Shown here in pieces: positions 1-53,657 of a stretch of 53,657 bases of DNA. Below the pieces are notes generated by a model. That model worked only from the letters and a program-made list of their open reading frames with translations, did no database searches and was not told the origin of the DNA. This DNA comes from Mycobacterium asiaticum (GTDB lineage Bacteria > Actinomycetota > Actinomycetes > Mycobacteriales > Mycobacteriaceae). Within the stretch, counting starts at the first letter, position 1, and each line of letters begins with the position of its first letter. The stretch lies in the NCBI RefSeq assembly GCF_001673635.1, contig NZ_LZMH01000012.1, positions 1 through 53,657 on the forward strand, written 5' to 3'. The position numbers and the translations under genes were made by a program.

Positions 1-623
1 GTGGCGACGGCTTCTCGCCCCTTACCGGTCCGGGCGGTAACGGGGGTCCGGCGGGCCTGATCGGCTCTGGCGGCCGCCCCGGCACCTCCCGCGCCGCCTC
101 GGCCGCCAGAGCCGATCAGGCCGGCCGCCCCGCCGTTGCCACCGGCTTTCCCGGCCGTCCCGCTCCCCCCGGCGCCGCCATTGCCCCACAAAATCCCGCC
201 GGCACCGCCGTTCTGGCCGCTGCCGGCGGCCGCGTCTGCGCCGTTGCCGATCAGCGGTCGGCCGAACTGCGCGTAGAAGGGTGCGTTTACCGCGTCGAGC
301 GCTTGTTGTCCGGCGGTGGCCGCTTGGAGTTGCAGCTGCGCGAGATTGGTCGATTCGGCACTGGCGTAATTGATGGCGGCTGCGTGTAAGGCCTGCGCAA
401 ACCGCTCTTGAATTGCGGACAGGTCCGCCGCCAAACCCTGGTAGGCGACGCCGTGCCCGGAGAACAGCGATGCGACGGCCGCTGACACCTCGTCGGCTCC
501 CGCCGCCAGCACCGACGTTATTTGGGGACCTGCCGCGAGATTGGCTGATCTGAGCACCGAATTGATTCCGGTTACGTCGGCGGCTGTCGACGCTAGCGTT
601 TCGGGGGTCACTGACACGAACAT
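1..623 (-). CDS. PE_PGRS family protein, 5' part only, running off the window
   Basis: The gene starts at the ATG at 623-621, preceded on the minus strand by a GAGGAC ribosome-binding site. The first ~95 residues are a PE domain: MFVSVTPETLAST at the N-terminus, then AAGADEVSAAVASLF and the second helix with QALHAAAINYASAES. Next come the usual linker (VNAPFYAQFGRPLIGNGADA) and Gly-Ala-rich PGRS repeats such as GNGGAGG. PE_PGRS proteins are surface-exposed or secreted by ESX-5. Below about position 100 the minus-strand frame stops looking like PGRS and reads as Arg/Thr-rich sequence. At the same point the plus strand starts to encode PGRS-like codons (GPGGNGGPAGLIGSGG, about 30-76). The reading is therefore inverted at the window edge, by a real rearrangement or an assembly foldback. 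The true C-terminus cannot be seen. Confidence 0.85.
   Translation of the reverse strand, partial: MFVSVTPETLASTAADVTGINSVLRSANLAAGPQITSVLAAGADEVSAAVASLFSGHGVAYQGLAADLSAIQERFAQALHAAAINYASAESTNLAQLQLQAATAGQQALDAVNAPFYAQFGRPLIGNGADAAAGSGQNGGAGGILWGNGGAGGSGTAGKAGGNGGAAGLIGSGGRGGAGGAGAAARADQARRTPVTARTGKGREAVA
54..122. repeat. Inverted repeat inside PGRS coding sequence
   Basis: Positions 54-76 and 100-122 are exact 23-bp inverted copies separated by 23 bp. Weaker inverted similarity continues outward on both sides, to about 30 on the left and 145 on the right. It marks the point where PGRS coding switches strand at the window edge. Confidence 0.8.
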
Positions 624-773
624 TGCTGTCCTCGCTCTCGTGACAATCGAAGAGACGACTCTGCGTGCTCGTGGAGGCTATCGCTAATTCGCTCGCTGGA
701 TGACTTGTTCGAAAATTTCGGCGACCATTTCCCTTTAGAACTCGACAGGCTGTCCGGGGCAAATCGAGGTCGG

Positions 774-793
774 GTTTTGCGCATTCTGCTCAT
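774..793. promoter_or_regulatory. 20-bp element upstream of PE_PGRS, shared with 3673-3692
   Basis: The 20-mer gttttgcgcattctgctcat differs at one base from 3673-3692. Here it lies 151 bp upstream of the PE_PGRS start and 22 bp upstream of the histidine kinase start. The second copy lies 148 bp upstream of another minus-strand PE gene. A regulatory role is inferred from this conserved position; no factor is identified. Confidence 0.4.
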
Positions 794-815
794 CGCCGCG
801 TGGTAGTGTCCCGGC

Positions 816-2501
816 ATGCCCGGTCGCATCGACATGCGGCTCGCCAGCCGGGTGCTGTTGCTCCAGCTGGTGCTGGTCACGCTGACGCTGATCGTCGCAT
901 TCGTGCTGTTTGCCGAGTTCAACCGGCACCGGCTGGACCTGCAATACGGTGTGCACGCCATGGACATCGCCCGCGTCGTGGCCTCATCCCCCACGGTGCT
1001 GAACAACATCGCCCGGTATGACGACGTTGCGATCACGCCCGATCCCGCCACGGTGTCCGAGCTGGCGACCGGCCCCCTGCAGACCGTCGCCTCCCGCGTC
1101 GAGCAGCGCACCCACGTGTTGTTCGTGGTGATCACCAACACCCAAGGGGTACGCCTGGCCCATCCGCATCGCAACGAACTGGGCCGCAAGGTGAGCACCG
1201 ATCCCGCGCAGGCGTTGGCCGGGCGCGAGCAGGTGCTCCATCAATCCGGCACCCTGGGCCGGTCGATTGTGGCGAAAGTGCCTGTGCTGGAACCTGGTAC
1301 GAACCGGGTGCTGGGCATGGTCAGCGTCGGCATCTCCACCAAGGAGTTCGACGAACAGTTCTCCAAAAACCTGCGGGTGCTGGCCCCGCTCGGCGGCGCG
1401 GCTCTGCTGATCGGTGTGGTCGGCTCGGTGGCACTGGCGCGGCGGTGGCGCGGCATGACCCTGGGGTTGCGGCCGGCCGAGATGGCCGAGCTGGTTCGCA
1501 CCCAGGCGGCGGTGCTGCACGGGATCGGCGAGGGTGTGCTGGCCGCCGACGAGACCGGCAACATCACCTTCGTCAACGACGAGGCGTGCCGACTGCTCGA
1601 AATCGGTAGCCGGCTGGGCGGCCGGATCGACGAGATCGGTTTGACACCAAGAGTTCTCGACGTGTTCCACGCCGCTGAAGCCGCACCGACGCTGGCCACC
1701 GTGGGTCATCGGATCGTGGTGGTGTCGGCGCGCAAGGTGCAGCGCGAGGGGCGCGAGCTGGGCACCGTGCTGGTAATACGCGACCGCACCGATGTCGAGT
1801 CGCTGACCCGGCAACTCGACGCGGTGCAAGTGATGAGCACCGCGTTGCGCGCCCAGCGCCACGAGTTCGCCAACCGGCTGCACCTGCTCAACGGGCTGTT
1901 GCACACCGGCCACCTCGAGGAGGGGCTGGAGTATCTGGAGGAACTGCTCGGTGCCGGTCCGCTGGGTGTGACCGTGCCCGGCCTCGACGCCATCCGCGAC
2001 ACCCACCTGCAGGCATTCCTGGCGGCGAAGGCCGCCGCCGCCCGCGAGGCGGGCGTGACGCTGAAGATCGGCGAGAACACCTGGGTGTCGGGTCGGCTCG
2101 AACTCCCAGTAGACGTCACCACGGTGGTGGGCAACTTGATCGACAACGCGATCGATGCGGCCCGGACCGGCGGCAACAGCACAAAGGCGGTGGAAGTAGA
2201 CCTGCTGCAACAGGATTCGACCCTGCACGTCACCGTCGCCGATAGCGGCGACGGGGTGCCGGCTGACTTCATGGACCTGCTGTTCACCGAAGGCACCTCT
2301 ACGAAGCCGGACTCCGGAATCCCGGGCGGCCGCGGAATCGGACTGGCGTTGTCCCGCCAGATCAGCCGTGCGCTCGGCGGCGAACTCTGGTTGTCGAGTC
2401 CGGGCGACCCGACTGCACCGCGGGGGCTGACCGGTGCGGAGTTCATCGCCCGACTTCCGGGTGTGATGGCCGAGGAGGAGCAATGGGCAGCGCAGACCTG
2501 A
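816..2501 (+). CDS. CitA/DcuS-type sensor histidine kinase
   Basis: This 561-residue membrane sensor kinase would autophosphorylate and pass phosphate to the response regulator encoded next. It has a first membrane segment at about residues 12-34 and an extracytoplasmic sensor (PAS-like in this family) to about 185. A second membrane segment follows at about 188-208 and a cytoplasmic PAS region at about 230-325. The dimerisation box has the family-typical RHEFANRLH with phospho-acceptor His349. The ATPase domain shows NLIDNAIDAA (N box), DSGDGV (G1) and GRGIGLAL (G2). Known CitA/DcuS members sense citrate or C4-dicarboxylates. The ligand here is unknown, and no transporter or citrate-lyase gene is nearby. 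ATG816 is used; ATG834 is an alternative start. Confidence 0.9.
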   Translation: MPGRIDMRLASRVLLLQLVLVTLTLIVAFVLFAEFNRHRLDLQYGVHAMDIARVVASSPTVLNNIARYDDVAITPDPATVSELATGPLQTVASRVEQRTHVLFVVITNTQGVRLAHPHRNELGRKVSTDPAQALAGREQVLHQSGTLGRSIVAKVPVLEPGTNRVLGMVSVGISTKEFDEQFSKNLRVLAPLGGAALLIGVVGSVALARRWRGMTLGLRPAEMAELVRTQAAVLHGIGEGVLAADETGNITFVNDEACRLLEIGSRLGGRIDEIGLTPRVLDVFHAAEAAPTLATVGHRIVVVSARKVQREGRELGTVLVIRDRTDVESLTRQLDAVQVMSTALRAQRHEFANRLHLLNGLLHTGHLEEGLEYLEELLGAGPLGVTVPGLDAIRDTHLQAFLAAKAAAAREAGVTLKIGENTWVSGRLELPVDVTTVVGNLIDNAIDAARTGGNSTKAVEVDLLQQDSTLHVTVADSGDGVPADFMDLLFTEGTSTKPDSGIPGGRGIGLALSRQISRALGGELWLSSPGDPTAPRGLTGAEFIARLPGVMAEEEQWAAQT

Positions 2502-3166
2502 CCGTGCTGGTGGTCGACGACGATTTCCGGGTCGCCAACATGCACGCGGGAATCGTCGAAGCCATGCCGGGTTTCACGGTGGTCGCCACCGCGAACACGC
2601 TCGCTGCGGCCCGGGACGCCGAGCCGGTGGACCTGGCGTTGGTCGATGTCTACCTGCCCGACGGCTCCGGTGTCGACTTCGTCCGCGAACTGCGCGGCGA
2701 CAGCATGGTGCTGACCGCGGCCACCGAGGCCGAGACGATCCGCGCCGCGCTGGCAGCCGGCGCGCTGAGCTATCTGGTGAAGCCGTTCGCAACCACCGAG
2801 TTGGCCGCCCGGCTGGCGGGGTACTCGCGCTACCGCAAAATCCTGTCCAGCCCTAACCTCAGCGCCGCCGATGTGGACTCCGCGCTGGATGCGCTACGCC
2901 CCAGAGTCGCTGCCGCCCAAGCCTCGGCCCCCGTGACGTCCCCCACCAAGAAGCTTGTCCTGCAGGCATTGGAAGCGGCGCAGGCACCGATGTCGGCGGC
3001 GCAGGTCGCCGGTGCGATCGGTATCTCCAGGGCGACCGCGCAGCGCTACCTGGCCGCGTTGGCGACCACCGGCGAACTCACGGTGGGGTTGCGGTACGGG
3101 ACCACGGGACGGCCCGAACAGGAATTCGCCGCGGCGCCCAAGCCGGCCGCGCGCCCTACGCGCTGA
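2483..3166 (+). CDS. CitB/DcuR-type response regulator
   Basis: This 227-residue regulator overlaps the kinase gene by 19 bp, so the two are co-transcribed and probably translationally coupled. The receiver domain (about 5-120) has the acidic pocket VDDDF, phospho-acceptor Asp55 in LALVDVYLPDGSG and the conserved Lys100 in LVKPF. The C-terminal part (about 150-215) contains a helix-turn-helix with SAAQVAGAIGISRATAQRYL, typical of the CitB/DcuR family rather than OmpR or NarL. It probably activates a carboxylate uptake gene, but no candidate target is visible here. Confidence 0.9.
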   Translation: MGSADLTVLVVDDDFRVANMHAGIVEAMPGFTVVATANTLAAARDAEPVDLALVDVYLPDGSGVDFVRELRGDSMVLTAATEAETIRAALAAGALSYLVKPFATTELAARLAGYSRYRKILSSPNLSAADVDSALDALRPRVAAAQASAPVTSPTKKLVLQALEAAQAPMSAAQVAGAIGISRATAQRYLAALATTGELTVGLRYGTTGRPEQEFAAAPKPAARPTR

Positions 3167-3189
3167 CCCGCGGACCCGGCCCGACGTGG

Positions 3190-3525
3190 TTACGCCGCCG
3201 GCCACCGAGCCGACGTCGGCAGCGCACTGAACACCACCGCGCGGGCCGCCGATTCGTCGACGTCGATGTATGTCTGCGCGATCTCGATGAATGCCGTACC
3301 CGCGCGCATCAGTTCCTGCTGGGCCGCCGCGTGCAGTCGCAGCAGCGAGGCCGCTTCGTTCTGGAAGGCGGACGAAGCCAGTGCGGACACCTCGTCGCCC
3401 CCGGCCGGGGGCAGGCCGGTCACGGACAGCGACGAACGGTCACCGGCTTGGAGGGCGTCGCCGCCGAGTTGCACTACCTGCGCGCCGAGGTCGGCGACGA
3501 CGGGGTGAAAAGTCATGGGTTCCAT
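3190..3525 (-). CDS. PE-domain protein, short (111 aa)
   Basis: The start is the ATG at 3525, with gaggga eight bases upstream, not the longer upstream frame. The protein is essentially one PE domain. PPAGGDEVSALASSAF (39-54) matches the helix-turn-helix core of PE proteins, and the second helix ends with YIDVD (Tyr86 to Asp90), the YxxxD/E type VII secretion signal. The N-terminus is MEPMTFHP and lacks the canonical Pro-Glu at positions 8-9, so it is a divergent PE. It is transcribed away from a second PE-domain gene at 3813 with which it shares the PAGG-EEVSA and AAQ-ELMR-G motifs. No PPE or ESX partner is adjacent. Export by an ESX system is inferred. Confidence 0.75.
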   Translation of the reverse strand: MEPMTFHPVVADLGAQVVQLGGDALQAGDRSSLSVTGLPPAGGDEVSALASSAFQNEAASLLRLHAAAQQELMRAGTAFIEIAQTYIDVDESAARAVVFSALPTSARWPAA

Positions 3526-3672
3526 GTGTGTGCTCCCTCGTTTTCGCGAGTTGTCCGGCGGCGGCCGATCATTGGCGCCGCACTTCACGTGATGCGTTGA
3601 GAATCAACGTATGGCGCTGTCCGGGACCCGTCGCGCTTTGATGCGATAGTCGGCGTAAGCGACGATTTCGTA

Positions 3673-3692
3673 GTTTTGCGCATTGTGCTCAT
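3673..3692. promoter_or_regulatory. 20-bp element between divergent PE genes, shared with 774-793
   Basis: The 20-mer gttttgcgcattgtgctcat matches 774-793 at 19 of 20 positions. It lies 148 bp from the minus-strand PE start and 121 bp from the plus-strand PE start. A second short block, gctgtccggg, also occurs near both copies (about 750 and 3617). Regulatory function is inferred only. Confidence 0.4.
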
Positions 3693-3812
3693 GCGCGGGA
3701 AAAGGTGCATCCGGCACGCGTAACAGACCTTAGAATTGATGTGTTGTCCAGCGCCGGTCGGAACGGAGGTTCCGGCGGAAGGTGCGGTCACATACACAGG
3801 AGCAAGACGCAG

Positions 3813-4475
3813 ATGGCAATGGACTCCATGTCCCACAACCCAGCGGCGGGCGATATCGGCTCGCAGCTGGTCGACATAGGTAGCCAGGGCATCAGCGCCG
3901 GCTCGACGGCGGCGATGTCGGTGTTGAGTGGGCTTATCCCGGCTGGTGGCGAGGAGGTCTCCGCCCAGGCGGTGCTGGCGTTCGCGCAAGAGGCCGCGAC
4001 CATGCTGGCGTCGAACACGGCCGCCCAAGAGGAACTGATGCGTACCGGTAGTGCGTTGACTGACATCGCCCGGATGTACGGCGAATCCGACGATAACGCC
4101 GCCGGCGCCCTGCTGTTCAGCGCGAACCCGATGTCCCGGCTCGGCTCGGCGGCGGCGTCGAGCGGCGGTGCCGGACTGGGTGCGGCCGCATTGCAGAGTG
4201 AACTCGCCGCGGCGGCGAGCAATCCTCTGGTCGCCGGAGCCGCCGAAGCGTCGACATCCTCGGTCACCTCTGCCACCGCGAATGCCGGGTCGGCGGCGTC
4301 GAGCGGCGCGGCCCCGCTGGGCAGCGGGATGGGAGCTGGTTCGTCGGCCGGCGGTGCCTCGAAACCGAGTCTGGCGTCGGCGACGGCGCCCGATGATTCG
4401 GACGACAGTCAGCGCGAAGATCGCCAGGATCGCGAGGACCTGCAGGACCGCCAATTCCTCGAGCGTCTGCTCTGA
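3813..4475 (+). CDS. PE-domain protein with Ala/Ser/Gly-rich tail and acidic C-terminus
   Basis: The start ATG3813 follows an AGGAG at 3797-3801; the longer frame from 3705 has no such support. The N-terminal ~95 residues are PE-like: LIPAGGEEVSAQAVLAFAQEA, then AAQEELMRTGSALTDIARMY, and the YxxxD signal YGESD (Tyr89-Asp93). Residues ~105-195 are low-complexity Ala/Ser/Gly. The last ~25 residues are strongly charged (DDSDDSQREDRQDREDLQ) and may form a coiled coil. It is a paralogue of the gene at 3190-3525. Secretion by ESX-5 or another type VII system is inferred from the signal; the cellular role is unknown. Confidence 0.75.
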   Translation: MAMDSMSHNPAAGDIGSQLVDIGSQGISAGSTAAMSVLSGLIPAGGEEVSAQAVLAFAQEAATMLASNTAAQEELMRTGSALTDIARMYGESDDNAAGALLFSANPMSRLGSAAASSGGAGLGAAALQSELAAAASNPLVAGAAEASTSSVTSATANAGSAASSGAAPLGSGMGAGSSAGGASKPSLASATAPDDSDDSQREDRQDREDLQDRQFLERLL

Positions 4476-4567
4476 TCGATCCCCGGGTGTCCGCCCCAGA
4501 TCGCTCCCCCCGCGGGCGCGGGGTCTCCTACGCTAACGCTGACACTCGATCGTGAAGGAGCGGTTCT

Positions 4568-4828
4568 GTGACCGATGAGCCCGACATGGCCTCCATCCTG
4601 CGGCAAATGAAGGTCCCCGAGCGGATGACCGGCAGCAAGGCGCTGCGCGACTTCCTGCAGATCTATGTCGACGACCGAGAAGCGATCGAGAACAACCCCG
4701 AACGCCTCAAGCAGCTCAACGGGTTGCTCATCCTGTCGCAGCTCGAGGTCATCAACGCGCTCGGGGTGCTCGAAGAGGCCGCCGTGCAGCGGCACGCGCA
4801 GCGGTCCCGCAGGCGCCGGTGGTTCTGA
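4568..4828 (+). CDS. Small conserved hypothetical protein (86 aa)
   Basis: The start is GTG4568 behind a GAAGGAG box. The protein is soluble and charged, with no signal peptide or membrane segment: MASILRQMKVPERMTGSKAL, a helical middle region (DDREAIENNPERLKQLNGLL) and a basic tail RSRRRRWF. I do not recognise the family. It lies 6 bp upstream of the NYN-domain gene, so the three genes 4568-6197 look like one operon. A nucleic-acid-related role would fit the basic tail and neighbour but is speculation. Confidence 0.65.
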   Translation: MTDEPDMASILRQMKVPERMTGSKALRDFLQIYVDDREAIENNPERLKQLNGLLILSQLEVINALGVLEEAAVQRHAQRSRRRRWF

Positions 4829-4834
4829 ACGGTC

Positions 4835-5245
4835 GTGCGCTGGATCGTCGACGGCATGAACGTGATCGGCAGCCGCCCGGACGGCTGGTGGAAGGACCGC
4901 CGGCGCGCGATGGCGACGCTGGTGGAACGTCTTGACGCGTGGGCGGTTTCCGGTAGCGAGGCGGAGCGGGTCACGGTGGTATTCGAGCGGCCACTCGCGA
5001 CTCCCCTTCGCTCATCGGTGATCGAGGTGGCCTATGCCCCAAGGGCGGCCGCTAATTCGGCCGATGACGAGATCGTCCGGATGGTGCGGGCCGACCCCGC
5101 ACCGGGCGATATCCGGGTGGTGACCTCGGATCGGGCACTGACCGAACGGGTCCGGCGCCTCGGCGCCGACGTGCACCGCGCCGAGGGCTTTCGCGACCTC
5201 GTCGATCCGCGCGATCCCAAACCCGGAGGCCCGCATGGCGGTTGA
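4835..5245 (+). CDS. NYN/YacP-type PIN-like nuclease domain protein
   Basis: The 136-residue protein begins with WIVDGMNVIGSRPDGWW, the DGxN signature that opens NYN (YacP-like) PIN-fold domains. It also has ADDEIVRMV near residue 75 and VVTSDRALTERVRRLGAD near 95. These supply the three acidic clusters expected for metal-dependent ribonuclease activity. The start is GTG4835. The 3' end overlaps the next gene by 11 bp, indicating tight co-expression. In H37Rv a similarly sized hypothetical protein lies beside Rv1975, so this may be its counterpart, but that is from memory. RNase activity is inferred from the fold. Confidence 0.7.
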   Translation: MRWIVDGMNVIGSRPDGWWKDRRRAMATLVERLDAWAVSGSEAERVTVVFERPLATPLRSSVIEVAYAPRAAANSADDEIVRMVRADPAPGDIRVVTSDRALTERVRRLGADVHRAEGFRDLVDPRDPKPGGPHGG

Positions 5246-6197
5246 CCAGACCCGGGACTCCGGGATCAACCGGCTCTGCGCGCTGGCGCGGGTCGAAATC
5301 CCGATCATCCAGGCGCCGATGACCTATATCGCCGGCGCTCAACTCGCCGCGGCGGTATCCAATGCGGGCGCGTTGGGCATCATCGAGACCACGTCCGAGC
5401 AGGGCCGCGCCGACGTGCAACGGGTGCACGAGCTCACCGACCGGCCGGTCGGGGCGAACATCGCGCTGCTGTTCAACCGGGACCCGGCCGTGGTGGACCT
5501 GTTGGTGGCCAACGACATTCGCTTCGTCACCACCTCGGCCGGCGACCCGAGACTGTTCACCGCGCGGCTGCACGACGCCGGCATCACCGTGTTCCACGTG
5601 GTGGGCACCCTGGCCGCCGCCAAGAAGGCCGTCGACGCCGGTGTGGACGGCCTGGTGGTCGAAGGCGTCGAAGGAGGCGGGTTCAAGAACCGGTTCGGCG
5701 CCTCGACCATGGTGCTGCTGCCGTTGGTGGCCGCTCATGTCGACGTGCCGATCGTTGCCGCGGGCGGTATCTGCGACGCCCGATCAATGGCCGCCGCGTT
5801 CGTGCTCGGTGCCGACGGTGTCCAGATGGGTACTCGCCTGCTGGCATCGGCGGACTCCCCCGTGCACGGCAACCTCAAGCAGGCGGTCGTGCGGGCGGAC
5901 GAGACGTCGACCGTGCTGCTCCCCCTGGACGGCCGGCGCATGATGCGGGTCATCCGCACACCGGCCGCCGAAAAGCTGGACGCCTCAGCCTCTCTCGAAG
6001 AGGGCGGCGCCGCGTTGCAGCGGGTGCAGCGGTTGTATTTCGAGGGTGACATGGATGCCAGCGTCGCCAACACCGGTCAGGTGGCCGGCCGCATCGAGGA
6101 CCTGCCGCCGGCGGCCGACATCATCGCGCACATGTGGGCCGGTTGCCGGCAGGTCCTGGCGGCAACCGCCGAGCGGTTGGCCGGCGGTGACGGGTAA
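5235..6197 (+). CDS. Nitronate monooxygenase (2-nitropropane dioxygenase family)
   Basis: This is a 320-residue FMN-dependent TIM-barrel protein. The N-terminus has PIIQAPMTYIAGAQLAAAVS, the FMN-binding IQAPM motif. The middle region has HVVGTLAAAKKAVDAGVDGLV followed by EGVEGGG, and the phosphate-binding region is IVAAGGICDARSMAAAFVLGADGVQMGTR (cut here at its core AAGGI and GADGVQMGTR). Family members oxidise nitronates or nitroalkanes; close mycobacterial homologues such as Rv1533 are poorly characterised. It overlaps the NYN gene by 11 bp and is convergent with the CAP gene eight bases downstream. Confidence 0.85.
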   Translation: MAVDQTRDSGINRLCALARVEIPIIQAPMTYIAGAQLAAAVSNAGALGIIETTSEQGRADVQRVHELTDRPVGANIALLFNRDPAVVDLLVANDIRFVTTSAGDPRLFTARLHDAGITVFHVVGTLAAAKKAVDAGVDGLVVEGVEGGGFKNRFGASTMVLLPLVAAHVDVPIVAAGGICDARSMAAAFVLGADGVQMGTRLLASADSPVHGNLKQAVVRADETSTVLLPLDGRRMMRVIRTPAAEKLDASASLEEGGAALQRVQRLYFEGDMDASVANTGQVAGRIEDLPPAADIIAHMWAGCRQVLAATAERLAGGDG

Positions 6198-6205
6198 GCC
6201 CCGCA

Positions 6206-6859
6206 TCACTGCGGCGGCATCGCCGGTGGTGGGTATCCGCCCCGCAGGATCCACGGGAACCAGCTGATGGCGTACTCGACCTCGTCCGTGGCGTCGTAGT
6301 CGGGGCTGGGGTCGAGCGGAACGTTCTCCGGCAGGGCCACCACGGCGGGCGGCTTCGTCGTGCTCGGCGGTGCGGGGGTGGCGCCGTCTGGCTGTCCGTA
6401 GACGGCCACCACCACCGTGCGATCCGGACTGTTCTCCGACCACACCCCGACCTGGCTGTTGGCGCAGTTCGACATGATCGCGAAATACGCAGGCTGGTAA
6501 TACCATTGGTTGAGGATCTCGACGCCGCTGATGGCCACGGCGGGATTGATCGCTACCGTCTCGGCCACCCGGCCGTGGAAACCGGCGGCCGCCGCCCGAT
6601 CCTGCGGCATGGATCCGTCGGAGCCGTTGTCGCCGCCGAGGTCGCGGTGGCCCAGCAGGTCGGCGGCGTGCCATTGGGCGGCCAGTTGCAGGGGCGGACT
6701 GATCCTGACGTCGTTGGTGCAGCCGGCCTGGTGCTGCACTGTGTAGATGTTGGCCACCACGCTGTCGTTGAGGCGTTTGTTGTCGGCGTGTGCGGCGGGT
6801 AGTTCCATCACGGCGCCCACGGCCAGCACGATGGGTAGGACGAACAGCAAGCGTCGCAT
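6206..6859 (-). CDS. Secreted CAP (SCP/PR-1-like) domain protein, Rv1975-like
   Basis: The 217-residue protein has a cleavable signal peptide: MRRLLFVLPIVLAVGAVMEL, then PAAHAD. The mature part has the CAP layout, with helix AAQWHAADLLGHRDLGGDNG supplying the two conserved His, DGSMPQDRAAAAGF, an AETVAINP stretch in the position of the GENI motif, and VGVWSENSPDRTVVVAVYG. The C-terminal ~50 residues are Pro-rich. It is the last gene of the mce3 operon, 10 bp after the DUF732 gene. Its place and length match Rv1975 at the end of the H37Rv mce3 locus. CAP proteins can bind sterols or lipids in other systems; binding here is not shown. Confidence 0.75.
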   Translation of the reverse strand: MRRLLFVLPIVLAVGAVMELPAAHADNKRLNDSVVANIYTVQHQAGCTNDVRISPPLQLAAQWHAADLLGHRDLGGDNGSDGSMPQDRAAAAGFHGRVAETVAINPAVAISGVEILNQWYYQPAYFAIMSNCANSQVGVWSENSPDRTVVVAVYGQPDGATPAPPSTTKPPAVVALPENVPLDPSPDYDATDEVEYAISWFPWILRGGYPPPAMPPQ

Positions 6860-6869
6860 GATATCTCCC

Positions 6870-7220
6870 TTACCGGGCCGCTGACTTGCGCAGCTGCCAG
6901 ATCAATGCCGGACAGAGTTCGTTGACCGCCTGGCTGAGCAGATACGAGGCCTGATACTCATCCGCGGTCGCGAAGTCGGACTCGATGTCGCCGAGGACTT
7001 GGGCATACCTGCGGCCCTGAGCTACTTTGTCGCACAGGGCGTGTCCGTAACTCAACGCGGCGTCGGCATTGGCGAAGTCGTACCCGGGTCGCATGGTCAC
7101 ATTGACCAGATAGGCGACCGTATCGGCGTGCGCACCGGGTGCGGTCAACCCGAAAAGCAGTGCGCCGGCCACAATCCCGGCGCGGATGGGTTTTCCGGTT
7201 CGGTGGCGTCGGCGTGGCAT
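6870..7220 (-). CDS. DUF732 secreted protein, Rv1974-like
   Basis: The ATG at 7220 is preferred over the longer upstream frame because it begins directly with a signal peptide: basic MPRRRHRTGK, a hydrophobic GIVAGALLFGLTA core, and an AHAD cleavage site near residue 35. The mature ~80 residues show the DUF732 pattern, with ALSYGHALCDKVAQGRRY and a second Cys in AVNELCPALI; the two Cys probably form a disulfide. It is ten bases downstream of a Mce-associated protein gene. DUF732 proteins are common mycobacterial secreted proteins of unknown role, and position suggests an accessory to the Mce3 system. Confidence 0.75.
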   Translation of the reverse strand: MPRRRHRTGKPIRAGIVAGALLFGLTAPGAHADTVAYLVNVTMRPGYDFANADAALSYGHALCDKVAQGRRYAQVLGDIESDFATADEYQASYLLSQAVNELCPALIWQLRKSAAR

Positions 7221-7230
7221 CGGGTAGGGC

Positions 7231-7752
7231 TCAGATCGGGTCGAACTGTGAGATGAGCCAGCGTCCGCCGATGCGCTCCAGGGTGACTCGCACGTTGGAT
7301 GCGGTGCTGGTCGGAGCGTCCTGACCGACCACGATGGTCTGGTTGACGAACAACAGCACAACGGCGTGACTGGCCGAAGCTGAAACCGCCCCGGCGGCCG
7401 GCACGGTGGCCACCGCCGAGATCTGCTTCTGCTGTGCGCCCGGGATCACCACGTCGTGGGTCAACTGGGTGTAGCTGTTGAGGAACGTCCCGGTCAACCG
7501 GCCCCGCGCGGCCTCGAGATCATGTTGGACGGTGTCGGGCCGGTACGACAGCAGGGCGATGGTCGCCTGCGTGGCGGCTTGCACCGACTCGACGCGGGCA
7601 ACGGCGGCGTCGCGCTCGGAGCCGTCCCGCCACTTCAGCGCGGCCGTGGCGGCTGTCAGCGACAGGGCCAGGACGGGCAGCAGCACGTAGCCGATTGCCT
7701 TCGGCCAGCGAATGGCTCTGCATAGCATACTTTTTGGCGCGACGGCGATCAT
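7231..7752 (-). CDS. Mce-associated membrane protein (Mas), Rv1973-like
   Basis: The start is the ATG at 7752, whose ATGA overlaps the stop of the upstream Mas gene by 4 bp. One N-terminal membrane helix (AIGYVLLPVLALSLTAATA) is followed by an extracytoplasmic NTF2-like domain. It carries typical Mas features: LLSYRPDTVQHDLEAARGRL, LTGTFLNSYTQL and, near the end, VRVTLERIGGRWLISQFDP. Mas proteins stabilise or assist Mce transporter complexes (e.g. Mas/Oxa1-type proteins of the mce1 and mce4 loci). Length 173 residues. Confidence 0.85.
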   Translation of the reverse strand: MIAVAPKSMLCRAIRWPKAIGYVLLPVLALSLTAATAALKWRDGSERDAAVARVESVQAATQATIALLSYRPDTVQHDLEAARGRLTGTFLNSYTQLTHDVVIPGAQQKQISAVATVPAAGAVSASASHAVVLLFVNQTIVVGQDAPTSTASNVRVTLERIGGRWLISQFDPI

Positions 7753-8330
7753 GCCACGAACCCGACGTTGGCGACCTTGACCCCGGCGCCGATCCGTTGC
7801 ACCGTGATCCGCATTCGCCACACTCGCGGAACCGGTTCTGGTGTGCCGGCGTTGGAGGTTTGCACGGACACGACGACGAGCGCCTGTGCGGTATCGGCGG
7901 TCTGCGATTCCAGCGCCGCCTCCGTGATGGTGCCGACCGTGCTGGCCTTGGCTTCCTGCAGGACCTCGATGAACGGCTGTGACCGCTTGGCGAAGTCGTT
8001 GTGGAACTCCCCGGTCGCACTGTCCAGTATCCGGCGCACATCGCCGTCGGCGTGTCGCCAGTCGATGGTCGTCAGATTCAGCGCCGCCTGCCGCGCTACC
8101 TGCAGGAACTGATTGCGCTGAGACAGTTCCTGCTGGTCTTGGTGGACGCGGAAGCCGAACCAGCACAACAGTGTTGCCAACGCGGTCGCGGCGGCCAGCC
8201 CGAACGCGATGGCCCGACGGGGTTGTTTCGCTGCCGTCCCGGGTGCGGCGATGTCCGCCGCAAGTTCCGATTCGACTTCGGATTCGGTTCCGAATTCGGA
8301 TTCGGCTTCGGTTTCGGTTGACACCGACAT
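7749..8330 (-). CDS. Mce-associated membrane protein (Mas), Rv1972-like
   Basis: This 193-residue protein has a cytoplasmic Glu/Ser-rich N-terminus (repeated SE-FGTESE-type acidic segments), a membrane helix at about 37-60 (AIAFGLAAATALATLLCWFG) and an extracytoplasmic Mas domain. That domain shows NLTTIDWRHADGDVRRILDS, TGEFHNDFAKRS and a C-terminal VWRMRITVQRIGAGVKV. It is the first of two overlapping mas genes directly after mce3F, exactly as in M. tuberculosis mce3. The acidic repeat at the N-terminus is unusual. Confidence 0.85.
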   Translation of the reverse strand: MSVSTETEAESEFGTESEVESELAADIAAPGTAAKQPRRAIAFGLAAATALATLLCWFGFRVHQDQQELSQRNQFLQVARQAALNLTTIDWRHADGDVRRILDSATGEFHNDFAKRSQPFIEVLQEAKASTVGTITEAALESQTADTAQALVVVSVQTSNAGTPEPVPRVWRMRITVQRIGAGVKVANVGFVA

Positions 8331-8340
8331 CGGTCCTCCC

Positions 8341-9786
8341 TCAGCTGCCCGGCGGCAGCAGCATCGTCTGCCATGTCTTGTCTTTCGGCGCTGCCTGCGC
8401 CAGGTCGGATTGGGTGTAGCGTCGCCCGTCGGGTCCGATGTAGGTGCCGGTGGCCGGGTCGTATTCGGCTGCCGCGATGGGCGGTGCGGGCGGCAACTGG
8501 GGGATGTCTTGCCCGGACAGGGTGGCGTTCGGGTCGCCCTTCCAGTTGAAGCCGTCGTTGAGCGGCACGTACAGTTCGTTGCTCTCGCACAGTCTCACGG
8601 TCGGCGCGCGTTTGCCCGGCACCGTTTCGCAGGGGATGTTCCGGGCGCCGCGCACGTTGAGCGGCGAGTCCTGCGGCACCCGGCAATACAGGTCGCCCGC
8701 CGGGCGCGCCGGGTAGTCCTCGAAGGTGGGGACGCGTTGTTGTTGCGCGGGAAGGAATCCCGTGGTGCACGGCGGTGGCAGATTGAGATTGAGGTTGAAA
8801 CTCAGGTATTGGCCCCGGTATGCCTGCTTGGTGTTCAGGTTGGCCAGGATGCCGGCTTGCTCGGCGCTGATCGCCATCGGGAACACCACCAACAGCTGCT
8901 CGATGTCGTTCTGGTAGGTCAGCGCGACCTGTCCGACGCTCACCAGGTTGGCCAGCAAGATCGGCAGAGTGGGCTGCAGGCGCTCGGTCAGCTCACGCAC
9001 CTCCCCTAGTGCCGGGCCGCCCCGATCGATGACGGCCGCGACGGCCGGGTCGTGCGTCTGCAGTTCGGCGGTGACCGTGGCCAGATGCGCCGCCCATGAA
9101 GCGATCTCGTCGGAGCTGCGTGTCTGGGAATCGAGCACCGTTGGGGCACGGTCGATCAGCGCCACCAGGGGGTCGAGATTCTCGCGCGCATCGATCGCGA
9201 GTTTCGACGAGCCCAGCACCAGCCGGGACAGCTCCGGTCCGAGCCCGCCCACCGCGGTGTAGGACTCGTCGACGACCGTTTTCAATTTCTCGCGCGGGAT
9301 CGCCGCCAGGGCCGTATTCGCTGCGCTGAGGAGAGCGTTGATGTCCGGCGGCACCGAGGTGTCGGCCAGCGTGATCACGTCCCCGTCCCGCAGTGGCCGT
9401 GATGTGGCGTTGCGGGGCAACAGGTCTAGATACGACTCGCCGATCGCGGTATGGCTGTGGACCTCGGCTCGCAGGTCGGACGGGATGTCGATGCCGGATT
9501 TGAGGGACAGCATCGCGACGACTCCCGTGCGGGTGCCGGCGCCGGTTTCGATGTCGGCCAGCCGTACCGATTCCACTCGGCCCACCTCGAAGCCGCGGTA
9601 GGTGACGTTCCCGGTGCCGTACAGTCCGCCGGCTTCGGGCAGCTGCACCGTCACTGTGTAGCGTCCGACGCCGAACAGCATGGCGGGCAGCTTGACGAAG
9701 TGCAGGAAAGTCACCGCCAGCACGCCGACCGCGATCGCGGTGAACACGGTCAGCTGAATGAAGATCCGGCGCGGGAGATGCAGCAT
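8341..9786 (-). CDS. mce3F: Mce family protein MceF, substrate-binding subunit
   Basis: The protein (481 aa) has an N-terminal membrane anchor (IFIQLTVFTAIAVGVLAVTF) and an MCE domain at about 40-120 (YTVTVQLPEAGGLYGTGNVT, then YRGFEVGRVESV). A long helical region follows to about 330, and the tail from about 345 is Pro-rich and disordered. Mce proteins assemble as a hexameric periplasmic tube that moves lipids to the YrbE permease. It is the sixth mce gene, abutting mce3E without a gap (stop and start adjacent at 9786/9787). It is longer than the ~437 residues I recall for H37Rv Mce3F. Confidence 0.88.
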   Translation of the reverse strand: MLHLPRRIFIQLTVFTAIAVGVLAVTFLHFVKLPAMLFGVGRYTVTVQLPEAGGLYGTGNVTYRGFEVGRVESVRLADIETGAGTRTGVVAMLSLKSGIDIPSDLRAEVHSHTAIGESYLDLLPRNATSRPLRDGDVITLADTSVPPDINALLSAANTALAAIPREKLKTVVDESYTAVGGLGPELSRLVLGSSKLAIDARENLDPLVALIDRAPTVLDSQTRSSDEIASWAAHLATVTAELQTHDPAVAAVIDRGGPALGEVRELTERLQPTLPILLANLVSVGQVALTYQNDIEQLLVVFPMAISAEQAGILANLNTKQAYRGQYLSFNLNLNLPPPCTTGFLPAQQQRVPTFEDYPARPAGDLYCRVPQDSPLNVRGARNIPCETVPGKRAPTVRLCESNELYVPLNDGFNWKGDPNATLSGQDIPQLPPAPPIAAAEYDPATGTYIGPDGRRYTQSDLAQAAPKDKTWQTMLLPPGS

Positions 9787-10929
9787 CTAGGGCCCTTGAT
9801 CCCAGTGGTAGGCAGTGGTCAGCGGGTTCCCTGGGGTGCCGCGGTATCCGGCGGTGCATGGGCTGGGGAACTGGCCGATGGTGCGCCCCCACTGCAGTTC
9901 GAGCTGAGTCAGGTGACACTCCCAGCGGGTTCCGGTGAACAGGCCCTGGTCGATTCGGCTGAGCGTGAGGTCGACGATGGCGGTGAGGTTGGCGTAGTCG
10001 CCGCGCTGGAAGTTTTCGAATGTCTCGTTGGGGAAGGGGAAGGTGCCCAGCAGCGACAACGACCGCGTGAGGCTGGGCCCGGCGTTGGCCAGCGATTCGA
10101 GCACCGGCCCGATATCGGTGAGTTCTTTGACCAGGTTCGCTTTGGTCCTGGTGACGGAGTCAACCGTCAGCGCTGCGAATTTGCTGAGTTTGTCGGCGGC
10201 CTCGACCAGTTTGTCCCGCTCCTCGTCGAGCACCGTGAGCGCGTCGGGGATGGTTGCCAGCGCCCGGTCCAGCACCGGTTGTTGGGCGGCGAACTTGCCG
10301 ACGAGGCGATCGAGGCTGTCGGTGGCGGCGATGATGTCACCGGACTGGTCGTTGAGGTAGGCGGCGAACTTGTCCAGCTCGCCGATCAAACTGCGCAGAT
10401 CGTGTTCGCGGCCGCGGAACGCGGTGCTCAATGCTTCGGTGATGTCCTGCAATTGGCCCAGCCCGCCGCCGTTGAGCACCAGCGACAGCGCGGCCAGCGT
10501 CTGTTCGGTGCTCGGGTAGGCGCCCCCGCGCGCCAGCGCAATGACCGATCCGTCGCGCAATCGGCCTTGCGCCGCTTCACCTTTCGGTGCGCCCAGCTCG
10601 ATGTGGTAGGAGCCGAGCAGGCTGGTGGTGCCGATCTTGACGGTGGCGTTGGCGGGCAAATCCACGTCGCCGTTGAGCCGCATGGTGACCAGGGCGTGCC
10701 AGCCCTGCCGTTCGATCTTGATCACGTGGCCGACCGTCACGTCGGCGACGCGGACCCGCGAGTTGGCCTGAATGTTGTTGACGTCCGGCATCTGTGCCTG
10801 GATCACGAAGGAGCCCGGACCGTTGCCCTCGGTGCCGGGCAGCGGCAGCGAGTTCAGCCCCCGCCAGCCGCAACCGGACGCCGCCGCCACGATCATCACC
10901 AGGCTCACCAGCCGGCGGCAGATGTTCAT
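9787..10929 (-). CDS. mce3E: Mce family lipoprotein MceE (LprM-like)
   Basis: The protein (380 aa) starts with a lipoprotein signal peptide, ICRRLVSLVMIVAAASGC, in which AASGC is a lipobox for acylation of Cys20. The MCE domain (about 42-120) contains the well-conserved PDVNNIQANSRVRVADVTVG and LLGSYHIELG. A helical tube region follows, then a C-terminal part with two Cys (WECHLTQLEL, PSPCTAGYRG). Position five in the operon and the lipobox define it as MceE; in mce3 this is LprM. It overlaps mce3D by 4 bp. Confidence 0.88.
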   Translation of the reverse strand: MNICRRLVSLVMIVAAASGCGWRGLNSLPLPGTEGNGPGSFVIQAQMPDVNNIQANSRVRVADVTVGHVIKIERQGWHALVTMRLNGDVDLPANATVKIGTTSLLGSYHIELGAPKGEAAQGRLRDGSVIALARGGAYPSTEQTLAALSLVLNGGGLGQLQDITEALSTAFRGREHDLRSLIGELDKFAAYLNDQSGDIIAATDSLDRLVGKFAAQQPVLDRALATIPDALTVLDEERDKLVEAADKLSKFAALTVDSVTRTKANLVKELTDIGPVLESLANAGPSLTRSLSLLGTFPFPNETFENFQRGDYANLTAIVDLTLSRIDQGLFTGTRWECHLTQLELQWGRTIGQFPSPCTAGYRGTPGNPLTTAYHWDQGP

Positions 10930-12179
10930 GGGCCTGCTTCCGGGGGAATCATCAGGCCGCGCAGCCCTGCCGCGGGGTCCACCGGTGTGTTCGTGGCCGG
11001 CGGAACGAAGTCCGGCCGCATCCAGTTCTCGCTGTAGGTGACTTCGTTGGGCCGGGCCTGTGCCCCGACGAAGAGGTTCTCACCGATCGGCGGGAAGTTG
11101 TACTGGCGGTTCTTCACGATCGGCGCCATGTACTGCACACAGAGCTTCGCCGCTTCCTCTCCGCCCAGCCGGGAGGCGGCTTGAATCGCGCCGCACAGGA
11201 AGGCGATTGGGTTGGCCATGTTGGCACCGGCCAGCGCTCCGGTCAGCGAGCCGTTGGCCGGTTCGAAGATGTTGTTGAAGTTCTGCAGCACCGTCGGGCT
11301 GATGTGCAGGGTCTGCTTGAGGTCATCGAGGCTGGACACCAGCACCCTGGTGATGGACGTGAGTTTGTCCGACGCCGTGCCGATCGCCTCGCGATTGTCC
11401 GCCGTGAAGCTCTGCACGTCGTCGACCACGGCATTGAGGTCCTCGGCCGCCTGCGCGATCTTGGTGGGGTCGTCGGCCAGCACCGAGGAGACCGAGGCCA
11501 GGTTGTGGTTGAGCTGTTCGAGCAGATCGGCGCTGTCGTGCAGGGCGCCCACCAGAGTCGACAGATTCTTGACGGTGGTGAAGATGTCGTTGCTGTGGTC
11601 GGCGAGCGACGAAACCGCTTGGGAGAGTTTGACGATGGTGTCGCGGATGGTGGTGCCCTGGCCGCGCAGGTTGTCGGCGGCGGTGTTGATCAGGGCACCC
11701 AGGGTGCTGACGCCGCCCGGCTGGGTGGGTTTGAGCAGTTCGGTGAGTCGCTGCAGCTGGGTGCGCAGATCGTCCCACTCCACCGGAACCACCGTGCGTT
11801 CCTGCGGAATCACGGCCCCGTCGGCCAGCGTGGGCCCACCGGAATACGGCGGGGTCAACTGGATGGCGCGGCCGGTGACGAGTTGCGGCGACAGAATCGC
11901 CGCGTTGGCGCTGGCCGGAACGCGGTGCTTGCGGTCGAACCAGAACGTGATCTTGGACCGCAGCGGTTGCGGCTCTATCTTGGTGATCTTGCCGACCGGC
12001 ACCCCTCGGATGCGCACATCGTCACCGGCGAACACACCGTTGCTGTTCTCGAAGTAGGCGATCACGACGGTTCGAGCGGTCTCGTCGGCACTGCGCATTG
12101 CGACGATCACCCCGGTCGTCAGCACCAGGGTCAGGATGGTCGCCAGCAGGGACCGCCGCCGCCTGAGTTCCCTTGTCAC
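10926..12179 (-). CDS. mce3D: Mce family protein MceD
   Basis: This 417-residue protein has an N-terminal anchor (LLATILTLVLTTGVIVAMRS), an MCE domain (VVIAYFENSNGVFAGDDVR, then IRGVPVGKITKIEPQPL) and a helical tail with many Leu/Ala heptads (DNLRGQGTTIRDTIVKLSQ). It ends with a short Pro-rich stretch. It overlaps mce3C and mce3E by 4 bp each, so the mce genes are translationally coupled. It is a structural subunit of the Mce3 lipid-transport complex. Confidence 0.88.
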   Translation of the reverse strand: MTRELRRRRSLLATILTLVLTTGVIVAMRSADETARTVVIAYFENSNGVFAGDDVRIRGVPVGKITKIEPQPLRSKITFWFDRKHRVPASANAAILSPQLVTGRAIQLTPPYSGGPTLADGAVIPQERTVVPVEWDDLRTQLQRLTELLKPTQPGGVSTLGALINTAADNLRGQGTTIRDTIVKLSQAVSSLADHSNDIFTTVKNLSTLVGALHDSADLLEQLNHNLASVSSVLADDPTKIAQAAEDLNAVVDDVQSFTADNREAIGTASDKLTSITRVLVSSLDDLKQTLHISPTVLQNFNNIFEPANGSLTGALAGANMANPIAFLCGAIQAASRLGGEEAAKLCVQYMAPIVKNRQYNFPPIGENLFVGAQARPNEVTYSENWMRPDFVPPATNTPVDPAAGLRGLMIPPEAGP

Positions 12180-13375
12180 GGTTGACCTCCCGGCGGCAGC
12201 GGGGCCGGAGGCTCCGGGCGGTACGGGTAGCGGGGGTCTCCGGGGTTGCCGGTGATGGCATCCGGCAGGTTCAGTCGTGGCTCGCCGCCCTGGCCGGTGC
12301 GCGGATACGGGATCGGTAGCGCGGGCGTGCCGGGCTGCCCGGTCGGCGGGTCGGTCAACTGCGAGGGCAGCAGGGTGGCCGGGTCCAGCCCGAGGTCGGA
12401 GAACGCGGCACCGATGAACGGCTGCACGAACTGGCCGGGAAGCAAATTCACCACATACGCTTTGAAAAACGGCCCGGATGACAATGATTCACCCAGCGAC
12501 ATGACGTAGGAGTTAAGCAGCGGGATGGCCTGCTTGATGCGTTCCTTACGCTCATCCACGATCGACAGGACACCGTTGAGCTTGTCCAGCGCCGGTCGAA
12601 GTTGCTGCCGGTTTTCCCCGATGAAACCCTGAAGTTGCCGCGACACCGCCGAAATGTTTCCCCAGATCTGCTCCAGGGCCGCGCTTTGCGTCCGCAGTTG
12701 GGCCAGCAGCGCTGTCGTGTCCCGCACCAGACCGACGATCTGGTCGCTGCGTTTGGCCAGCACGCTTGTCGCCTTGGCGGCGTTGTCCAGCAGCCGGCGC
12801 AGCTGGGCGTCCCGGTCATCCAGTGTCTGTGCGAGCCGGGCCACGCCCTTCATCGCGTCGCGGAAGTCGGCCGGGGTATCGGCGAAGGTATGCGCCAGTG
12901 TGTCCAGCGATCGGGACAGCTGGTTGGTGTTCAGTCCGCTGATCGTGGTGGCCAAATCGCCCAGCGCGTCCGGCAATTGGTAGGGCGACATGGTGCGCTC
13001 GAGCGGGATGGGTCCTTCCAGGCGGCCATCGCCGCGGGGCGTGATGTCCAGAAACTTGCTGCCCAACAGCCCTTTGGTCTTGATCGCCGCCTCGGTGCGG
13101 CTGCCGAGGCGAATATTGTTGTCCACCTCGAATGTGACCAGTACGCCCGGTCCGTCGAGTTCGATGCTGGCCACCTTCCCGACCGGATAGCCGGAGACCT
13201 CGACGGTGTTGTCGGTGCGCAAACCACCCGCGTCGAGGAAGTAGGCGGCGACCGTTCGGCCCCGATCGCGGAAGGGCAGGTGCTGGTATTGCAGGGCGGC
13301 CGTGACCGCGCCGGCAACCAGCACGATGCCCACGGTGCCGATGACCAGCCGGTTGCGCTCGGCGAAGGATTTCAT
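12176..13375 (-). CDS. mce3C: Mce family protein MceC
   Basis: The start is the ATG at 13375, overlapping the mce3B stop by 4 bp (ATGA); the longer upstream frame is a shadow of mce3B. The 399-residue protein has an anchor helix (LVIGTVGIVLVAGAVTAALQ), an MCE domain (TVAAYFLDAGGLRTDNTVEV, SGYPVGKVASIELDG) and a long helical region rich in Leu. The C-terminal ~60 residues are Pro/Gly-rich (RYPYRPEPPAPLPPGGQP). It is the third Mce subunit of the complex. Confidence 0.88.
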   Translation of the reverse strand: MKSFAERNRLVIGTVGIVLVAGAVTAALQYQHLPFRDRGRTVAAYFLDAGGLRTDNTVEVSGYPVGKVASIELDGPGVLVTFEVDNNIRLGSRTEAAIKTKGLLGSKFLDITPRGDGRLEGPIPLERTMSPYQLPDALGDLATTISGLNTNQLSRSLDTLAHTFADTPADFRDAMKGVARLAQTLDDRDAQLRRLLDNAAKATSVLAKRSDQIVGLVRDTTALLAQLRTQSAALEQIWGNISAVSRQLQGFIGENRQQLRPALDKLNGVLSIVDERKERIKQAIPLLNSYVMSLGESLSSGPFFKAYVVNLLPGQFVQPFIGAAFSDLGLDPATLLPSQLTDPPTGQPGTPALPIPYPRTGQGGEPRLNLPDAITGNPGDPRYPYRPEPPAPLPPGGQP

Positions 13376-14400
13376 TTCGGCGCGCACCGCCCGGTGGCCT
13401 GCCCGGCCACCTTGACGTAGACCGGCTGACCGCCCTTGCCGTTGACCTTCAGCACGACATCGCACAGGTAGAAGGCGAAGAAGTCGCCGTACATCCCCTG
13501 GCGCACCAGCGCCTGATATTTGTCGGGCAGCGTGTTGAGCAGGTTGTCCAGGTAGTCGTGGTCGGCGAGCGCAATGCTCGCGACCCGATCCGTCTCGTGT
13601 ACCGCCTTCGATATCGGCGTGCGGGCCTGGGCCAGCAGGTCCGCGATCGAACCCGTGGCGGCGTTGGTATAGGCCACCGCATTGGACAGATCGGCCTTGC
13701 GTTCGGCCAGTCCGTGCACCAACTGCGCCAGCGAGGTCACCGCCTGATCCAGCCGATCACTCTGGCCGCCAAGCGAACCCAGCACCACATTGAGGTTGTC
13801 GATCACCTGCCCGATCAACTGATCACGGTCCGCCAGGGTGTTGGTCAGGGCCGCGGCCTGCTCCAGGAAGGAGGTGATGGTGGGCCCCTGGCCTTGAAAG
13901 GCCTGCAGTAGTTGTTCACTCAGCGCGTTGACCTGGTCGGGATTCAGTGCGCGAAACAGCGGCTTGAAGCCGCCGATCAGCGCGTCCAGATCCAGCGCCG
14001 GTTTGGTGCGCGTCAGCGGGATCGTCTGTCCGGGGCGCAGCACCGCGAGCCCGCCCGCTCCTTCCTCCAAGGCCAGATAGCGGTCGCCGAACAGGTTGTC
14101 GTACCGGATCACGGCCAGGGTGCCCTCGGTCAGGACGACCGAATCCTCGGCGGTGAACTCGACCCGCACCGTCGCGTCCGGGTTGACCGAGATCTTGCTG
14201 ACCTTGCCGACTTCGACCCCGGCGATGCGTACCAGCTTGCCCTGCCGGAGATTTGACACGTTGGTGAACTCGGCGTAATAGGTTTTGCCGTCACCGAATC
14301 GCACCTCGCCGAAGACGGCGACGAGCAGGAACGCGGTCAGCAGGCAGACCGTCAGGAACGCCGCGAGGCGTACGACGACGCCCCGGAGGTTCTCCCTCAT
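13372..14400 (-). CDS. mce3B: Mce family protein MceB
   Basis: This 342-residue Mce subunit has a membrane anchor at about 10-30 (LAAFLTVCLLTAFLLVAVF) and an MCE domain (TYYAEFTNVSNLRQGKLVRI, then AGVEVGKVSKISV). The helical part ends in a short globular region with two Cys (FYLCDVVLKVNGKGG, GRCAPK). It has no Pro-rich tail, as expected for MceB, the shortest subunit. It overlaps mce3A and mce3C by 4 bp each. Confidence 0.88.
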   Translation of the reverse strand: MRENLRGVVVRLAAFLTVCLLTAFLLVAVFGEVRFGDGKTYYAEFTNVSNLRQGKLVRIAGVEVGKVSKISVNPDATVRVEFTAEDSVVLTEGTLAVIRYDNLFGDRYLALEEGAGGLAVLRPGQTIPLTRTKPALDLDALIGGFKPLFRALNPDQVNALSEQLLQAFQGQGPTITSFLEQAAALTNTLADRDQLIGQVIDNLNVVLGSLGGQSDRLDQAVTSLAQLVHGLAERKADLSNAVAYTNAATGSIADLLAQARTPISKAVHETDRVASIALADHDYLDNLLNTLPDKYQALVRQGMYGDFFAFYLCDVVLKVNGKGGQPVYVKVAGQATGRCAPK

Positions 14401-15761
14401 GGGTGCTCACCCACTTGGACGTCGGGCTCATCAAGCGGGATTGCCGGCGGGATTCCGGGCCAGAGCGGCACTCCCCCCGGCCCGTACAGCGCCGCCCCGT
14501 ACGGTGGCCCACCCGGATTCGGGCCGGGCGCCGGGCCGGGCAGGCACTGGCGGATTGACGGCGGTTTAGGCACCGCGCGCGTGACCGGGAAGTAATCCGC
14601 CCAGCAGGGATGCCCGAGGCCAGGATTGGGCCGGATGTCCAGTCCCGTTCCCCAGCCGGTGTCGGTAATCAGTTGGCGCACCGGGAAGTTCTTGGAGGCA
14701 TCCGGCAGTGACCCGCAGCCGGGCTGTCCGCCCGGACCGCCCTTGGCCGCGACGCGTGGCAGGTTGTCCGGGGTGACGTAGGGGTCGTTGCCGAGGAGCA
14801 GCGCCACATCGAGTTGCAGGGTCCGGCCGTCGGCACCGCCCCACGCGGAGTATCCCCCATTGTCGAGGTACCACTTGGTGCCCTGCAGGAAGCAGGTGTA
14901 CTCGGGGCTGTATTTGGACAGCAGGCTCATGGTCGGTTGGAGGACGTTGACGGAAGCCACCAGGCTGTCCCTGCTGTGGCCGAGCAGTGTGGTACCGCTG
15001 TCGGACAGTCCGATCACGTTGAGCAGCAGCGCATCCAACTGTTTCGCGTGGTCCGTGACGGTGACGCTGGTGGTAGTGGCGGCATTGAGGATCGCCACGA
15101 TGTCGTGCGCGGCGGTGTCGTAGGTATCGGCGAAATTGCGGACCGACCGCCAGTTCCGGCCGATGGTCTCGCCACGCGCATTCAGCGCCTGCAGCACCTG
15201 GTTGAGGCTGGTGGTGGCCTGGCCGATCCGCTCGCCCCGGCCGCGAACGGCATCGGCTACCGCGGTCAGCACCGCGTTCAGCTTGAGCGGGTCGACCATG
15301 TTGAGCAGGTCCACGACGTTCTCGAAGACCGTGTTGATCTCCGTGCTGACGTTCCGCGAACGCACCACCGCCCCGCCGGATAGCCTGGCGGCGCTTGGGT
15401 TTTCCGGTATCACCAGGTCCACGAACTTGGCGCCGAAAGCGGTCGTCGCGCTGATCTGGGCCTCGACATTGGCCGGGATGAATTGGGTTTGATCCGGGTC
15501 GATCTCCAGCGCCAGGCTGGCGCCCTTGTTGTCCTGGCCGATCCGGCTGACCCGGCCGACCTGCACACCGCGCAACATCACCTTGGCGCCGGTGTCCATG
15601 ACCAGGCCGGAACGGTCGGAGACCAGCGTCACCGGCACGAAGGAGCGCAAGGTGCCGGTGAAGGACACCGCGGTCACCAGGACGACCACACCGATCACCG
15701 CGAGCAGGATCAGCGTCCACCACCCGTCCTTGACCCGATGTCCCCCCGGCCCGCGACCCAT
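14397..15761 (-). CDS. mce3A: Mce family protein MceA
   Basis: The protein (454 aa) has an anchor at about 12-33 (WWTLILLAVIGVVVLVTAVS), an MCE domain (VPVTLVSDRSGLVMDTGAK, VMLRGVQVGRVSRIGQD) and the helical tube region to about 300. The C-terminal ~130 residues are Cys- and Pro-rich (PGCGSLPDASKNFPV, GHPCWADYFP, RQCLPGPAP). The start is the ATG at 15761, 4 bp after yrbE3B. MceA is the first Mce subunit. M. tuberculosis Mce1A promotes cell entry, but the family role is lipid import. Subfamily assignment to mce3 rests on the neighbouring mce3R and the Rv1972-Rv1975-like genes. Confidence 0.88.
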   Translation of the reverse strand: MGRGPGGHRVKDGWWTLILLAVIGVVVLVTAVSFTGTLRSFVPVTLVSDRSGLVMDTGAKVMLRGVQVGRVSRIGQDNKGASLALEIDPDQTQFIPANVEAQISATTAFGAKFVDLVIPENPSAARLSGGAVVRSRNVSTEINTVFENVVDLLNMVDPLKLNAVLTAVADAVRGRGERIGQATTSLNQVLQALNARGETIGRNWRSVRNFADTYDTAAHDIVAILNAATTTSVTVTDHAKQLDALLLNVIGLSDSGTTLLGHSRDSLVASVNVLQPTMSLLSKYSPEYTCFLQGTKWYLDNGGYSAWGGADGRTLQLDVALLLGNDPYVTPDNLPRVAAKGGPGGQPGCGSLPDASKNFPVRQLITDTGWGTGLDIRPNPGLGHPCWADYFPVTRAVPKPPSIRQCLPGPAPGPNPGGPPYGAALYGPGGVPLWPGIPPAIPLDEPDVQVGEHP

Positions 15762-15765
15762 GTAA

Positions 15766-16581
15766 CTAGCTCGCCAGGTGGAAGTTCGGGGACTGGCCGT
15801 AGATGGCGAGCGTCATGATGACGATGGCGATCGAGGCAACGACCATCGAGGCGCGCACCGCGCGACCTACCGCTTCACCGACGCCGGCCGGTCCGCCGTG
15901 CGCGGTGTACCCGTAGTAGGTGCACACCAACATGATCATCAGCGCCACGACAACGACTTCCAGCGATGACCACAGCACGTCGGACGGTCGGAGAAAGGTG
16001 TTGAAGTAGTGGTCGTAGACACCGGACCCCTGCCCGTAGACCGCGGTGGTGCCCAGCCGGGCGGCTAAATAGGCCGTCATCAGACCCACGCAAAACAGCG
16101 GAACGGCCACCACCACCCCGGCCAGCACCCGGGTGCTGGCAAGATAACTGACGCTGCGGATCCCGATCACCTCGAGGGCGTCGATCTCCTCGTTGATCCG
16201 CATCGCCCCGAGTTGCGCGGTGGCCCCGGCGCCGACGGTGGCCGCCAGCGCGACCATCACGGTGCCAGGCTGGATCTCGCGGGTATTGAAGAACGCCGAA
16301 GCAAAGCCGGTCAGCGCCTCCACGCCGACTGAGGCGAATTGGTTGTAGCCCTGCACCGCCACGATGGCGCCGGTGGTCATGGCCAGGAAGCCGACGATGA
16401 CCACCGTTCCCCCGATCACCGCAAGCACCCCGGTGCCCAAACCCATCTGGGCGATCACCCGTAGCAACTCGCCGCGGTAGTTCATCACGGCATCGGGAAT
16501 CCCGGTCAGCGTGCTGACATAGAACCGCATCTGCGATCCCACCCGATTCCACTCGCCCGCAACGGTTTTTGTCAGTGTCAT
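15766..16581 (-). CDS. yrbE3B: YrbEB/MlaE-type integral membrane permease
   Basis: This 271-residue permease is one half of the membrane channel fed by the Mce tube; it is energised by the ATPase MceG, which is encoded elsewhere. It shows the MlaE layout with about five or six membrane helices (GTGVLAVIGGTVVIVGFLAM, VVVAVPLFCVGLMTAYLAA). The conserved loop that binds the ATPase, INEEIDALEVIGIRSVSYLA, is intact and contains the EEIDAL core. It lies nine bases after yrbE3A and four before mce3A. Confidence 0.92.
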   Translation of the reverse strand: MTLTKTVAGEWNRVGSQMRFYVSTLTGIPDAVMNYRGELLRVIAQMGLGTGVLAVIGGTVVIVGFLAMTTGAIVAVQGYNQFASVGVEALTGFASAFFNTREIQPGTVMVALAATVGAGATAQLGAMRINEEIDALEVIGIRSVSYLASTRVLAGVVVAVPLFCVGLMTAYLAARLGTTAVYGQGSGVYDHYFNTFLRPSDVLWSSLEVVVVALMIMLVCTYYGYTAHGGPAGVGEAVGRAVRASMVVASIAIVIMTLAIYGQSPNFHLAS

Positions 16582-16590
16582 GGCCTCACC

Positions 16591-17388
16591 TCAGGACACC
16601 ATGAACGGCATGCCGACGGCGGTGACGATGATGTTGATGACGAACAGGACGATGAAGGCGAAGACCACGGTTTCGTTGACCGCTCTGCCGACCCCGGCCG
16701 GGCCCCCGCCCACCGACATGCCTTTGTAGCAGGCGATCAGGCCGGCCATCAGCCCGAACAGCGTGGCCTTGATCATCGAGATGAAAACGTCGATCGTGTG
16801 GGTGAGCGTGGTCAGTCCCGTTACCCAGGCACCAGCCGAGACGTGCATGAGGAACACCGAACAGAAGAATGCGCCGATCAGACCGGTCGCGGTGACCACC
16901 GAACTCAATGCCAGCGAGACGGTCGTCGCTGCCAGCACCCGGGGCACGGCCAGCGCTTGAATCGGGTTGATGCCCATCACTCTTAGCGCGTCGAGTTCTT
17001 CGCGGATGGTGCGGGCACCTAGATCGGCGCACATCGCTGTGGACCCCGCGCCGGCCACCACCAACACGGTGACGATCGGTGCACTCTGGTCGACGGTGAA
17101 GATCGCGCAGCCGGTCCCGGAGAAGTCGGCGGCGCCGATGTCGGTCAGCAGCACGTTGAACAGGAATCCCGAGATCACCGCCCAGGGGATCGTCATCAGG
17201 ATGCCCGGCAAGGTGGAAACCCGCGCCACGAACCAGCATTGGAACAGGTATTCGCGCCACGCAAAGGGCCGACGGAACATGCACACGAAGGTGTCGAGCG
17301 TCATTGCGAAGAAATCGCCCATCGCACCGAGTGGCTTGATGGCTGCGACGGGCGCCTTGCCGACCGCGATCACCATCTCGCTGCGCAC
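16591..17388 (-). CDS. yrbE3A: YrbEA/MlaE-type integral membrane permease
   Basis: This is the first gene of the mce3 operon. The 265-residue MlaE-family permease has the ATPase-coupling loop IREELDALRVMGINPIQALA and several long hydrophobic helices (NETVVFAFIVLFVINIIVTA near the C-terminus). The start used is GTG17388 (VRSEMVIAV); the ATG four codons later is equally possible. Its promoter must lie in 17389-17600, where a candidate Mce3R operator is found at 17472-17488. Confidence 0.92.
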   Translation of the reverse strand: MRSEMVIAVGKAPVAAIKPLGAMGDFFAMTLDTFVCMFRRPFAWREYLFQCWFVARVSTLPGILMTIPWAVISGFLFNVLLTDIGAADFSGTGCAIFTVDQSAPIVTVLVVAGAGSTAMCADLGARTIREELDALRVMGINPIQALAVPRVLAATTVSLALSSVVTATGLIGAFFCSVFLMHVSAGAWVTGLTTLTHTIDVFISMIKATLFGLMAGLIACYKGMSVGGGPAGVGRAVNETVVFAFIVLFVINIIVTAVGMPFMVS

Positions 17389-17471
17389 CGCCGGTGAATC
17401 ATCACGCTGGCCCCCCGGACAGGTCGAAGTGGACGAGTGACACCCGCGAGGTTACGCGGCGCGATACCCTC

Positions 17472-17488
17472 ATGTCCATAGTCAATAC
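17472..17488 (+). promoter_or_regulatory. Candidate Mce3R operator upstream of yrbE3A
   Basis: The 17-mer atgtccatagtcaatac lies 84 bp upstream of the yrbE3A start. It matches the site at 26830-26846 (minus strand) at 15 of 17 positions, and the match continues with cgc on the 3' side in both. It matches 17908-17924 over GTCCATA-TCAATA. It is not palindromic, which would suit a regulator with two different HTH domains. Binding by Mce3R is inference from location. Confidence 0.55.
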
Positions 17489-17599
17489 GCAATAATTCAG
17501 GCAACCGCAGCGTAAAAACCGATGCAAATGGCCATATACGCTGTATGATGTATTTAGGCAGTACACGTTGTCTGTCATGCCGGCGTCAGTCGTAGTGCC

Positions 17600-17899
17600 C
17601 CCGACGGACACAACTTGACCGCCGTCCGCACCCGGCCCTCCTGGTCGCCCGGTACCTGTTGAGAGGCCAGCAGGACGATGCCGTCGGGGTGATGACCGTG
17701 CTGACCCGGCGCGAGGTCGAGGTCTTGCGGCTGATGGCGGCTGGGCCGCACCAACCAGCAGATCGCCGACGAGCTGGTGATCTCGGCAGGCACGGTGAAG
17801 TCGCATGTTAAGCGGGTGCTGCGGAAGCTGAACGCGACCAACCGCGCCGAAGCCGCGTCGGCTTACGTGCGGCTGGCCAGTGTGCCGGACATCAACTGA
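17600..17899 (+). pseudogene. Remnant of a LuxR-family regulator, frameshifted
   Basis: The plus strand encodes a recognisable C-terminal LuxR helix-turn-helix in two frames. From about 17638 one frame reads LLVARYLLRGQQ, then LTRREVEVLRLMAAG (from 17701). After an extra G in the run at about 17747-17749 the next frame continues TNQQIADELVISAGTVKSHV, then KRVLRKLNATNRAEAASAY to a stop at 17899. The upstream sensor part is absent, and codons before about 17600 do not look coding. I take it as a decayed fragment of a regulator between mce3 and mce3R. A sequencing error could explain the frameshift but not the missing N-terminus. The exact left edge is uncertain. Confidence 0.75.
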
Positions 17900-17907
17900 G
17901 CTACGCT

Positions 17908-17924
17908 AAGTCCATATTCAATAG
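17908..17924 (+). promoter_or_regulatory. Candidate Mce3R operator upstream of the epoxide hydrolase-mce3R unit
   Basis: aagtccatattcaatag lies 99 bp upstream of the start at 18023. It matches 17472-17488 at 14 of 17 positions, including GTCCATA and TCAATA. A TTCAG follows the motif at nearly the same distance in both (7 and 8 bases). It would allow autoregulation of mce3R. Function is inferred. Confidence 0.5.
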
Positions 17925-18022
17925 CTGCGGTTCAGTCGATGTCGTCAATGAACAAGCATGTAATAGCGCATTTATCCCGCATCATGTAATTTGGTGATCC
18001 GGTAGATCAGAGGAGTTGCCGG

Positions 18023-18415
18023 ATGCCTGACACCAAGGAAGCCAGCGAGAAGCTCGTTCGCGACTTCCTCGGGTCCTGGGAGGGGCGCAGCCTGGACACC
18101 ATCTGCGCCGCCTTCGCCGACGACGCCATCTACCACAATGTGCCCGTCCGGCCGATCGAGGGCATTGCCGGTATCCGCGCGATATTCCAGGGATTCCTGG
18201 ATGCCTTCGCGTTCGCCAAACTCGACATCGTCAAACTGGCCGCCGAGCCCGGACTGGTCCTCGCCGAACGCGTCGATTACTTCACGATGCACGACGGCCG
18301 CAAGGTCGTGCTGCCGGTGACCGGCGTGTTCGAGGTCGAGAACGGCAAGATCACCCGTTTCAGTGACTACTTTGACCTAGCGGACTTCGAGCAGCAAAGC
18401 GGACTCAAGCTGTAG
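18023..18415 (+). CDS. Limonene-1,2-epoxide hydrolase-like protein (EphG-type fold)
   Basis: This 130-residue protein belongs to the limonene-epoxide hydrolase family. The five catalytic residues are all present with family spacing: Tyr37 and Asn39 (YHN), Arg83 and Asp85 (ERVDYF), and Asp115 (FSDYF). In the Rhodococcus enzyme these are Tyr53, Asn55, Arg99, Asp101 and Asp132. The enzyme should open an epoxide by direct water attack. The start has an AGAGGAG box. It lies 28 bp upstream of mce3R on the same strand, between the mce3 promoter and its repressor; I recall no such gene at this spot in H37Rv. M. tuberculosis Rv2740 (EphG) is the nearest family member I know. Confidence 0.85.
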   Translation: MPDTKEASEKLVRDFLGSWEGRSLDTICAAFADDAIYHNVPVRPIEGIAGIRAIFQGFLDAFAFAKLDIVKLAAEPGLVLAERVDYFTMHDGRKVVLPVTGVFEVENGKITRFSDYFDLADFEQQSGLKL

Positions 18416-18443
18416 CTGGGCTTAACGGAGGGGGTGTACGTCG

Positions 18444-19640
18444 ATGGAGACCGCCGTTCAACCCGTGCGGCGCCGGCCGAAGGACCGAAAGCAGCAGATA
18501 CTCGATCAAGCCGTCAAGCTGTTCATCGACCGCGGCTTTCACTCGGTCAAGCTGGAGGACATCGCCGAGGCGGCCGGTGTCACCGCCCGCGCTCTGTACC
18601 GGCATTACGACAACAAACAGGCGTTGCTCGCCGAGGCGATCCGCACCGGCCAGGATCAGTACCAGAGCGCGCGTCGCCTCACCGAGGGTGCGGCCGAGCC
18701 GACGCCCCGCCCGCTGAACGTCGACCTGCCCGATCTGATCGCCGCGGCCGTCGCATCCCGATCGCTGACCGTCCTATGGCAACGCGAGGCTCGCTATCTC
18801 AACGACGAGGACCGCGGGGAGGTTCGTCGGCGAATCAACGCGATCGTCGCCGGCATGCGGGAAAGCGTTGTGCTGCAAGTACCCGGGCTCAGTCCACCAC
18901 ACGCGGAACTGCGCGCTTGGGCGGTGTCGAGCACGCTGACCAGCTTGGGCAGGCATAACCTGACCCTGCCCGCCGCCGAACTCAACGAGCGGCTCTATGA
19001 GGCGTGTATGGCGGCGGCCCGCACACCTTCGGCCGCCGAACTCGTGCCGATCGAGGACGCCCGCGCCGGTGACGCCGATGTGGTGTTCTCCCGCTCCGAG
19101 ACGCTGCTGGCCACCGGTGCACGACTGTTCCGGGCGCAGGGGTATCCGGCGGTCAGCACCAGCGAGATCGCCAAGGGGGCGGGGATCGCCGGTCCGGGCC
19201 TGTACCGCTCGTTCTCATCGAAGCAGGCCATCCTGGACGCGCTCGTCCGCCGTATCGACGAGTGGCGCAGCCTGGAAACGATCCGGGCGCTGCGTGCGAA
19301 ATCCGATCCGGCACAACGGCTGCGGGACCTGGTCCGGGGTCACGTGCAAGTCAGCCTGGACTCGCCGGACCTGGTGGCGGTGTGCGTCACCGAGTTGTCG
19401 CATGCTTCCACCGAAGTGCGGGACGGCTACTTGCGCAATCAGGCTGACCGCGAAGGGATCTGGATAGACCTCGTCACCGGGCTGGTCCCGCAGACCAGTG
19501 CGGCAGAGGCAAGGCTGCTGGTCGCCGCGGCGATCAGCTTCATCGAAGACGCTGTCCGCACCTGGCATCTCACCCGCTACGTCAGCGTCGCGGACGAGAT
19601 CACGGCGATCGCGTTGTCCATTCTCACCAGCCGGACCTGA
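18444..19640 (+). CDS. mce3R: Mce3R-like regulator with two tandem TetR domains
   Basis: This 398-residue protein contains two complete TetR units, a rare architecture characteristic of Mce3R (about 406 aa in M. tuberculosis). The first HTH is at about 15-60 ([20 protein letters not shown]) and the second at about 216-262 ([20 protein letters not shown]). Each is followed by a helical ligand-type domain. The start ATG18444 follows GGAGGGGG. M. tuberculosis Mce3R is reported to repress mce3 and the echA13-fadE17-fadE18 and Rv1936-Rv1941 operons; all three flank it here. The two HTHs differ in sequence, which fits a non-palindromic operator. It is convergent with the SDR gene, with 11 bp between stops. 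Confidence 0.92.
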
Positions 19641-19651
19641 GCCCCGACCGC

Positions 19652-20422
19652 TCACCAGAGCGCGGCGACGGTGCCGCCGTCGGCGATCTGCGTGGTCCCG
19701 GTGATCATGGCCGCATCGTCGGACAGCAGGAACGCCACAATGCCGGCCATCTCCTCGGGTGTGGCCATCCGGCCCTGTAGGCGGTCAATCATGTTGCGCG
19801 CCCCGCCTTCTCCGAGGGTTCGGTCGAACATCGTCATTGCGGTCTGCTGCATCGGCGTATCGACGAAGGCCGGCAGCAACGCGTTGGCGCGGATGTCGAC
19901 GGCACGCAATTCTGCGGCGGTAACCCGGGTCAATTGGCTGATGCCCGCTTTCGACATGCCGTATGCGCCGGTCCCGGCCACCCCGATATGACCGGCCAGC
20001 GACGAGAGGTTGACGATCGCTCCCCCGCCACGCTCGATCATTCGTGGGACGGCGTGCTTGGTGCACAGCCAGGCGCCCCGTAGGTTTACCCCAATCACCC
20101 GATCGAAGTCCGCGACGGAGGTGTCGACAAGCGAAGCCATGTGCACCACACCGGCGTTGGCCACCAGTTTGTCCACCCCGCCGAACTCGTCGACGCAGGC
20201 TGCCACCATGGCGATGACTTCATCCTCGACGCTGACATCGGCCCGGTGACCCAGCGCGCCCGCACCCACCTTCGTGGCGGCGGTGTCGGCGGCGATGGCA
20301 TCGATGTCCGCACACAGCACATTGCAGCCCTCGACGGCGAGCCGTTGCGCCACGGCCAGGCCGATACCGGCGCCGGCTCCGGTTACGATGGCGGCCTTGC
20401 CGGCCAGGCCTGAATGCCCCAC
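19652..20422 (-). CDS. Short-chain dehydrogenase/reductase, Rv1941-like
   Basis: This classical SDR of 256 residues has the cofactor motif TGAGAGIG near residue 15, an ADVSV segment and VANAG at about 87-91. The catalytic Ser is in NLSSLAG and the YxxxK is in YGMSK. Asp39 of CADID at the end of the second strand suggests NAD(H) rather than NADP(H). It is the last gene of the mel2-type operon, 3 bp after ribA1, and has the same length and position as Rv1941. It probably oxidises a hydroxyl group formed by the upstream oxygenase and epoxide hydrolase; the substrate is unknown. Confidence 0.88.
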   Translation of the reverse strand: MGHSGLAGKAAIVTGAGAGIGLAVAQRLAVEGCNVLCADIDAIAADTAATKVGAGALGHRADVSVEDEVIAMVAACVDEFGGVDKLVANAGVVHMASLVDTSVADFDRVIGVNLRGAWLCTKHAVPRMIERGGGAIVNLSSLAGHIGVAGTGAYGMSKAGISQLTRVTAAELRAVDIRANALLPAFVDTPMQQTAMTMFDRTLGEGGARNMIDRLQGRMATPEEMAGIVAFLLSDDAAMITGTTQIADGGTVAALW

Positions 20423-20425
20423 CGA

Positions 20426-21511
20426 TCAGCCCGCGACCGCGAGAGCCTGTGTACCGATGCCCCGCTCGCGAATCGCCCCGAACAACACAAGACCGAATCC
20501 TGGTACTTCCTCGGATAATTCGAGCGCGAACACCCCGAGATCGCGCAGCATCCAGGCGACGGTGTCCGAGATGTTCCGGTGGGTGACGGCGGTCGCGGGT
20601 GCGAACAGACCGCACGCGCGCGGTGGGCCGGACGGACGCAGGTACAGCACGACACCGCCCGCCTGTGCCCTCATTCTGGTCATGGCACGGTCGAGTTCGT
20701 CACCACACCGACAAGCGTTGGAGCCGAACACGTCTCCGGTCAGACACTCGACGTGGACGTGCAACGGCAGCGGCACCCCCGCACCGGCGGCTCCCACGAT
20801 CAACGCCAGGTGTTCGCCGCCGTCGTAGACATCTCGGTATCCGATCGCCCGGCAGTTGCCCGCCCGGGTGGGCAGGATCGTCTCTGTCAGCCGAACCACC
20901 TGCGGTTCGGTTCGCCGTCGGTACGCCACCAACTCGGCCATGGACACCACGGCCAGTCCGTGCGCGACAGCGAATTCCACCGGCTCGGGGCCACGAGCCA
21001 GCAGCGCGGGATCGCGCCGCGAGACGATCTCACTGAAGGCCGCGCAGCGTCCCCGCCCCGCAAGGAATGCCAGATCGGCGGCAGCCTCCGCGGGCCCGCG
21101 TCGGCTCAGCACCCCGTTGGCCTCGACCCGGACCGGGATCACGTGACCCGGACGCTGCAGGTCCGAGGCGACCGTGGCGGGTGACGCAAGCGCGGCTATG
21201 GTCCGCGCCCGATCCGCGCCCGAGATGCCGGTGCCAGTGCCGCGGGCGTCCACCGACACGCAATGGGTGAGCGCAGCATCGGCGGCGTGCGACATCGGCG
21301 GCAGGTTCAGCCGCAGGCATTCCTTGTCCGGCAATGCGACTCGCACGTAGCCCGAGGTATGGCGGATGACGAAGTGCAGTAGCGCTGGGGTCGCGGTCTC
21401 GGCGGCGAACACCAGCTGGCCGTCGCCGTCGGCGCCGTCGCTGAGGACGACGGACCGTCCGGCGGCCATCGCGGTGATCGCACGCCGCACCCGTACATCG
21501 GTTGTTTTCAT
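20426..21511 (-). CDS. ribA1: Degenerate RibBA (DHBP synthase + GTP cyclohydrolase II), RibA1-like
   Basis: The start is the ATG at 21511, overlapping the flavin reductase stop (ATGA). The 361 residues keep both domains of RibBA. The DHBP-synthase part is at about 1-200 (SVDARGTGTGISGADRA, PGHVIPV) and the cyclohydrolase II part at about 205-350, with the three zinc Cys (Cys256, Cys267, Cys269). Key catalytic parts are altered. The acidic loop near residue 26-31 reads DGADGDG, where active enzymes have an EDREN-type sequence. The His of RxGHTEA is Pro in RRGPAEA, and the YLRxEGRGIGL motif of cyclohydrolase is YLRPSGPPRACGL. The protein is therefore probably not a riboflavin-pathway enzyme. 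Order and length match Rv1940. Confidence 0.85.
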   Translation of the reverse strand: MKTTDVRVRRAITAMAAGRSVVLSDGADGDGQLVFAAETATPALLHFVIRHTSGYVRVALPDKECLRLNLPPMSHAADAALTHCVSVDARGTGTGISGADRARTIAALASPATVASDLQRPGHVIPVRVEANGVLSRRGPAEAAADLAFLAGRGRCAAFSEIVSRRDPALLARGPEPVEFAVAHGLAVVSMAELVAYRRRTEPQVVRLTETILPTRAGNCRAIGYRDVYDGGEHLALIVGAAGAGVPLPLHVHVECLTGDVFGSNACRCGDELDRAMTRMRAQAGGVVLYLRPSGPPRACGLFAPATAVTHRNISDTVAWMLRDLGVFALELSEEVPGFGLVLFGAIRERGIGTQALAVAG

Positions 21512-22005
21512 GCACTGTCCTGGAGTGCCAGCCGCCGAAACCGGCTGCCGTGGAAAACGAGCGGCGGTACGTGTGGATCGGCGGTCAACGAGCGAATTTC
21601 GAGCACCGCGATCAGGTGGTCCCCGGCCGCAAGCTCGTCGCGAAGGCGGCATTCCATGCGGGCGGTGGCTCCCGTGACGACCACGCCACCGCCAGGCAGT
21701 TCGGTCCAGCCGATGCCGACGAAGCGGTTGCCGTCCTTGCGGGACAGGGCGATACACGCCTCATCATGCTGCTCGGCGAGGACGCTGACCCCTAGATACG
21801 TCCGCTCGCGCAACCGCGGCCACGTGGTGGAGGAATGCTGGATACAGATGGACACCAACGGCGGGTCGAGCGAAACGCAGGTGAAGGAACTCGCGGCCAT
21901 CCCGACCGGCACACCGTCGACTACCGCGCAGACCGCGACGACGCCGGACGGGAAGCAGCCGAACGCCCGTCGCAACGCTGCTTCGTCCAGTCGGTCAGTG
22001 ATCAT
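21508..22005 (-). CDS. Flavin reductase (FMN-binding split barrel), Rv1939-like
   Basis: This 165-residue protein of the flavin reductase family supplies reduced FMN to two-component monooxygenases. Typical motifs are AFGCFPSGVVAVCAVVDGVP, GMAASSFTCVSLDPPLVSIC (the FMN-binding ASSF-SLDPPL core) and FVGIGWTELPGGG. It overlaps ephB by 1 bp and ribA1 by 4 bp. The likely partner is the luciferase-like monooxygenase encoded at 25591-26700 in the same operon, which needs reduced flavin. Confidence 0.9.
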   Translation of the reverse strand: MITDRLDEAALRRAFGCFPSGVVAVCAVVDGVPVGMAASSFTCVSLDPPLVSICIQHSSTTWPRLRERTYLGVSVLAEQHDEACIALSRKDGNRFVGIGWTELPGGGVVVTGATARMECRLRDELAAGDHLIAVLEIRSLTADPHVPPLVFHGSRFRRLALQDSA

Positions 22006-23060
22006 TATCGAAGTCCGTCAAGGAATTCCAGCAGTAACCGGTTGGTTTCCTCGGGCGCCTCCTGCTGAATCCAGTGTCCGACATCGGAAATCAGGTGCGA
22101 ACCACGGTAGTCCGACATCACCTCGTCCGCCCGCTGCAGCGCCTCGGCCCCCCAAGTGGTCCCGACGTCGTATTCGCCGCCGATGAACAGCGCAGGCGGG
22201 GTCAGCGGCTTGCCTTCTTGGTCCGCCAGGTCATGCCAGTCGTTGTCGATGTTGTGATAGAAGCTCAACGGGCCGCCAAAGCCGGAGCGTTCGAATTCGC
22301 CTGCGTAGAAATCGACGTCGGCGTCGGTGAACCAGGCGGGCATCGTCTCGGGATAGAGGAACGCATCTTTGAGCTTTGCTCCCTGCGCCATGCACAGCGG
22401 GCCCGCCCGGATCACGTCGATCGGGTCCATCGACGCCAGGTCGACCCCGGCGTCGACGGCGGCCTTCGTCGCCGCCATCATTCCTTCGCCCGACACCGTA
22501 TAAGTGAGGCCCAGCAGCCATGAGCGGACGTCTTCTTCGATCTCGGCGATGACGCCGTCCTGGGCTGCGAAGTAGTCCTGGTACCAGACCCGGCCCTCTC
22601 CGGCCAGTTCCAGGTGGTAGTCGTTCGGGCGGTGCTCGCCGAATGGGCTGCCCGGCAACCCGATCACACCGCGACCCGCGAACGGCACGCTGATGCCGAC
22701 CACACCGGCACACCGGTCCGGGTGCAGCCACGCGAAGGTCCACGCGACCGGCGCGCCCCAGTCATGACCGACCACGTAGGCGTTGTCCTCGCCGTAGGCG
22801 TCGATCACACCGACGATGTCGCCGACCAGATCCTTGATGCGGTAGGCCGAATTCAAGAAGTACTTCGACGAGCGGCCGTAGCCACGCTGGTCAATGGCCA
22901 CCACGCGGTAGCCGGCATCGGCGAGGGCGGGTAGCTGGTGGCGCCAGGAGTACCACGACTCCGGAAAGCCATGAATCAGCACCGCCAGTGGACCGGATCC
23001 CTGCTCCACGGCATGGATCCGGGTGCCCCGGCAGTTCAGCGTTCGATGAACCTTCGCCAT
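22005..23060 (-). CDS. ephB: Epoxide hydrolase EphB (alpha/beta hydrolase), MelH
   Basis: The start ATG23060 has GGGAGG six bases upstream; an in-frame ATG at 23075 overlaps the upstream stop. The 351-residue alpha/beta hydrolase has the oxyanion motif HGFPESWYSW (30-39), nucleophile Asp100 in VVGHDWGAPVAW, an acid Asp in GGEYDVG and His329 in DVGHW. Cap-domain Tyr residues needed for epoxide binding are plausible (WYQDY, YHNIDND). It hydrolyses epoxides to diols through an ester intermediate. Rv1938 (EphB/MelH, 356 aa) is an active epoxide hydrolase in the mel2 locus, reported to affect resistance to oxidative stress. Confidence 0.92.
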   Translation of the reverse strand: MAKVHRTLNCRGTRIHAVEQGSGPLAVLIHGFPESWYSWRHQLPALADAGYRVVAIDQRGYGRSSKYFLNSAYRIKDLVGDIVGVIDAYGEDNAYVVGHDWGAPVAWTFAWLHPDRCAGVVGISVPFAGRGVIGLPGSPFGEHRPNDYHLELAGEGRVWYQDYFAAQDGVIAEIEEDVRSWLLGLTYTVSGEGMMAATKAAVDAGVDLASMDPIDVIRAGPLCMAQGAKLKDAFLYPETMPAWFTDADVDFYAGEFERSGFGGPLSFYHNIDNDWHDLADQEGKPLTPPALFIGGEYDVGTTWGAEALQRADEVMSDYRGSHLISDVGHWIQQEAPEETNRLLLEFLDGLR

Positions 23061-23071
23061 GGTCGCCTCCC

Positions 23072-25579
23072 TCATGGTCTGCTGGCGCCGACCAGCTGGT
23101 CGGCGGGTTCGGCTGGTATGGGCCGATTTTGGTAATTCAGTGCGATCAGTGTCTTCTCGCCGGACAGCCGGGTGCGGGCCCACTTGCCGAGCACTCGTGA
23201 CGCAATGCCCGGTTTCATCAGCGCCAGCGGCGGTTTGACGAGGTGGACCACGGCCAGGAACTCCCGGTACGCTTCGAGGTCGTCGTGCACCAGTTCCAGC
23301 AAACGATCCATGTACCAGGTCAGGACGCCGAAGTAGAACGGACGCTTCTTCTGCACGTCCTTCATCCAGTTGAACCGCAGATTCTGCTCACGGATCACGA
23401 ACCAGGCGGTGTCGGCCATCTTGGCGATCGAGCGATAGTAGCGGTGCGGTAGCTCCCGGTGCCCCGGACCGTATTTGGCCAGCAGCACCTGCATCTCGCG
23501 AACCTCTTTGAGCGCCAGACTCATTCCCAATCCCGAGACCGGGTCGGCACTGGTGTAGGCGTCTCCGACCGCCACCAGTGCGCGGGGCAGGTTCCGCTTC
23601 TTCTCGTAATGCAGGCGCAGCATGTTCGGGTAACGGAAGTTGTAGATCGGCGACGCCGGTTCCAGCCCGTCGATGTTCTCGCCCACGATGGGCGACGGCA
23701 TCCGATCGGCGAACTCACGGAACTCCTTCGCCGTCCGCGGCGGGGAGTAGCAGTTGTAGGCCACCAACGACGTGGACAGCAGCGTGCGGGAACTGTCGGT
23801 GTAATACTGCGCGGCATAGGTGTCTTCGAAGGGACGGTAGGCGTAGCAGATCACCATCACCTTGTCCTGCCACTGCCGCTCGGGCGGAACACGGTGCTGC
23901 ATGGTCGAGTAGAAGCAGTTGATGATGTCCTGTTCGACTTCCGGCGCGCCGATACCCAAGCGCTCCAGGTACTCCGGCACCCGGGTGTTCTTGCCCGACG
24001 CGTCGACGACGAACTCAGCGGGAATGACCTGGGCGTCCTCTCCCACTGCGACGCCGATGACGCTGTTGTTCGCGCGGTCGAGTATTAGGTCGGTCACCTC
24101 GGACTCGTAACGGAAGTCGATTCGTGGCTCCCCGTCGAGCCGGCGCCGCACGCACCACTCGAGCAGCGGTCTTCCGGCGCAGACGATCTCGATGTCACTG
24201 GTGCCCGGTTTCTTCCACGACCCGCCCAGCCTGATCCGGTACTGCGCGGCCATGTCGACCCTGAACGCGCCCTCGCGGACCATGTCGTCGACAATGCCTG
24301 GGAAGAAACGCTCCAATTCGATCTGCCCGGCGGTGAGCAGGTGGTGCAGATGCCAGCCCTGAGCCGCGCCGGGCCGGCCTTCGCGGCGCCGGTGTGCGTC
24401 GTCTTGTTCCAGCACGATGACGCGCTCGAAGGTCTCGCTACACGCTTTCGCCGCGGCGATTCCGGCGATGCTGCCGCCGATGATCACGGCGGTACCACGA
24501 CCGCGCCGCCTGATGTCATCGACATCGAGTCGGGCCTGATCAAGCCGGACCGGGGTGCGGCTTCTCGCCGCCCCGCTGGGAACGAACTTCTCGTAGTACA
24601 ACCCGACGCGGTGGAACCCGTTGTCGCCCAGCCAGCTTCGGGTGGCCTCAACCATCGGCGCCGGGCCGCAGAGGTAGACGTCGGCGTCGCCACCGGCCAG
24701 CATCTGCTCGTCCAGCAGGTCGGTGACCAGTCCGGTGCGCCCATCCCACCCGTCGCTGGACTCGACCACGGTGACGCGCACGTCCACGGCGGCGACCCGA
24801 TGCTGTAATTCCCTGAGTTCATCGAGCTTGCACAGATCCGCGGCGTCGGTCACTCCGTAGAGCAGGTAGACCGGCTGGCAAGTGTGAGCACTCAGGCTCT
24901 GCGCCATCGCCAGGATCGCCGAGAGACCGGTGCCGCCCGCGATCAGGATCACCGGCCGCGCCACGGGCCGCAGGTAGAAGCTGCCCTTGCTGCATCGCAA
25001 GGAGATTCGGTCCCCTGGCTTGGCGCGGTCGCGCAGATAGTTCGACATCACTCCGTCGGGGAGCAACCGGATGATGAATTCCAGTTCCCCGCCGCCGTCG
25101 GCCGGGTGGGCGTAGGAATAGTTGCGCCAGATGTCGGTGCCCGGCACCTGTAGCTGCGCGAATTGGCCGGCCTTGTAGTGCAGCGCTGTTCCCCAGCCCG
25201 AGATGTCGACGCGCAGCAGAGCGGTGCTGGGCGATATCAGCTCCACTCCACTCACCAGCGCGTCACCGGTGACCAACAGCGCGGCGTTGTCGTCGGCCGG
25301 ATACTGCAACTCGATGCGGCAATCCGAGGTGGCGAACGTCTGACAAGTCAGGATCTTTCGGGCGGCACGCTCGACATCGGACAGGCCCTCGGTGCGTCCC
25401 ATCTCATACGTGCCGGTGGTACATGAAGCGACGCAGGTGCCACAGATCCCACTCTGGCATTCGTTGACGATGGCGACGCCGTGCTCCTCGGCGGCATCGA
25501 GCATCGTCTGGTCCGGCCGGACCGGCATGATTTTGCACGTCCCGTCCGAATAGCCGACGGTGACCTGGCGAACCGGCAT
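23072..25579 (-). CDS. melG: Tri-domain oxygenase: ferredoxin + FAD/NAD reductase + FAD monooxygenase (Rv1937/MelG-like)
   Basis: The start is the ATG at 25579 (GTG 9 bases earlier is possible); the 1056-residue open frame upstream is a shadow of melF. The 835-residue protein begins with a plant-type 2Fe-2S domain (Cys41, Cys46, Cys49 and Cys79). A ferredoxin-reductase module follows, with the FAD motif RNYS at 152-155, the NAD motif IAGGTGLSA near 213-221 and CGPAPM at 304-309. From about 362 to the end it is a flavoprotein of the geranylgeranyl-reductase/halogenase-like class (VIIGGSIAGIAAAKA, later VGDAYTSADPVSGLGMSLAL). One chain thus carries an electron-transfer module and a flavin oxidoreductase. 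Rv1937 is 839 residues in my memory. Confidence 0.88.
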   Translation of the reverse strand: MPVRQVTVGYSDGTCKIMPVRPDQTMLDAAEEHGVAIVNECQSGICGTCVASCTTGTYEMGRTEGLSDVERAARKILTCQTFATSDCRIELQYPADDNAALLVTGDALVSGVELISPSTALLRVDISGWGTALHYKAGQFAQLQVPGTDIWRNYSYAHPADGGGELEFIIRLLPDGVMSNYLRDRAKPGDRISLRCSKGSFYLRPVARPVILIAGGTGLSAILAMAQSLSAHTCQPVYLLYGVTDAADLCKLDELRELQHRVAAVDVRVTVVESSDGWDGRTGLVTDLLDEQMLAGGDADVYLCGPAPMVEATRSWLGDNGFHRVGLYYEKFVPSGAARSRTPVRLDQARLDVDDIRRRGRGTAVIIGGSIAGIAAAKACSETFERVIVLEQDDAHRRREGRPGAAQGWHLHHLLTAGQIELERFFPGIVDDMVREGAFRVDMAAQYRIRLGGSWKKPGTSDIEIVCAGRPLLEWCVRRRLDGEPRIDFRYESEVTDLILDRANNSVIGVAVGEDAQVIPAEFVVDASGKNTRVPEYLERLGIGAPEVEQDIINCFYSTMQHRVPPERQWQDKVMVICYAYRPFEDTYAAQYYTDSSRTLLSTSLVAYNCYSPPRTAKEFREFADRMPSPIVGENIDGLEPASPIYNFRYPNMLRLHYEKKRNLPRALVAVGDAYTSADPVSGLGMSLALKEVREMQVLLAKYGPGHRELPHRYYRSIAKMADTAWFVIREQNLRFNWMKDVQKKRPFYFGVLTWYMDRLLELVHDDLEAYREFLAVVHLVKPPLALMKPGIASRVLGKWARTRLSGEKTLIALNYQNRPIPAEPADQLVGASRP

Positions 25580-25590
25580 GACCGACACCG

Positions 25591-26700
25591 CTAGACGACC
25601 AACGCGACTGGCTTGCGGGCGATGCGGGCGTTGAGTCTGGGCATGACCTCCTCGGCCAGCAGTCGCAGCGATTCCTTCCAGGGACCGGGGTTCTCCCGGT
25701 AGTCGAACCCGAGCACCAGCAGATGGCCGAAGCCGCCGACCTGATCGTAGGTGGCCTCCAACTTGTCGACCACAGTCTCGACGGAACCGACCACAAACGT
25801 GTTCTCGGCGAGGTATTCCGCGGTCACGTCGTCGTCGGCGACGGACGGGTGGTGCTTGTAGAACTTGGTCATGCCGAACATGCGGAAGGTCGGCAAGGTG
25901 TACTCGCGCATGGCGCGCCCCATCGCGCCATCGACGGCGTAACGGAAGGCTTGCTCGTCGGTCTCGCCCACCAGCACCTCGCGTACCAGCCGCCAGTCGC
26001 GGCGGTCCGGCGTGCGGCCGCTGCGCTCGGCGCCTTCGAGTACCGCATCCCAGTGCGTGGCAACGTATTCGGTGTTGAGGTCGAGACTCATCGGCAGGTA
26101 ACCGCGTTCGCCGGCCAGCTTGAGCGTCTCGGAGCCCGCGCTGAAGCCGGTGACACCGATGGGCGGATGCGGATTCTGGAACGGCTTGATGTGGCGCCGC
26201 ATCAGACCCTCGAACATCGGCGCGATCCCGTTGGCGTTCCAATACTTTCCGCGATGTTCCCAGGGTGCGTCCTCGGTCCAGATGCGCAGCATGATCTCCA
26301 GCGCTTCGCGGGTCATCTCGCGGTGTTCACCGTTCTTGCCGTCAACGTCATAGAGCGCCCAGTCGCCGGGGATACCGCTGGCGCCTACGCCAAGCATGAA
26401 GCGGCCCTGGGCGAGGTGGTCGAAATACGCGACGCGGTGCGCCAATTCGACCGGGTGATGATAGGGCAGCAGGTGTGCGCCCGGTGCGACCTTGATGTTC
26501 TTGGTTCGCAGCAGCGCCTGCGCCAGCAGCAGATCCGGCGCGCAGATCGGCTCCCACGGCACGGTGAAGTGTTCGCCGACCCAGGCCTCCACATACCCGA
26601 GCTGGTCAGCCAGCTCGATGATGTCGAGATCCCACTGGGTCGCGTCGTACAGGGTGCGCTCCGGTGGATGGGCCGGCATCAGGAAGATTCCGATCTCCAT
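25591..26700 (-). CDS. melF: Luciferase-like flavin monooxygenase (Rv1936/MelF-like)
   Basis: This is the first gene of the mel2-type operon. The 369-residue protein (same length as Rv1936) is a bacterial-luciferase-family TIM barrel. It shows IFLMPAHPPERTLYDATQWD, QLGYVEAWVGEHFTVPWEP, LLPYHHPVELAHRVAYFDHL and GRFMLGVGASGIPGDW. These enzymes use reduced FMN from a separate reductase and oxygen to hydroxylate, epoxidise or cleave a substrate. The matching reductase is four genes downstream. The 217-bp divergent region to echA13 contains a candidate Mce3R site. The M. marinum/M. tuberculosis mel2 locus is reported to protect against reactive oxygen. Confidence 0.92.
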   Translation of the reverse strand: MEIGIFLMPAHPPERTLYDATQWDLDIIELADQLGYVEAWVGEHFTVPWEPICAPDLLLAQALLRTKNIKVAPGAHLLPYHHPVELAHRVAYFDHLAQGRFMLGVGASGIPGDWALYDVDGKNGEHREMTREALEIMLRIWTEDAPWEHRGKYWNANGIAPMFEGLMRRHIKPFQNPHPPIGVTGFSAGSETLKLAGERGYLPMSLDLNTEYVATHWDAVLEGAERSGRTPDRRDWRLVREVLVGETDEQAFRYAVDGAMGRAMREYTLPTFRMFGMTKFYKHHPSVADDDVTAEYLAENTFVVGSVETVVDKLEATYDQVGGFGHLLVLGFDYRENPGPWKESLRLLAEEVMPRLNARIARKPVALVV

Positions 26701-26829
26701 CGTTAACCCTTCGTCGTCGGGTGCCAGGTCGGCCTGTCTGTAGGTCTATCACAGTACTAGCAAGATACTTCGTTGTACACAAGAGCCTTTTTGCTTGGTG
26801 ATTCTTTCCGATCCACCCGCTAACAACGC

Positions 26830-26846
26830 GTACTGGCTATGGACAT
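26830..26846 (-). promoter_or_regulatory. Candidate Mce3R operator in the melF/echA13 divergent promoter
   Basis: On the minus strand this reads atgtccatagccagtac. It lies 72 bp upstream of the echA13 start and 130 bp upstream of melF, and matches 17472-17488 at 15 of 17 positions with a further shared CGC. A weaker resemblance (11 of 17) on the same strand is at 26754-26770. One site could repress both divergent operons. Function is inferred. Confidence 0.55.
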
Positions 26847-26917
26847 AATGCGGAATGCGCGCGTAATCTCGCACGGGTCACGCGTTCGCCGTGTGCATTG
26901 AGCAGCGAGGAGCCGTT

Positions 26918-27868
26918 ATGAGCGTTACCGGGGTGAGTTCGATCGATCACCGGCCCAATGGGGAGCGGCCCGGAACCGACTTCAAGTTCCTGCGCTACGA
27001 GACGATCGACGACGGCCGGATCGCGGCAATCACGCTGGACCGGCCGAAGCAGCGAAACGCGCAAACCCGCGGACTGCTGGTGGAACTCGGTGCCGCGTTC
27101 GAGCTCGCCGAGGCGGACGACGCCGTCCGCGTGGTGATCCTGCGCGGCGCGGGCCCGGCATTCTCGGCCGGACACGACCTCGGCTCGGCCGACGACGTTC
27201 GCGAGCGCACGCCCGGACCGGACCAGCACCCCAGCTACCAATGCAATGGCGGCAGCTTCGGCGGCGTTGAGTCGCGCAACCGCCAGGAGTGGCACTACTA
27301 CTTCGAGAACACCAAACGGTGGCGCAACCTGCGCAAGATCACGATTGCCCAGGTCCACGGGACGGTGCTGTCGGCGGGCCTGATGCTCGCGTGGTGCTGC
27401 GACCTGATCGTGGCCAGCCAGGACACTGTGTTCGCCGACGTCGTCGGTACCCGGCTGGGCATGTGCGGCGTGGAGTACTTCGGCCATCCGTGGGAGTTCG
27501 GGCCGCGTAAGGCGAAGGAACTTCTGCTCACCGGCGACTCGATCGGCGCCGATGAGGCCCACCGGCTCGGGATGGTCAGTAAGGTGTTTCCCGCCGGCGA
27601 ATTGACGGACAGCACAATCGCATTCGCTCGCCGAGTCGCCAAGGTGCCGAGGCTGGCGGCGCTGCTCATCAAGGAGTCGGTAAACCAGACCGTCGACGCG
27701 ATGGGTTTCACGACGGCCCTGGACGGGTGTTTCAAGATCCATCAGCTCAACCACGCCCACTGGGCCGAGGTGACCGGCGGACAGCTGTCCTACGGAACCG
27801 TCGAGTACGGCTTGGACGACTGGCGCGGCGCTCCCGAAATCCTTCCGGCCGACAAGCAGCGGCCCTGA
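26918..27868 (+). CDS. echA13: Enoyl-CoA hydratase/isomerase family protein EchA13
   Basis: The start is ATG26918 behind GAGGAG; the upstream in-frame ATG has no support. This 316-residue crotonase-fold protein has the oxyanion-hole motifs GPAFSAGHDLGS (near 80-91) and HGTVLSAGLMLAWCCDL (near 147-163). A long insertion lies between them (about 92-135, NGGSFGGVESRNRQEW). The GMCGVEYF segment replaces the usual Glu-containing helix start, so hydratase chemistry is not certain. It heads an operon with fadE17 and fadE18, 12 bp apart, and corresponds to Rv1935c (318 aa). Likely role: a beta-oxidation step on an unusual acyl-CoA. Confidence 0.9.
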   Translation: MSVTGVSSIDHRPNGERPGTDFKFLRYETIDDGRIAAITLDRPKQRNAQTRGLLVELGAAFELAEADDAVRVVILRGAGPAFSAGHDLGSADDVRERTPGPDQHPSYQCNGGSFGGVESRNRQEWHYYFENTKRWRNLRKITIAQVHGTVLSAGLMLAWCCDLIVASQDTVFADVVGTRLGMCGVEYFGHPWEFGPRKAKELLLTGDSIGADEAHRLGMVSKVFPAGELTDSTIAFARRVAKVPRLAALLIKESVNQTVDAMGFTTALDGCFKIHQLNHAHWAEVTGGQLSYGTVEYGLDDWRGAPEILPADKQRP

Positions 27869-27880
27869 GGGGCCCGCGAC

Positions 27881-29086
27881 GTGGACATCACGTATCCGCC
27901 GGAGGTCGGGGCTTTTCGCCATCGCATCCGGGAGTTCCTGGCCGATCGGTTGCCGGTCGGCTGGTCCGGCCTCGGGGCCCTTGCACCCGATGAGCGCGAG
28001 GACTTCGCCGCCCGGTGGCGGCAGTCGCTGGCCGCCGCCGGACTGGTGGCGGTGTCGTGGCCCAAAGAGTATGGCGGCGGTGGCCTCTCCCCCCTCGAAC
28101 AGGTGGTGCTCGCCGAGGAGTTCAACCGGGCGGGCGCCCCGGAACGCGCCGAGAACGACCTGCTCGGCATCGATCTGCTCGGCAACACGCTGATCGCCGT
28201 CGGGTCCGAGGAGCAGAAGGCGCATTTCCTGCCGCGCATCCTGTCCGGCGAGGACCGCTGGTGCCAGGGCTTCTCCGAGCCCGACGCCGGGTCGGACCTG
28301 GCGGCTGTGCGCACCCGTGCGGTGCTCGACGGCGACGAATGGGTGATCAACGGCCAGAAGATATGGACTTCGGCCGGTGGCACAGCGAATTGGATCTTCC
28401 TGTTGGCGCGCACGGACGCGACCGTGCCCAAGCACAAGGGGTTGTCGTTGCTGCTGGTGCCGATCGATCAGCCGGGCATCCTCGTCCGGCCGATCGTCAA
28501 CGCCGCTGGCCATTCGTCTTTCAGCGAGGTGTTCTGCGCCGATGCCCGCACGGCGTCGGGCAATGTGCTGGGTGGGGTCGGCAACGGGTGGGCGACCGCG
28601 ATGACGCTGCTGGGGTTCGAGCGCGGCTCAGCCGTGACGACGGTCGCCCTCGAGTTCGGTCGCGACCTGCAGCGGTTGTGCGACCTCGCGCGCGAACGCG
28701 GCCTGAACGCCGAGCCGCGTATCCGAGATAGGTTGGCATGGTGCTTCTCCCGCGTGCAGATCATGCGTTACCGCGGCTACCGCGGCCTGACTTCGGCGCT
28801 GAACGGCGAGCTGCCCGGCGCCGATGCCGCGATCAGCAAGGTCATCTGGAGCGAATACTTTCGCCGTTACACCGATCTGGCCGCAGAGATCTTGGGGCTC
28901 GACGCGTTGAGCCCGGACGGGCCGGGTAACGGCGCAGCGCGGGTGGTGCCCGAAGCCGGCACGCCGAACTCCCCCGCATGCTGGATGGACGAGTTGGTGT
29001 ACTCCCGCGCCGCGACGATCTATGCCGGCAGCTCGCAGATCCAGCGCAACGTCATCGGCGAGAAACTTCTCGGATTGCCGCGCTGA
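27881..29086 (+). CDS. fadE17: Acyl-CoA dehydrogenase FadE17
   Basis: This 401-residue flavoenzyme of the acyl-CoA dehydrogenase family starts at GTG27881. It has [17 protein letters not shown] (FAD/substrate loop, near 135-152), [20 protein letters not shown] and the C-terminal signature [18 protein letters not shown]. In mycobacteria, adjacent fadE pairs often encode alpha2-beta2 heterotetramers, and FadE17-FadE18 is one such pair as I recall. It is followed after a single base by fadE18. Rv1934c is similar (409 aa). The acyl-CoA substrate is unknown. Confidence 0.92.
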
Positions 29087-29087
29087 C

Positions 29088-30152
29088 ATGGACTTTCAAT
29101 ACAGCACCGAGCAGGACGAGTTCCGCGCGGTGCTGCGCGGGTTCCTGCAGCGCCCCAGTGCTGAGGAATACGACGCCGCGCTGTGGCACCGGCTGTGCGG
29201 TGAACTCGAACTGCCCGGCCTGCACATCCCGGCCGAGTACGGTGGCGCCGGCGCCACCCTCGTCGACACCGCCATCGCGTGCACCGAGCTCGGCCGAGCA
29301 CTTGCCCCAGTTCCGTTCGCAACCAACGCCTTTGCGGTCGAAGCAATTCTGCGACTCGGCGACGAGGAGCAGCGCAAAGAACTGCTCGCCGACCTGCTGT
29401 CCGGTGCGCAGATCGCGGCGTTCGGCGCCTGGGGCCCCGGCGCGGCGAGCGGCGCGACCGTGGTAGCCGAACGACGGGACGGGCACACCCTGCTCACCGG
29501 CACGTGCACACCGGTGCTGCACGGTCACGTCGCCGACGTATTCGTGGTGCCGGCCGTCGCATCCCTCGGTGAAATCACCGCCTTCCTGGTACGGGTCGAT
29601 GCACCCGGCCTCACGGTCGAGCGGCTGCCGTCGTTCGATATCACCCGGCCCCTCGCGCGGTTGCGGCTGAGTCAGGTGCCCGCCGATGCGCTGTGGGCGG
29701 GCCGGCCCGGGGGCCTGTTGCCGGTCGTGGACATCGCCCGGGTGCTGCTCGCGGCCGAGATGCTCGGCGGCGCGGAAGCCTGCCTCGAGACGGCCGTCCA
29801 GTATGCGCGCCAGCGCACCCAATTCGACCGGCCGATCGGCTCTTTCCAAGCGGTCAAGCACATGTGCGCTGAGATGCTGGTCGAGATCGACGCCACCCGC
29901 GCTGCCGTGATGTTCGCGGCCATGAGCGCCTCCAGCGGCGAGGAGCTGGAGATCGCGGCGCCACTGGCGAAGGCGCAGGCCGCCGACACGTTTGTGCAGT
30001 GCGCCGAATCCGCCATCCAGATCCATGGCGGCATCGCGTTCACCTGGGAACACCGCCTGCACCGGTACTTTCGCCGAGCCAAGACCACCCAAGCGCTGTT
30101 CGGCAGCAGTGCGCAGCACCGGGCGCTACTTGCCGACCGCGCGGGATTGTGA
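29088..30152 (+). CDS. fadE18: Acyl-CoA dehydrogenase-like subunit FadE18
   Basis: The start is ATG29088 (MDFQYSTEQDEFRAVLRGFL), one base after the fadE17 stop. The 354-residue protein has the acyl-CoA dehydrogenase fold but less conserved loops; the substrate loop reads GAWGPGAASGATVVAERRDG rather than the usual TEPxAGSD form. The C-terminal helices are good: QYARQRTQFDRPIGSFQAVK and IQIHGGIAFTWEHRLHRYFR. It is probably the partner subunit of FadE17. It corresponds to Rv1933c (363 aa). Confidence 0.9.
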   Translation: MDFQYSTEQDEFRAVLRGFLQRPSAEEYDAALWHRLCGELELPGLHIPAEYGGAGATLVDTAIACTELGRALAPVPFATNAFAVEAILRLGDEEQRKELLADLLSGAQIAAFGAWGPGAASGATVVAERRDGHTLLTGTCTPVLHGHVADVFVVPAVASLGEITAFLVRVDAPGLTVERLPSFDITRPLARLRLSQVPADALWAGRPGGLLPVVDIARVLLAAEMLGGAEACLETAVQYARQRTQFDRPIGSFQAVKHMCAEMLVEIDATRAAVMFAAMSASSGEELEIAAPLAKAQAADTFVQCAESAIQIHGGIAFTWEHRLHRYFRRAKTTQALFGSSAQHRALLADRAGL

Positions 30153-30400
30153 GGCCCATGACGTCCACGCCGTCGTTGATTTCCCGAAACCGCGACGGGG
30201 AAGTCCGCGAAGTTGACATGCGATCGCAGACCGCGGAATGGGTCAGCGGTTGTCAACGTACTTGGCATGAATCATGTTCGCCATCAATGTGTTTCGAGTT
30301 CCACCAGGAATATAAGAAGTTCCCAGCAATTTCGAAACAGCTATTCCCGGCGAGGGGGCGCGACGCTAGCATTTCGCTGCAACCGACCCGAGGAGCCGAG

Positions 30401-30550
30401 ATGACCGACAAACAGAGAACGCTGGCGGTCCGGGTGGCTTTGGGCGTGGTGATGACGGCCGTCGGCGGGTTCATGCTCGCCGGCTGCCCGGTCACCGCCC
30501 ACCCGCCGCTTGAGCTTCGTGCGGCGGTCTGCGCGGCGCTACCGGGTTAG
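30401..30550 (+). CDS. Tiny putative membrane protein or lipoprotein (49 aa)
   Basis: ATG30401 follows a GAGGAG box and the frame ends at 30550, overlapping the convergent tpx stop by 4 bp. After a short charged start (MTDKQRTLAVR) comes a hydrophobic helix, VALGVVMTAVGGFML, ending in the lipobox-like LAGC. The remaining 26 residues include one more Cys. I do not recognise it. The good ribosome-binding site and the signal-like sequence support a real gene; its short length means it may not be annotated elsewhere. Confidence 0.55.
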   Translation: MTDKQRTLAVRVALGVVMTAVGGFMLAGCPVTAHPPLELRAAVCAALPG

Positions 30551-31044
30551 GACTGCAGGGCGCCGAGCGCCGCGTCGTAGTCGGGCTCCTGGGCGATCTC
30601 CGGCACCAGTTCGGTGTGCGCGACGTTGCCGTCGGGGCCGATCACCACGACCGCACGGGCCAGCAGACCTGCCATCGGGCCGTCGGCGATGGTGACGCCG
30701 TAGTCCTCACCGAAGCTGTCCCGGAACGCGGATGCGACGTTGACGTTCTCGATGCCCTCGGCGCCGCAGAATCGCTTCTGTGCGAACGGCAGGTCCTTGG
30801 AGACGCACACCACGGCTGCACCGGTCCCGGCGACCCGTTCGTTGAAGGTCCGCACACTGGTCGCGCACACCGGGGTGTCCACCGACGGAAAAATGTTCAG
30901 CAGCACAGCTTTCCCGGCGAACTGGTCCTTACTGACCGGGCCCAGGTCGCCGCCGGTCAGCGTGAAGGCAGGGGCCGGGGATCCAACGGCGGGAAGCTCG
31001 CCGACGGTGTTGATCGCATTTCCGCGCAAGGTTATCTGTGCCAT
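30547..31044 (-). CDS. tpx: Thiol peroxidase Tpx (atypical 2-Cys peroxiredoxin)
   Basis: The start is the ATG at 31044 (MAQITLRGNAINTVGELP). The 165-residue protein has the peroxidatic Cys60 in SVDTPVCATS, Cys80 and the resolving Cys93 in FAQKRFCGAEG, the same three positions as M. tuberculosis Tpx (Rv1932). It reduces hydrogen peroxide, organic hydroperoxides and peroxynitrite using thioredoxin. It lies between the fadE operon and a divergent DJ-1/AraC regulator; the start-to-start gap of 137 bp would hold both promoters. Confidence 0.97.
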   Translation of the reverse strand: MAQITLRGNAINTVGELPAVGSPAPAFTLTGGDLGPVSKDQFAGKAVLLNIFPSVDTPVCATSVRTFNERVAGTGAAVVCVSKDLPFAQKRFCGAEGIENVNVASAFRDSFGEDYGVTIADGPMAGLLARAVVVIGPDGNVAHTELVPEIAQEPDYDAALGALQS

Positions 31045-31181
31045 GCGCACAGTCTGCCAAGAAGCGCAGTGCGGTTCTTGCCCGGGTCCGGCGTCGAACC
31101 CGCAGCGCCGCTCGTCGTGATGTCCTAATTCGTGGGGTGCAGGGCGTAGACGCCACGACGACGGTGGCCGAGACTGGCTCC

Positions 31182-32132
31182 ATGGCTCGCAAGGTGGTCA
31201 TTGCCGGCTTCCCCGGTGTGCAGGCGCTCGACGTGGTGGGACCGTATGAGGTCTTCACCGGCGCTGCCCTGTTGACCAAAGGTGGCTACGAGGTGATCGT
31301 CGCCTCCCCCGGCGGACAGCCCGTGAGCACCCCGACCGGCCTCAGCTTCAACGCGGCCCCACTCCCCGACCCTCGAGAACCGGTCGACACCGTCGTGCTA
31401 CCCGGTGGCGCCGGGATCGATGCGACGCGCACCGACCGGGAGTTCATCGACTGGGTGAAGGCGATCTCCCGATCGGCGCGTCGCGTTGTCACCGTTTGCA
31501 CGGGCGCGTTCCTGGCCGCCGAGGCGGGACTGCTCGACGGCCAGCGCGTCACCACCCATTGGGCCTTCGCCGACCGGTTGGCCGAGGAATTCCCGTCCAT
31601 CGACGTCGACCCCGACCCGATCTTCCTGCGCAGCGGGGAACGGATCTGGACCGCCGCGGGTGTCACCTCGGGGATCGACCTCGCCCTGTCGCTGGTCGAG
31701 GACGACCACGGCACCGAGGTTGCGCAGACGGTGGCCCGCTGGCTGGTGCTGTACCTGCGCCGGCCCGGCGGACAGACGCAGTTCGCCGCGCCGGTCTGGA
31801 TGCCGCGGGCCAAGCGGACGTCCATCCGTGATGTCCAGGAAGCCATCGAGTCCGAACCTGGTGCGGTGCACAGCGTGGACGAACTGGCGCGGCGGGCCGC
31901 GATGAGCCCCCGCCATTTCACCCGGGTGTTCACCGAAGAGGTCGGTGAGGCGCCGGGTCAGTACGTGGAACGCATCCGCACCGAAGCCGCGCGCCGACAA
32001 CTGGAAGAGACCGACGACACGGTGGTGGCGATCGCCTCGCGCTGCGGTTTCGGCACGGCGGAAACCATGCGCCGCAACTTCATTCGCCGGATCGGCATCC
32101 CGCCCGACCAGTACCGCAAGGCTTTCGCCTGA
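31182..32132 (+). CDS. GlxA-type AraC regulator with DJ-1/PfpI domain, Rv1931c-like
   Basis: The start used is ATG31182 (MARKVVIAGFPGVQALDVVG); the longer frame to 31038 overlaps tpx. Residues 1-170 form a DJ-1/PfpI domain with the nucleophile-elbow Cys in VVTVCTGAFLAAEAGLLDG. Residues ~210-315 are an AraC-type DNA-binding domain with two HTHs (SVDELARRAAMSPRHFTRVF, VVAIASRCGFGTAETMRRNF). Such GlxA-type proteins sense small metabolites or redox state and activate neighbouring genes. The following PfpI gene, 24 bp downstream, is the obvious target and operon partner. Confidence 0.9.
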   Translation: MARKVVIAGFPGVQALDVVGPYEVFTGAALLTKGGYEVIVASPGGQPVSTPTGLSFNAAPLPDPREPVDTVVLPGGAGIDATRTDREFIDWVKAISRSARRVVTVCTGAFLAAEAGLLDGQRVTTHWAFADRLAEEFPSIDVDPDPIFLRSGERIWTAAGVTSGIDLALSLVEDDHGTEVAQTVARWLVLYLRRPGGQTQFAAPVWMPRAKRTSIRDVQEAIESEPGAVHSVDELARRAAMSPRHFTRVFTEEVGEAPGQYVERIRTEAARRQLEETDDTVVAIASRCGFGTAETMRRNFIRRIGIPPDQYRKAFA

Positions 32133-32156
32133 TAACCACCAGTGAGGAGCACACCG

Positions 32157-32900
32157 ATGACCCAGATCGCCTTCGTGGCCTACCCGGGATTCACCGCCCT
32201 GGACATGATCGGCCCCTATGAGGTGTTGCGCCAATTACCGGACGCCGACGTGCGGTTCGTCTGGCACGAACCCGGACCGATCACCGCCGACTCCGGGGTA
32301 CTGGTACTGGGCGCCACCCACTCCCTGGCCGAAACGCCTTCGCCCGACGTGGTTCTGGTGCCGGGTGGCCCGGCGACTCCGGTGCATGCCCGCGACGAGA
32401 AACTGCTCGAGTGGTTGCGTCAGGTCCACCAGACCGCGACGTGGACCACCTCGGTGTGTTCGGGTTCGGTGATCCTGGCCGCCGCCGGGTTGCTGCAGGA
32501 CAAGCGCGCCACCTCGCACTGGGTCGCGCTGCCGGTGCTGAAGACGTTCGGCGTCATCCCGGTGGATGACGAGCGGATTGTGCACCAGGACAAGGTAATC
32601 ACCAGCGCCGGGGTATCGGCGGGCATCGACCTCGGGCTATGGCTTGCCGGGCAGATCGGCGGCGAGGGCCGCGCGAAAGCGATCCAGCTGGCCATCGAAT
32701 ACGACCCGCAGCCTCCGTACGACTCGGGCCACATGTCCAAGGCATCGGTGAGCACCAAGGCCGCCGCAACCGCTTTATTGTCCAAGGACAGCCTGAAGCC
32801 GGCCAACCTCAAGGCCGCCACCCTGCTGGCCTGGGAACAGGCCATTTCGGCGGTTCGATCCCGGCGGCGCAAGCGGCAACCGGTGGGTAGTTCGACCTAG
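32157..32900 (+). CDS. DJ-1/PfpI family protein (isonitrile hydratase-like), Rv1930c-like
   Basis: The start is ATG32157 after GAGGAG. This 247-residue protein has a DJ-1/PfpI fold: AFVAYPGFTALDMIGPYEVL at the N-terminus, the nucleophile Cys in TTSVCSGSVILAAAGLL near residue 100, and TSAGVSAGIDLGLWLAG. This pattern resembles isonitrile hydratase (InhA of Pseudomonas) more than peptidase or glyoxalase members. The C-terminal ~50 residues (ATALLSKDSLKPANLKAATL) extend beyond that fold and end in a basic RRRKRQ. It is longer than Rv1930c (174 aa from memory). Confidence 0.85.
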   Translation: MTQIAFVAYPGFTALDMIGPYEVLRQLPDADVRFVWHEPGPITADSGVLVLGATHSLAETPSPDVVLVPGGPATPVHARDEKLLEWLRQVHQTATWTTSVCSGSVILAAAGLLQDKRATSHWVALPVLKTFGVIPVDDERIVHQDKVITSAGVSAGIDLGLWLAGQIGGEGRAKAIQLAIEYDPQPPYDSGHMSKASVSTKAAATALLSKDSLKPANLKAATLLAWEQAISAVRSRRRKRQPVGSST

Positions 32901-32919
32901 AAGCGGGACCCGTATCCGG

Positions 32920-33396
32920 TCAGGCTTTGGGTGCGGCGATTTTGTCGGTGGCAAGCTTGCCGCCCGCGCGCATCCATTCCGCGACCACCCGCGGCGCATC
33001 GCGGTTCGGGTTGTAGATGTCCTCTTCACTGGAGAACAATCCGTCACCGGCGTAGACCAACCGGGTCCAGTTCGGGAACCAGAACGGCTCGCCGTTCGGA
33101 TCGGTCGGATGGTCGAGGAGGTTCTTGATCATGATGACGACGGCGTCGTTGTCCTCGTCGAAGGCGATCCACTCCGACGGAAACCGCATGTGCGGAAACG
33201 GCGCCATCACGTCGACGATCCACTCGCGCACCGCCTCACGGCCATGGAAGACTCCATAGTGGTGTTCGGTGTAGACGACGTCTTCGGTGAAGAGGTCCGC
33301 GAAAGGGCGCCAGTCCCCGGACGCGGAACACCCCGCGGCGACCTCGGTGTAGTGGTTGACAGCTTCTTCGATCTCTATTTTGGCGAACTTGCCCAT
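32920..33396 (-). CDS. SnoaL/NTF2-like protein
   Basis: The start is the ATG at 33396 (MGKFAKIEIEEAVNHYTEVA); the longer frame crosses the divergent SDR start. The 158-residue cone-shaped NTF2-like domain has DWRPFADLFTEDVVYTEHHY, FHGREAVREWIVDVM and FPNWTRLVYAGDGLFSSEED. Family members include small-molecule isomerases, hydrolases and hydroxylases without a shared motif, so no reaction can be assigned. It is divergent from the SDR at 33416 with only 19 bp between starts, so their promoters must overlap or lie within each other's coding sequence. It corresponds in place to Rv1929c but may not be orthologous. Confidence 0.75.
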   Translation of the reverse strand: MGKFAKIEIEEAVNHYTEVAAGCSASGDWRPFADLFTEDVVYTEHHYGVFHGREAVREWIVDVMAPFPHMRFPSEWIAFDEDNDAVVIMIKNLLDHPTDPNGEPFWFPNWTRLVYAGDGLFSSEEDIYNPNRDAPRVVAEWMRAGGKLATDKIAAPKA

Positions 33397-33415
33397 ACCG
33401 GACACACTAGAGCGT

Positions 33416-34183
33416 ATGAGCGTCTTGGACCTGTTCGACCTGCGCGGCAAGAGGGCCCTGGTGACGGGTGCATCCAGCGGCATCGGCAAGAAGGTGGCCC
33501 TGGCTTACGTCGAGGCCGGCGCCGAAGTAGCAGTCGCGGCAAGGCATTTGGACGCCCTGGAGCAATTGGCCGACGAGATCGCGGCGGCGGGCGGACGGGC
33601 GGTGCCCATCGCCTGTGATGTCACCCGCGAAGAGCAGGTGAGCGCCATGGTCGACACGGTCGTCGCGGAGCTGGGTGGCATCGACATCGCCGTGTGCAAT
33701 GCCGGCATCGTGTCGGTGACGCCGATGCTGGACATGTCGCTCGAGGAGTTCGAGCGAATTCAGAGCACGAATGTGACCGGCGTCTTCCTGACCGCGCGGA
33801 CCGCGGCCCAGGCGATGATCAGCCAGGGACGGGGCGGGTCGATCATCACCACCGCCTCGATGTCGGGGCACATCATCAACATTCCGCAGCAGGTGGGCCA
33901 CTACTGTGCCTCCAAGGCGGCGGTAATTCACCTGACCAAGGCCATGGCGGTCGAGTTCGCCCCGTATGACATCCGGGTCAACGCCGTCAGCCCGGGCTAC
34001 ATCCTCACCGAACTCGTCGAACCGCTGGCGGAGTACCACCGCCAGTGGGAGCCGAAGATCCCGATGGGACGGATCGGCCGGCCCGAGGAACTCACCGGTC
34101 TTTACCTCTACCTGGCCAGCGCGGCTTCGAGCTACATGACCGGCTCCGATGTGGTGATCGACGGTGGCTACACCTGCCCCTGA
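33416..34183 (+). CDS. Short-chain dehydrogenase/reductase, Rv1928c-like
   Basis: This classical SDR of 255 residues begins at ATG33416. It has the cofactor loop TGASSGIG near 18-25, VAARHLD at the end of the second strand (Arg suggesting NADP(H)), CNAG, Ser in ITTASMSGH and the catalytic pair in YCASK. DGGYTCP at the C-terminus is standard. It overlaps the downstream Cys-rich gene by 20 bp. The length is identical to Rv1928c as I remember it. The substrate is unknown. Confidence 0.88.
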   Translation: MSVLDLFDLRGKRALVTGASSGIGKKVALAYVEAGAEVAVAARHLDALEQLADEIAAAGGRAVPIACDVTREEQVSAMVDTVVAELGGIDIAVCNAGIVSVTPMLDMSLEEFERIQSTNVTGVFLTARTAAQAMISQGRGGSIITTASMSGHIINIPQQVGHYCASKAAVIHLTKAMAVEFAPYDIRVNAVSPGYILTELVEPLAEYHRQWEPKIPMGRIGRPEELTGLYLYLASAASSYMTGSDVVIDGGYTCP

Positions 34184-34598
34184 GCCGGGCGCGGCCCAAT
34201 TCTCCTGCGCAGTCTGCGGCGAACCGGCGGGCAGCGTCCGGTTCGTCACCCCTGCCGACGCGCTGGCGGACGACACCAGGCCGGCGCTGCAGGCGCTGGT
34301 CGAACTCGACGTGCTGGAACGGCCCGGCTGGCAGGCGGCCCTCTTGGTGGACACGTTCTTCGGCGCCGCCACGCACCCCGTCTCCAGCGAGAGCGTGGAA
34401 TGGCTGGTGTACGCGATCGCGGACGCCGACGCCGCGGCCCTCTACCGAATGGGCTACGCCTACGCGCCCTTTCACTGTCCCGACTGCCCGGCGTGCTACT
34501 GCGGGAAGCACTGGGACTGGCGAGAATTCGACGACGACCCGTTCAGCGGCATCGAAGGCAACTGTCCCCGTGGGCATTTCCGTGTGCTGTCCTACTGA
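34164..34598 (+). CDS. Cys-rich putative zinc-binding protein (144 aa)
   Basis: Translation from GTG34164 overlaps the SDR 3' end by 20 bp. The protein has an N-terminal pair FSCAVCGEP and a C-terminal cluster HCPDCPACYCGKHWDW followed by NCPRGH. These CxxC and CxxCxxCxC/H groups suggest one or two zinc sites. The central part is helical with no known motif. No membrane segment or signal peptide is present. I do not recognise the family; the coupling to the SDR suggests shared expression rather than function. It is convergent with, and overlaps by 7 bp, the DUF2071 gene. Confidence 0.7.
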   Translation: MATPAPEPGAAQFSCAVCGEPAGSVRFVTPADALADDTRPALQALVELDVLERPGWQAALLVDTFFGAATHPVSSESVEWLVYAIADADAAALYRMGYAYAPFHCPDCPACYCGKHWDWREFDDDPFSGIEGNCPRGHFRVLSY

Positions 34599-35365
34599 AC
34601 CAGGCAGGGCCGGCCGAAAAATGTTCGAACGCCGGCGGAATACGCCGCCCGTAACCGATCGCCGCACGACGTGACACCCGCCGCGGCGACGAGTTCGTCA
34701 CGTAGTTCCACGACCTCGGCCACCCGCAGCGGCCATGCGTCGTGTTCGTTGGGAACCCACCAGGTACGGCCGGCCTTGCGGGTGTGGGCTCCCCACCGGG
34801 CAGTGAGCCACACTTCCAGCGGTGTCGGCTCGATCACCTCACCGACGTTGACAGTCACCAGGCTGCGTAGCCCGCGCCGCGGCCAGCGCCGCACGCTGTG
34901 GTAGGTGATCTGGTTGCCCGAGCGGGTCATTCGCATTTTCGCCCAGGTGTACGGGATGCCCAGGCCGATGCGGGTGACGGGCACGACCGCCAGCCGGGCG
35001 GTTTCGAGCGACCGGAACAGCACCCCGTGCCGCCCGGCATCGTCGACCGAGTAGAGCCGGACGTTCGTCTCGAGGAACCGGCCGAAGTATGGAAGCGGTA
35101 CCGCGGTACCGAGTTTCGTGCCGGCCATGGCGAACGGGACCAGTCCGACATAAGTGTTTCCGTCGGCGAAGACGTCGGGACGTGTCCCCGGCGGGTAAAG
35201 GTGGGCGATGCCGTCCGGGTTCACCGGCCAATGCACAAACGTCAGATTCGACCAGTGCTGGTCGAAGGTGACGGGAGGCGGCAGTGGCGGTGCGGTAGCC
35301 GGATAGCCCGCGAGATCCGGTGCATCCTCAGATCCGAAACCGGGGAGTTCAGGCACGACGGGCAT
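34592..35365 (-). CDS. DUF2071/YqjF-like conserved protein, Rv1927-like
   Basis: This 257-residue protein has the DUF2071 hallmarks: QHWSNLTFVHWPVNP, then HLYPPGTRPDVFADGNTYVG, VPFAMAGTKL, FLETNVRLYSVDDAGRHGVL and a long C-terminal beta-rich part with TWWVPNEHDAWPLRVAEVV. It is related in fold to acetoacetate decarboxylase-like domains, but no activity is known. The length equals that of Rv1927. In H37Rv mpt63 (Rv1926c) lies next; here only 107 bp separate it from fadD31 and mpt63 is absent. Confidence 0.8.
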   Translation of the reverse strand: MPVVPELPGFGSEDAPDLAGYPATAPPLPPPVTFDQHWSNLTFVHWPVNPDGIAHLYPPGTRPDVFADGNTYVGLVPFAMAGTKLGTAVPLPYFGRFLETNVRLYSVDDAGRHGVLFRSLETARLAVVPVTRIGLGIPYTWAKMRMTRSGNQITYHSVRRWPRRGLRSLVTVNVGEVIEPTPLEVWLTARWGAHTRKAGRTWWVPNEHDAWPLRVAEVVELRDELVAAAGVTSCGDRLRAAYSAGVRTFFGRPCLVQ

Positions 35366-35472
35366 CGCACCATCGTGTCACCCAGCGCGGACCTTGATGA
35401 GCTGTTGGGCCGCTGCGCTGGATTCAATCCCCCGAACATACTGGGACGGTGCCACCGGCCAGTGGATGGCGA

Positions 35473-37311
35473 CTAATGACTGCCCAGAACATTGTCGAGG
35501 TATGCGGCCCGGCAGGCCACCCGCGCCAGCTTGCCGCTGGTAGTGCGAGGAATCGCGCCAGCGGGCAGAAAACGCACGTCGGTGAGGGACAATCCGTGCC
35601 GCTCCTGCACCGCCACGCGGATGGCCTCGACCGCGGTTTTCGGGTCGACGCGACTGGTGCCCGTTGCGCGCTCGGCGATGACCACCAGGCCTTGACCGTC
35701 AGCCTCGGGCACCGCGAATGCCGTGACGTATCCCTTCCGCACCATCGGCGAGGCCGCCGCGACGGTGGCCTCGATGTCCTGCGGATAGTAATTCTGTCCA
35801 TCGATCGTCACCAGGTCGGCGATCCGGCCGACGACATAGATCTCGCCATCCAGGTACACCGCCAAATCGCCGGTGCGCAACCAATTTCCGTCGATGTGCG
35901 CGCCGGCGGCGTGGCTGCCGTCCGGCAGCACCGATCGCAGTTTGGCGCCGAAGGTCTCGCGGGTCTGTTCGGGCCGGCCCCAGTAGCCGCGCCCGACGTT
36001 GTCGCCCTGCAGCCATGGTTCGCCTACCCGGCCGTCCGGCAACTCGGCACCGGTGTCGGGATCGACGATCACTGCCCACAGGCTTCGCGCGGGCTGACCG
36101 CACGACACGTGGACCATCGCCTTCGGGTCGTCCGCGGCGACCCGAACGGCCTCGCCCGCTCCCAGCCGCTCGCGGTCCAGATACACCACGGACGTCTGGG
36201 CGTCGTGGTCGATCGTGGCGATCATCAGCGTCGCCTCGGCGATGCCATAGGAGGGTTTGAACGCCGTGCGCGGTAATCCGAAGGGCACGAACGCATTGTT
36301 GAATGCGTCGACAGCGTCGATGCTGACCGGCTCCGAACCGATGATCAGCACGACATTGCTCAGATCGACGTCGTCGCCGTCGGCTGGGCGTCCCCGTTGG
36401 GCCGCCCATTCATAAGCGAAGTTCGGCGCCGCGGTCACCACCTGTCCGGTCCGCGACCCGTCCGACAGCGCCTGGATCCACCGCTGCGGTCGTCGCACAA
36501 ACGCGGTCGGCGACATCAGCGTGGTGTGTCCGCCGTACACCGTGGGAAAGCCGATCATCGACAGGCCCATGTCGTGGTAGAGCGGTAACCAGCTGACGCC
36601 GTGGGTGTTTCGGTTCAGCAGGTCGATCGACAGGATCATCTGGGCCAGGTTGGTGGCGACCGCTCGATGGGTGATCTCGACGCCGATCGGCGGGCGGGTC
36701 GCTCCCGAGGTGTACTGCAAATATGACACGGCGTCCATATCCAGGTGGACGGGGACGAACGACTCCTGCGCCGAGTCGGGTATCTCGTCGATGACGAGCA
36801 CCGCCGGCTTGGGCAGGTCGGGCAGCGTGGCCAGGAAGTCTTCGATACCCGCCCGGGCCGCGGCGGTGGTCAGGACGACCGACGGCCGCGAATCCCGCAG
36901 CGCCGTTTGCAGGCGTTCGGCATGGCCGGGCAGTTCCGGGGCGAACAGCGGCACCGCCACGGAGCCGGCTTTGATCGCGGCGTAGTAGCCGGCCACCCAG
37001 TCGATGCTCTGTGGCGCCAGGATGGCCACCCGGTCGCCGGGACCGGCTAGCTGCTGGATCTGTGCGCTGATGGCGCGCAGCCGGACCCCGAACCGGTCCC
37101 AGGTCACTTCGAGGGCGCGTCCCTCCCCCGATCCGGTGTAGTCGAGGAAGCGATAGGCGATCTCCCCGCCGACGTACTTGATGTTGCGGTCGATCAACGA
37201 GATCAGGGTGGTTTCCGGTGGCAACGCGATGTTGCCGTCGGCGTCCAGACAGTCCTCGATCTGCAGCAGGCCTTCGCGCACTGCCTGCCCGGACCGGACG
37301 CCGCCATTCAT
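35473..37311 (-). CDS. fadD31: Fatty-acyl-AMP ligase FadD31
   Basis: This 612-residue adenylate-forming enzyme of the FAAL class activates a fatty acid as acyl-AMP, usually for transfer to a polyketide synthase. Visible motifs are VSYLQYTSGATRPPIGVEIT (P-loop A3), GVSWLPLYHDMGLSMIGFP (FAAL-typical LPxYHDMGL), KPSYGIAEATLM and GNWLRTGDLAVYLDGEIYVV, followed by GRIADLVTIDGQNYYPQDIE. The FAAL insertion region appears present. No PKS gene is near. It follows Rv1925 in place and length (620 aa). Confidence 0.92.
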   Translation of the reverse strand: MNGGVRSGQAVREGLLQIEDCLDADGNIALPPETTLISLIDRNIKYVGGEIAYRFLDYTGSGEGRALEVTWDRFGVRLRAISAQIQQLAGPGDRVAILAPQSIDWVAGYYAAIKAGSVAVPLFAPELPGHAERLQTALRDSRPSVVLTTAAARAGIEDFLATLPDLPKPAVLVIDEIPDSAQESFVPVHLDMDAVSYLQYTSGATRPPIGVEITHRAVATNLAQMILSIDLLNRNTHGVSWLPLYHDMGLSMIGFPTVYGGHTTLMSPTAFVRRPQRWIQALSDGSRTGQVVTAAPNFAYEWAAQRGRPADGDDVDLSNVVLIIGSEPVSIDAVDAFNNAFVPFGLPRTAFKPSYGIAEATLMIATIDHDAQTSVVYLDRERLGAGEAVRVAADDPKAMVHVSCGQPARSLWAVIVDPDTGAELPDGRVGEPWLQGDNVGRGYWGRPEQTRETFGAKLRSVLPDGSHAAGAHIDGNWLRTGDLAVYLDGEIYVVGRIADLVTIDGQNYYPQDIEATVAAASPMVRKGYVTAFAVPEADGQGLVVIAERATGTSRVDPKTAVEAIRVAVQERHGLSLTDVRFLPAGAIPRTTSGKLARVACRAAYLDNVLGSH

Positions 37312-37487
37312 GCCCGCAGTCTATAAACCTTGTCGAGGCGAGCCGGGCACCCGCGGGTGTGGTTCTGGTTACCTGTCACCGGGCGCGGGCGGCCATGTTT
37401 TCGGTGTGACGAGGGTGCGCACAATGCCACCCGCACCGGCGTGTCGCCGTCCAACTGCGCACGCTCGCGCAGCTGTCGGGGCGCCCG

Positions 37488-38765
37488 TCACTCCCCAGCG
37501 GCGGGTTCCTGCTCGTCCGGGTCATAGAACGGCGCACCGAAGTGCGGCACCTCCAGCGGTCCCTCATTGCGCGCCGTGTTGACGGCGCTGGTCAGCAGCG
37601 GGGCCAGCCCGGCGAATGACCCGACGTCGAACAGCAGCAGCGTCAGCAGCCGGTTGTGCACGTAGCCGAACGAGCTGCCAGATTCCGGATCGGCCCAACC
37701 GACGGTGCCGCCGAGCCCGATGTGGCCGTAGCCCTCCAAAAAGCCTGGCACCGGCGATGATTGGTAACCCTGGTGGTAGGTGAACGGCAGACCGAGGTTC
37801 AGATCCGGCCACAGCTCGGCTTTGCCCTTCATGCTGGCCACCGCTTCCGACGACAGCAGCCTGGTGTCGTCGATCACGCCGTCGTTGGCCAGCACCGCGT
37901 ACGTCTTGGCGAGAGCACGCGCGGTCACCACCCCGTTGACCGCCGGCAGTTCACCATCGAGGAACGGCATGTCATCCTGCAGCATCCCCATGATGCCCGG
38001 GAAATAGATGGATCCGAGCAGGCCGGAGAACGACAGCCCCGCCACCTTGGGCGCGATGAAGTCCAGTAGCGGGGTCGGAATCTTGGCCTGAGGCAACAGC
38101 GTCTGCGCAGCCTTGGTGGGTGACTCGGCCGGCGGGCGCCCCAGGTGCAGACCGTCGGTGTTCAGCGGGCGCGCGAGTTCCTCACGGAACAGTTCTCGCA
38201 TCCCTTTGCCGGTCACCGCGCGGGCCAGCCCGGACAGCAACCATCCGTAGGTGATGGCGTGGTAGGCCATCTTGCCGTGTGCGTGGTCCACCGGGGCCGC
38301 GGCCAGGCGTTCCTCCATGCGCAGGTGGTCCATGATGGTGTCTTTGTCGACGCCTTTGAGGTGGGACAGTCCCGCGCGATGCCGCAACACGTCGCTGACA
38401 GTGATCTCGTCCTTGCCGTTGACCCCGAACTCGGGCCAGTACGTGGCGACCGGCTCGTCGTAGGCAAGCATCCCGCGGTCGACGAGCAGATGAATGATGG
38501 TGGCCGCCAACCCTTTTGTCGCGGAGAACACCATGGCACCGGTGTCGGCGGTCCAGGGCACGTCACCCTTGCGATCGGAGTATCCCGTCCATACATCGAC
38601 CACCTGCCGGCCGTCGATGTAGACCGACAGCGCTCCGCCGCCGAACATGCGTCCGGGGTATAGCCCGGCGAATGCGCGGATCACATTCAGGAACCGTGAG
38701 TCGCAGGCTCCCTGCACTCCGGACGGAAGCCCATTGTCGGCGGTGAGAACGGACGGTTGCGCCAT
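37488..38765 (-). CDS. lipD: Beta-lactamase-fold serine esterase, LipD-like
   Basis: The start is the ATG at 38765 (MAQPSVLTADNGLP); upstream in-frame sequence belongs to the shadow of the next gene. The 425-residue serine hydrolase belongs to the class C beta-lactamase/EstB family, with the nucleophile in FSATKG (Ser81, Lys84), LRHRAGLSHL, a Tyr motif in YHAITYGWLL and GHIGLGGTVGWADPESG near the C-terminus. These proteins usually act as esterases. Rv1923 LipD (446 aa) is reported as a lipase. No signal peptide is seen. Confidence 0.85.
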   Translation of the reverse strand: MAQPSVLTADNGLPSGVQGACDSRFLNVIRAFAGLYPGRMFGGGALSVYIDGRQVVDVWTGYSDRKGDVPWTADTGAMVFSATKGLAATIIHLLVDRGMLAYDEPVATYWPEFGVNGKDEITVSDVLRHRAGLSHLKGVDKDTIMDHLRMEERLAAAPVDHAHGKMAYHAITYGWLLSGLARAVTGKGMRELFREELARPLNTDGLHLGRPPAESPTKAAQTLLPQAKIPTPLLDFIAPKVAGLSFSGLLGSIYFPGIMGMLQDDMPFLDGELPAVNGVVTARALAKTYAVLANDGVIDDTRLLSSEAVASMKGKAELWPDLNLGLPFTYHQGYQSSPVPGFLEGYGHIGLGGTVGWADPESGSSFGYVHNRLLTLLLFDVGSFAGLAPLLTSAVNTARNEGPLEVPHFGAPFYDPDEQEPAAGE

Positions 38766-38851
38766 ACCGTGAATGATTACAGTTCCCCCGGCGGCAAGGG
38801 CAGCGGAATCGCGATTTTGTTTGCCGGCGTCGGCTGCATCCACGACTTCGG

Positions 38852-39946
38852 CTACATCCAGATGTGGCCCAGCGCGTCGGCAAGGGCTTCGGGGTCCTGA
38901 TTGTCGACGTTGCAACTGATCGCCACCGCGGTGCGTCGGTCGCTGCTGACACGGAACGCACTGACGAACCCCGCCCAGCCGCCGTCGTGATCGAGCATGC
39001 CGTTGGCGAGCGAGAAGATGCCCGCGCCATAACGGTCGCCGCCGCCGGGTTCGGTTTGCACCGCGCCGGCCAGTTGCGCATCCAGGAGCTGAGGACCCCC
39101 CACCTTGCCGGTGCGGTAATTGTCGGCCCACCGCACCAGTTCTGACGGGCTGGTCTGAATGCCGCCGTCGCCGATCTGCTCCCATTTCGCCTCGGCGACC
39201 CGGCCATCACCGGTGTACGACAGCGCCTTGTTCGGGATGCTTGCGACGGGGTCCATCACCATGGTGAGGCCCAGCGGTTCGAAGATCTGGGCGCGCAGGT
39301 AATCGGGCAGCGGTTGCCCGGACACCCGGTGCACGATCTCGCCGAGCAGCAAATAGTTCGAGTTCGAGTACTGGTAGCGGGCGCCGGGCTTGAACACCAA
39401 TTCCGGCGCGCCGACCAGGGCCTGCAACGCCTGGGCTTGCGTGGTGCGGTCGGCGTAGCTGAAGCCTTGGTCCTGCAGCAGTCCGATGTAGTCGGGAATC
39501 CCGCTGGCCTGGTGCATCATCTGCGCGAGGGTGACGCCGGCTGCCCACGGGGGCATCTCTGGCATGTATTGGGCCAGTGAGTCGTTGAGGGTGAGCTTGC
39601 CGGTATCGGCCAGTAGCAGGATCGCGGTCGCGGTGAACTGCTTGGACACCGAGGCGATGTCGAAGACGGTGTCCGCGGTGATCTTGGCGCTGATCGCCAG
39701 GTTTGCCAGTCCGGCCACCCCGGTCCAGGCGACCTTGCCCTCGACGCCGATGGCAGCCGAGCAGCCCGGCCCGTCGGGTTTGACCGCGGAGTCCAGAACG
39801 TTCTGGCTGCTACTCGCCTTCGCCGACGACGTTGTCGCGCTGGTGGCCGGAGCGGAGTTGTGCGCGCCGTGAGCGGTGCACGCTGCCAACAGAAGCGCGG
39901 CAGCCAGCGCGGATATCGTGCGGGCGCCCGGTGACGGAACATTCAA
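38852..39946 (-). CDS. Lipoprotein of the beta-lactamase/penicillin-binding fold, Rv1922-like
   Basis: The proposed start is TTG39946, because translation from there begins with a lipoprotein signal (NVPSPGARTISALAAALLLA, then AC; Cys23 in LLAAC). The much longer open frame upstream covers the divergent SRPBCC gene and is unlikely. The mature protein has SVSK (Ser99-Lys102), YSN in YQYSNSNYLLLG and a C-terminal DGGWAGFVSAF in the position of the KTG/HxG box. It is probably a cell-envelope D-amino peptidase- or esterase-like enzyme. Length 364 versus 371 for Rv1922. The start codon is uncertain. Confidence 0.78.
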   Translation of the reverse strand: MNVPSPGARTISALAAALLLAACTAHGAHNSAPATSATTSSAKASSSQNVLDSAVKPDGPGCSAAIGVEGKVAWTGVAGLANLAISAKITADTVFDIASVSKQFTATAILLLADTGKLTLNDSLAQYMPEMPPWAAGVTLAQMMHQASGIPDYIGLLQDQGFSYADRTTQAQALQALVGAPELVFKPGARYQYSNSNYLLLGEIVHRVSGQPLPDYLRAQIFEPLGLTMVMDPVASIPNKALSYTGDGRVAEAKWEQIGDGGIQTSPSELVRWADNYRTGKVGGPQLLDAQLAGAVQTEPGGGDRYGAGIFSLANGMLDHDGGWAGFVSAFRVSSDRRTAVAISCNVDNQDPEALADALGHIWM

Positions 39947-40038
39947 TTGTCTGCTCGAACCTGTCCTTCTGCTGGCCGGACGTGACAGTGCGGGAAAGAC
40001 TACGCGCTGCCGGCCGGCGTGCGGTGGTGCGCCACACC

Positions 40039-40100
40039 CGCGAGCAGACGCGAAAGCACCCGACACGCCGGGCGTGCGGGTGCTTTCGCGTCTGCTCGCG
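40039..40100. repeat. 62-bp near-perfect palindrome between divergent genes
   Basis: Arms 40039-40062 and 40077-40100 are perfect 24-bp inverted copies (cgcgagcagacgcgaaagca and four more bases). The 14-base centre is itself partly self-complementary (cacgcc/ggcgtg). It lies between the divergent starts at 39946 and 40190, so it is not at a gene end. Similar gcgagcagacgc-type palindromes recur in mycobacterial intergenic DNA, as I recall. Confidence 0.9.
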
Positions 40101-40189
40101 CAGCAAATTGGGGCCGCTCGCGAGGGCACGGTAGGGTACCCGGCAGCAACTGGGCCGTCGTCATTTGGGATCGTCACTTGGGAGTAGCC

Positions 40190-40657
40190 ATGTCGGGTCG
40201 AAAATTCTCGTTCGGAGTCAACAAGACCACCAGCGCGCCCCCCGCAACGGTGTTCCGCCTGGTTACCGACGGGGGGAACTGGTCGGCTTGGGCCAAGCCG
40301 ATCGTCGTCTCGTCCAGTTGGGTGCGCCAGGGTGATCCGGCTCCGGGCGGTGTCGGGGCTATTCGCAAGCTGGGGATGTGGCCGGTGTTCGTACAGGAAG
40401 AAACCGTCGAGTTCGAGCAGGACCGCCGGCACGTGTACAAACTCGTCGGCCCGCGCACACCCGTCAACGACTACATCGCCGAAGTGGTGCTGACGCCGAC
40501 GCCGTCGGGCGGCACCGAAATCAGCTGGAGCGGGTCCTTCGTGGAGAAGGCCCGCGGCACGGGCCCGGCGGCGCGCGTGGCAATGGGCGGGGCGGTGAAT
40601 TTCTTCGCCGGCAAGTTGGTGAAGGCGGCCGAGCGGGAAGCGGGCACGGCCCGATAA
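40190..40657 (+). CDS. SRPBCC (polyketide cyclase/START-like) family protein, Rv1919c-like
   Basis: The start is ATG40190 after GGGAG. This 155-residue helix-grip domain has the opening pattern NKTTSAPPATVFRLVTDGGN, a central WVRQGDPAPGGVGAIRKLG, then TEISWSGSFVEKARGTGP and a C-terminal helix NFFAGKLVKAAEREAG. SRPBCC domains bind hydrophobic ligands in a deep pocket; no catalytic residue can be assigned. It sits opposite the Rv1922-like gene across a large palindrome. Confidence 0.8.
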   Translation: MSGRKFSFGVNKTTSAPPATVFRLVTDGGNWSAWAKPIVVSSSWVRQGDPAPGGVGAIRKLGMWPVFVQEETVEFEQDRRHVYKLVGPRTPVNDYIAEVVLTPTPSGGTEISWSGSFVEKARGTGPAARVAMGGAVNFFAGKLVKAAEREAGTAR

Positions 40658-40660
40658 CGA

Positions 40661-40972
40661 CTACGGGTTGTTGGCCTGCTGCTCGACCTGCCGGCCCTGT
40701 TGCTCGGCTTGCTGTGCCTGTTGCTCGGCTTGCTGTGCCTGTTGCTCGGCCATTTCGTTCTGCTCTTCGGCCTGTTGCTCCGCCTGCTCCATCTGCTGTT
40801 GAGCTTGCAACTGTTGCTGCAGTGTCTGGTCGTCATCGTCGGCCAGGCGAACCGAGGCGGGAGTCACCGCCTCGCGTAGAACGTCGTGACCCAGAACGAG
40901 TAACGCCGTGGTGGCGACGAGGGCTAAAGCCAATCGGACGAATCGGGCTTGCGGGGTGGCGGTAGTTGTCAT
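40661..40972 (-). CDS. Membrane-anchored Gln/Glu-rich coiled-coil protein
   Basis: The 103-residue protein has a hydrophobic N-terminal segment (FVRLALALVATTALLVLG) that could be a signal anchor. From about residue 48 it is almost entirely Gln, Glu and Ala in a repeating seven-residue pattern (QQAEQQA, QAEQQAQ) consistent with a coiled coil. The DNA has matching short tandem repeats at 40695-40760 (gttgctcggcttgctgtgcc repeated). It is convergent with the SRPBCC gene, 3 bp apart. No family is recognised. The reading frame is clear on this strand, but function is unknown. Confidence 0.6.
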   Translation of the reverse strand: MTTTATPQARFVRLALALVATTALLVLGHDVLREAVTPASVRLADDDDQTLQQQLQAQQQMEQAEQQAEEQNEMAEQQAQQAEQQAQQAEQQGRQVEQQANNP

Positions 40973-41038
40973 CCTTCAGGTTTGCGCCCGGCGGCTGGCT
41001 GCCCGCTGAGCACCACTTAGCGGGCAGCTGTGAAACGG

Positions 41039-42202
41039 CTACTTCGATTCGACCTCGTGCTGATACTTCTTGGTCATGTGCTCGATGGCCTGCAACTGTG
41101 TTGCGGCTAGGTCGTCGCGCATGTGGCCGGCGCGGGCGGCCGCGTCCAGGGTCGGTTGCGCCTGACCCTGGAAATGCGGAATGACTTCGGCGGCGAACAA
41201 TTCGGCGGACCGCTTGGTGGCCGCGGGGTTGGCCCATTCGTGGCCCATCTGCAGCATGCACCCGAAACCGCCGGATTGATCCCACAACCGCTGTACCTGT
41301 TCGCGGGCGCGTTCGGGCGTGCCGATCACTCCCGCACCGTTCTCGTTGATGATGTCGATCATCTCGTCGACCTGGTCCCCGGGCATTGTCATCTGCGGGA
41401 AGGCGGCGACCTTCTGGAAGTAGCGGAACCACGACTCGATGCCGAATTTGACGTCGGCGCGGGCCTGCTCGTCCGTTTCGGCGATGTGCATCGGCCCGAC
41501 CAGGCTCCAATTGCTGCGGTCGACCTGGGTGCCGAAGACCGCGGCGCGCTCTTCGACGATGCCCCAGTGGTAGGCGAGCGCGTCGAAGCCCTCGACCACC
41601 AATGTCGCACCGATGGACAGCAGCCCGATGCCGTGCTTGCCGGCCAGTCGTGCACCCGTCGGCGAGGCGACCGCAGCGACCGATAGCGGAATGCCGCCGT
41701 CGGAATAGGGCGCGAGTTGCAGCTTGGCGTCGAACAACTGGTGGGTGGCGGTCTTCGCCGACACGGTCTCCCCCGCAAGCAGTCGGACCACGATGTCCAG
41801 GTTGGTTTCAAGAAGCTCGCGGGTGTCGGTGGGCGTCAACCCGATCATCGCCGAGTCGGTGGGCAGCGAACCTGGTCCCACCCCGCCGATGATGCGTCCG
41901 TGGGTGAGGTGGTCCAACAACATCAACCGATCCGCCACCCACAGTGGGTTGTGGTAGGACAGCGAAATCACTCCGGTACCGAACCGAATTCGCTTGGCGC
42001 GCTGGGCCGCCGCCGCAATGAAGACCTCGGGTGAGCTGATGATCTCGCTGCCGGCGGAGTGGTGCTCGCCGATCCAGGCCTCGTCGAATCCGAGGGCATC
42101 GAGATGCTCGACGAATTCCAGGTCGCGCTGGAGGGCGAGCGTCGGATTGGTGCCGGCCCGGTGAAATGGGGCGATGAAATATCCGAACCTGAGCTTCGCC
42201 AT
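41039..42202 (-). CDS. Luciferase-like flavin monooxygenase, second copy in window
   Basis: This 387-residue bacterial-luciferase-family protein is related to MelF and to limonene-type monooxygenases. It has RFGYFIAPFHRAGTNPTLAL, LGFDEAWIGEHHSAGSEIIS, RIRFGTGVISLSYHNPLWVA, HGRIIGGVGPGSLPTDSAMI and a C-terminal GGFGCMLQMGHEW that parallels GGFGHLLVLGFDY of MelF. It needs reduced flavin from another gene; the flavin reductase at 21508 could serve both. I recall no orthologue at this position in H37Rv. Confidence 0.85.
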   Translation of the reverse strand: MAKLRFGYFIAPFHRAGTNPTLALQRDLEFVEHLDALGFDEAWIGEHHSAGSEIISSPEVFIAAAAQRAKRIRFGTGVISLSYHNPLWVADRLMLLDHLTHGRIIGGVGPGSLPTDSAMIGLTPTDTRELLETNLDIVVRLLAGETVSAKTATHQLFDAKLQLAPYSDGGIPLSVAAVASPTGARLAGKHGIGLLSIGATLVVEGFDALAYHWGIVEERAAVFGTQVDRSNWSLVGPMHIAETDEQARADVKFGIESWFRYFQKVAAFPQMTMPGDQVDEMIDIINENGAGVIGTPERAREQVQRLWDQSGGFGCMLQMGHEWANPAATKRSAELFAAEVIPHFQGQAQPTLDAAARAGHMRDDLAATQLQAIEHMTKKYQHEVESK

Positions 42203-42255
42203 CTGGGGCTCCCTTGCGATCGGTGCTGACCGAACCCTAACCCCACGGAAAAACA

Positions 42256-42286
42256 GACAAGGACCGGGTAAGTGCCGGTCCTTGTC
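42256..42286 (-). terminator. Intrinsic terminator of the Gly-rich lipoprotein gene
   Basis: Twelve-bp arms 42256-42267 and 42275-42286 (gacaaggaccgg/ccggtccttgtc) enclose a 7-base loop. On the minus strand the hairpin is followed directly by TGTTTTTCC. It lies 22 bp beyond the stop of 42309-42740. This is a clear stem plus T-tract, which is uncommon in mycobacteria. Confidence 0.85.
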
Positions 42287-42308
42287 CGTTATCAGTCAGG
42301 TCTACCGA

Positions 42309-42740
42309 TCACGGGATGCTGCCGCAGATGTTGCCCACGCAGCCGCCCCCGCCACCCGGTCCGCCGCCGCCGCCGCCGACACCGGGAATGGTGCCGCCGC
42401 CGCCACCGGGTCCGCCGCCGCCGGTGGGTCCGCCGGGCACGCCGCCGCCTCCGCCGCCGGGTCCGCCGCCACCCGTGGGTCCGCCGGGCACGCCGCCGCC
42501 TCCGCCGCCGGGTCCGCCGCCACCCGTGGGTCCGCCAGGTTGCGTGGCACCGCCGCCCGGTGCGGTTTCCGAGGGCACGGCGCCGCTGGGCAGCGTCGTC
42601 GTCACGGATGTGGGTGTGGTCGATGACGGCGTGGTGCTACTGCTGGGCGATTTGTCGCCCCCGCCACCGCAGGCGACGGTCAGGCAGAGCATTGCCCCAC
42701 CACCCAACACCGCAAAAGCGGTCCTAGCTTCAGATCTCAT
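42309..42740 (-). CDS. Lipoprotein with Thr/Ser linker and Gly-rich tandem repeats
   Basis: The start is ATG42740, where a lipoprotein signal begins: EARTAFAVLGGGAMLCLTVAC, with LTVAC as the lipobox (only the end is quoted as certain). The mature 120 residues comprise a Ser/Thr linker (SPSSSTTPSSTTPTSVTTTL), then repeats of the 17-residue unit VPGGPTGGGGPGGGGGG, and a short end with two Cys (CVGNICGSIP). The opposite strand reads as poly-Pro over the same region. The lipobox and the terminator on this strand make the minus strand the coding one. It is a surface protein of unknown role; repeat number may vary. Confidence 0.7.
   Translation of the reverse strand: MRSEARTAFAVLGGGAMLCLTVACGGGGDKSPSSSTTPSSTTPTSVTTTLPSGAVPSETAPGGGATQPGGPTGGGGPGGGGGGVPGGPTGGGGPGGGGGGVPGGPTGGGGPGGGGGTIPGVGGGGGGPGGGGGCVGNICGSIP
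42400..42540. repeat. 51-bp tandem repeats in the Gly-rich lipoprotein
   Basis: About two and a half to three copies of a 51-bp GC-rich unit encode the 17-residue Gly/Pro repeat. Two neighbouring copies appear almost identical, so length variation between isolates is likely. Confidence 0.75.
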
Positions 42741-43419
42741 CTCAACAATCTCCACTTCGTCACTAGAGCGCGTCTCATCAACGATGCGGGGGTCGCATAC
42801 CCGCATATCCGGGGGTGGAAACCGCGCCGGACTGCAGCGGGCGGTTACCCGGTACCTCACAACGGGTTCGGGAGTCCTGCTTTCGTCTGCCGGCCGGCCC
42901 GAGGGTGAACGCGAACGCAACGCTCTTTTTGCCGTCGGACCCGGCTTCCGGCCAGGTAAGCTGCCCGGTTGGGACGTCGGGATCCTTTGCTGCAAAATGC
43001 CGGTGTTGTCGGCGCTTTTCTATGAACATCCTATTCATTTCACCGCATATGGAGCAGTTTCTGATCGGGCCTGATCGCCCTGTGATGGTCAGGGCTGGGC
43101 TCGTTGATCCACCTTGAGATATCTGAAATCGACTGTGCTAAAGCAGACTTGGTTTGCGCCTGAGGCGGGAGTGTTGACGTTGGGCAGCCGGCTGGCGCAT
43201 TAGGCAGGCGTTGTAAATAAATTGTTCAAACGCCTCGTTTTGATATAACAGTTTGGTAACGGTTGTCTATTTTTCGTGTTATCAGTGCGTAGCTACCGCG
43301 TAGCTTCTACCGCGTAGCTTCTCCGCTACGTCATCACCCTGGTAGGCGACCCCCGGTTCGGGGCCGTGTGCGGTCGCCGCCGGATGACAAATCACGCATG
43401 CCCTCAGAGAGGTTGACGC
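42741..43419. other. Intergenic region upstream of the first PPE gene
   Basis: I see no convincing gene here. Only open frames without codon bias or homology are present. The right half (about 43190-43290) is AT-richer than its surroundings and probably contains the PPE promoter. Short direct repeats of ccgcgtagcttc and related gcgtagct sequence occur at about 43290-43335. The PPE ribosome-binding site (GAGAGG) is at 43406-43411. Confidence 0.6.
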
Positions 43420-46404
43420 ATGAATTACTTTGTGCTGCCGCCAGAGATCAACTCGGCCCTGATCAGTGCTGGCGCGGGATCCGAACCGATACTGGCCGCG
43501 GCGGCGGCCTGGGAAGCGTTGGCCGAAGAATTGTCTTCTGCAGCTGCGTCTTTCAACTCGGTGACAGCCGGATTGATCAACGGAACATGGCAGGGTGCCG
43601 CCGCAGCCGCGATGGCGACGGCCGCCGCGCCCTATGCGGGCTGGCTCAGCGCTGCCGCGGCTCAGGCGGGGCAGTCGGCGGTGCAGGCCAGCGCCCTGGC
43701 GGCCGAATTTGACGCCGTTCGGCTCGCCATAGTGCCCGACGCTCTGGTGGCGGCCAACCGCAACGAGTTCGTGTCGCTGGTGCTTTCCAACATCTTTGGC
43801 CAGAACGCCCCGGCCATCGCCACCGCGGAGACGCTGTACGAACAGATGTGGGCCGCAGATGTCGCCGCGATGTCTGCGTATCATGCCGGGGCGTCGGCGA
43901 TAGCGTCCGCGTTAGCGCCCTTCGCCCAACCGCTTCAAGCCCTTGCCGGCGCTCTTCCCGCAGCCGAGGCAACGTTGGTGACGCCAGACCGCGCCTTGAT
44001 TGTCAACCTGGGTATCGGCAACGCCGGTGGCGGCAACACCGGTTTCGGCAATCTGGGTGACCTGAATATCGGGTTCGGCAACTCAGGTAGCTCCAACATC
44101 GGGGCAGCAAACCTGGGCTCGAGCAATTTCGGCCTGAGCAATCGTGGTAGCAACAATTTCGGCTTCGGCAACATCGGCAGCGGCAACTTCGGATTCGGAA
44201 ACTCCGGATCCGGCAACATCGGCATCGGCCTGACCGGCAATGGCCAGATCGGTATCGGCGGGTTGAACTCGGGCACCGGAAATTTCGGGCTGTTCAACTC
44301 CGGCAACGGCAATATCGGTTTCTTCAACTCGGGTAGCGGCAACTTCGGGATCGGCAACTCCGGCAACTTCAACACCGGATTCTGGAGTTCGGGTTCGGGC
44401 AACAGTGGCTTCCTGAACGTGGGGTCATTCAATACCGGCCTGTTCAACGTCGGAGACGCAAACACCGGTAACTTCAACGTAGGCAGCTTCAACATGGGTG
44501 ACCTGAACCCCGGCTGGTCGAACACGGGTAGCTTCAACAGCGGCAACGCCAACACTGGTTTCCTCAACGTCGGCAATCTCAACACCGGGGTCCTGAACTT
44601 CGGTGACATGAACAATGGCCTGTTCAACACGGGGCAGGCGAGCAACGGCGTCTTCTACCGAGGCGTCAACCAGGGCAGCACGCATTTCCTGATCACGACG
44701 CCCGACTTGACGCTTCCGCCCCTGGAAATTCCCGGCATCTCGATTCCGGCGTTCGACCTGCCGGCCTTGAGCATCCCGGGAATCAACGTGCCGCCGATCT
44801 CGATCCCGGCTGGGACGTTGTTGGGTGCGTCTGATTTGCCGACTCTCAGCATTCCAGCGATCGATATTCCGTCGATCCGTATCCCGGCGGGGACCGCGTT
44901 GGGCGCGTTCAATCTCCCGACGCTCAGCATCCCAGGGATTGATATTCCGTCGATCCGTATCCCGGCGGGGACCGCGTTGGGCGCGTTCAATCTCCCGACG
45001 TTGAGCATCCCAGGGATTGATATTCCGTCGATCAGTATTCCGGCGGGTACGGCGTTGGGGTCGATGGATTTGCCGACGTTGAGCATTCCGGGGATCAACG
45101 TTCCGTCGTTCTCGATTCCGGCCGGAACCACGCTGGGTGGTTTCAACTTGCCCGGACTGCACACGCCACCAATACCGGTGGGCGGCATCACGTCTGGTTC
45201 CTTTCAAACTCCCGGCATCTCCACCACGGGCAATTCCGGCTCCATCACCTTGCCTGGCTTCAGCCTAGGCGGGCTGAGCATACGCAACATCGTTGCCGTC
45301 CTACCAACCAACATATCCGCGCTGCAGCCGTTGCTGGACCTGGGCGGCCTGCCACAAATCGGTGGTCCATTTGTTTCGGCAAGCATTCTCGGAATCCCCG
45401 TTGCGTGGAATCAAGCGGAAGCCTACATAAGTACCGGGACGATCAGCCTTGGTGGCGGCCAGATCACCGGATTCGGTTTTTCCATCCCACGGCTCAATGT
45501 TGAGGGATTCACCTTGCCCAGCTTCACCATTCCCGGAATCGACATCGAGCCGATTCGCGTCGACGGCTTCGCCCTGCCGCAAATCACGACACCTGCGTTC
45601 ACCACTCCCCAGCTGAACATCGGCCGAATCGGGTTGGGGCCGTTCAGCCTTCCGGACATCACCACGCCGCCGTTTGCGACGCCGCCGTTGGAGATCGGCC
45701 GGATTGGGTTGGGTGGGTTCGAGTTGCCCGACATCGTGACGCCTCCGTTTGCGACACCGCCGTTGGAGATCGGCCGGATCGGTCTCGGTGGGTTCACGCT
45801 GCCCGACATCGTGACGCAGGCGTTCCGGACCCCGCCGTTCACGATCGACCCGATCGGCCTGGGCGCGTCCGCCCTGCCGGACATCACGACACCGGCGTTC
45901 CGAACCCAGCCGTTCACCATCGATCCGATCGGTTTGAGCGCATTTGCATTGCCCGACATCACAACAGCGGCGTTCACCACTCCGCCGTTGAGCATTCCCC
46001 CGTTCGGGCTCGCGGCCTTCAATACTCCCCCGCTAGTGATCCCCAGCATCCACATGCCGAGCACCACCATTGCCGGATTCTCCATACCGCCGGCGCCTGG
46101 CTACCTCAACTCGACGATCGCGCCGTCTTCGGGCTTCTTCAACTCGGGCGCCGGAGGCAATTCCGGATTCGCCAACAACGGTGCCGGTCTGTCCGGTTGG
46201 TTCAATTCCAACGGACTGGGCCTGGTGGGTGGATCTGGTTACCAGAACTTCGGTGGCCTGGTCTCGGGCTTCAACAACTTCGGCAGCGGCGTGTCGGGGC
46301 TCGCCAACACCGGTGTCTTGGACCTGGCGCTGCGAAGCGTCATCTCGGGCTTTGGAAACATCGGCAACAACCTGTCCGGCCTGTTCTTCAAGGGCACCAC
46401 TTAG
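43420..46404 (+). CDS. PPE-MPTR family protein (PPE35-like)
   Basis: This 994-residue PPE protein has [18 protein letters not shown] at the N-terminus and the WxG motif in NGTWQG near residue 55. The ~180-residue PPE domain ends around PLQALAGAL. From about 195 to 410 it is asparagine/glycine pentapeptide sequence ([18 protein letters not shown]), the MPTR type. From about 430 to 590 there are 26-residue Ile/Pro-rich repeats ([20 protein letters not shown] core), and from 690 to 860 25-residue repeats ([15 protein letters not shown] core). It ends with another NxG-type block. MPTR proteins are exported by ESX-5. Position next to aceA2 fits PPE35 (Rv1918c, 987 aa). Confidence 0.9.
44803..45140 (+). 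repeat. 78-bp tandem repeats in the first PPE-MPTR gene
   Basis: Copies start for example at 44881 and 44959, exactly 78 bp apart and nearly identical. About four copies encode the 26-residue IPAGT...[10 protein letters not shown] unit; outer copies are more diverged. A separate 75-bp repeat block occupies about 45640-45960 (copies at 45682 and 45757). Confidence 0.85.
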
Positions 46405-46997
46405 CGACAGCCGAGCTAGCAACGCAATTCGCGCCGCGCCCCCCACCCGGCGGCGCGAATTGCGTTGTGCCGCAATTGCGGCAGCGTGAGTGCCGGCTGC
46501 ACCAGCCCGCCGCGGCACTGTTAATCTGGCGTCGGCAACGCGTCTCCGGGGGCGTGCGCCGTATGCCACTTCTCAAAGTCGGTTTTTCTCCGGATAAACG
46601 CAAACATCAATCCAAAATCGTCAATTTGCTTGGCATGTGAACACTATGTGTAAAGGCTCAGCCAACGCTCCGAGACCGCAAACGCTTAGACAGGCTTCCT
46701 TAAACCCGCTGGTAGTCGCGGTGCGCCGGCCCATGGCCCGCCCGACCGAGCTTGACATTTTCGACGGAACTAATGCTCCGATAATCATTTGTAAAGCAAC
46801 TAGTCACCGCAGGCATGCAAAGATCACGATCAAATAACGGTTAGATCACGGTTGAATAAAGCGAGCCATTCATGGCTAATTACGCTTGTACCTTTCCCGC
46901 TACAACACCGAGCTTGACGACAACCGTGTGTGCCGGGGGGCGCACGGGTTGCCGGGAGCTGTCATCGGTGTGACGCCACACAGGAGAGGTTCGGACG
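46405..46997. other. Intergenic region between the PPE genes
   Basis: I find no gene with supporting signals. The region holds a palindrome at 46421-46466 and two near-repeats agatcacgatcaaataa (46821-46837) and agatcacggttgaataa (46843-46859), 22 bp apart, about 140 bp upstream of the second PPE start. These spaced repeats could be a regulator site. The ribosome-binding site GGAGAGG is at about 46983. Confidence 0.6.
46421..46466. terminator. Palindrome downstream of the first PPE gene
   Basis: The 17-bp arms 46421-46437 and 46450-46466 (aacgcaattcgcgccgc and its complement) enclose 12 bases, 16 bp beyond the stop. The core acgcaattcgcgcc is shared with 50055-50092. It has no T-tract, so termination is possible but not certain. 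Confidence 0.6.
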
Positions 46998-49900
46998 ATG
47001 AATTTTTCGGTGCTACCCCCGGAGATCAACTCGGCGCTGATATTCGCCGGTGCAGGTTCGGAACCAATGCTGGCGGCCGCGGCGGCTTGGGAAGAGTTGG
47101 CGGACGAGCTGGCCTCAGCAGCATCGTCATTCGAGGCGGTGACTTCTGGCTTGGTCAACGGAGCATGGCAAGGGCCCGCAGCGACGGCAATGGCTGCCGC
47201 GGCCGCCCCGTATGCCGGCTGGCTCAGCGCGGCGGCGGCTCAGGCAGCGGGGGCAGCGGTCCAGGCCAGTACCGTGGTGGCCGAATTCGAGGCCGTACGT
47301 ATGGCGGTGGTGCCCACTGTGTTGGTGGAGGCGAACCGTAGTTCGCTTATTTCCCTGGTTCTTTCGAATATTTTCGGCCAGAACGCGCCCGCCATTGCCA
47401 GCGTCGAATCTCTCTACGAGGAGATGTGGGCGCTGGATGTGTCGGCGATGTCGGCCTACCACGCCGGGGCCTCTGCCGTGGCGTCGGCGCTGGCGCCGTT
47501 CGCCCAACCTCTGCAAAGTCTGGCCGGCGCCATTGCCGGTGCGCCCGCCGCGGCCGCGACACCCACACTCACGGCGGACCGACTCCCCACCATCAGCCTG
47601 GGACTGGCCAATATCGGCGGCGGAAACCTCGGCAACGGCAACTTCGGCTTCAGCAATATCGGCGGTGGCAACCTCGGAAACTCGAACTTTGGCTGGGCCA
47701 ACTCCGGAGCGGCCAACTTCGGCTTCGCCAACCTGGGTACCGGCAACTTCGGTCTAGGGAATCTGGGCGCCAACAACTTTGGCTTCGGCAATGCCGGCAT
47801 CGGCAACATCGGCTTCGGCAACAGCGGTAACGGCAACATCGGCATCGGACTGATCGGCGACGGGCAGATCGGCATCGGTGGGCTTAACTCCGGCACCGGG
47901 AACTTCGGGCTGTTCAACTCGGGCAACGGAAACATCGGGTTCTTCAACTCCGGCAACGGCAACTTCGGCATCGGCAACTCGGGCAGCTTCAACACCGGGT
48001 TGTGGAGTTCCGGATCGGGCAACACCGGCTTGTTTAATACCGGCTCCTTCAACACCGGCGCTCTGAATGTTGGCGATGCCAACACCGGAACGCTCAATGT
48101 CGGCAACTTCAACATGGGGAACCTCAACCCTGGCGCGTCGAATACCGGTTCCTTCAACACCGGTTCGGCGAACACCGGCTTCCTCAACGCCGGAAACACC
48201 AACACCGGCTTCCTGAACTTCGGCGACATGAACAATGGCGTCTTCAACACGGGCCAGGCGAACACCGGCGTGTTCTACCGCGGCGTAAACCAGGGCAGTT
48301 ACAACGTCGTCATGGCTACCCCGGATTTGATGCTGCCGCCCCTAGAGATTCCGGGCATCGACATTCCGGCGTTCAACCTGCCGGCACTGAGCATCCCCCC
48401 GATCAACATCCCGCCGATCTCGATCCCGGCGGGGACGGCGTTGGGTGCGTTCAACCTGCCGACGTTGACGATTCCCGATTTGACGATCCCGCCGATCACC
48501 ATTGGTGCGGGGACGGCGTTGGGTGCGTTCAACCTGCCGACGTTGACGATTCCTGATTTGACGATTCCGCCGATCACCATTGGTGCGGGGACGGCGTTGG
48601 GTGCGTTCAATCTGCCGACGTTGACGATTCCTGATTTGACGATTCCGCCGATCACCATTGGTGCGGGGACGGCGTTGGGTGCCTTCAACCTGCCGACGTT
48701 GACAATGCCTAACCTGACGATCCCGGCCATTTCGATTCCGGCCGGTACCTCAATCGGTGGCTTTTCTCTGCCGGGAATCCAGACGCCATCGATTACTGTG
48801 CCCGCCATCAGTACGCAGCAATTCACCACCCCGACTCTTACTACTCCGTACATAACCGGGCCCCGGCTAGATTTCCCAGGGATTAGCATTCCATTCCGGC
48901 TATTCCTGCCCAATAATATTATTGCCCTGCAGACTGGTGTTGCCGGCCAGTACCCAGCGATTGGCACCTATTACGGAATGCCGGGCGCCGTCTTCGAGAC
49001 CGGAGACTTCTCGATCGGCCCCATTGGATTCACCGGTTTCACCGTATCCCCGATCACGGTGTCTGCCTTCAGCCTGCCCGGGTTCACCATCCCAGGCCTC
49101 AACGTGGCTCCGATCACGGTCAACCCGTTCTCGCTGCCGGCAATAAGTACCCAGCCCATCTCAATTCCCGGGTTCACCATCAATCCGATAGGTGTGGGCA
49201 ATACGCTGCTGCCGCAGATCACTACGGCAGCGGTGTCGATTCCTGGGTTTACGGTGGATCCGATTGGGTTGGGCAATTTGGTGTTGCCGGAGATCACGAC
49301 GGCTCCGGTGTCGATTCCTGGGTTTACGGTGGATCCGATTGGGTTGGGCAATTTGGTGTTGCCGCAGATCACGACGGCTCCGGTGTCGATTCCTGGGTTC
49401 ACGGTGGATCCGATCGGCTTGGGCAATTTGGTGTTGCCGCAGATCACGACGGCTCCGGTGTCGATTCCTGGGTTCACGGTGGATCCGATCGGCTTGGGCA
49501 ATTTGGTGTTGCCGGAAATCACCACCGCCCCGGTGTCCATTCCAGGGTTCACGATCGGTCCCATCGGTGCGGGCGCGTTCACTCTGCCCGACATCACCAC
49601 GGCGCCGTTCACCACGCCGGCGCTGGCGATCCCGCCCTTCGGGCTGGCGGCATTCACCACACCGCCGATCACCATACCGAGCATCCACCTGCCCGCCACC
49701 ACGCTCGGCTCGTTCGCGGTACCGCCGGCACCGGGCATCCTCAACTCGAGCAGTGGCGGGTCATCGGGCTTCTTCAACTCCGGGCCAGGTGGCAACTCTG
49801 GGCTGTTCAACAACGGCACTGGGCTGGCCGGGTTCTTCAACTCGAACGGCCCGGGTCTGCCGGGTGGATCGGGCTTCCAGAACTACGGCGGATTCGTCTC

Positions 49901-50039
49901 GGGCTTCAACAACCTAGGCAGCGGCGTCTCTGGCTTCGCCAACACCGGCGCGCTGGATCTCGCACTGCGCAACTTCGTCTCGGGCATGGCCAACATCGGC
50001 AACAACATCTCCGGCCTGTTCTTCAGCGGCACGGTGTAA
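46998..50039 (+). CDS. PPE-MPTR family protein (PPE34/35-like paralogue)
   Basis: This 1013-residue paralogue of the preceding gene is close to identical over much of the PPE domain and NxG region ([46 protein letters not shown]). It has four copies of a 26-residue repeat around [20 protein letters not shown] and five of a 25-residue repeat around [19 protein letters not shown]. The C-terminus is FSGTV. It is a tandem duplication of the 43420-46404 gene with independent repeat expansion. In H37Rv the PPE34 gene (Rv1917c) holds this place but is longer. ESX-5 export is inferred from the family. Confidence 0.9.
48418..48720 (+). repeat. 78-bp tandem repeats in the second PPE-MPTR gene
   Basis: Copies begin at 48501, 48579 and 48657, exactly 78 bp apart and almost identical in bases as well as amino acids. 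This suggests recent expansion. The first and last copies are slightly diverged. Confidence 0.9.
49160..49570 (+). repeat. 75-bp tandem repeats in the second PPE-MPTR gene
   Basis: About five copies; two start at 49233 and 49308, 75 bp apart. Codon usage inside the repeats is more GT-rich (ggattccgattgggttgggc style) than the flanking gene, and neighbouring copies are near-identical. Confidence 0.9.
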
Positions 50040-50054
50040 TAGCCAACGGCACTA

Positions 50055-50092
50055 ACGCAATTCGCGCCTGCTGCGACAGGCGCGAATTGCGT
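50055..50092. terminator. Palindrome between the second PPE gene and aceA2
   Basis: The 16-bp perfect arms 50055-50070 and 50077-50092 (acgcaattcgcgcctg and complement) enclose a six-base loop. It lies 15 bp after the PPE stop and 25 bp after the convergent aceA2 stop at 50118, a place suited to a bidirectional terminator. It is related to 46421-46466. Confidence 0.7.
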
Positions 50093-50117
50093 CGTGGGGC
50101 ACGCGAGACGCTCAGTC

Positions 50118-52400
50118 CTACTTGAGAACCAGCTTCTTGAGGGCTTCGCGGTCCGGCTTAAGCAGTTCCTCGATGCGCGGCTTGTTCACCTCGGCGACGA
50201 TGATCTCACCGACTTCCTGATACACCTCACTGAAGATGCCGTGCGACTTCATCTTCTCGGTCTGGTACTGGTTGTCCTCGGTCGGCGTCACGTAGTAGAC
50301 CGCGTCGGCCTTGAACCGATGTACCAGCCAGAGGTGGATCAGCGTCATCAACCGCTTCTGCCGCAGTTTCTCGGCGAAGGTGTTCTGGTCGCGCACCTGC
50401 AGGATGCTGCGGCCATACCGGTCCTTGATCGGGTCGACGACGACGTTAGCCAACTGGTCGTCGCCCTCGCCGTAGATCCCAAGTTCCAGCACATCGGAGC
50501 CGGCGCGCCGCGGCCGCAGCGTCACCCGCAGCTTCTCACCGAGCTGATAGTGCTCGCTCCACAGCGCCAGCCACTCCTCGAGCAGCTTCTTGGGCACCTC
50601 GGTCTGCACCAGGTGCTGATGCTGCGTGGAGCCTTTGCCCATCGACTTGGTGGTCGCCGTGCGTCCGGACGAGGCGGCCAGCGCCGCATCGCTGCGCGGC
50701 CCGCCGACCAGGGTCTGCGGCGTCCGGTACGGCGATTCGACCAGTCGCATCTTGCGTTGCAACCGAGCCAGCGCCAGCATGCCGTCCTGCTTGAGGTTGG
50801 TGGCGAACTCTTCGGCCGCCACGCCGTCGATCTGATGCCCGCCGTAGGTGATGAAGTTGAAGACGAAGCCCATCTTGCCCAGCTCGGCGGGGAACTCTTT
50901 CATCTGCTCGTCGGTCATGCCGGTGGTGTCCCAGTTGAACGACGGCGAGAGATTGTAGGCCAGCATCTGGTTGGGGTACACCGCGTGGATCGCTTCGGCG
51001 AACTGCCGCGCATCGGCCAGGTCCGCGGTCTTGGTCTCCATCCACAGAATGTCGGCAAAAGGCGCGGCGGCAAGGGATTTCGCGATCGCATACGGGATGC
51101 CGCCGCGGATCTGATAGTAGCCCTCTGGGGTCTTCGCCAGCTCGCAGTCCCACGCCGCGTCGGCGCGCAGTTCCCTGGCCTTGGCGCGGGCGGCGTAAAG
51201 CGACGCGGTGGCTGCGAAGGTCCGCCACTCCTCGGAGCTCATACCGGCCTCTTCGCCTTCGCTCTCGCTGAACTCGAGCTTCTCGGCCACGGCCTCGCCG
51301 TAGGTCATCACACCGGCGTCGTCCTCCCAGGCGGCGACGAACCGAGACTCGACCTCGTCGTAGACGTCGTCGATCGACTTCTCGCTGTCCTCGCGCCAGG
51401 TGTTGACGGCCTCGGCGACCAGGTTCATGATGCCCTTGCGCTCCAGCCATGCGTCGGCGGCGGCATACTCGGCGTCGCCGAGCGCGTACAGCAGATGACC
51501 ATTGATCTCTTCGGCGCCAAGGTCAAAGAATCGGCGCATCATTGCCAGGAAACACGCCTTGTAGGACGGGATATCGAGGTTGGTCGCGCCGAGCAGGAAG
51601 GGCTGGTCGCGCTCGTCGCCTCGGCTGTCGAGCAGGTTGGCGGCCTCCGCGTCGGTCCGGGCCACGATGATGCCGGGCACCCGCATGATGTCGAGCTGGA
51701 AGCGAGCGGCGTTGAGCCGCTTGATCTGTTCGTCGGACGGCACCAGCACCTTGCCGCCCTGGTGGCCGCACTTCTTGGTGCCCGGACGCTGGTCCTCGAT
51801 GTGATAACCCGGCACGCCTACCTCGACAAAGCGCCGAATCAGGTTGCGCACGTGGGGATCCCCGCCGTGACCGGTGTCGGCGTCGGCGATGATGAACGGC
51901 CGGTAGTCATACAACGTGGCCGACGCCCGCTGCCGCTCACTCATGTTCAGGCGCTGATATTCCTGATTGCGGTCAGCCGTGAGCAGCGCACGCACCAGGA
52001 CGGCGGCGTCGTCGGGCACCTGGCTCAACGGGTAGCTGGCCAGGTCCGGCCCCGGATCCTCGGTGGTGGAACCCTTGGCCGAGGTGGCCCAGCCGCCCAG
52101 GTAGATCCCCTCGATGCCCATGCGCTTCATGCTCACCGCCTGCCCCGGCGAGTACGGGCCGAAGGTGGTGATGCTCTCCTTGGCGGCGAACAACTCACGC
52201 AGGCGCTGGTAGAACGCGGTGGCCGCTTCCCGCGCCACCGTGTAGTCGGTGGGGATGGTGCCGCGCTGCTCGACGACTTGGCGAGCCGAATAAAGACGCG
52301 TGATCTCGGAGAACCGCTCGCTCTCGAAGTACCGCTGCGTGGCCGCCAGATCTTGCTCGAATGGTGATTGGACCGCGTTGTCCGTTTCAGCGATGGCCAT
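50118..52400 (-). CDS. aceA: Isocitrate lyase 2 (AceA2/Icl2), full length
   Basis: This 760-residue long-type isocitrate lyase cleaves isocitrate to glyoxylate and succinate (glyoxylate and methylcitrate cycles) for growth on fatty acids. The catalytic loop KKCGHQGGK has Cys211, and ADADTGHGG (172-180) binds magnesium and substrate. The large C-terminal half beyond ~600 is the extension typical of Icl2, reported as a regulatory domain that binds acetyl-CoA. In H37Rv the gene is split into Rv1915 and Rv1916; here it is intact. ATG52400 follows a GAGGAGGAG stretch. Confidence 0.95.
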
Positions 52401-52579
52401 GGCCTCCGACTCCTCCTCAACCCCGATTCCCCTGACGGAACCGAGTGTATGCCCCGCGATAGTGAGCTAGATCACCGGCCGAGCTCAGCTGACGCCAACC
52501 ACACCACTGGATCGGTTCAGCACGCGGCGGCCGGGGCGACCCCACGGAGAACCCCGACGAGCCAACGGGTTACGTGCAT

Positions 52580-52619
52580 TTTCTCGCTGGACGGATTGCT
52601 TTCTCGCTAGATGGATCGC
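52580..52619 (+). repeat. 20-bp tandem repeat upstream of the Rv1914c-like gene
   Basis: Copies 52580-52599 and 52600-52619 match at 17 of 20 bases (tttctcgctggacggattgc and tttctcgctagatggatcgc). The second copy contains the first possible ATG of the downstream gene, so this part is more likely leader or promoter DNA than coding sequence. Confidence 0.7.
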
Positions 52620-53012
52620 ACCGGCGTACCGTCGCATCATGAACGTGGACTTGCGCTTCGACCGGTGTATCTCCCGTTGTCAGTCCCCCTCGGGCTCGGT
52701 CCGAACAACAGCGAACTGCGCCTCGATGCCGAACACCTGCACGTCAAGATGGGCTGGGCTTTTCGCGCCGATATCCCGCTGGCCTCGATCACGAGGGCCG
52801 AGGTGAGCAATGCGAGGGTCTTCGAGGCGGGCGTCCACTTCCGCGGATCCCGCTGGCTGGTCAACGGGTCGCGCAAGGGACTGGTGGAGCTCACCATCGA
52901 TCCACCCGCGCCGGTGAGGTTCTGGCGGATGTCGATGCGGGCGAGCACCTTGGTGCTCAGCGTGACCGACCCGGATGCTCTGGTGGCGGCGTGTAGCGCA
53001 GCCGCGCATTAG
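52611..53012 (+). CDS. Small conserved protein, Rv1914c-like; start uncertain
   Basis: The confident part begins at VYLPLSVPLGLGPNNSELRL and continues with HLHVKMGWAFRADIPLASIT, VHFRGSRWLVNGSRKGLVEL and a tail with SVTDPDALVAACSAA. This suggests a small beta-rich domain. In the listed frame translation may start at ATG52611 or GTG52665. Another ATG at 52639 in a different frame reads MNVDLRFDR and would join the conserved part by a one-base shift near 52660. That arrangement looks like a natural N-terminus, so a frameshift or sequencing error is possible. Rv1914c has about 135 residues. No function is known. Confidence 0.65.
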   Translation: MDRTGVPSHHERGLALRPVYLPLSVPLGLGPNNSELRLDAEHLHVKMGWAFRADIPLASITRAEVSNARVFEAGVHFRGSRWLVNGSRKGLVELTIDPPAPVRFWRMSMRASTLVLSVTDPDALVAACSAAAH

Positions 53013-53103
53013 TTGCCGGCGAAAACTCAAGCAGCGCAACAATTGATCAGAGCGAGGAAAATACTGGGCCGGGTGCACCGAGGCTGGCACAGTGAGGATT
53101 CTC

Positions 53104-53174
53104 GCGGGTGTGGCTGAGTGGCTAGGCAGCGGCCTGCAAAGCCGTACACACGGGTTCGAATCCCGTCACTCGCT
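53104..53174 (+). tRNA. tRNA-Cys (anticodon GCA)
   Basis: The cloverleaf is complete. The acceptor stem gcgggtg pairs with cactcgc (one G-T), and the anticodon stem gcggc/gccgt surrounds the loop ctgcaaa with GCA at 53136-53138. The T arm is acggg-ttcgaat-cccgt. The discriminator base T53174 is the expected U73 identity base of tRNA-Cys. CCA is not encoded. Confidence 0.95.
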
Positions 53175-53204
53175 CTCTCTGCGCGGCGCCTCCCGACGCC
53201 CTAG

Positions 53205-53657
53205 TCACTGTCCTGACACCGCCTGAACCAGGGCCGACTCGGAGTCCGCGGAAAGCATCCACCCGCCCTGGTTCACGAACGTCAGGTTCTTGGTCACCGG
53301 CGCCGGCAGCTTGGGTCCGGACACGGCCACGTCGGCGCTGGCCCGGTTCGGACCGGCCGGCGCGATGTTGGACACGGCGAACGACAACGGCAATTCCCCG
53401 TTGCGGTACGCCTTGCGCAGTTCGTGGTCCACGACATGTCCCTCGCCCGAGCCGATACCGCCTTCGACCAGCCCCTCCTTGGTCCGGTATGACACGCCGG
53501 GGTCGGCGAGGTTGGTGAGCAGGCCGGTCAATTGATCGGCGGTCGGCAGCTGTTCGGCGGGGGCCGGCGGCGCCGGGGCGGGCGGCGACCGCTGAACTCG
53601 AGGCGGTCGAACCGGTAGTCCTAACGCCTGGGTCGCCGACGCACTCGGGGAACCGGC
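53205..53657 (-). CDS. MTB12/CFP-2-like secreted antigen, N-terminus outside the window
   Basis: The frame is open to the window edge, so the gene is partial; 150 C-terminal residues are visible. A Pro/Ala-rich linker ([20 protein letters not shown]) precedes the conserved domain [20 protein letters not shown]. That is followed by [35 protein letters not shown] and [20 protein letters not shown]. This matches the low-molecular-weight antigen MTB12 (CFP-2, Rv2376c) and its relatives. A signal peptide would be expected beyond position 53657. Function is unknown; the domain is secreted in M. tuberculosis. Confidence 0.85.

Follow-up and report, generated by a model that had tools for sequence, protein, structure and literature searches.

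Two-site units predicted as Mce3R operators at three promoter regions of a mycobacterial mce3, mel2 and echA13 locus

We are highly confident that three related 17-mers in a 53,657-bp stretch of mycobacterial DNA (hereafter the window) are the strong members of three 96-bp two-site units, at which the regulator Mce3R is predicted to bind both sites as a repressor. Each 17-mer has a weaker partner (ATGTATYTTG..ARTAC-like) on the same strand, which begins exactly 76 bp on. The unit thus consists of a strong site, 57 bp and a weak site, reads in one direction and is present in three copies in the window (Table 1). All three window regions carry pairs, which gives predicted operators at the mce3, mce3R, mel2 and echA13 genes. 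Judged from sequence, the pairs are a real and conserved set of operators whose function is plausible, with an anatomy sharper than that in a preliminary description of this DNA.

Three directional units and their regulator

The 17-mers lie where the preliminary description had put them, and its count of 15 identical bases among 17 between the first and the third is correct. The further CGC that it saw in both is borne out for GC, while the C is base 17 of the 17-mer itself. Its picture of one site per promoter holds for the strong site and missed the partner 76 bp on. When the consensus was scanned through the whole genome of 5,772,654 bases, as that description had proposed, the three window sites were the sole matches without a mismatch. 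Two mismatches added four further places, none of them inside the window, and the reversed-pattern control of the genome scan gave 0 forward and 2 reverse matches. The 17-mer observation is confirmed, and the motif is not present by chance. A 19-letter strong-site pattern with three mismatches matched the window's genome 31 times, the weak site at 17548 included, versus 30 times for the control; the weak partners are therefore not discernible by motif matching in one genome.

A dyad check of P1 by hand found 3 of 8 positions complementary, so that P1 lacks the inverted repeat of a classical TetR operator, and the two sites of a pair are oriented as a direct repeat. The secondary site S2 at 17984 is a poor match and counts against the two-site reading.

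Table 1 Predicted operator parts and genes in the window
Feature	Position	Strand	Sequence	Remark
17-mer 1	17472-17488	+	ATGTCCATAGTCAATAC	
17-mer 2	17908-17924	+	AAGTCCATATTCAATAG	
17-mer 3	26830-26846	-	ATGTCCATAGCCAGTAC	
P1, strong (primary) predicted Mce3R site	17472-17490	+	ATGTCCATAGTCAATACGC	yrbE3A promoter; pair starts 17472 and 17548; conserved in orthologous loci
Middle element	17513-17531	+	AAAnnCGATGCAAA type	between P1 and S1; from column conservation
S1, weak (secondary) site	17548-17567	+	ATGTATTTAGGCAGTACACG	76 bp from P1
Predicted yrbE3A -35 box	17473-17478	-	TGGACA	within P1
Predicted yrbE3A -10 box	17449-17454	-	TAACCT	18 bp from -35
P2, primary site	17908-17926	+	AAGTCCATATTCAATAGCT	LEH-mce3R promoter; pair starts 17908 and 17984; weaker match
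S2, secondary site	17984-18003	+	ATGTAATTTGGTGATCCGGT	76 bp from P2; poor match
P3, primary site	26828-26846	-	ATGTCCATAGCCAGTACGC	melF-echA13 intergenic; pair starts 26846 and 26770; ATGTCCAT in 52/52 orthologous regions
S3, secondary site	26751-26770	-	AAGTATCTTGCTAGTACTGT	76 bp from P3; from de novo motif search
Predicted echA13 -35 box	26840-26845	+	TGGACA	within P3
Predicted echA13 -10 box	26864-26869	+	TAATCT	18 bp from -35
yrbE3A (name assumed)	16591-17388	-		first mce3 operon gene, MlaE-type permease; GTG start from ORF list
LEH	18023-18415	+		limonene-epoxide-hydrolase/SnoaL-like protein, 130 aa
mce3R	18444-19640	+		double-TetR regulator, 398 aa
melF (name assumed)	25591-26700	-		luciferase-like monooxygenase, first mel2 operon gene
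echA13 (name assumed)	26918-27868	+		enoyl-CoA hydratase, followed by two acyl-CoA dehydrogenases

The gene content agrees with the preliminary description: permease and Mce genes on the minus strand (two MlaE-type permeases and one Mce protein), LEH and mce3R on the plus strand, mel2 on the minus strand and the echA13 genes on the plus strand. We take the three genes marked in Table 1 to be yrbE3A, melF and echA13; for the last, the ATG at 26918 was chosen as the start. LEH and mce3R share a strand, with LEH upstream at a distance of 28 bp, and the two likely form one transcription unit.

By its sequence, the gene at 18444-19640 is an Mce3R orthologue. Its product has two TetR_N stretches in 398 residues and, among proteins of solved structure, is nearest to M. 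tuberculosis Mce3R (PDB 9b7y; 678 bits, 317 of 393 aligned residues identical). It is 93% identical to the Mce3R of M. asiaticum, which marks the source of the window as an M. asiaticum-like, non-tuberculous mycobacterium, and when M. tuberculosis Mce3R was the query against 396 genomes, the best match was 87% identical. We compared the DNA-contacting residues named in the accessible text of PMC11667970 across 58 Mce3R sequences, with one broken second copy (L094) left out. Fourteen of them (R10, R11, K13, T47, R49, Y52, R53, H54, K58, R219, T241, P253, R257 and K262) are identical in 58/58 sequences and V46 in 57/58; R9 and R15 are outside this comparison.

Conservation of the pair and its spacing

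The sample comprised 297 genomes of the genus, of which 57, the window's included, encode Mce3R at an identity of at least 65%. The surroundings of mce3R in the 56 other genomes and one second, broken copy were fetched as 57 stretches, some of which end at contig ends. In addition, 12 loci from genomes absent from the first draw were held out. The preliminary description had made its proposal depend on conservation upstream of the orthologous operons, and the 17-mer is indeed kept beside the orthologues. ATGTCCAT is present in 52/52 melF-echA13 intergenic regions, reading towards melF, and in 51 of them the 17-mer matches best on the window's strand, at 13 to 17 of its 17 bases; the remaining one, in L066, keeps ATGTCCAT and matches less well elsewhere. 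The pair itself was found at melF/echA13 in all 52 loci and all 12 held-out loci, and upstream of LEH/mce3R in 49/58 loci and 11/12 held-out loci, the pattern scan detecting no pair there in 9/58 and 1/12. Pairs of yrbE3A were seen in 26 loci, with yrbE3A itself outside many of the fetched stretches. None of the 58 loci lacks a pair beside mce3R, and the genomes with at least one pair number 57 + 12 = 69; these genomes are mutually related, so that the counts are not independent events. Judging growth classes from species names, we take the sampled species with a pair to include both rapid- and slow-growing ones.

When motifs were sought de novo, the weak element AAGTATCTTGCTAGTACTGTG, and not the 17-mer, came out first from 24 of the 52 melF-echA13 regions, and the strong element came out from 24 of the 58 LEH/mce3R upstream regions. 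At melF-echA13, AAGTATCTTGCTAGTACTGTG is better conserved than the strong 17-mer, S3 is the best-conserved stretch of the region, and with up to 3 mismatches the element occurs once in the window's genome. We built a weight matrix from this weak element alone and applied it at offsets of -120 to +120 around the strong site. With up to 218 offsets tried, it scored best at 76 or 77 bp in 35/41 LEH/mce3R regions and 13/17 yrbE3A regions; 17/58 and 10/27 regions, respectively, had been excluded because no strong site reached 10 bits in the 300 bp taken, and two of the 17 kept yrbE3A regions are too short for +76.

In a count of all offsets from 20 to 200 over the 58 loci, 75 fell at 76 bp, 34 at 77 bp and 4 each at 75 and 78 bp, over a background of 0.6 per offset on average outside 75-79. 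The side peak at 87/88 bp (49 and 14) corresponds to a position 11 bp inside the weak site, most likely the second half of that site. The held-out loci gave 27 pairs within the offsets 74-79 to which these pairs were limited (15 at 76, 11 at 77 and 1 at 78 bp), and their own offset count spanned 20 to 200. Since the offsets were preset to 74-79 in the pair set used for column conservation, the standard deviation of its spacing is no test; the unrestricted count from 20 to 200 is.

The start codons are not at a constant distance (melF 62-116, echA13 -7 to 103, LEH 15-114, mce3R 77-281 and yrbE3A 52-366), while in the same loci the site-to-site distance stays at 75-78 bp. Between the sites, the 22 bp following the strong site are little conserved, at 0.18-0.21 bits per base, and a middle element (about +41 to +59, AAAnnCgAwGcAAA-like) reaches 0.62-1.01 bits per base; it is probably region 2 in the available text of PMC11667970. 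Given the homology of the loci and a possible origin of the three pairs by duplication, the constant spacing could be attributed to shared descent without any functional constraint. However, the bases after the strong site have drifted at a fixed length, the stretches that lead to the start codons have grown or shrunk in these loci, and we regard descent alone as a very improbable explanation. Since the length of the spacer is kept and its sequence is little kept, both sites seem to be held by one protein assembly, and it is likely that a single Mce3R assembly holds the two sites of a pair.

It might also be supposed that Mce3R binds only the strong site, and that the weak element belongs to another regulator or to the core promoter of melF or mce3R, the spacing being promoter geometry. 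The weak element is indeed nearer to melF or mce3R than the strong site, it outscores the strong site at melF (1.59 versus 1.49 bits per base), and the two have only the frame ATGT...RTAC in common. Yet the same spacing occurs in yrbE3A pairs that stand apart from LEH/mce3R (as at position 2039 of L208, with about 1.4 kb between the weak site and LEH), and the start-codon distances vary while the pair spacing does not. In M. tuberculosis, moreover, Mce3R footprints two regions, and scrambling of region 1 costs affinity, according to the accessible text of PMC11667970. A separate role of the weak element is therefore unlikely, and we favor binding of Mce3R at both sites.

Predicted promoters and the tie to Mce3R

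The pairs have a constant polarity, with yrbE3A and echA13 on the strong-site side and LEH/mce3R and melF on the weak-site side, and with no exception in the 113 of 117 pairs that could be labelled. One pair is nearest to both yrbE3A and LEH or mce3R in 14 loci, and in 10 loci, the window included, each of them has a nearest pair of its own. When genes are assigned to their nearest pair, 77 of the 78 pairs with yrbE3A or echA13 on the strong side have a -35-like hexamer inside the strong site and TAnnnT 18 bp on (echA13 51/52, yrbE3A 26/26). The hexamer is TGGACA, or TAGACA in 3 of them, and TAnnnT is the usual mycobacterial -10 box. Pairs beside LEH or mce3R only have TAnnnT at 18 bp in 0/35, with TAGACA common (21), and two unlabelled pairs also have TAnnnT there; the remaining 2 of the 117 pairs are too close to a locus end for these counts. 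A cruder first assignment, which took any gene up to 420 bp off whether or not its pair was the nearer one, gave 26/29 for yrbE3A, 0/32 for LEH/mce3R only and 77/81 in total. TGGACA-18-TAnnnT is thus the predicted promoter of yrbE3A and echA13. As its hexamer lies in the strong site, Mce3R bound there would cover the -35 box, and the strong site likely does cover this box of both genes. For melF, LEH and mce3R, the TAnnnT sequences seen by eye within or beyond the weak site are inconsistent between promoters.

The near-universal predicted promoter boxes at yrbE3A and echA13 raise the question of whether the 17-mer is mainly a core promoter, whose conservation needs no repressor. This is largely refuted by the 35 LEH/mce3R-only pairs, all of which do without that -10 box and still keep the site and its partner. 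A core promoter also leaves unexplained a conserved stretch of 19 bp with a second element 76 bp off, as well as the strict pair data below, and we give this idea hardly any credence.

A strict form of the pair pattern matched in 51/57 genomes that encode Mce3R versus 0 of the 240 without, and the reversed control gave 6 matches in the 297 genomes. The strict pattern is absent in 6/57 Mce3R genomes and finds the yrbE3A pair alone in the window; it undercounts, since weak sites starting with AAGTAT and strong sites starting with AAGTC are missed. Among the strict matches listed, all but one are no more than about 14 kb away from mce3R or, in a single genome, fall in its partial second copy. As to a wider regulon, the sole match off the mce3R locus (G018:C39:22366) is unmatched in other genomes and was taken as chance, and in the window's genome the 19-letter strong-site pattern did no better than its control. 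Because the genomes are related, the tie between the strict pair and Mce3R is an association and not 57 independent events. Further, melF was found in 56/297 genomes, all of them with Mce3R, a count that is slightly incomplete as L082 (genome G292) has melF and is absent from it. Since melF was seen only in Mce3R genomes, the mel genes and the regulator are inseparable in this sample, and the co-occurrence of pair and Mce3R could come in part from genes travelling together. In the loci of the Pseudonocardia double-TetR relatives L129 and L130 (38-40% identity), a loose strong-site pattern matched once, and this match has no partner. The operator may therefore be limited to close orthologues. 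The assignment of the 17-mers to Mce3R, made in the preliminary description, is supported by the identity of the orthologue, the invariant contacts, the conservation at the promoters and the distribution of the strict pair.

Relation to the M. tuberculosis operator and a possible mechanism

The motif as such is already known, having been published for the yrbE3A promoter of M. tuberculosis. According to the available text of PMC11667970, the operator there is non-palindromic and has two asymmetric 25-bp sites 53 bp apart, and Mce3R is a single chain whose two different TetR domains fold as an asymmetric TetR unit. Two footprinted regions (footprints cited from Santangelo et al. 2009) and three conserved regions are described. 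The strong site is the downstream one, at about 100 bp from the start codon of yrbE3A, and needs the upstream weak site for full affinity: the Kd rises from 2.4 nM with the full probe to about 50-60 nM when region 1 (weak) is removed or scrambled (PMC11667970). The accessible parts of other reports state that Mce3R represses mce3 and mce3R itself, with the 880-bp stretch between mce3R and yrbE3A called intergenic (PMC2277422), that the motifs of Mce3R occur in multiple copies and are larger and more complex (PMC4482099), and that mel2 is under Mce3R control (PMC11036813).

The window shares with the published yrbE3A operator its non-palindromic nature, two sites with the strong one nearer yrbE3A, and a middle region; the regulators share the double-TetR chain and the contact residues. 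For P1, ranked as the stronger site by conservation, the distance from its start to the GTG at 17388 is 84 bp, and the start-to-start distance of 76 bp compares with about 78 bp (25 + 53) from the M. tuberculosis figures. By order, spacing and position, and not by letters, the strong site would correspond to region 3 and the weak site to region 1. The view of the preliminary description that a non-palindrome suits a single chain with two helix-turn-helix (HTH) domains matches the EMSA and cryo-EM results given for M. tuberculosis in the available text of PMC11667970. Whereas that text describes one promoter and motif predictions in a second region, pairs are present here at three regions, the 76-77-bp rule extends over 69 genomes, and at yrbE3A and echA13 the strong site contains the predicted -35 box. 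In the accessible portions of the Mce3R literature, we did not find these features or the LEH-mce3R copy. As with the classical TetR-family operators of TetR, KstR and KstR2, TetR-type HTHs are used and the repressor adjoins its targets; unlike those operators, which are palindromes in the accessible part of PMC4482099, the window site is asymmetric and directional.

We propose that Mce3R would dock on the paired sites upstream of mce3, of LEH-mce3R and of the divergent melF and echA13 and repress them, which would shut off the neighbouring genes of lipid transport and lipid breakdown. It may apply two different HTHs to one asymmetric site, as the available literature describes for M. tuberculosis. 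On the strong site, Mce3R would block RNA polymerase by covering the -35 box of yrbE3A and echA13, with the weak-site end facing mce3R/LEH and melF, and the kept spacing suggests that one assembly likely spans both sites at once.

The lac and gal repressor loops likewise use two unequal sites at a fixed separation and assemblies with two DNA-binding faces; compared with them, the sites here are direct repeats about 76 bp apart, at which a loop would be hypothetical. A tentative and rather doubtful form of our proposal is a rigid 96-bp unit in which one two-fold Mce3R dimer clamps the direct repeats 76-77 bp apart into a very small loop, copied to every regulon promoter, with the middle element as the bend. 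A hairpin-like loop made by a two-fold dimer would fit, since direct repeats are the orientation needed. We give slightly less than even credence to two Mce3R dimers that lie side by side and touch, with no DNA loop, which is a variant of binding at both sites and not an alternative to it. Two dimers would account for the fixed spacing and the cooperative affinity, and the 57 bp of DNA between the sites are stiff, which also counts for this variant. In the accessible text of PMC11667970, the authors judged their probes too short for looping, in keeping with two dimers; on the other hand, their cryo-EM structure has one C2 Mce3R dimer holding two duplexes, and they argued that higher-order complexes are aggregation. 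They raised looping as an open question.

The M. tuberculosis work, as far as its text is available, left open looping, the other sites of the regulon and the purpose of the second site. Since all three regions of the locus have the two-site unit, equally spaced, bridging or looping becomes testable through the length of the spacer alone. The pair may serve as a signature for locating Mce3R targets, its strict form having one stray match off the locus in 297 genomes. The small LEH gene beside mce3R, where the M. tuberculosis stretch is described as intergenic in the accessible literature, would join the predicted regulon.

Probable LuxR-type remnant between the operator pairs

In the window, the remnant of what looks like a LuxR-type regulator sits between the two operator pairs (each a strong and a weak site predicted to bind Mce3R) of the yrbE3A/LEH-mce3R region. 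In the M. asiaticum locus (L038), a 412-residue open frame ends with the same 51 residues, and the operator pairs are approximately 3 kb apart. Since the residues left in the window form the end of this longer frame and the pairs are so widely spaced in L038, most of that block seems to have been lost from the window.

Features located in the window
Feature	Position	Strand	Remark
LuxR-type regulator remnant	17744-17896	+	C-terminal 51 residues; family judged by eye
LEH/SnoaL-like gene	18023-18415	+	130 aa; in front of mce3R
CAAG and CTTG arms	26780-26797		separated by 10 bp; next to the melF-echA13 operator's middle element

LEH gene and Mce3R residue 240

Each of the 32 loci with an aligned LEH start, the window among them, has a 130-133-codon open frame for this gene. 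The corresponding stretch of M. tuberculosis is termed intergenic in PMC2277422. Residue 240 of Mce3R (M. tuberculosis numbering), the first residue of the M2 helix-turn-helix, is Asn in the M. tuberculosis protein and Ser in the other compared sequences (57 of 57).

In one genome (G125), the mce3R-mel locus occurs twice, and the second copy (L094), at a contig start, is partly broken. The mce3R of this copy is split into two pieces, and its two strict operator matches have printed letters identical to those in the other copy of that genome. Separately, melF of genome G076 contains one in-frame TGA.

Arms of the melF-echA13 operator

Alignment of the melF-echA13 regions reveals that the CAAG and CTTG arms are conserved. 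These arms could represent a bend or a third contact.
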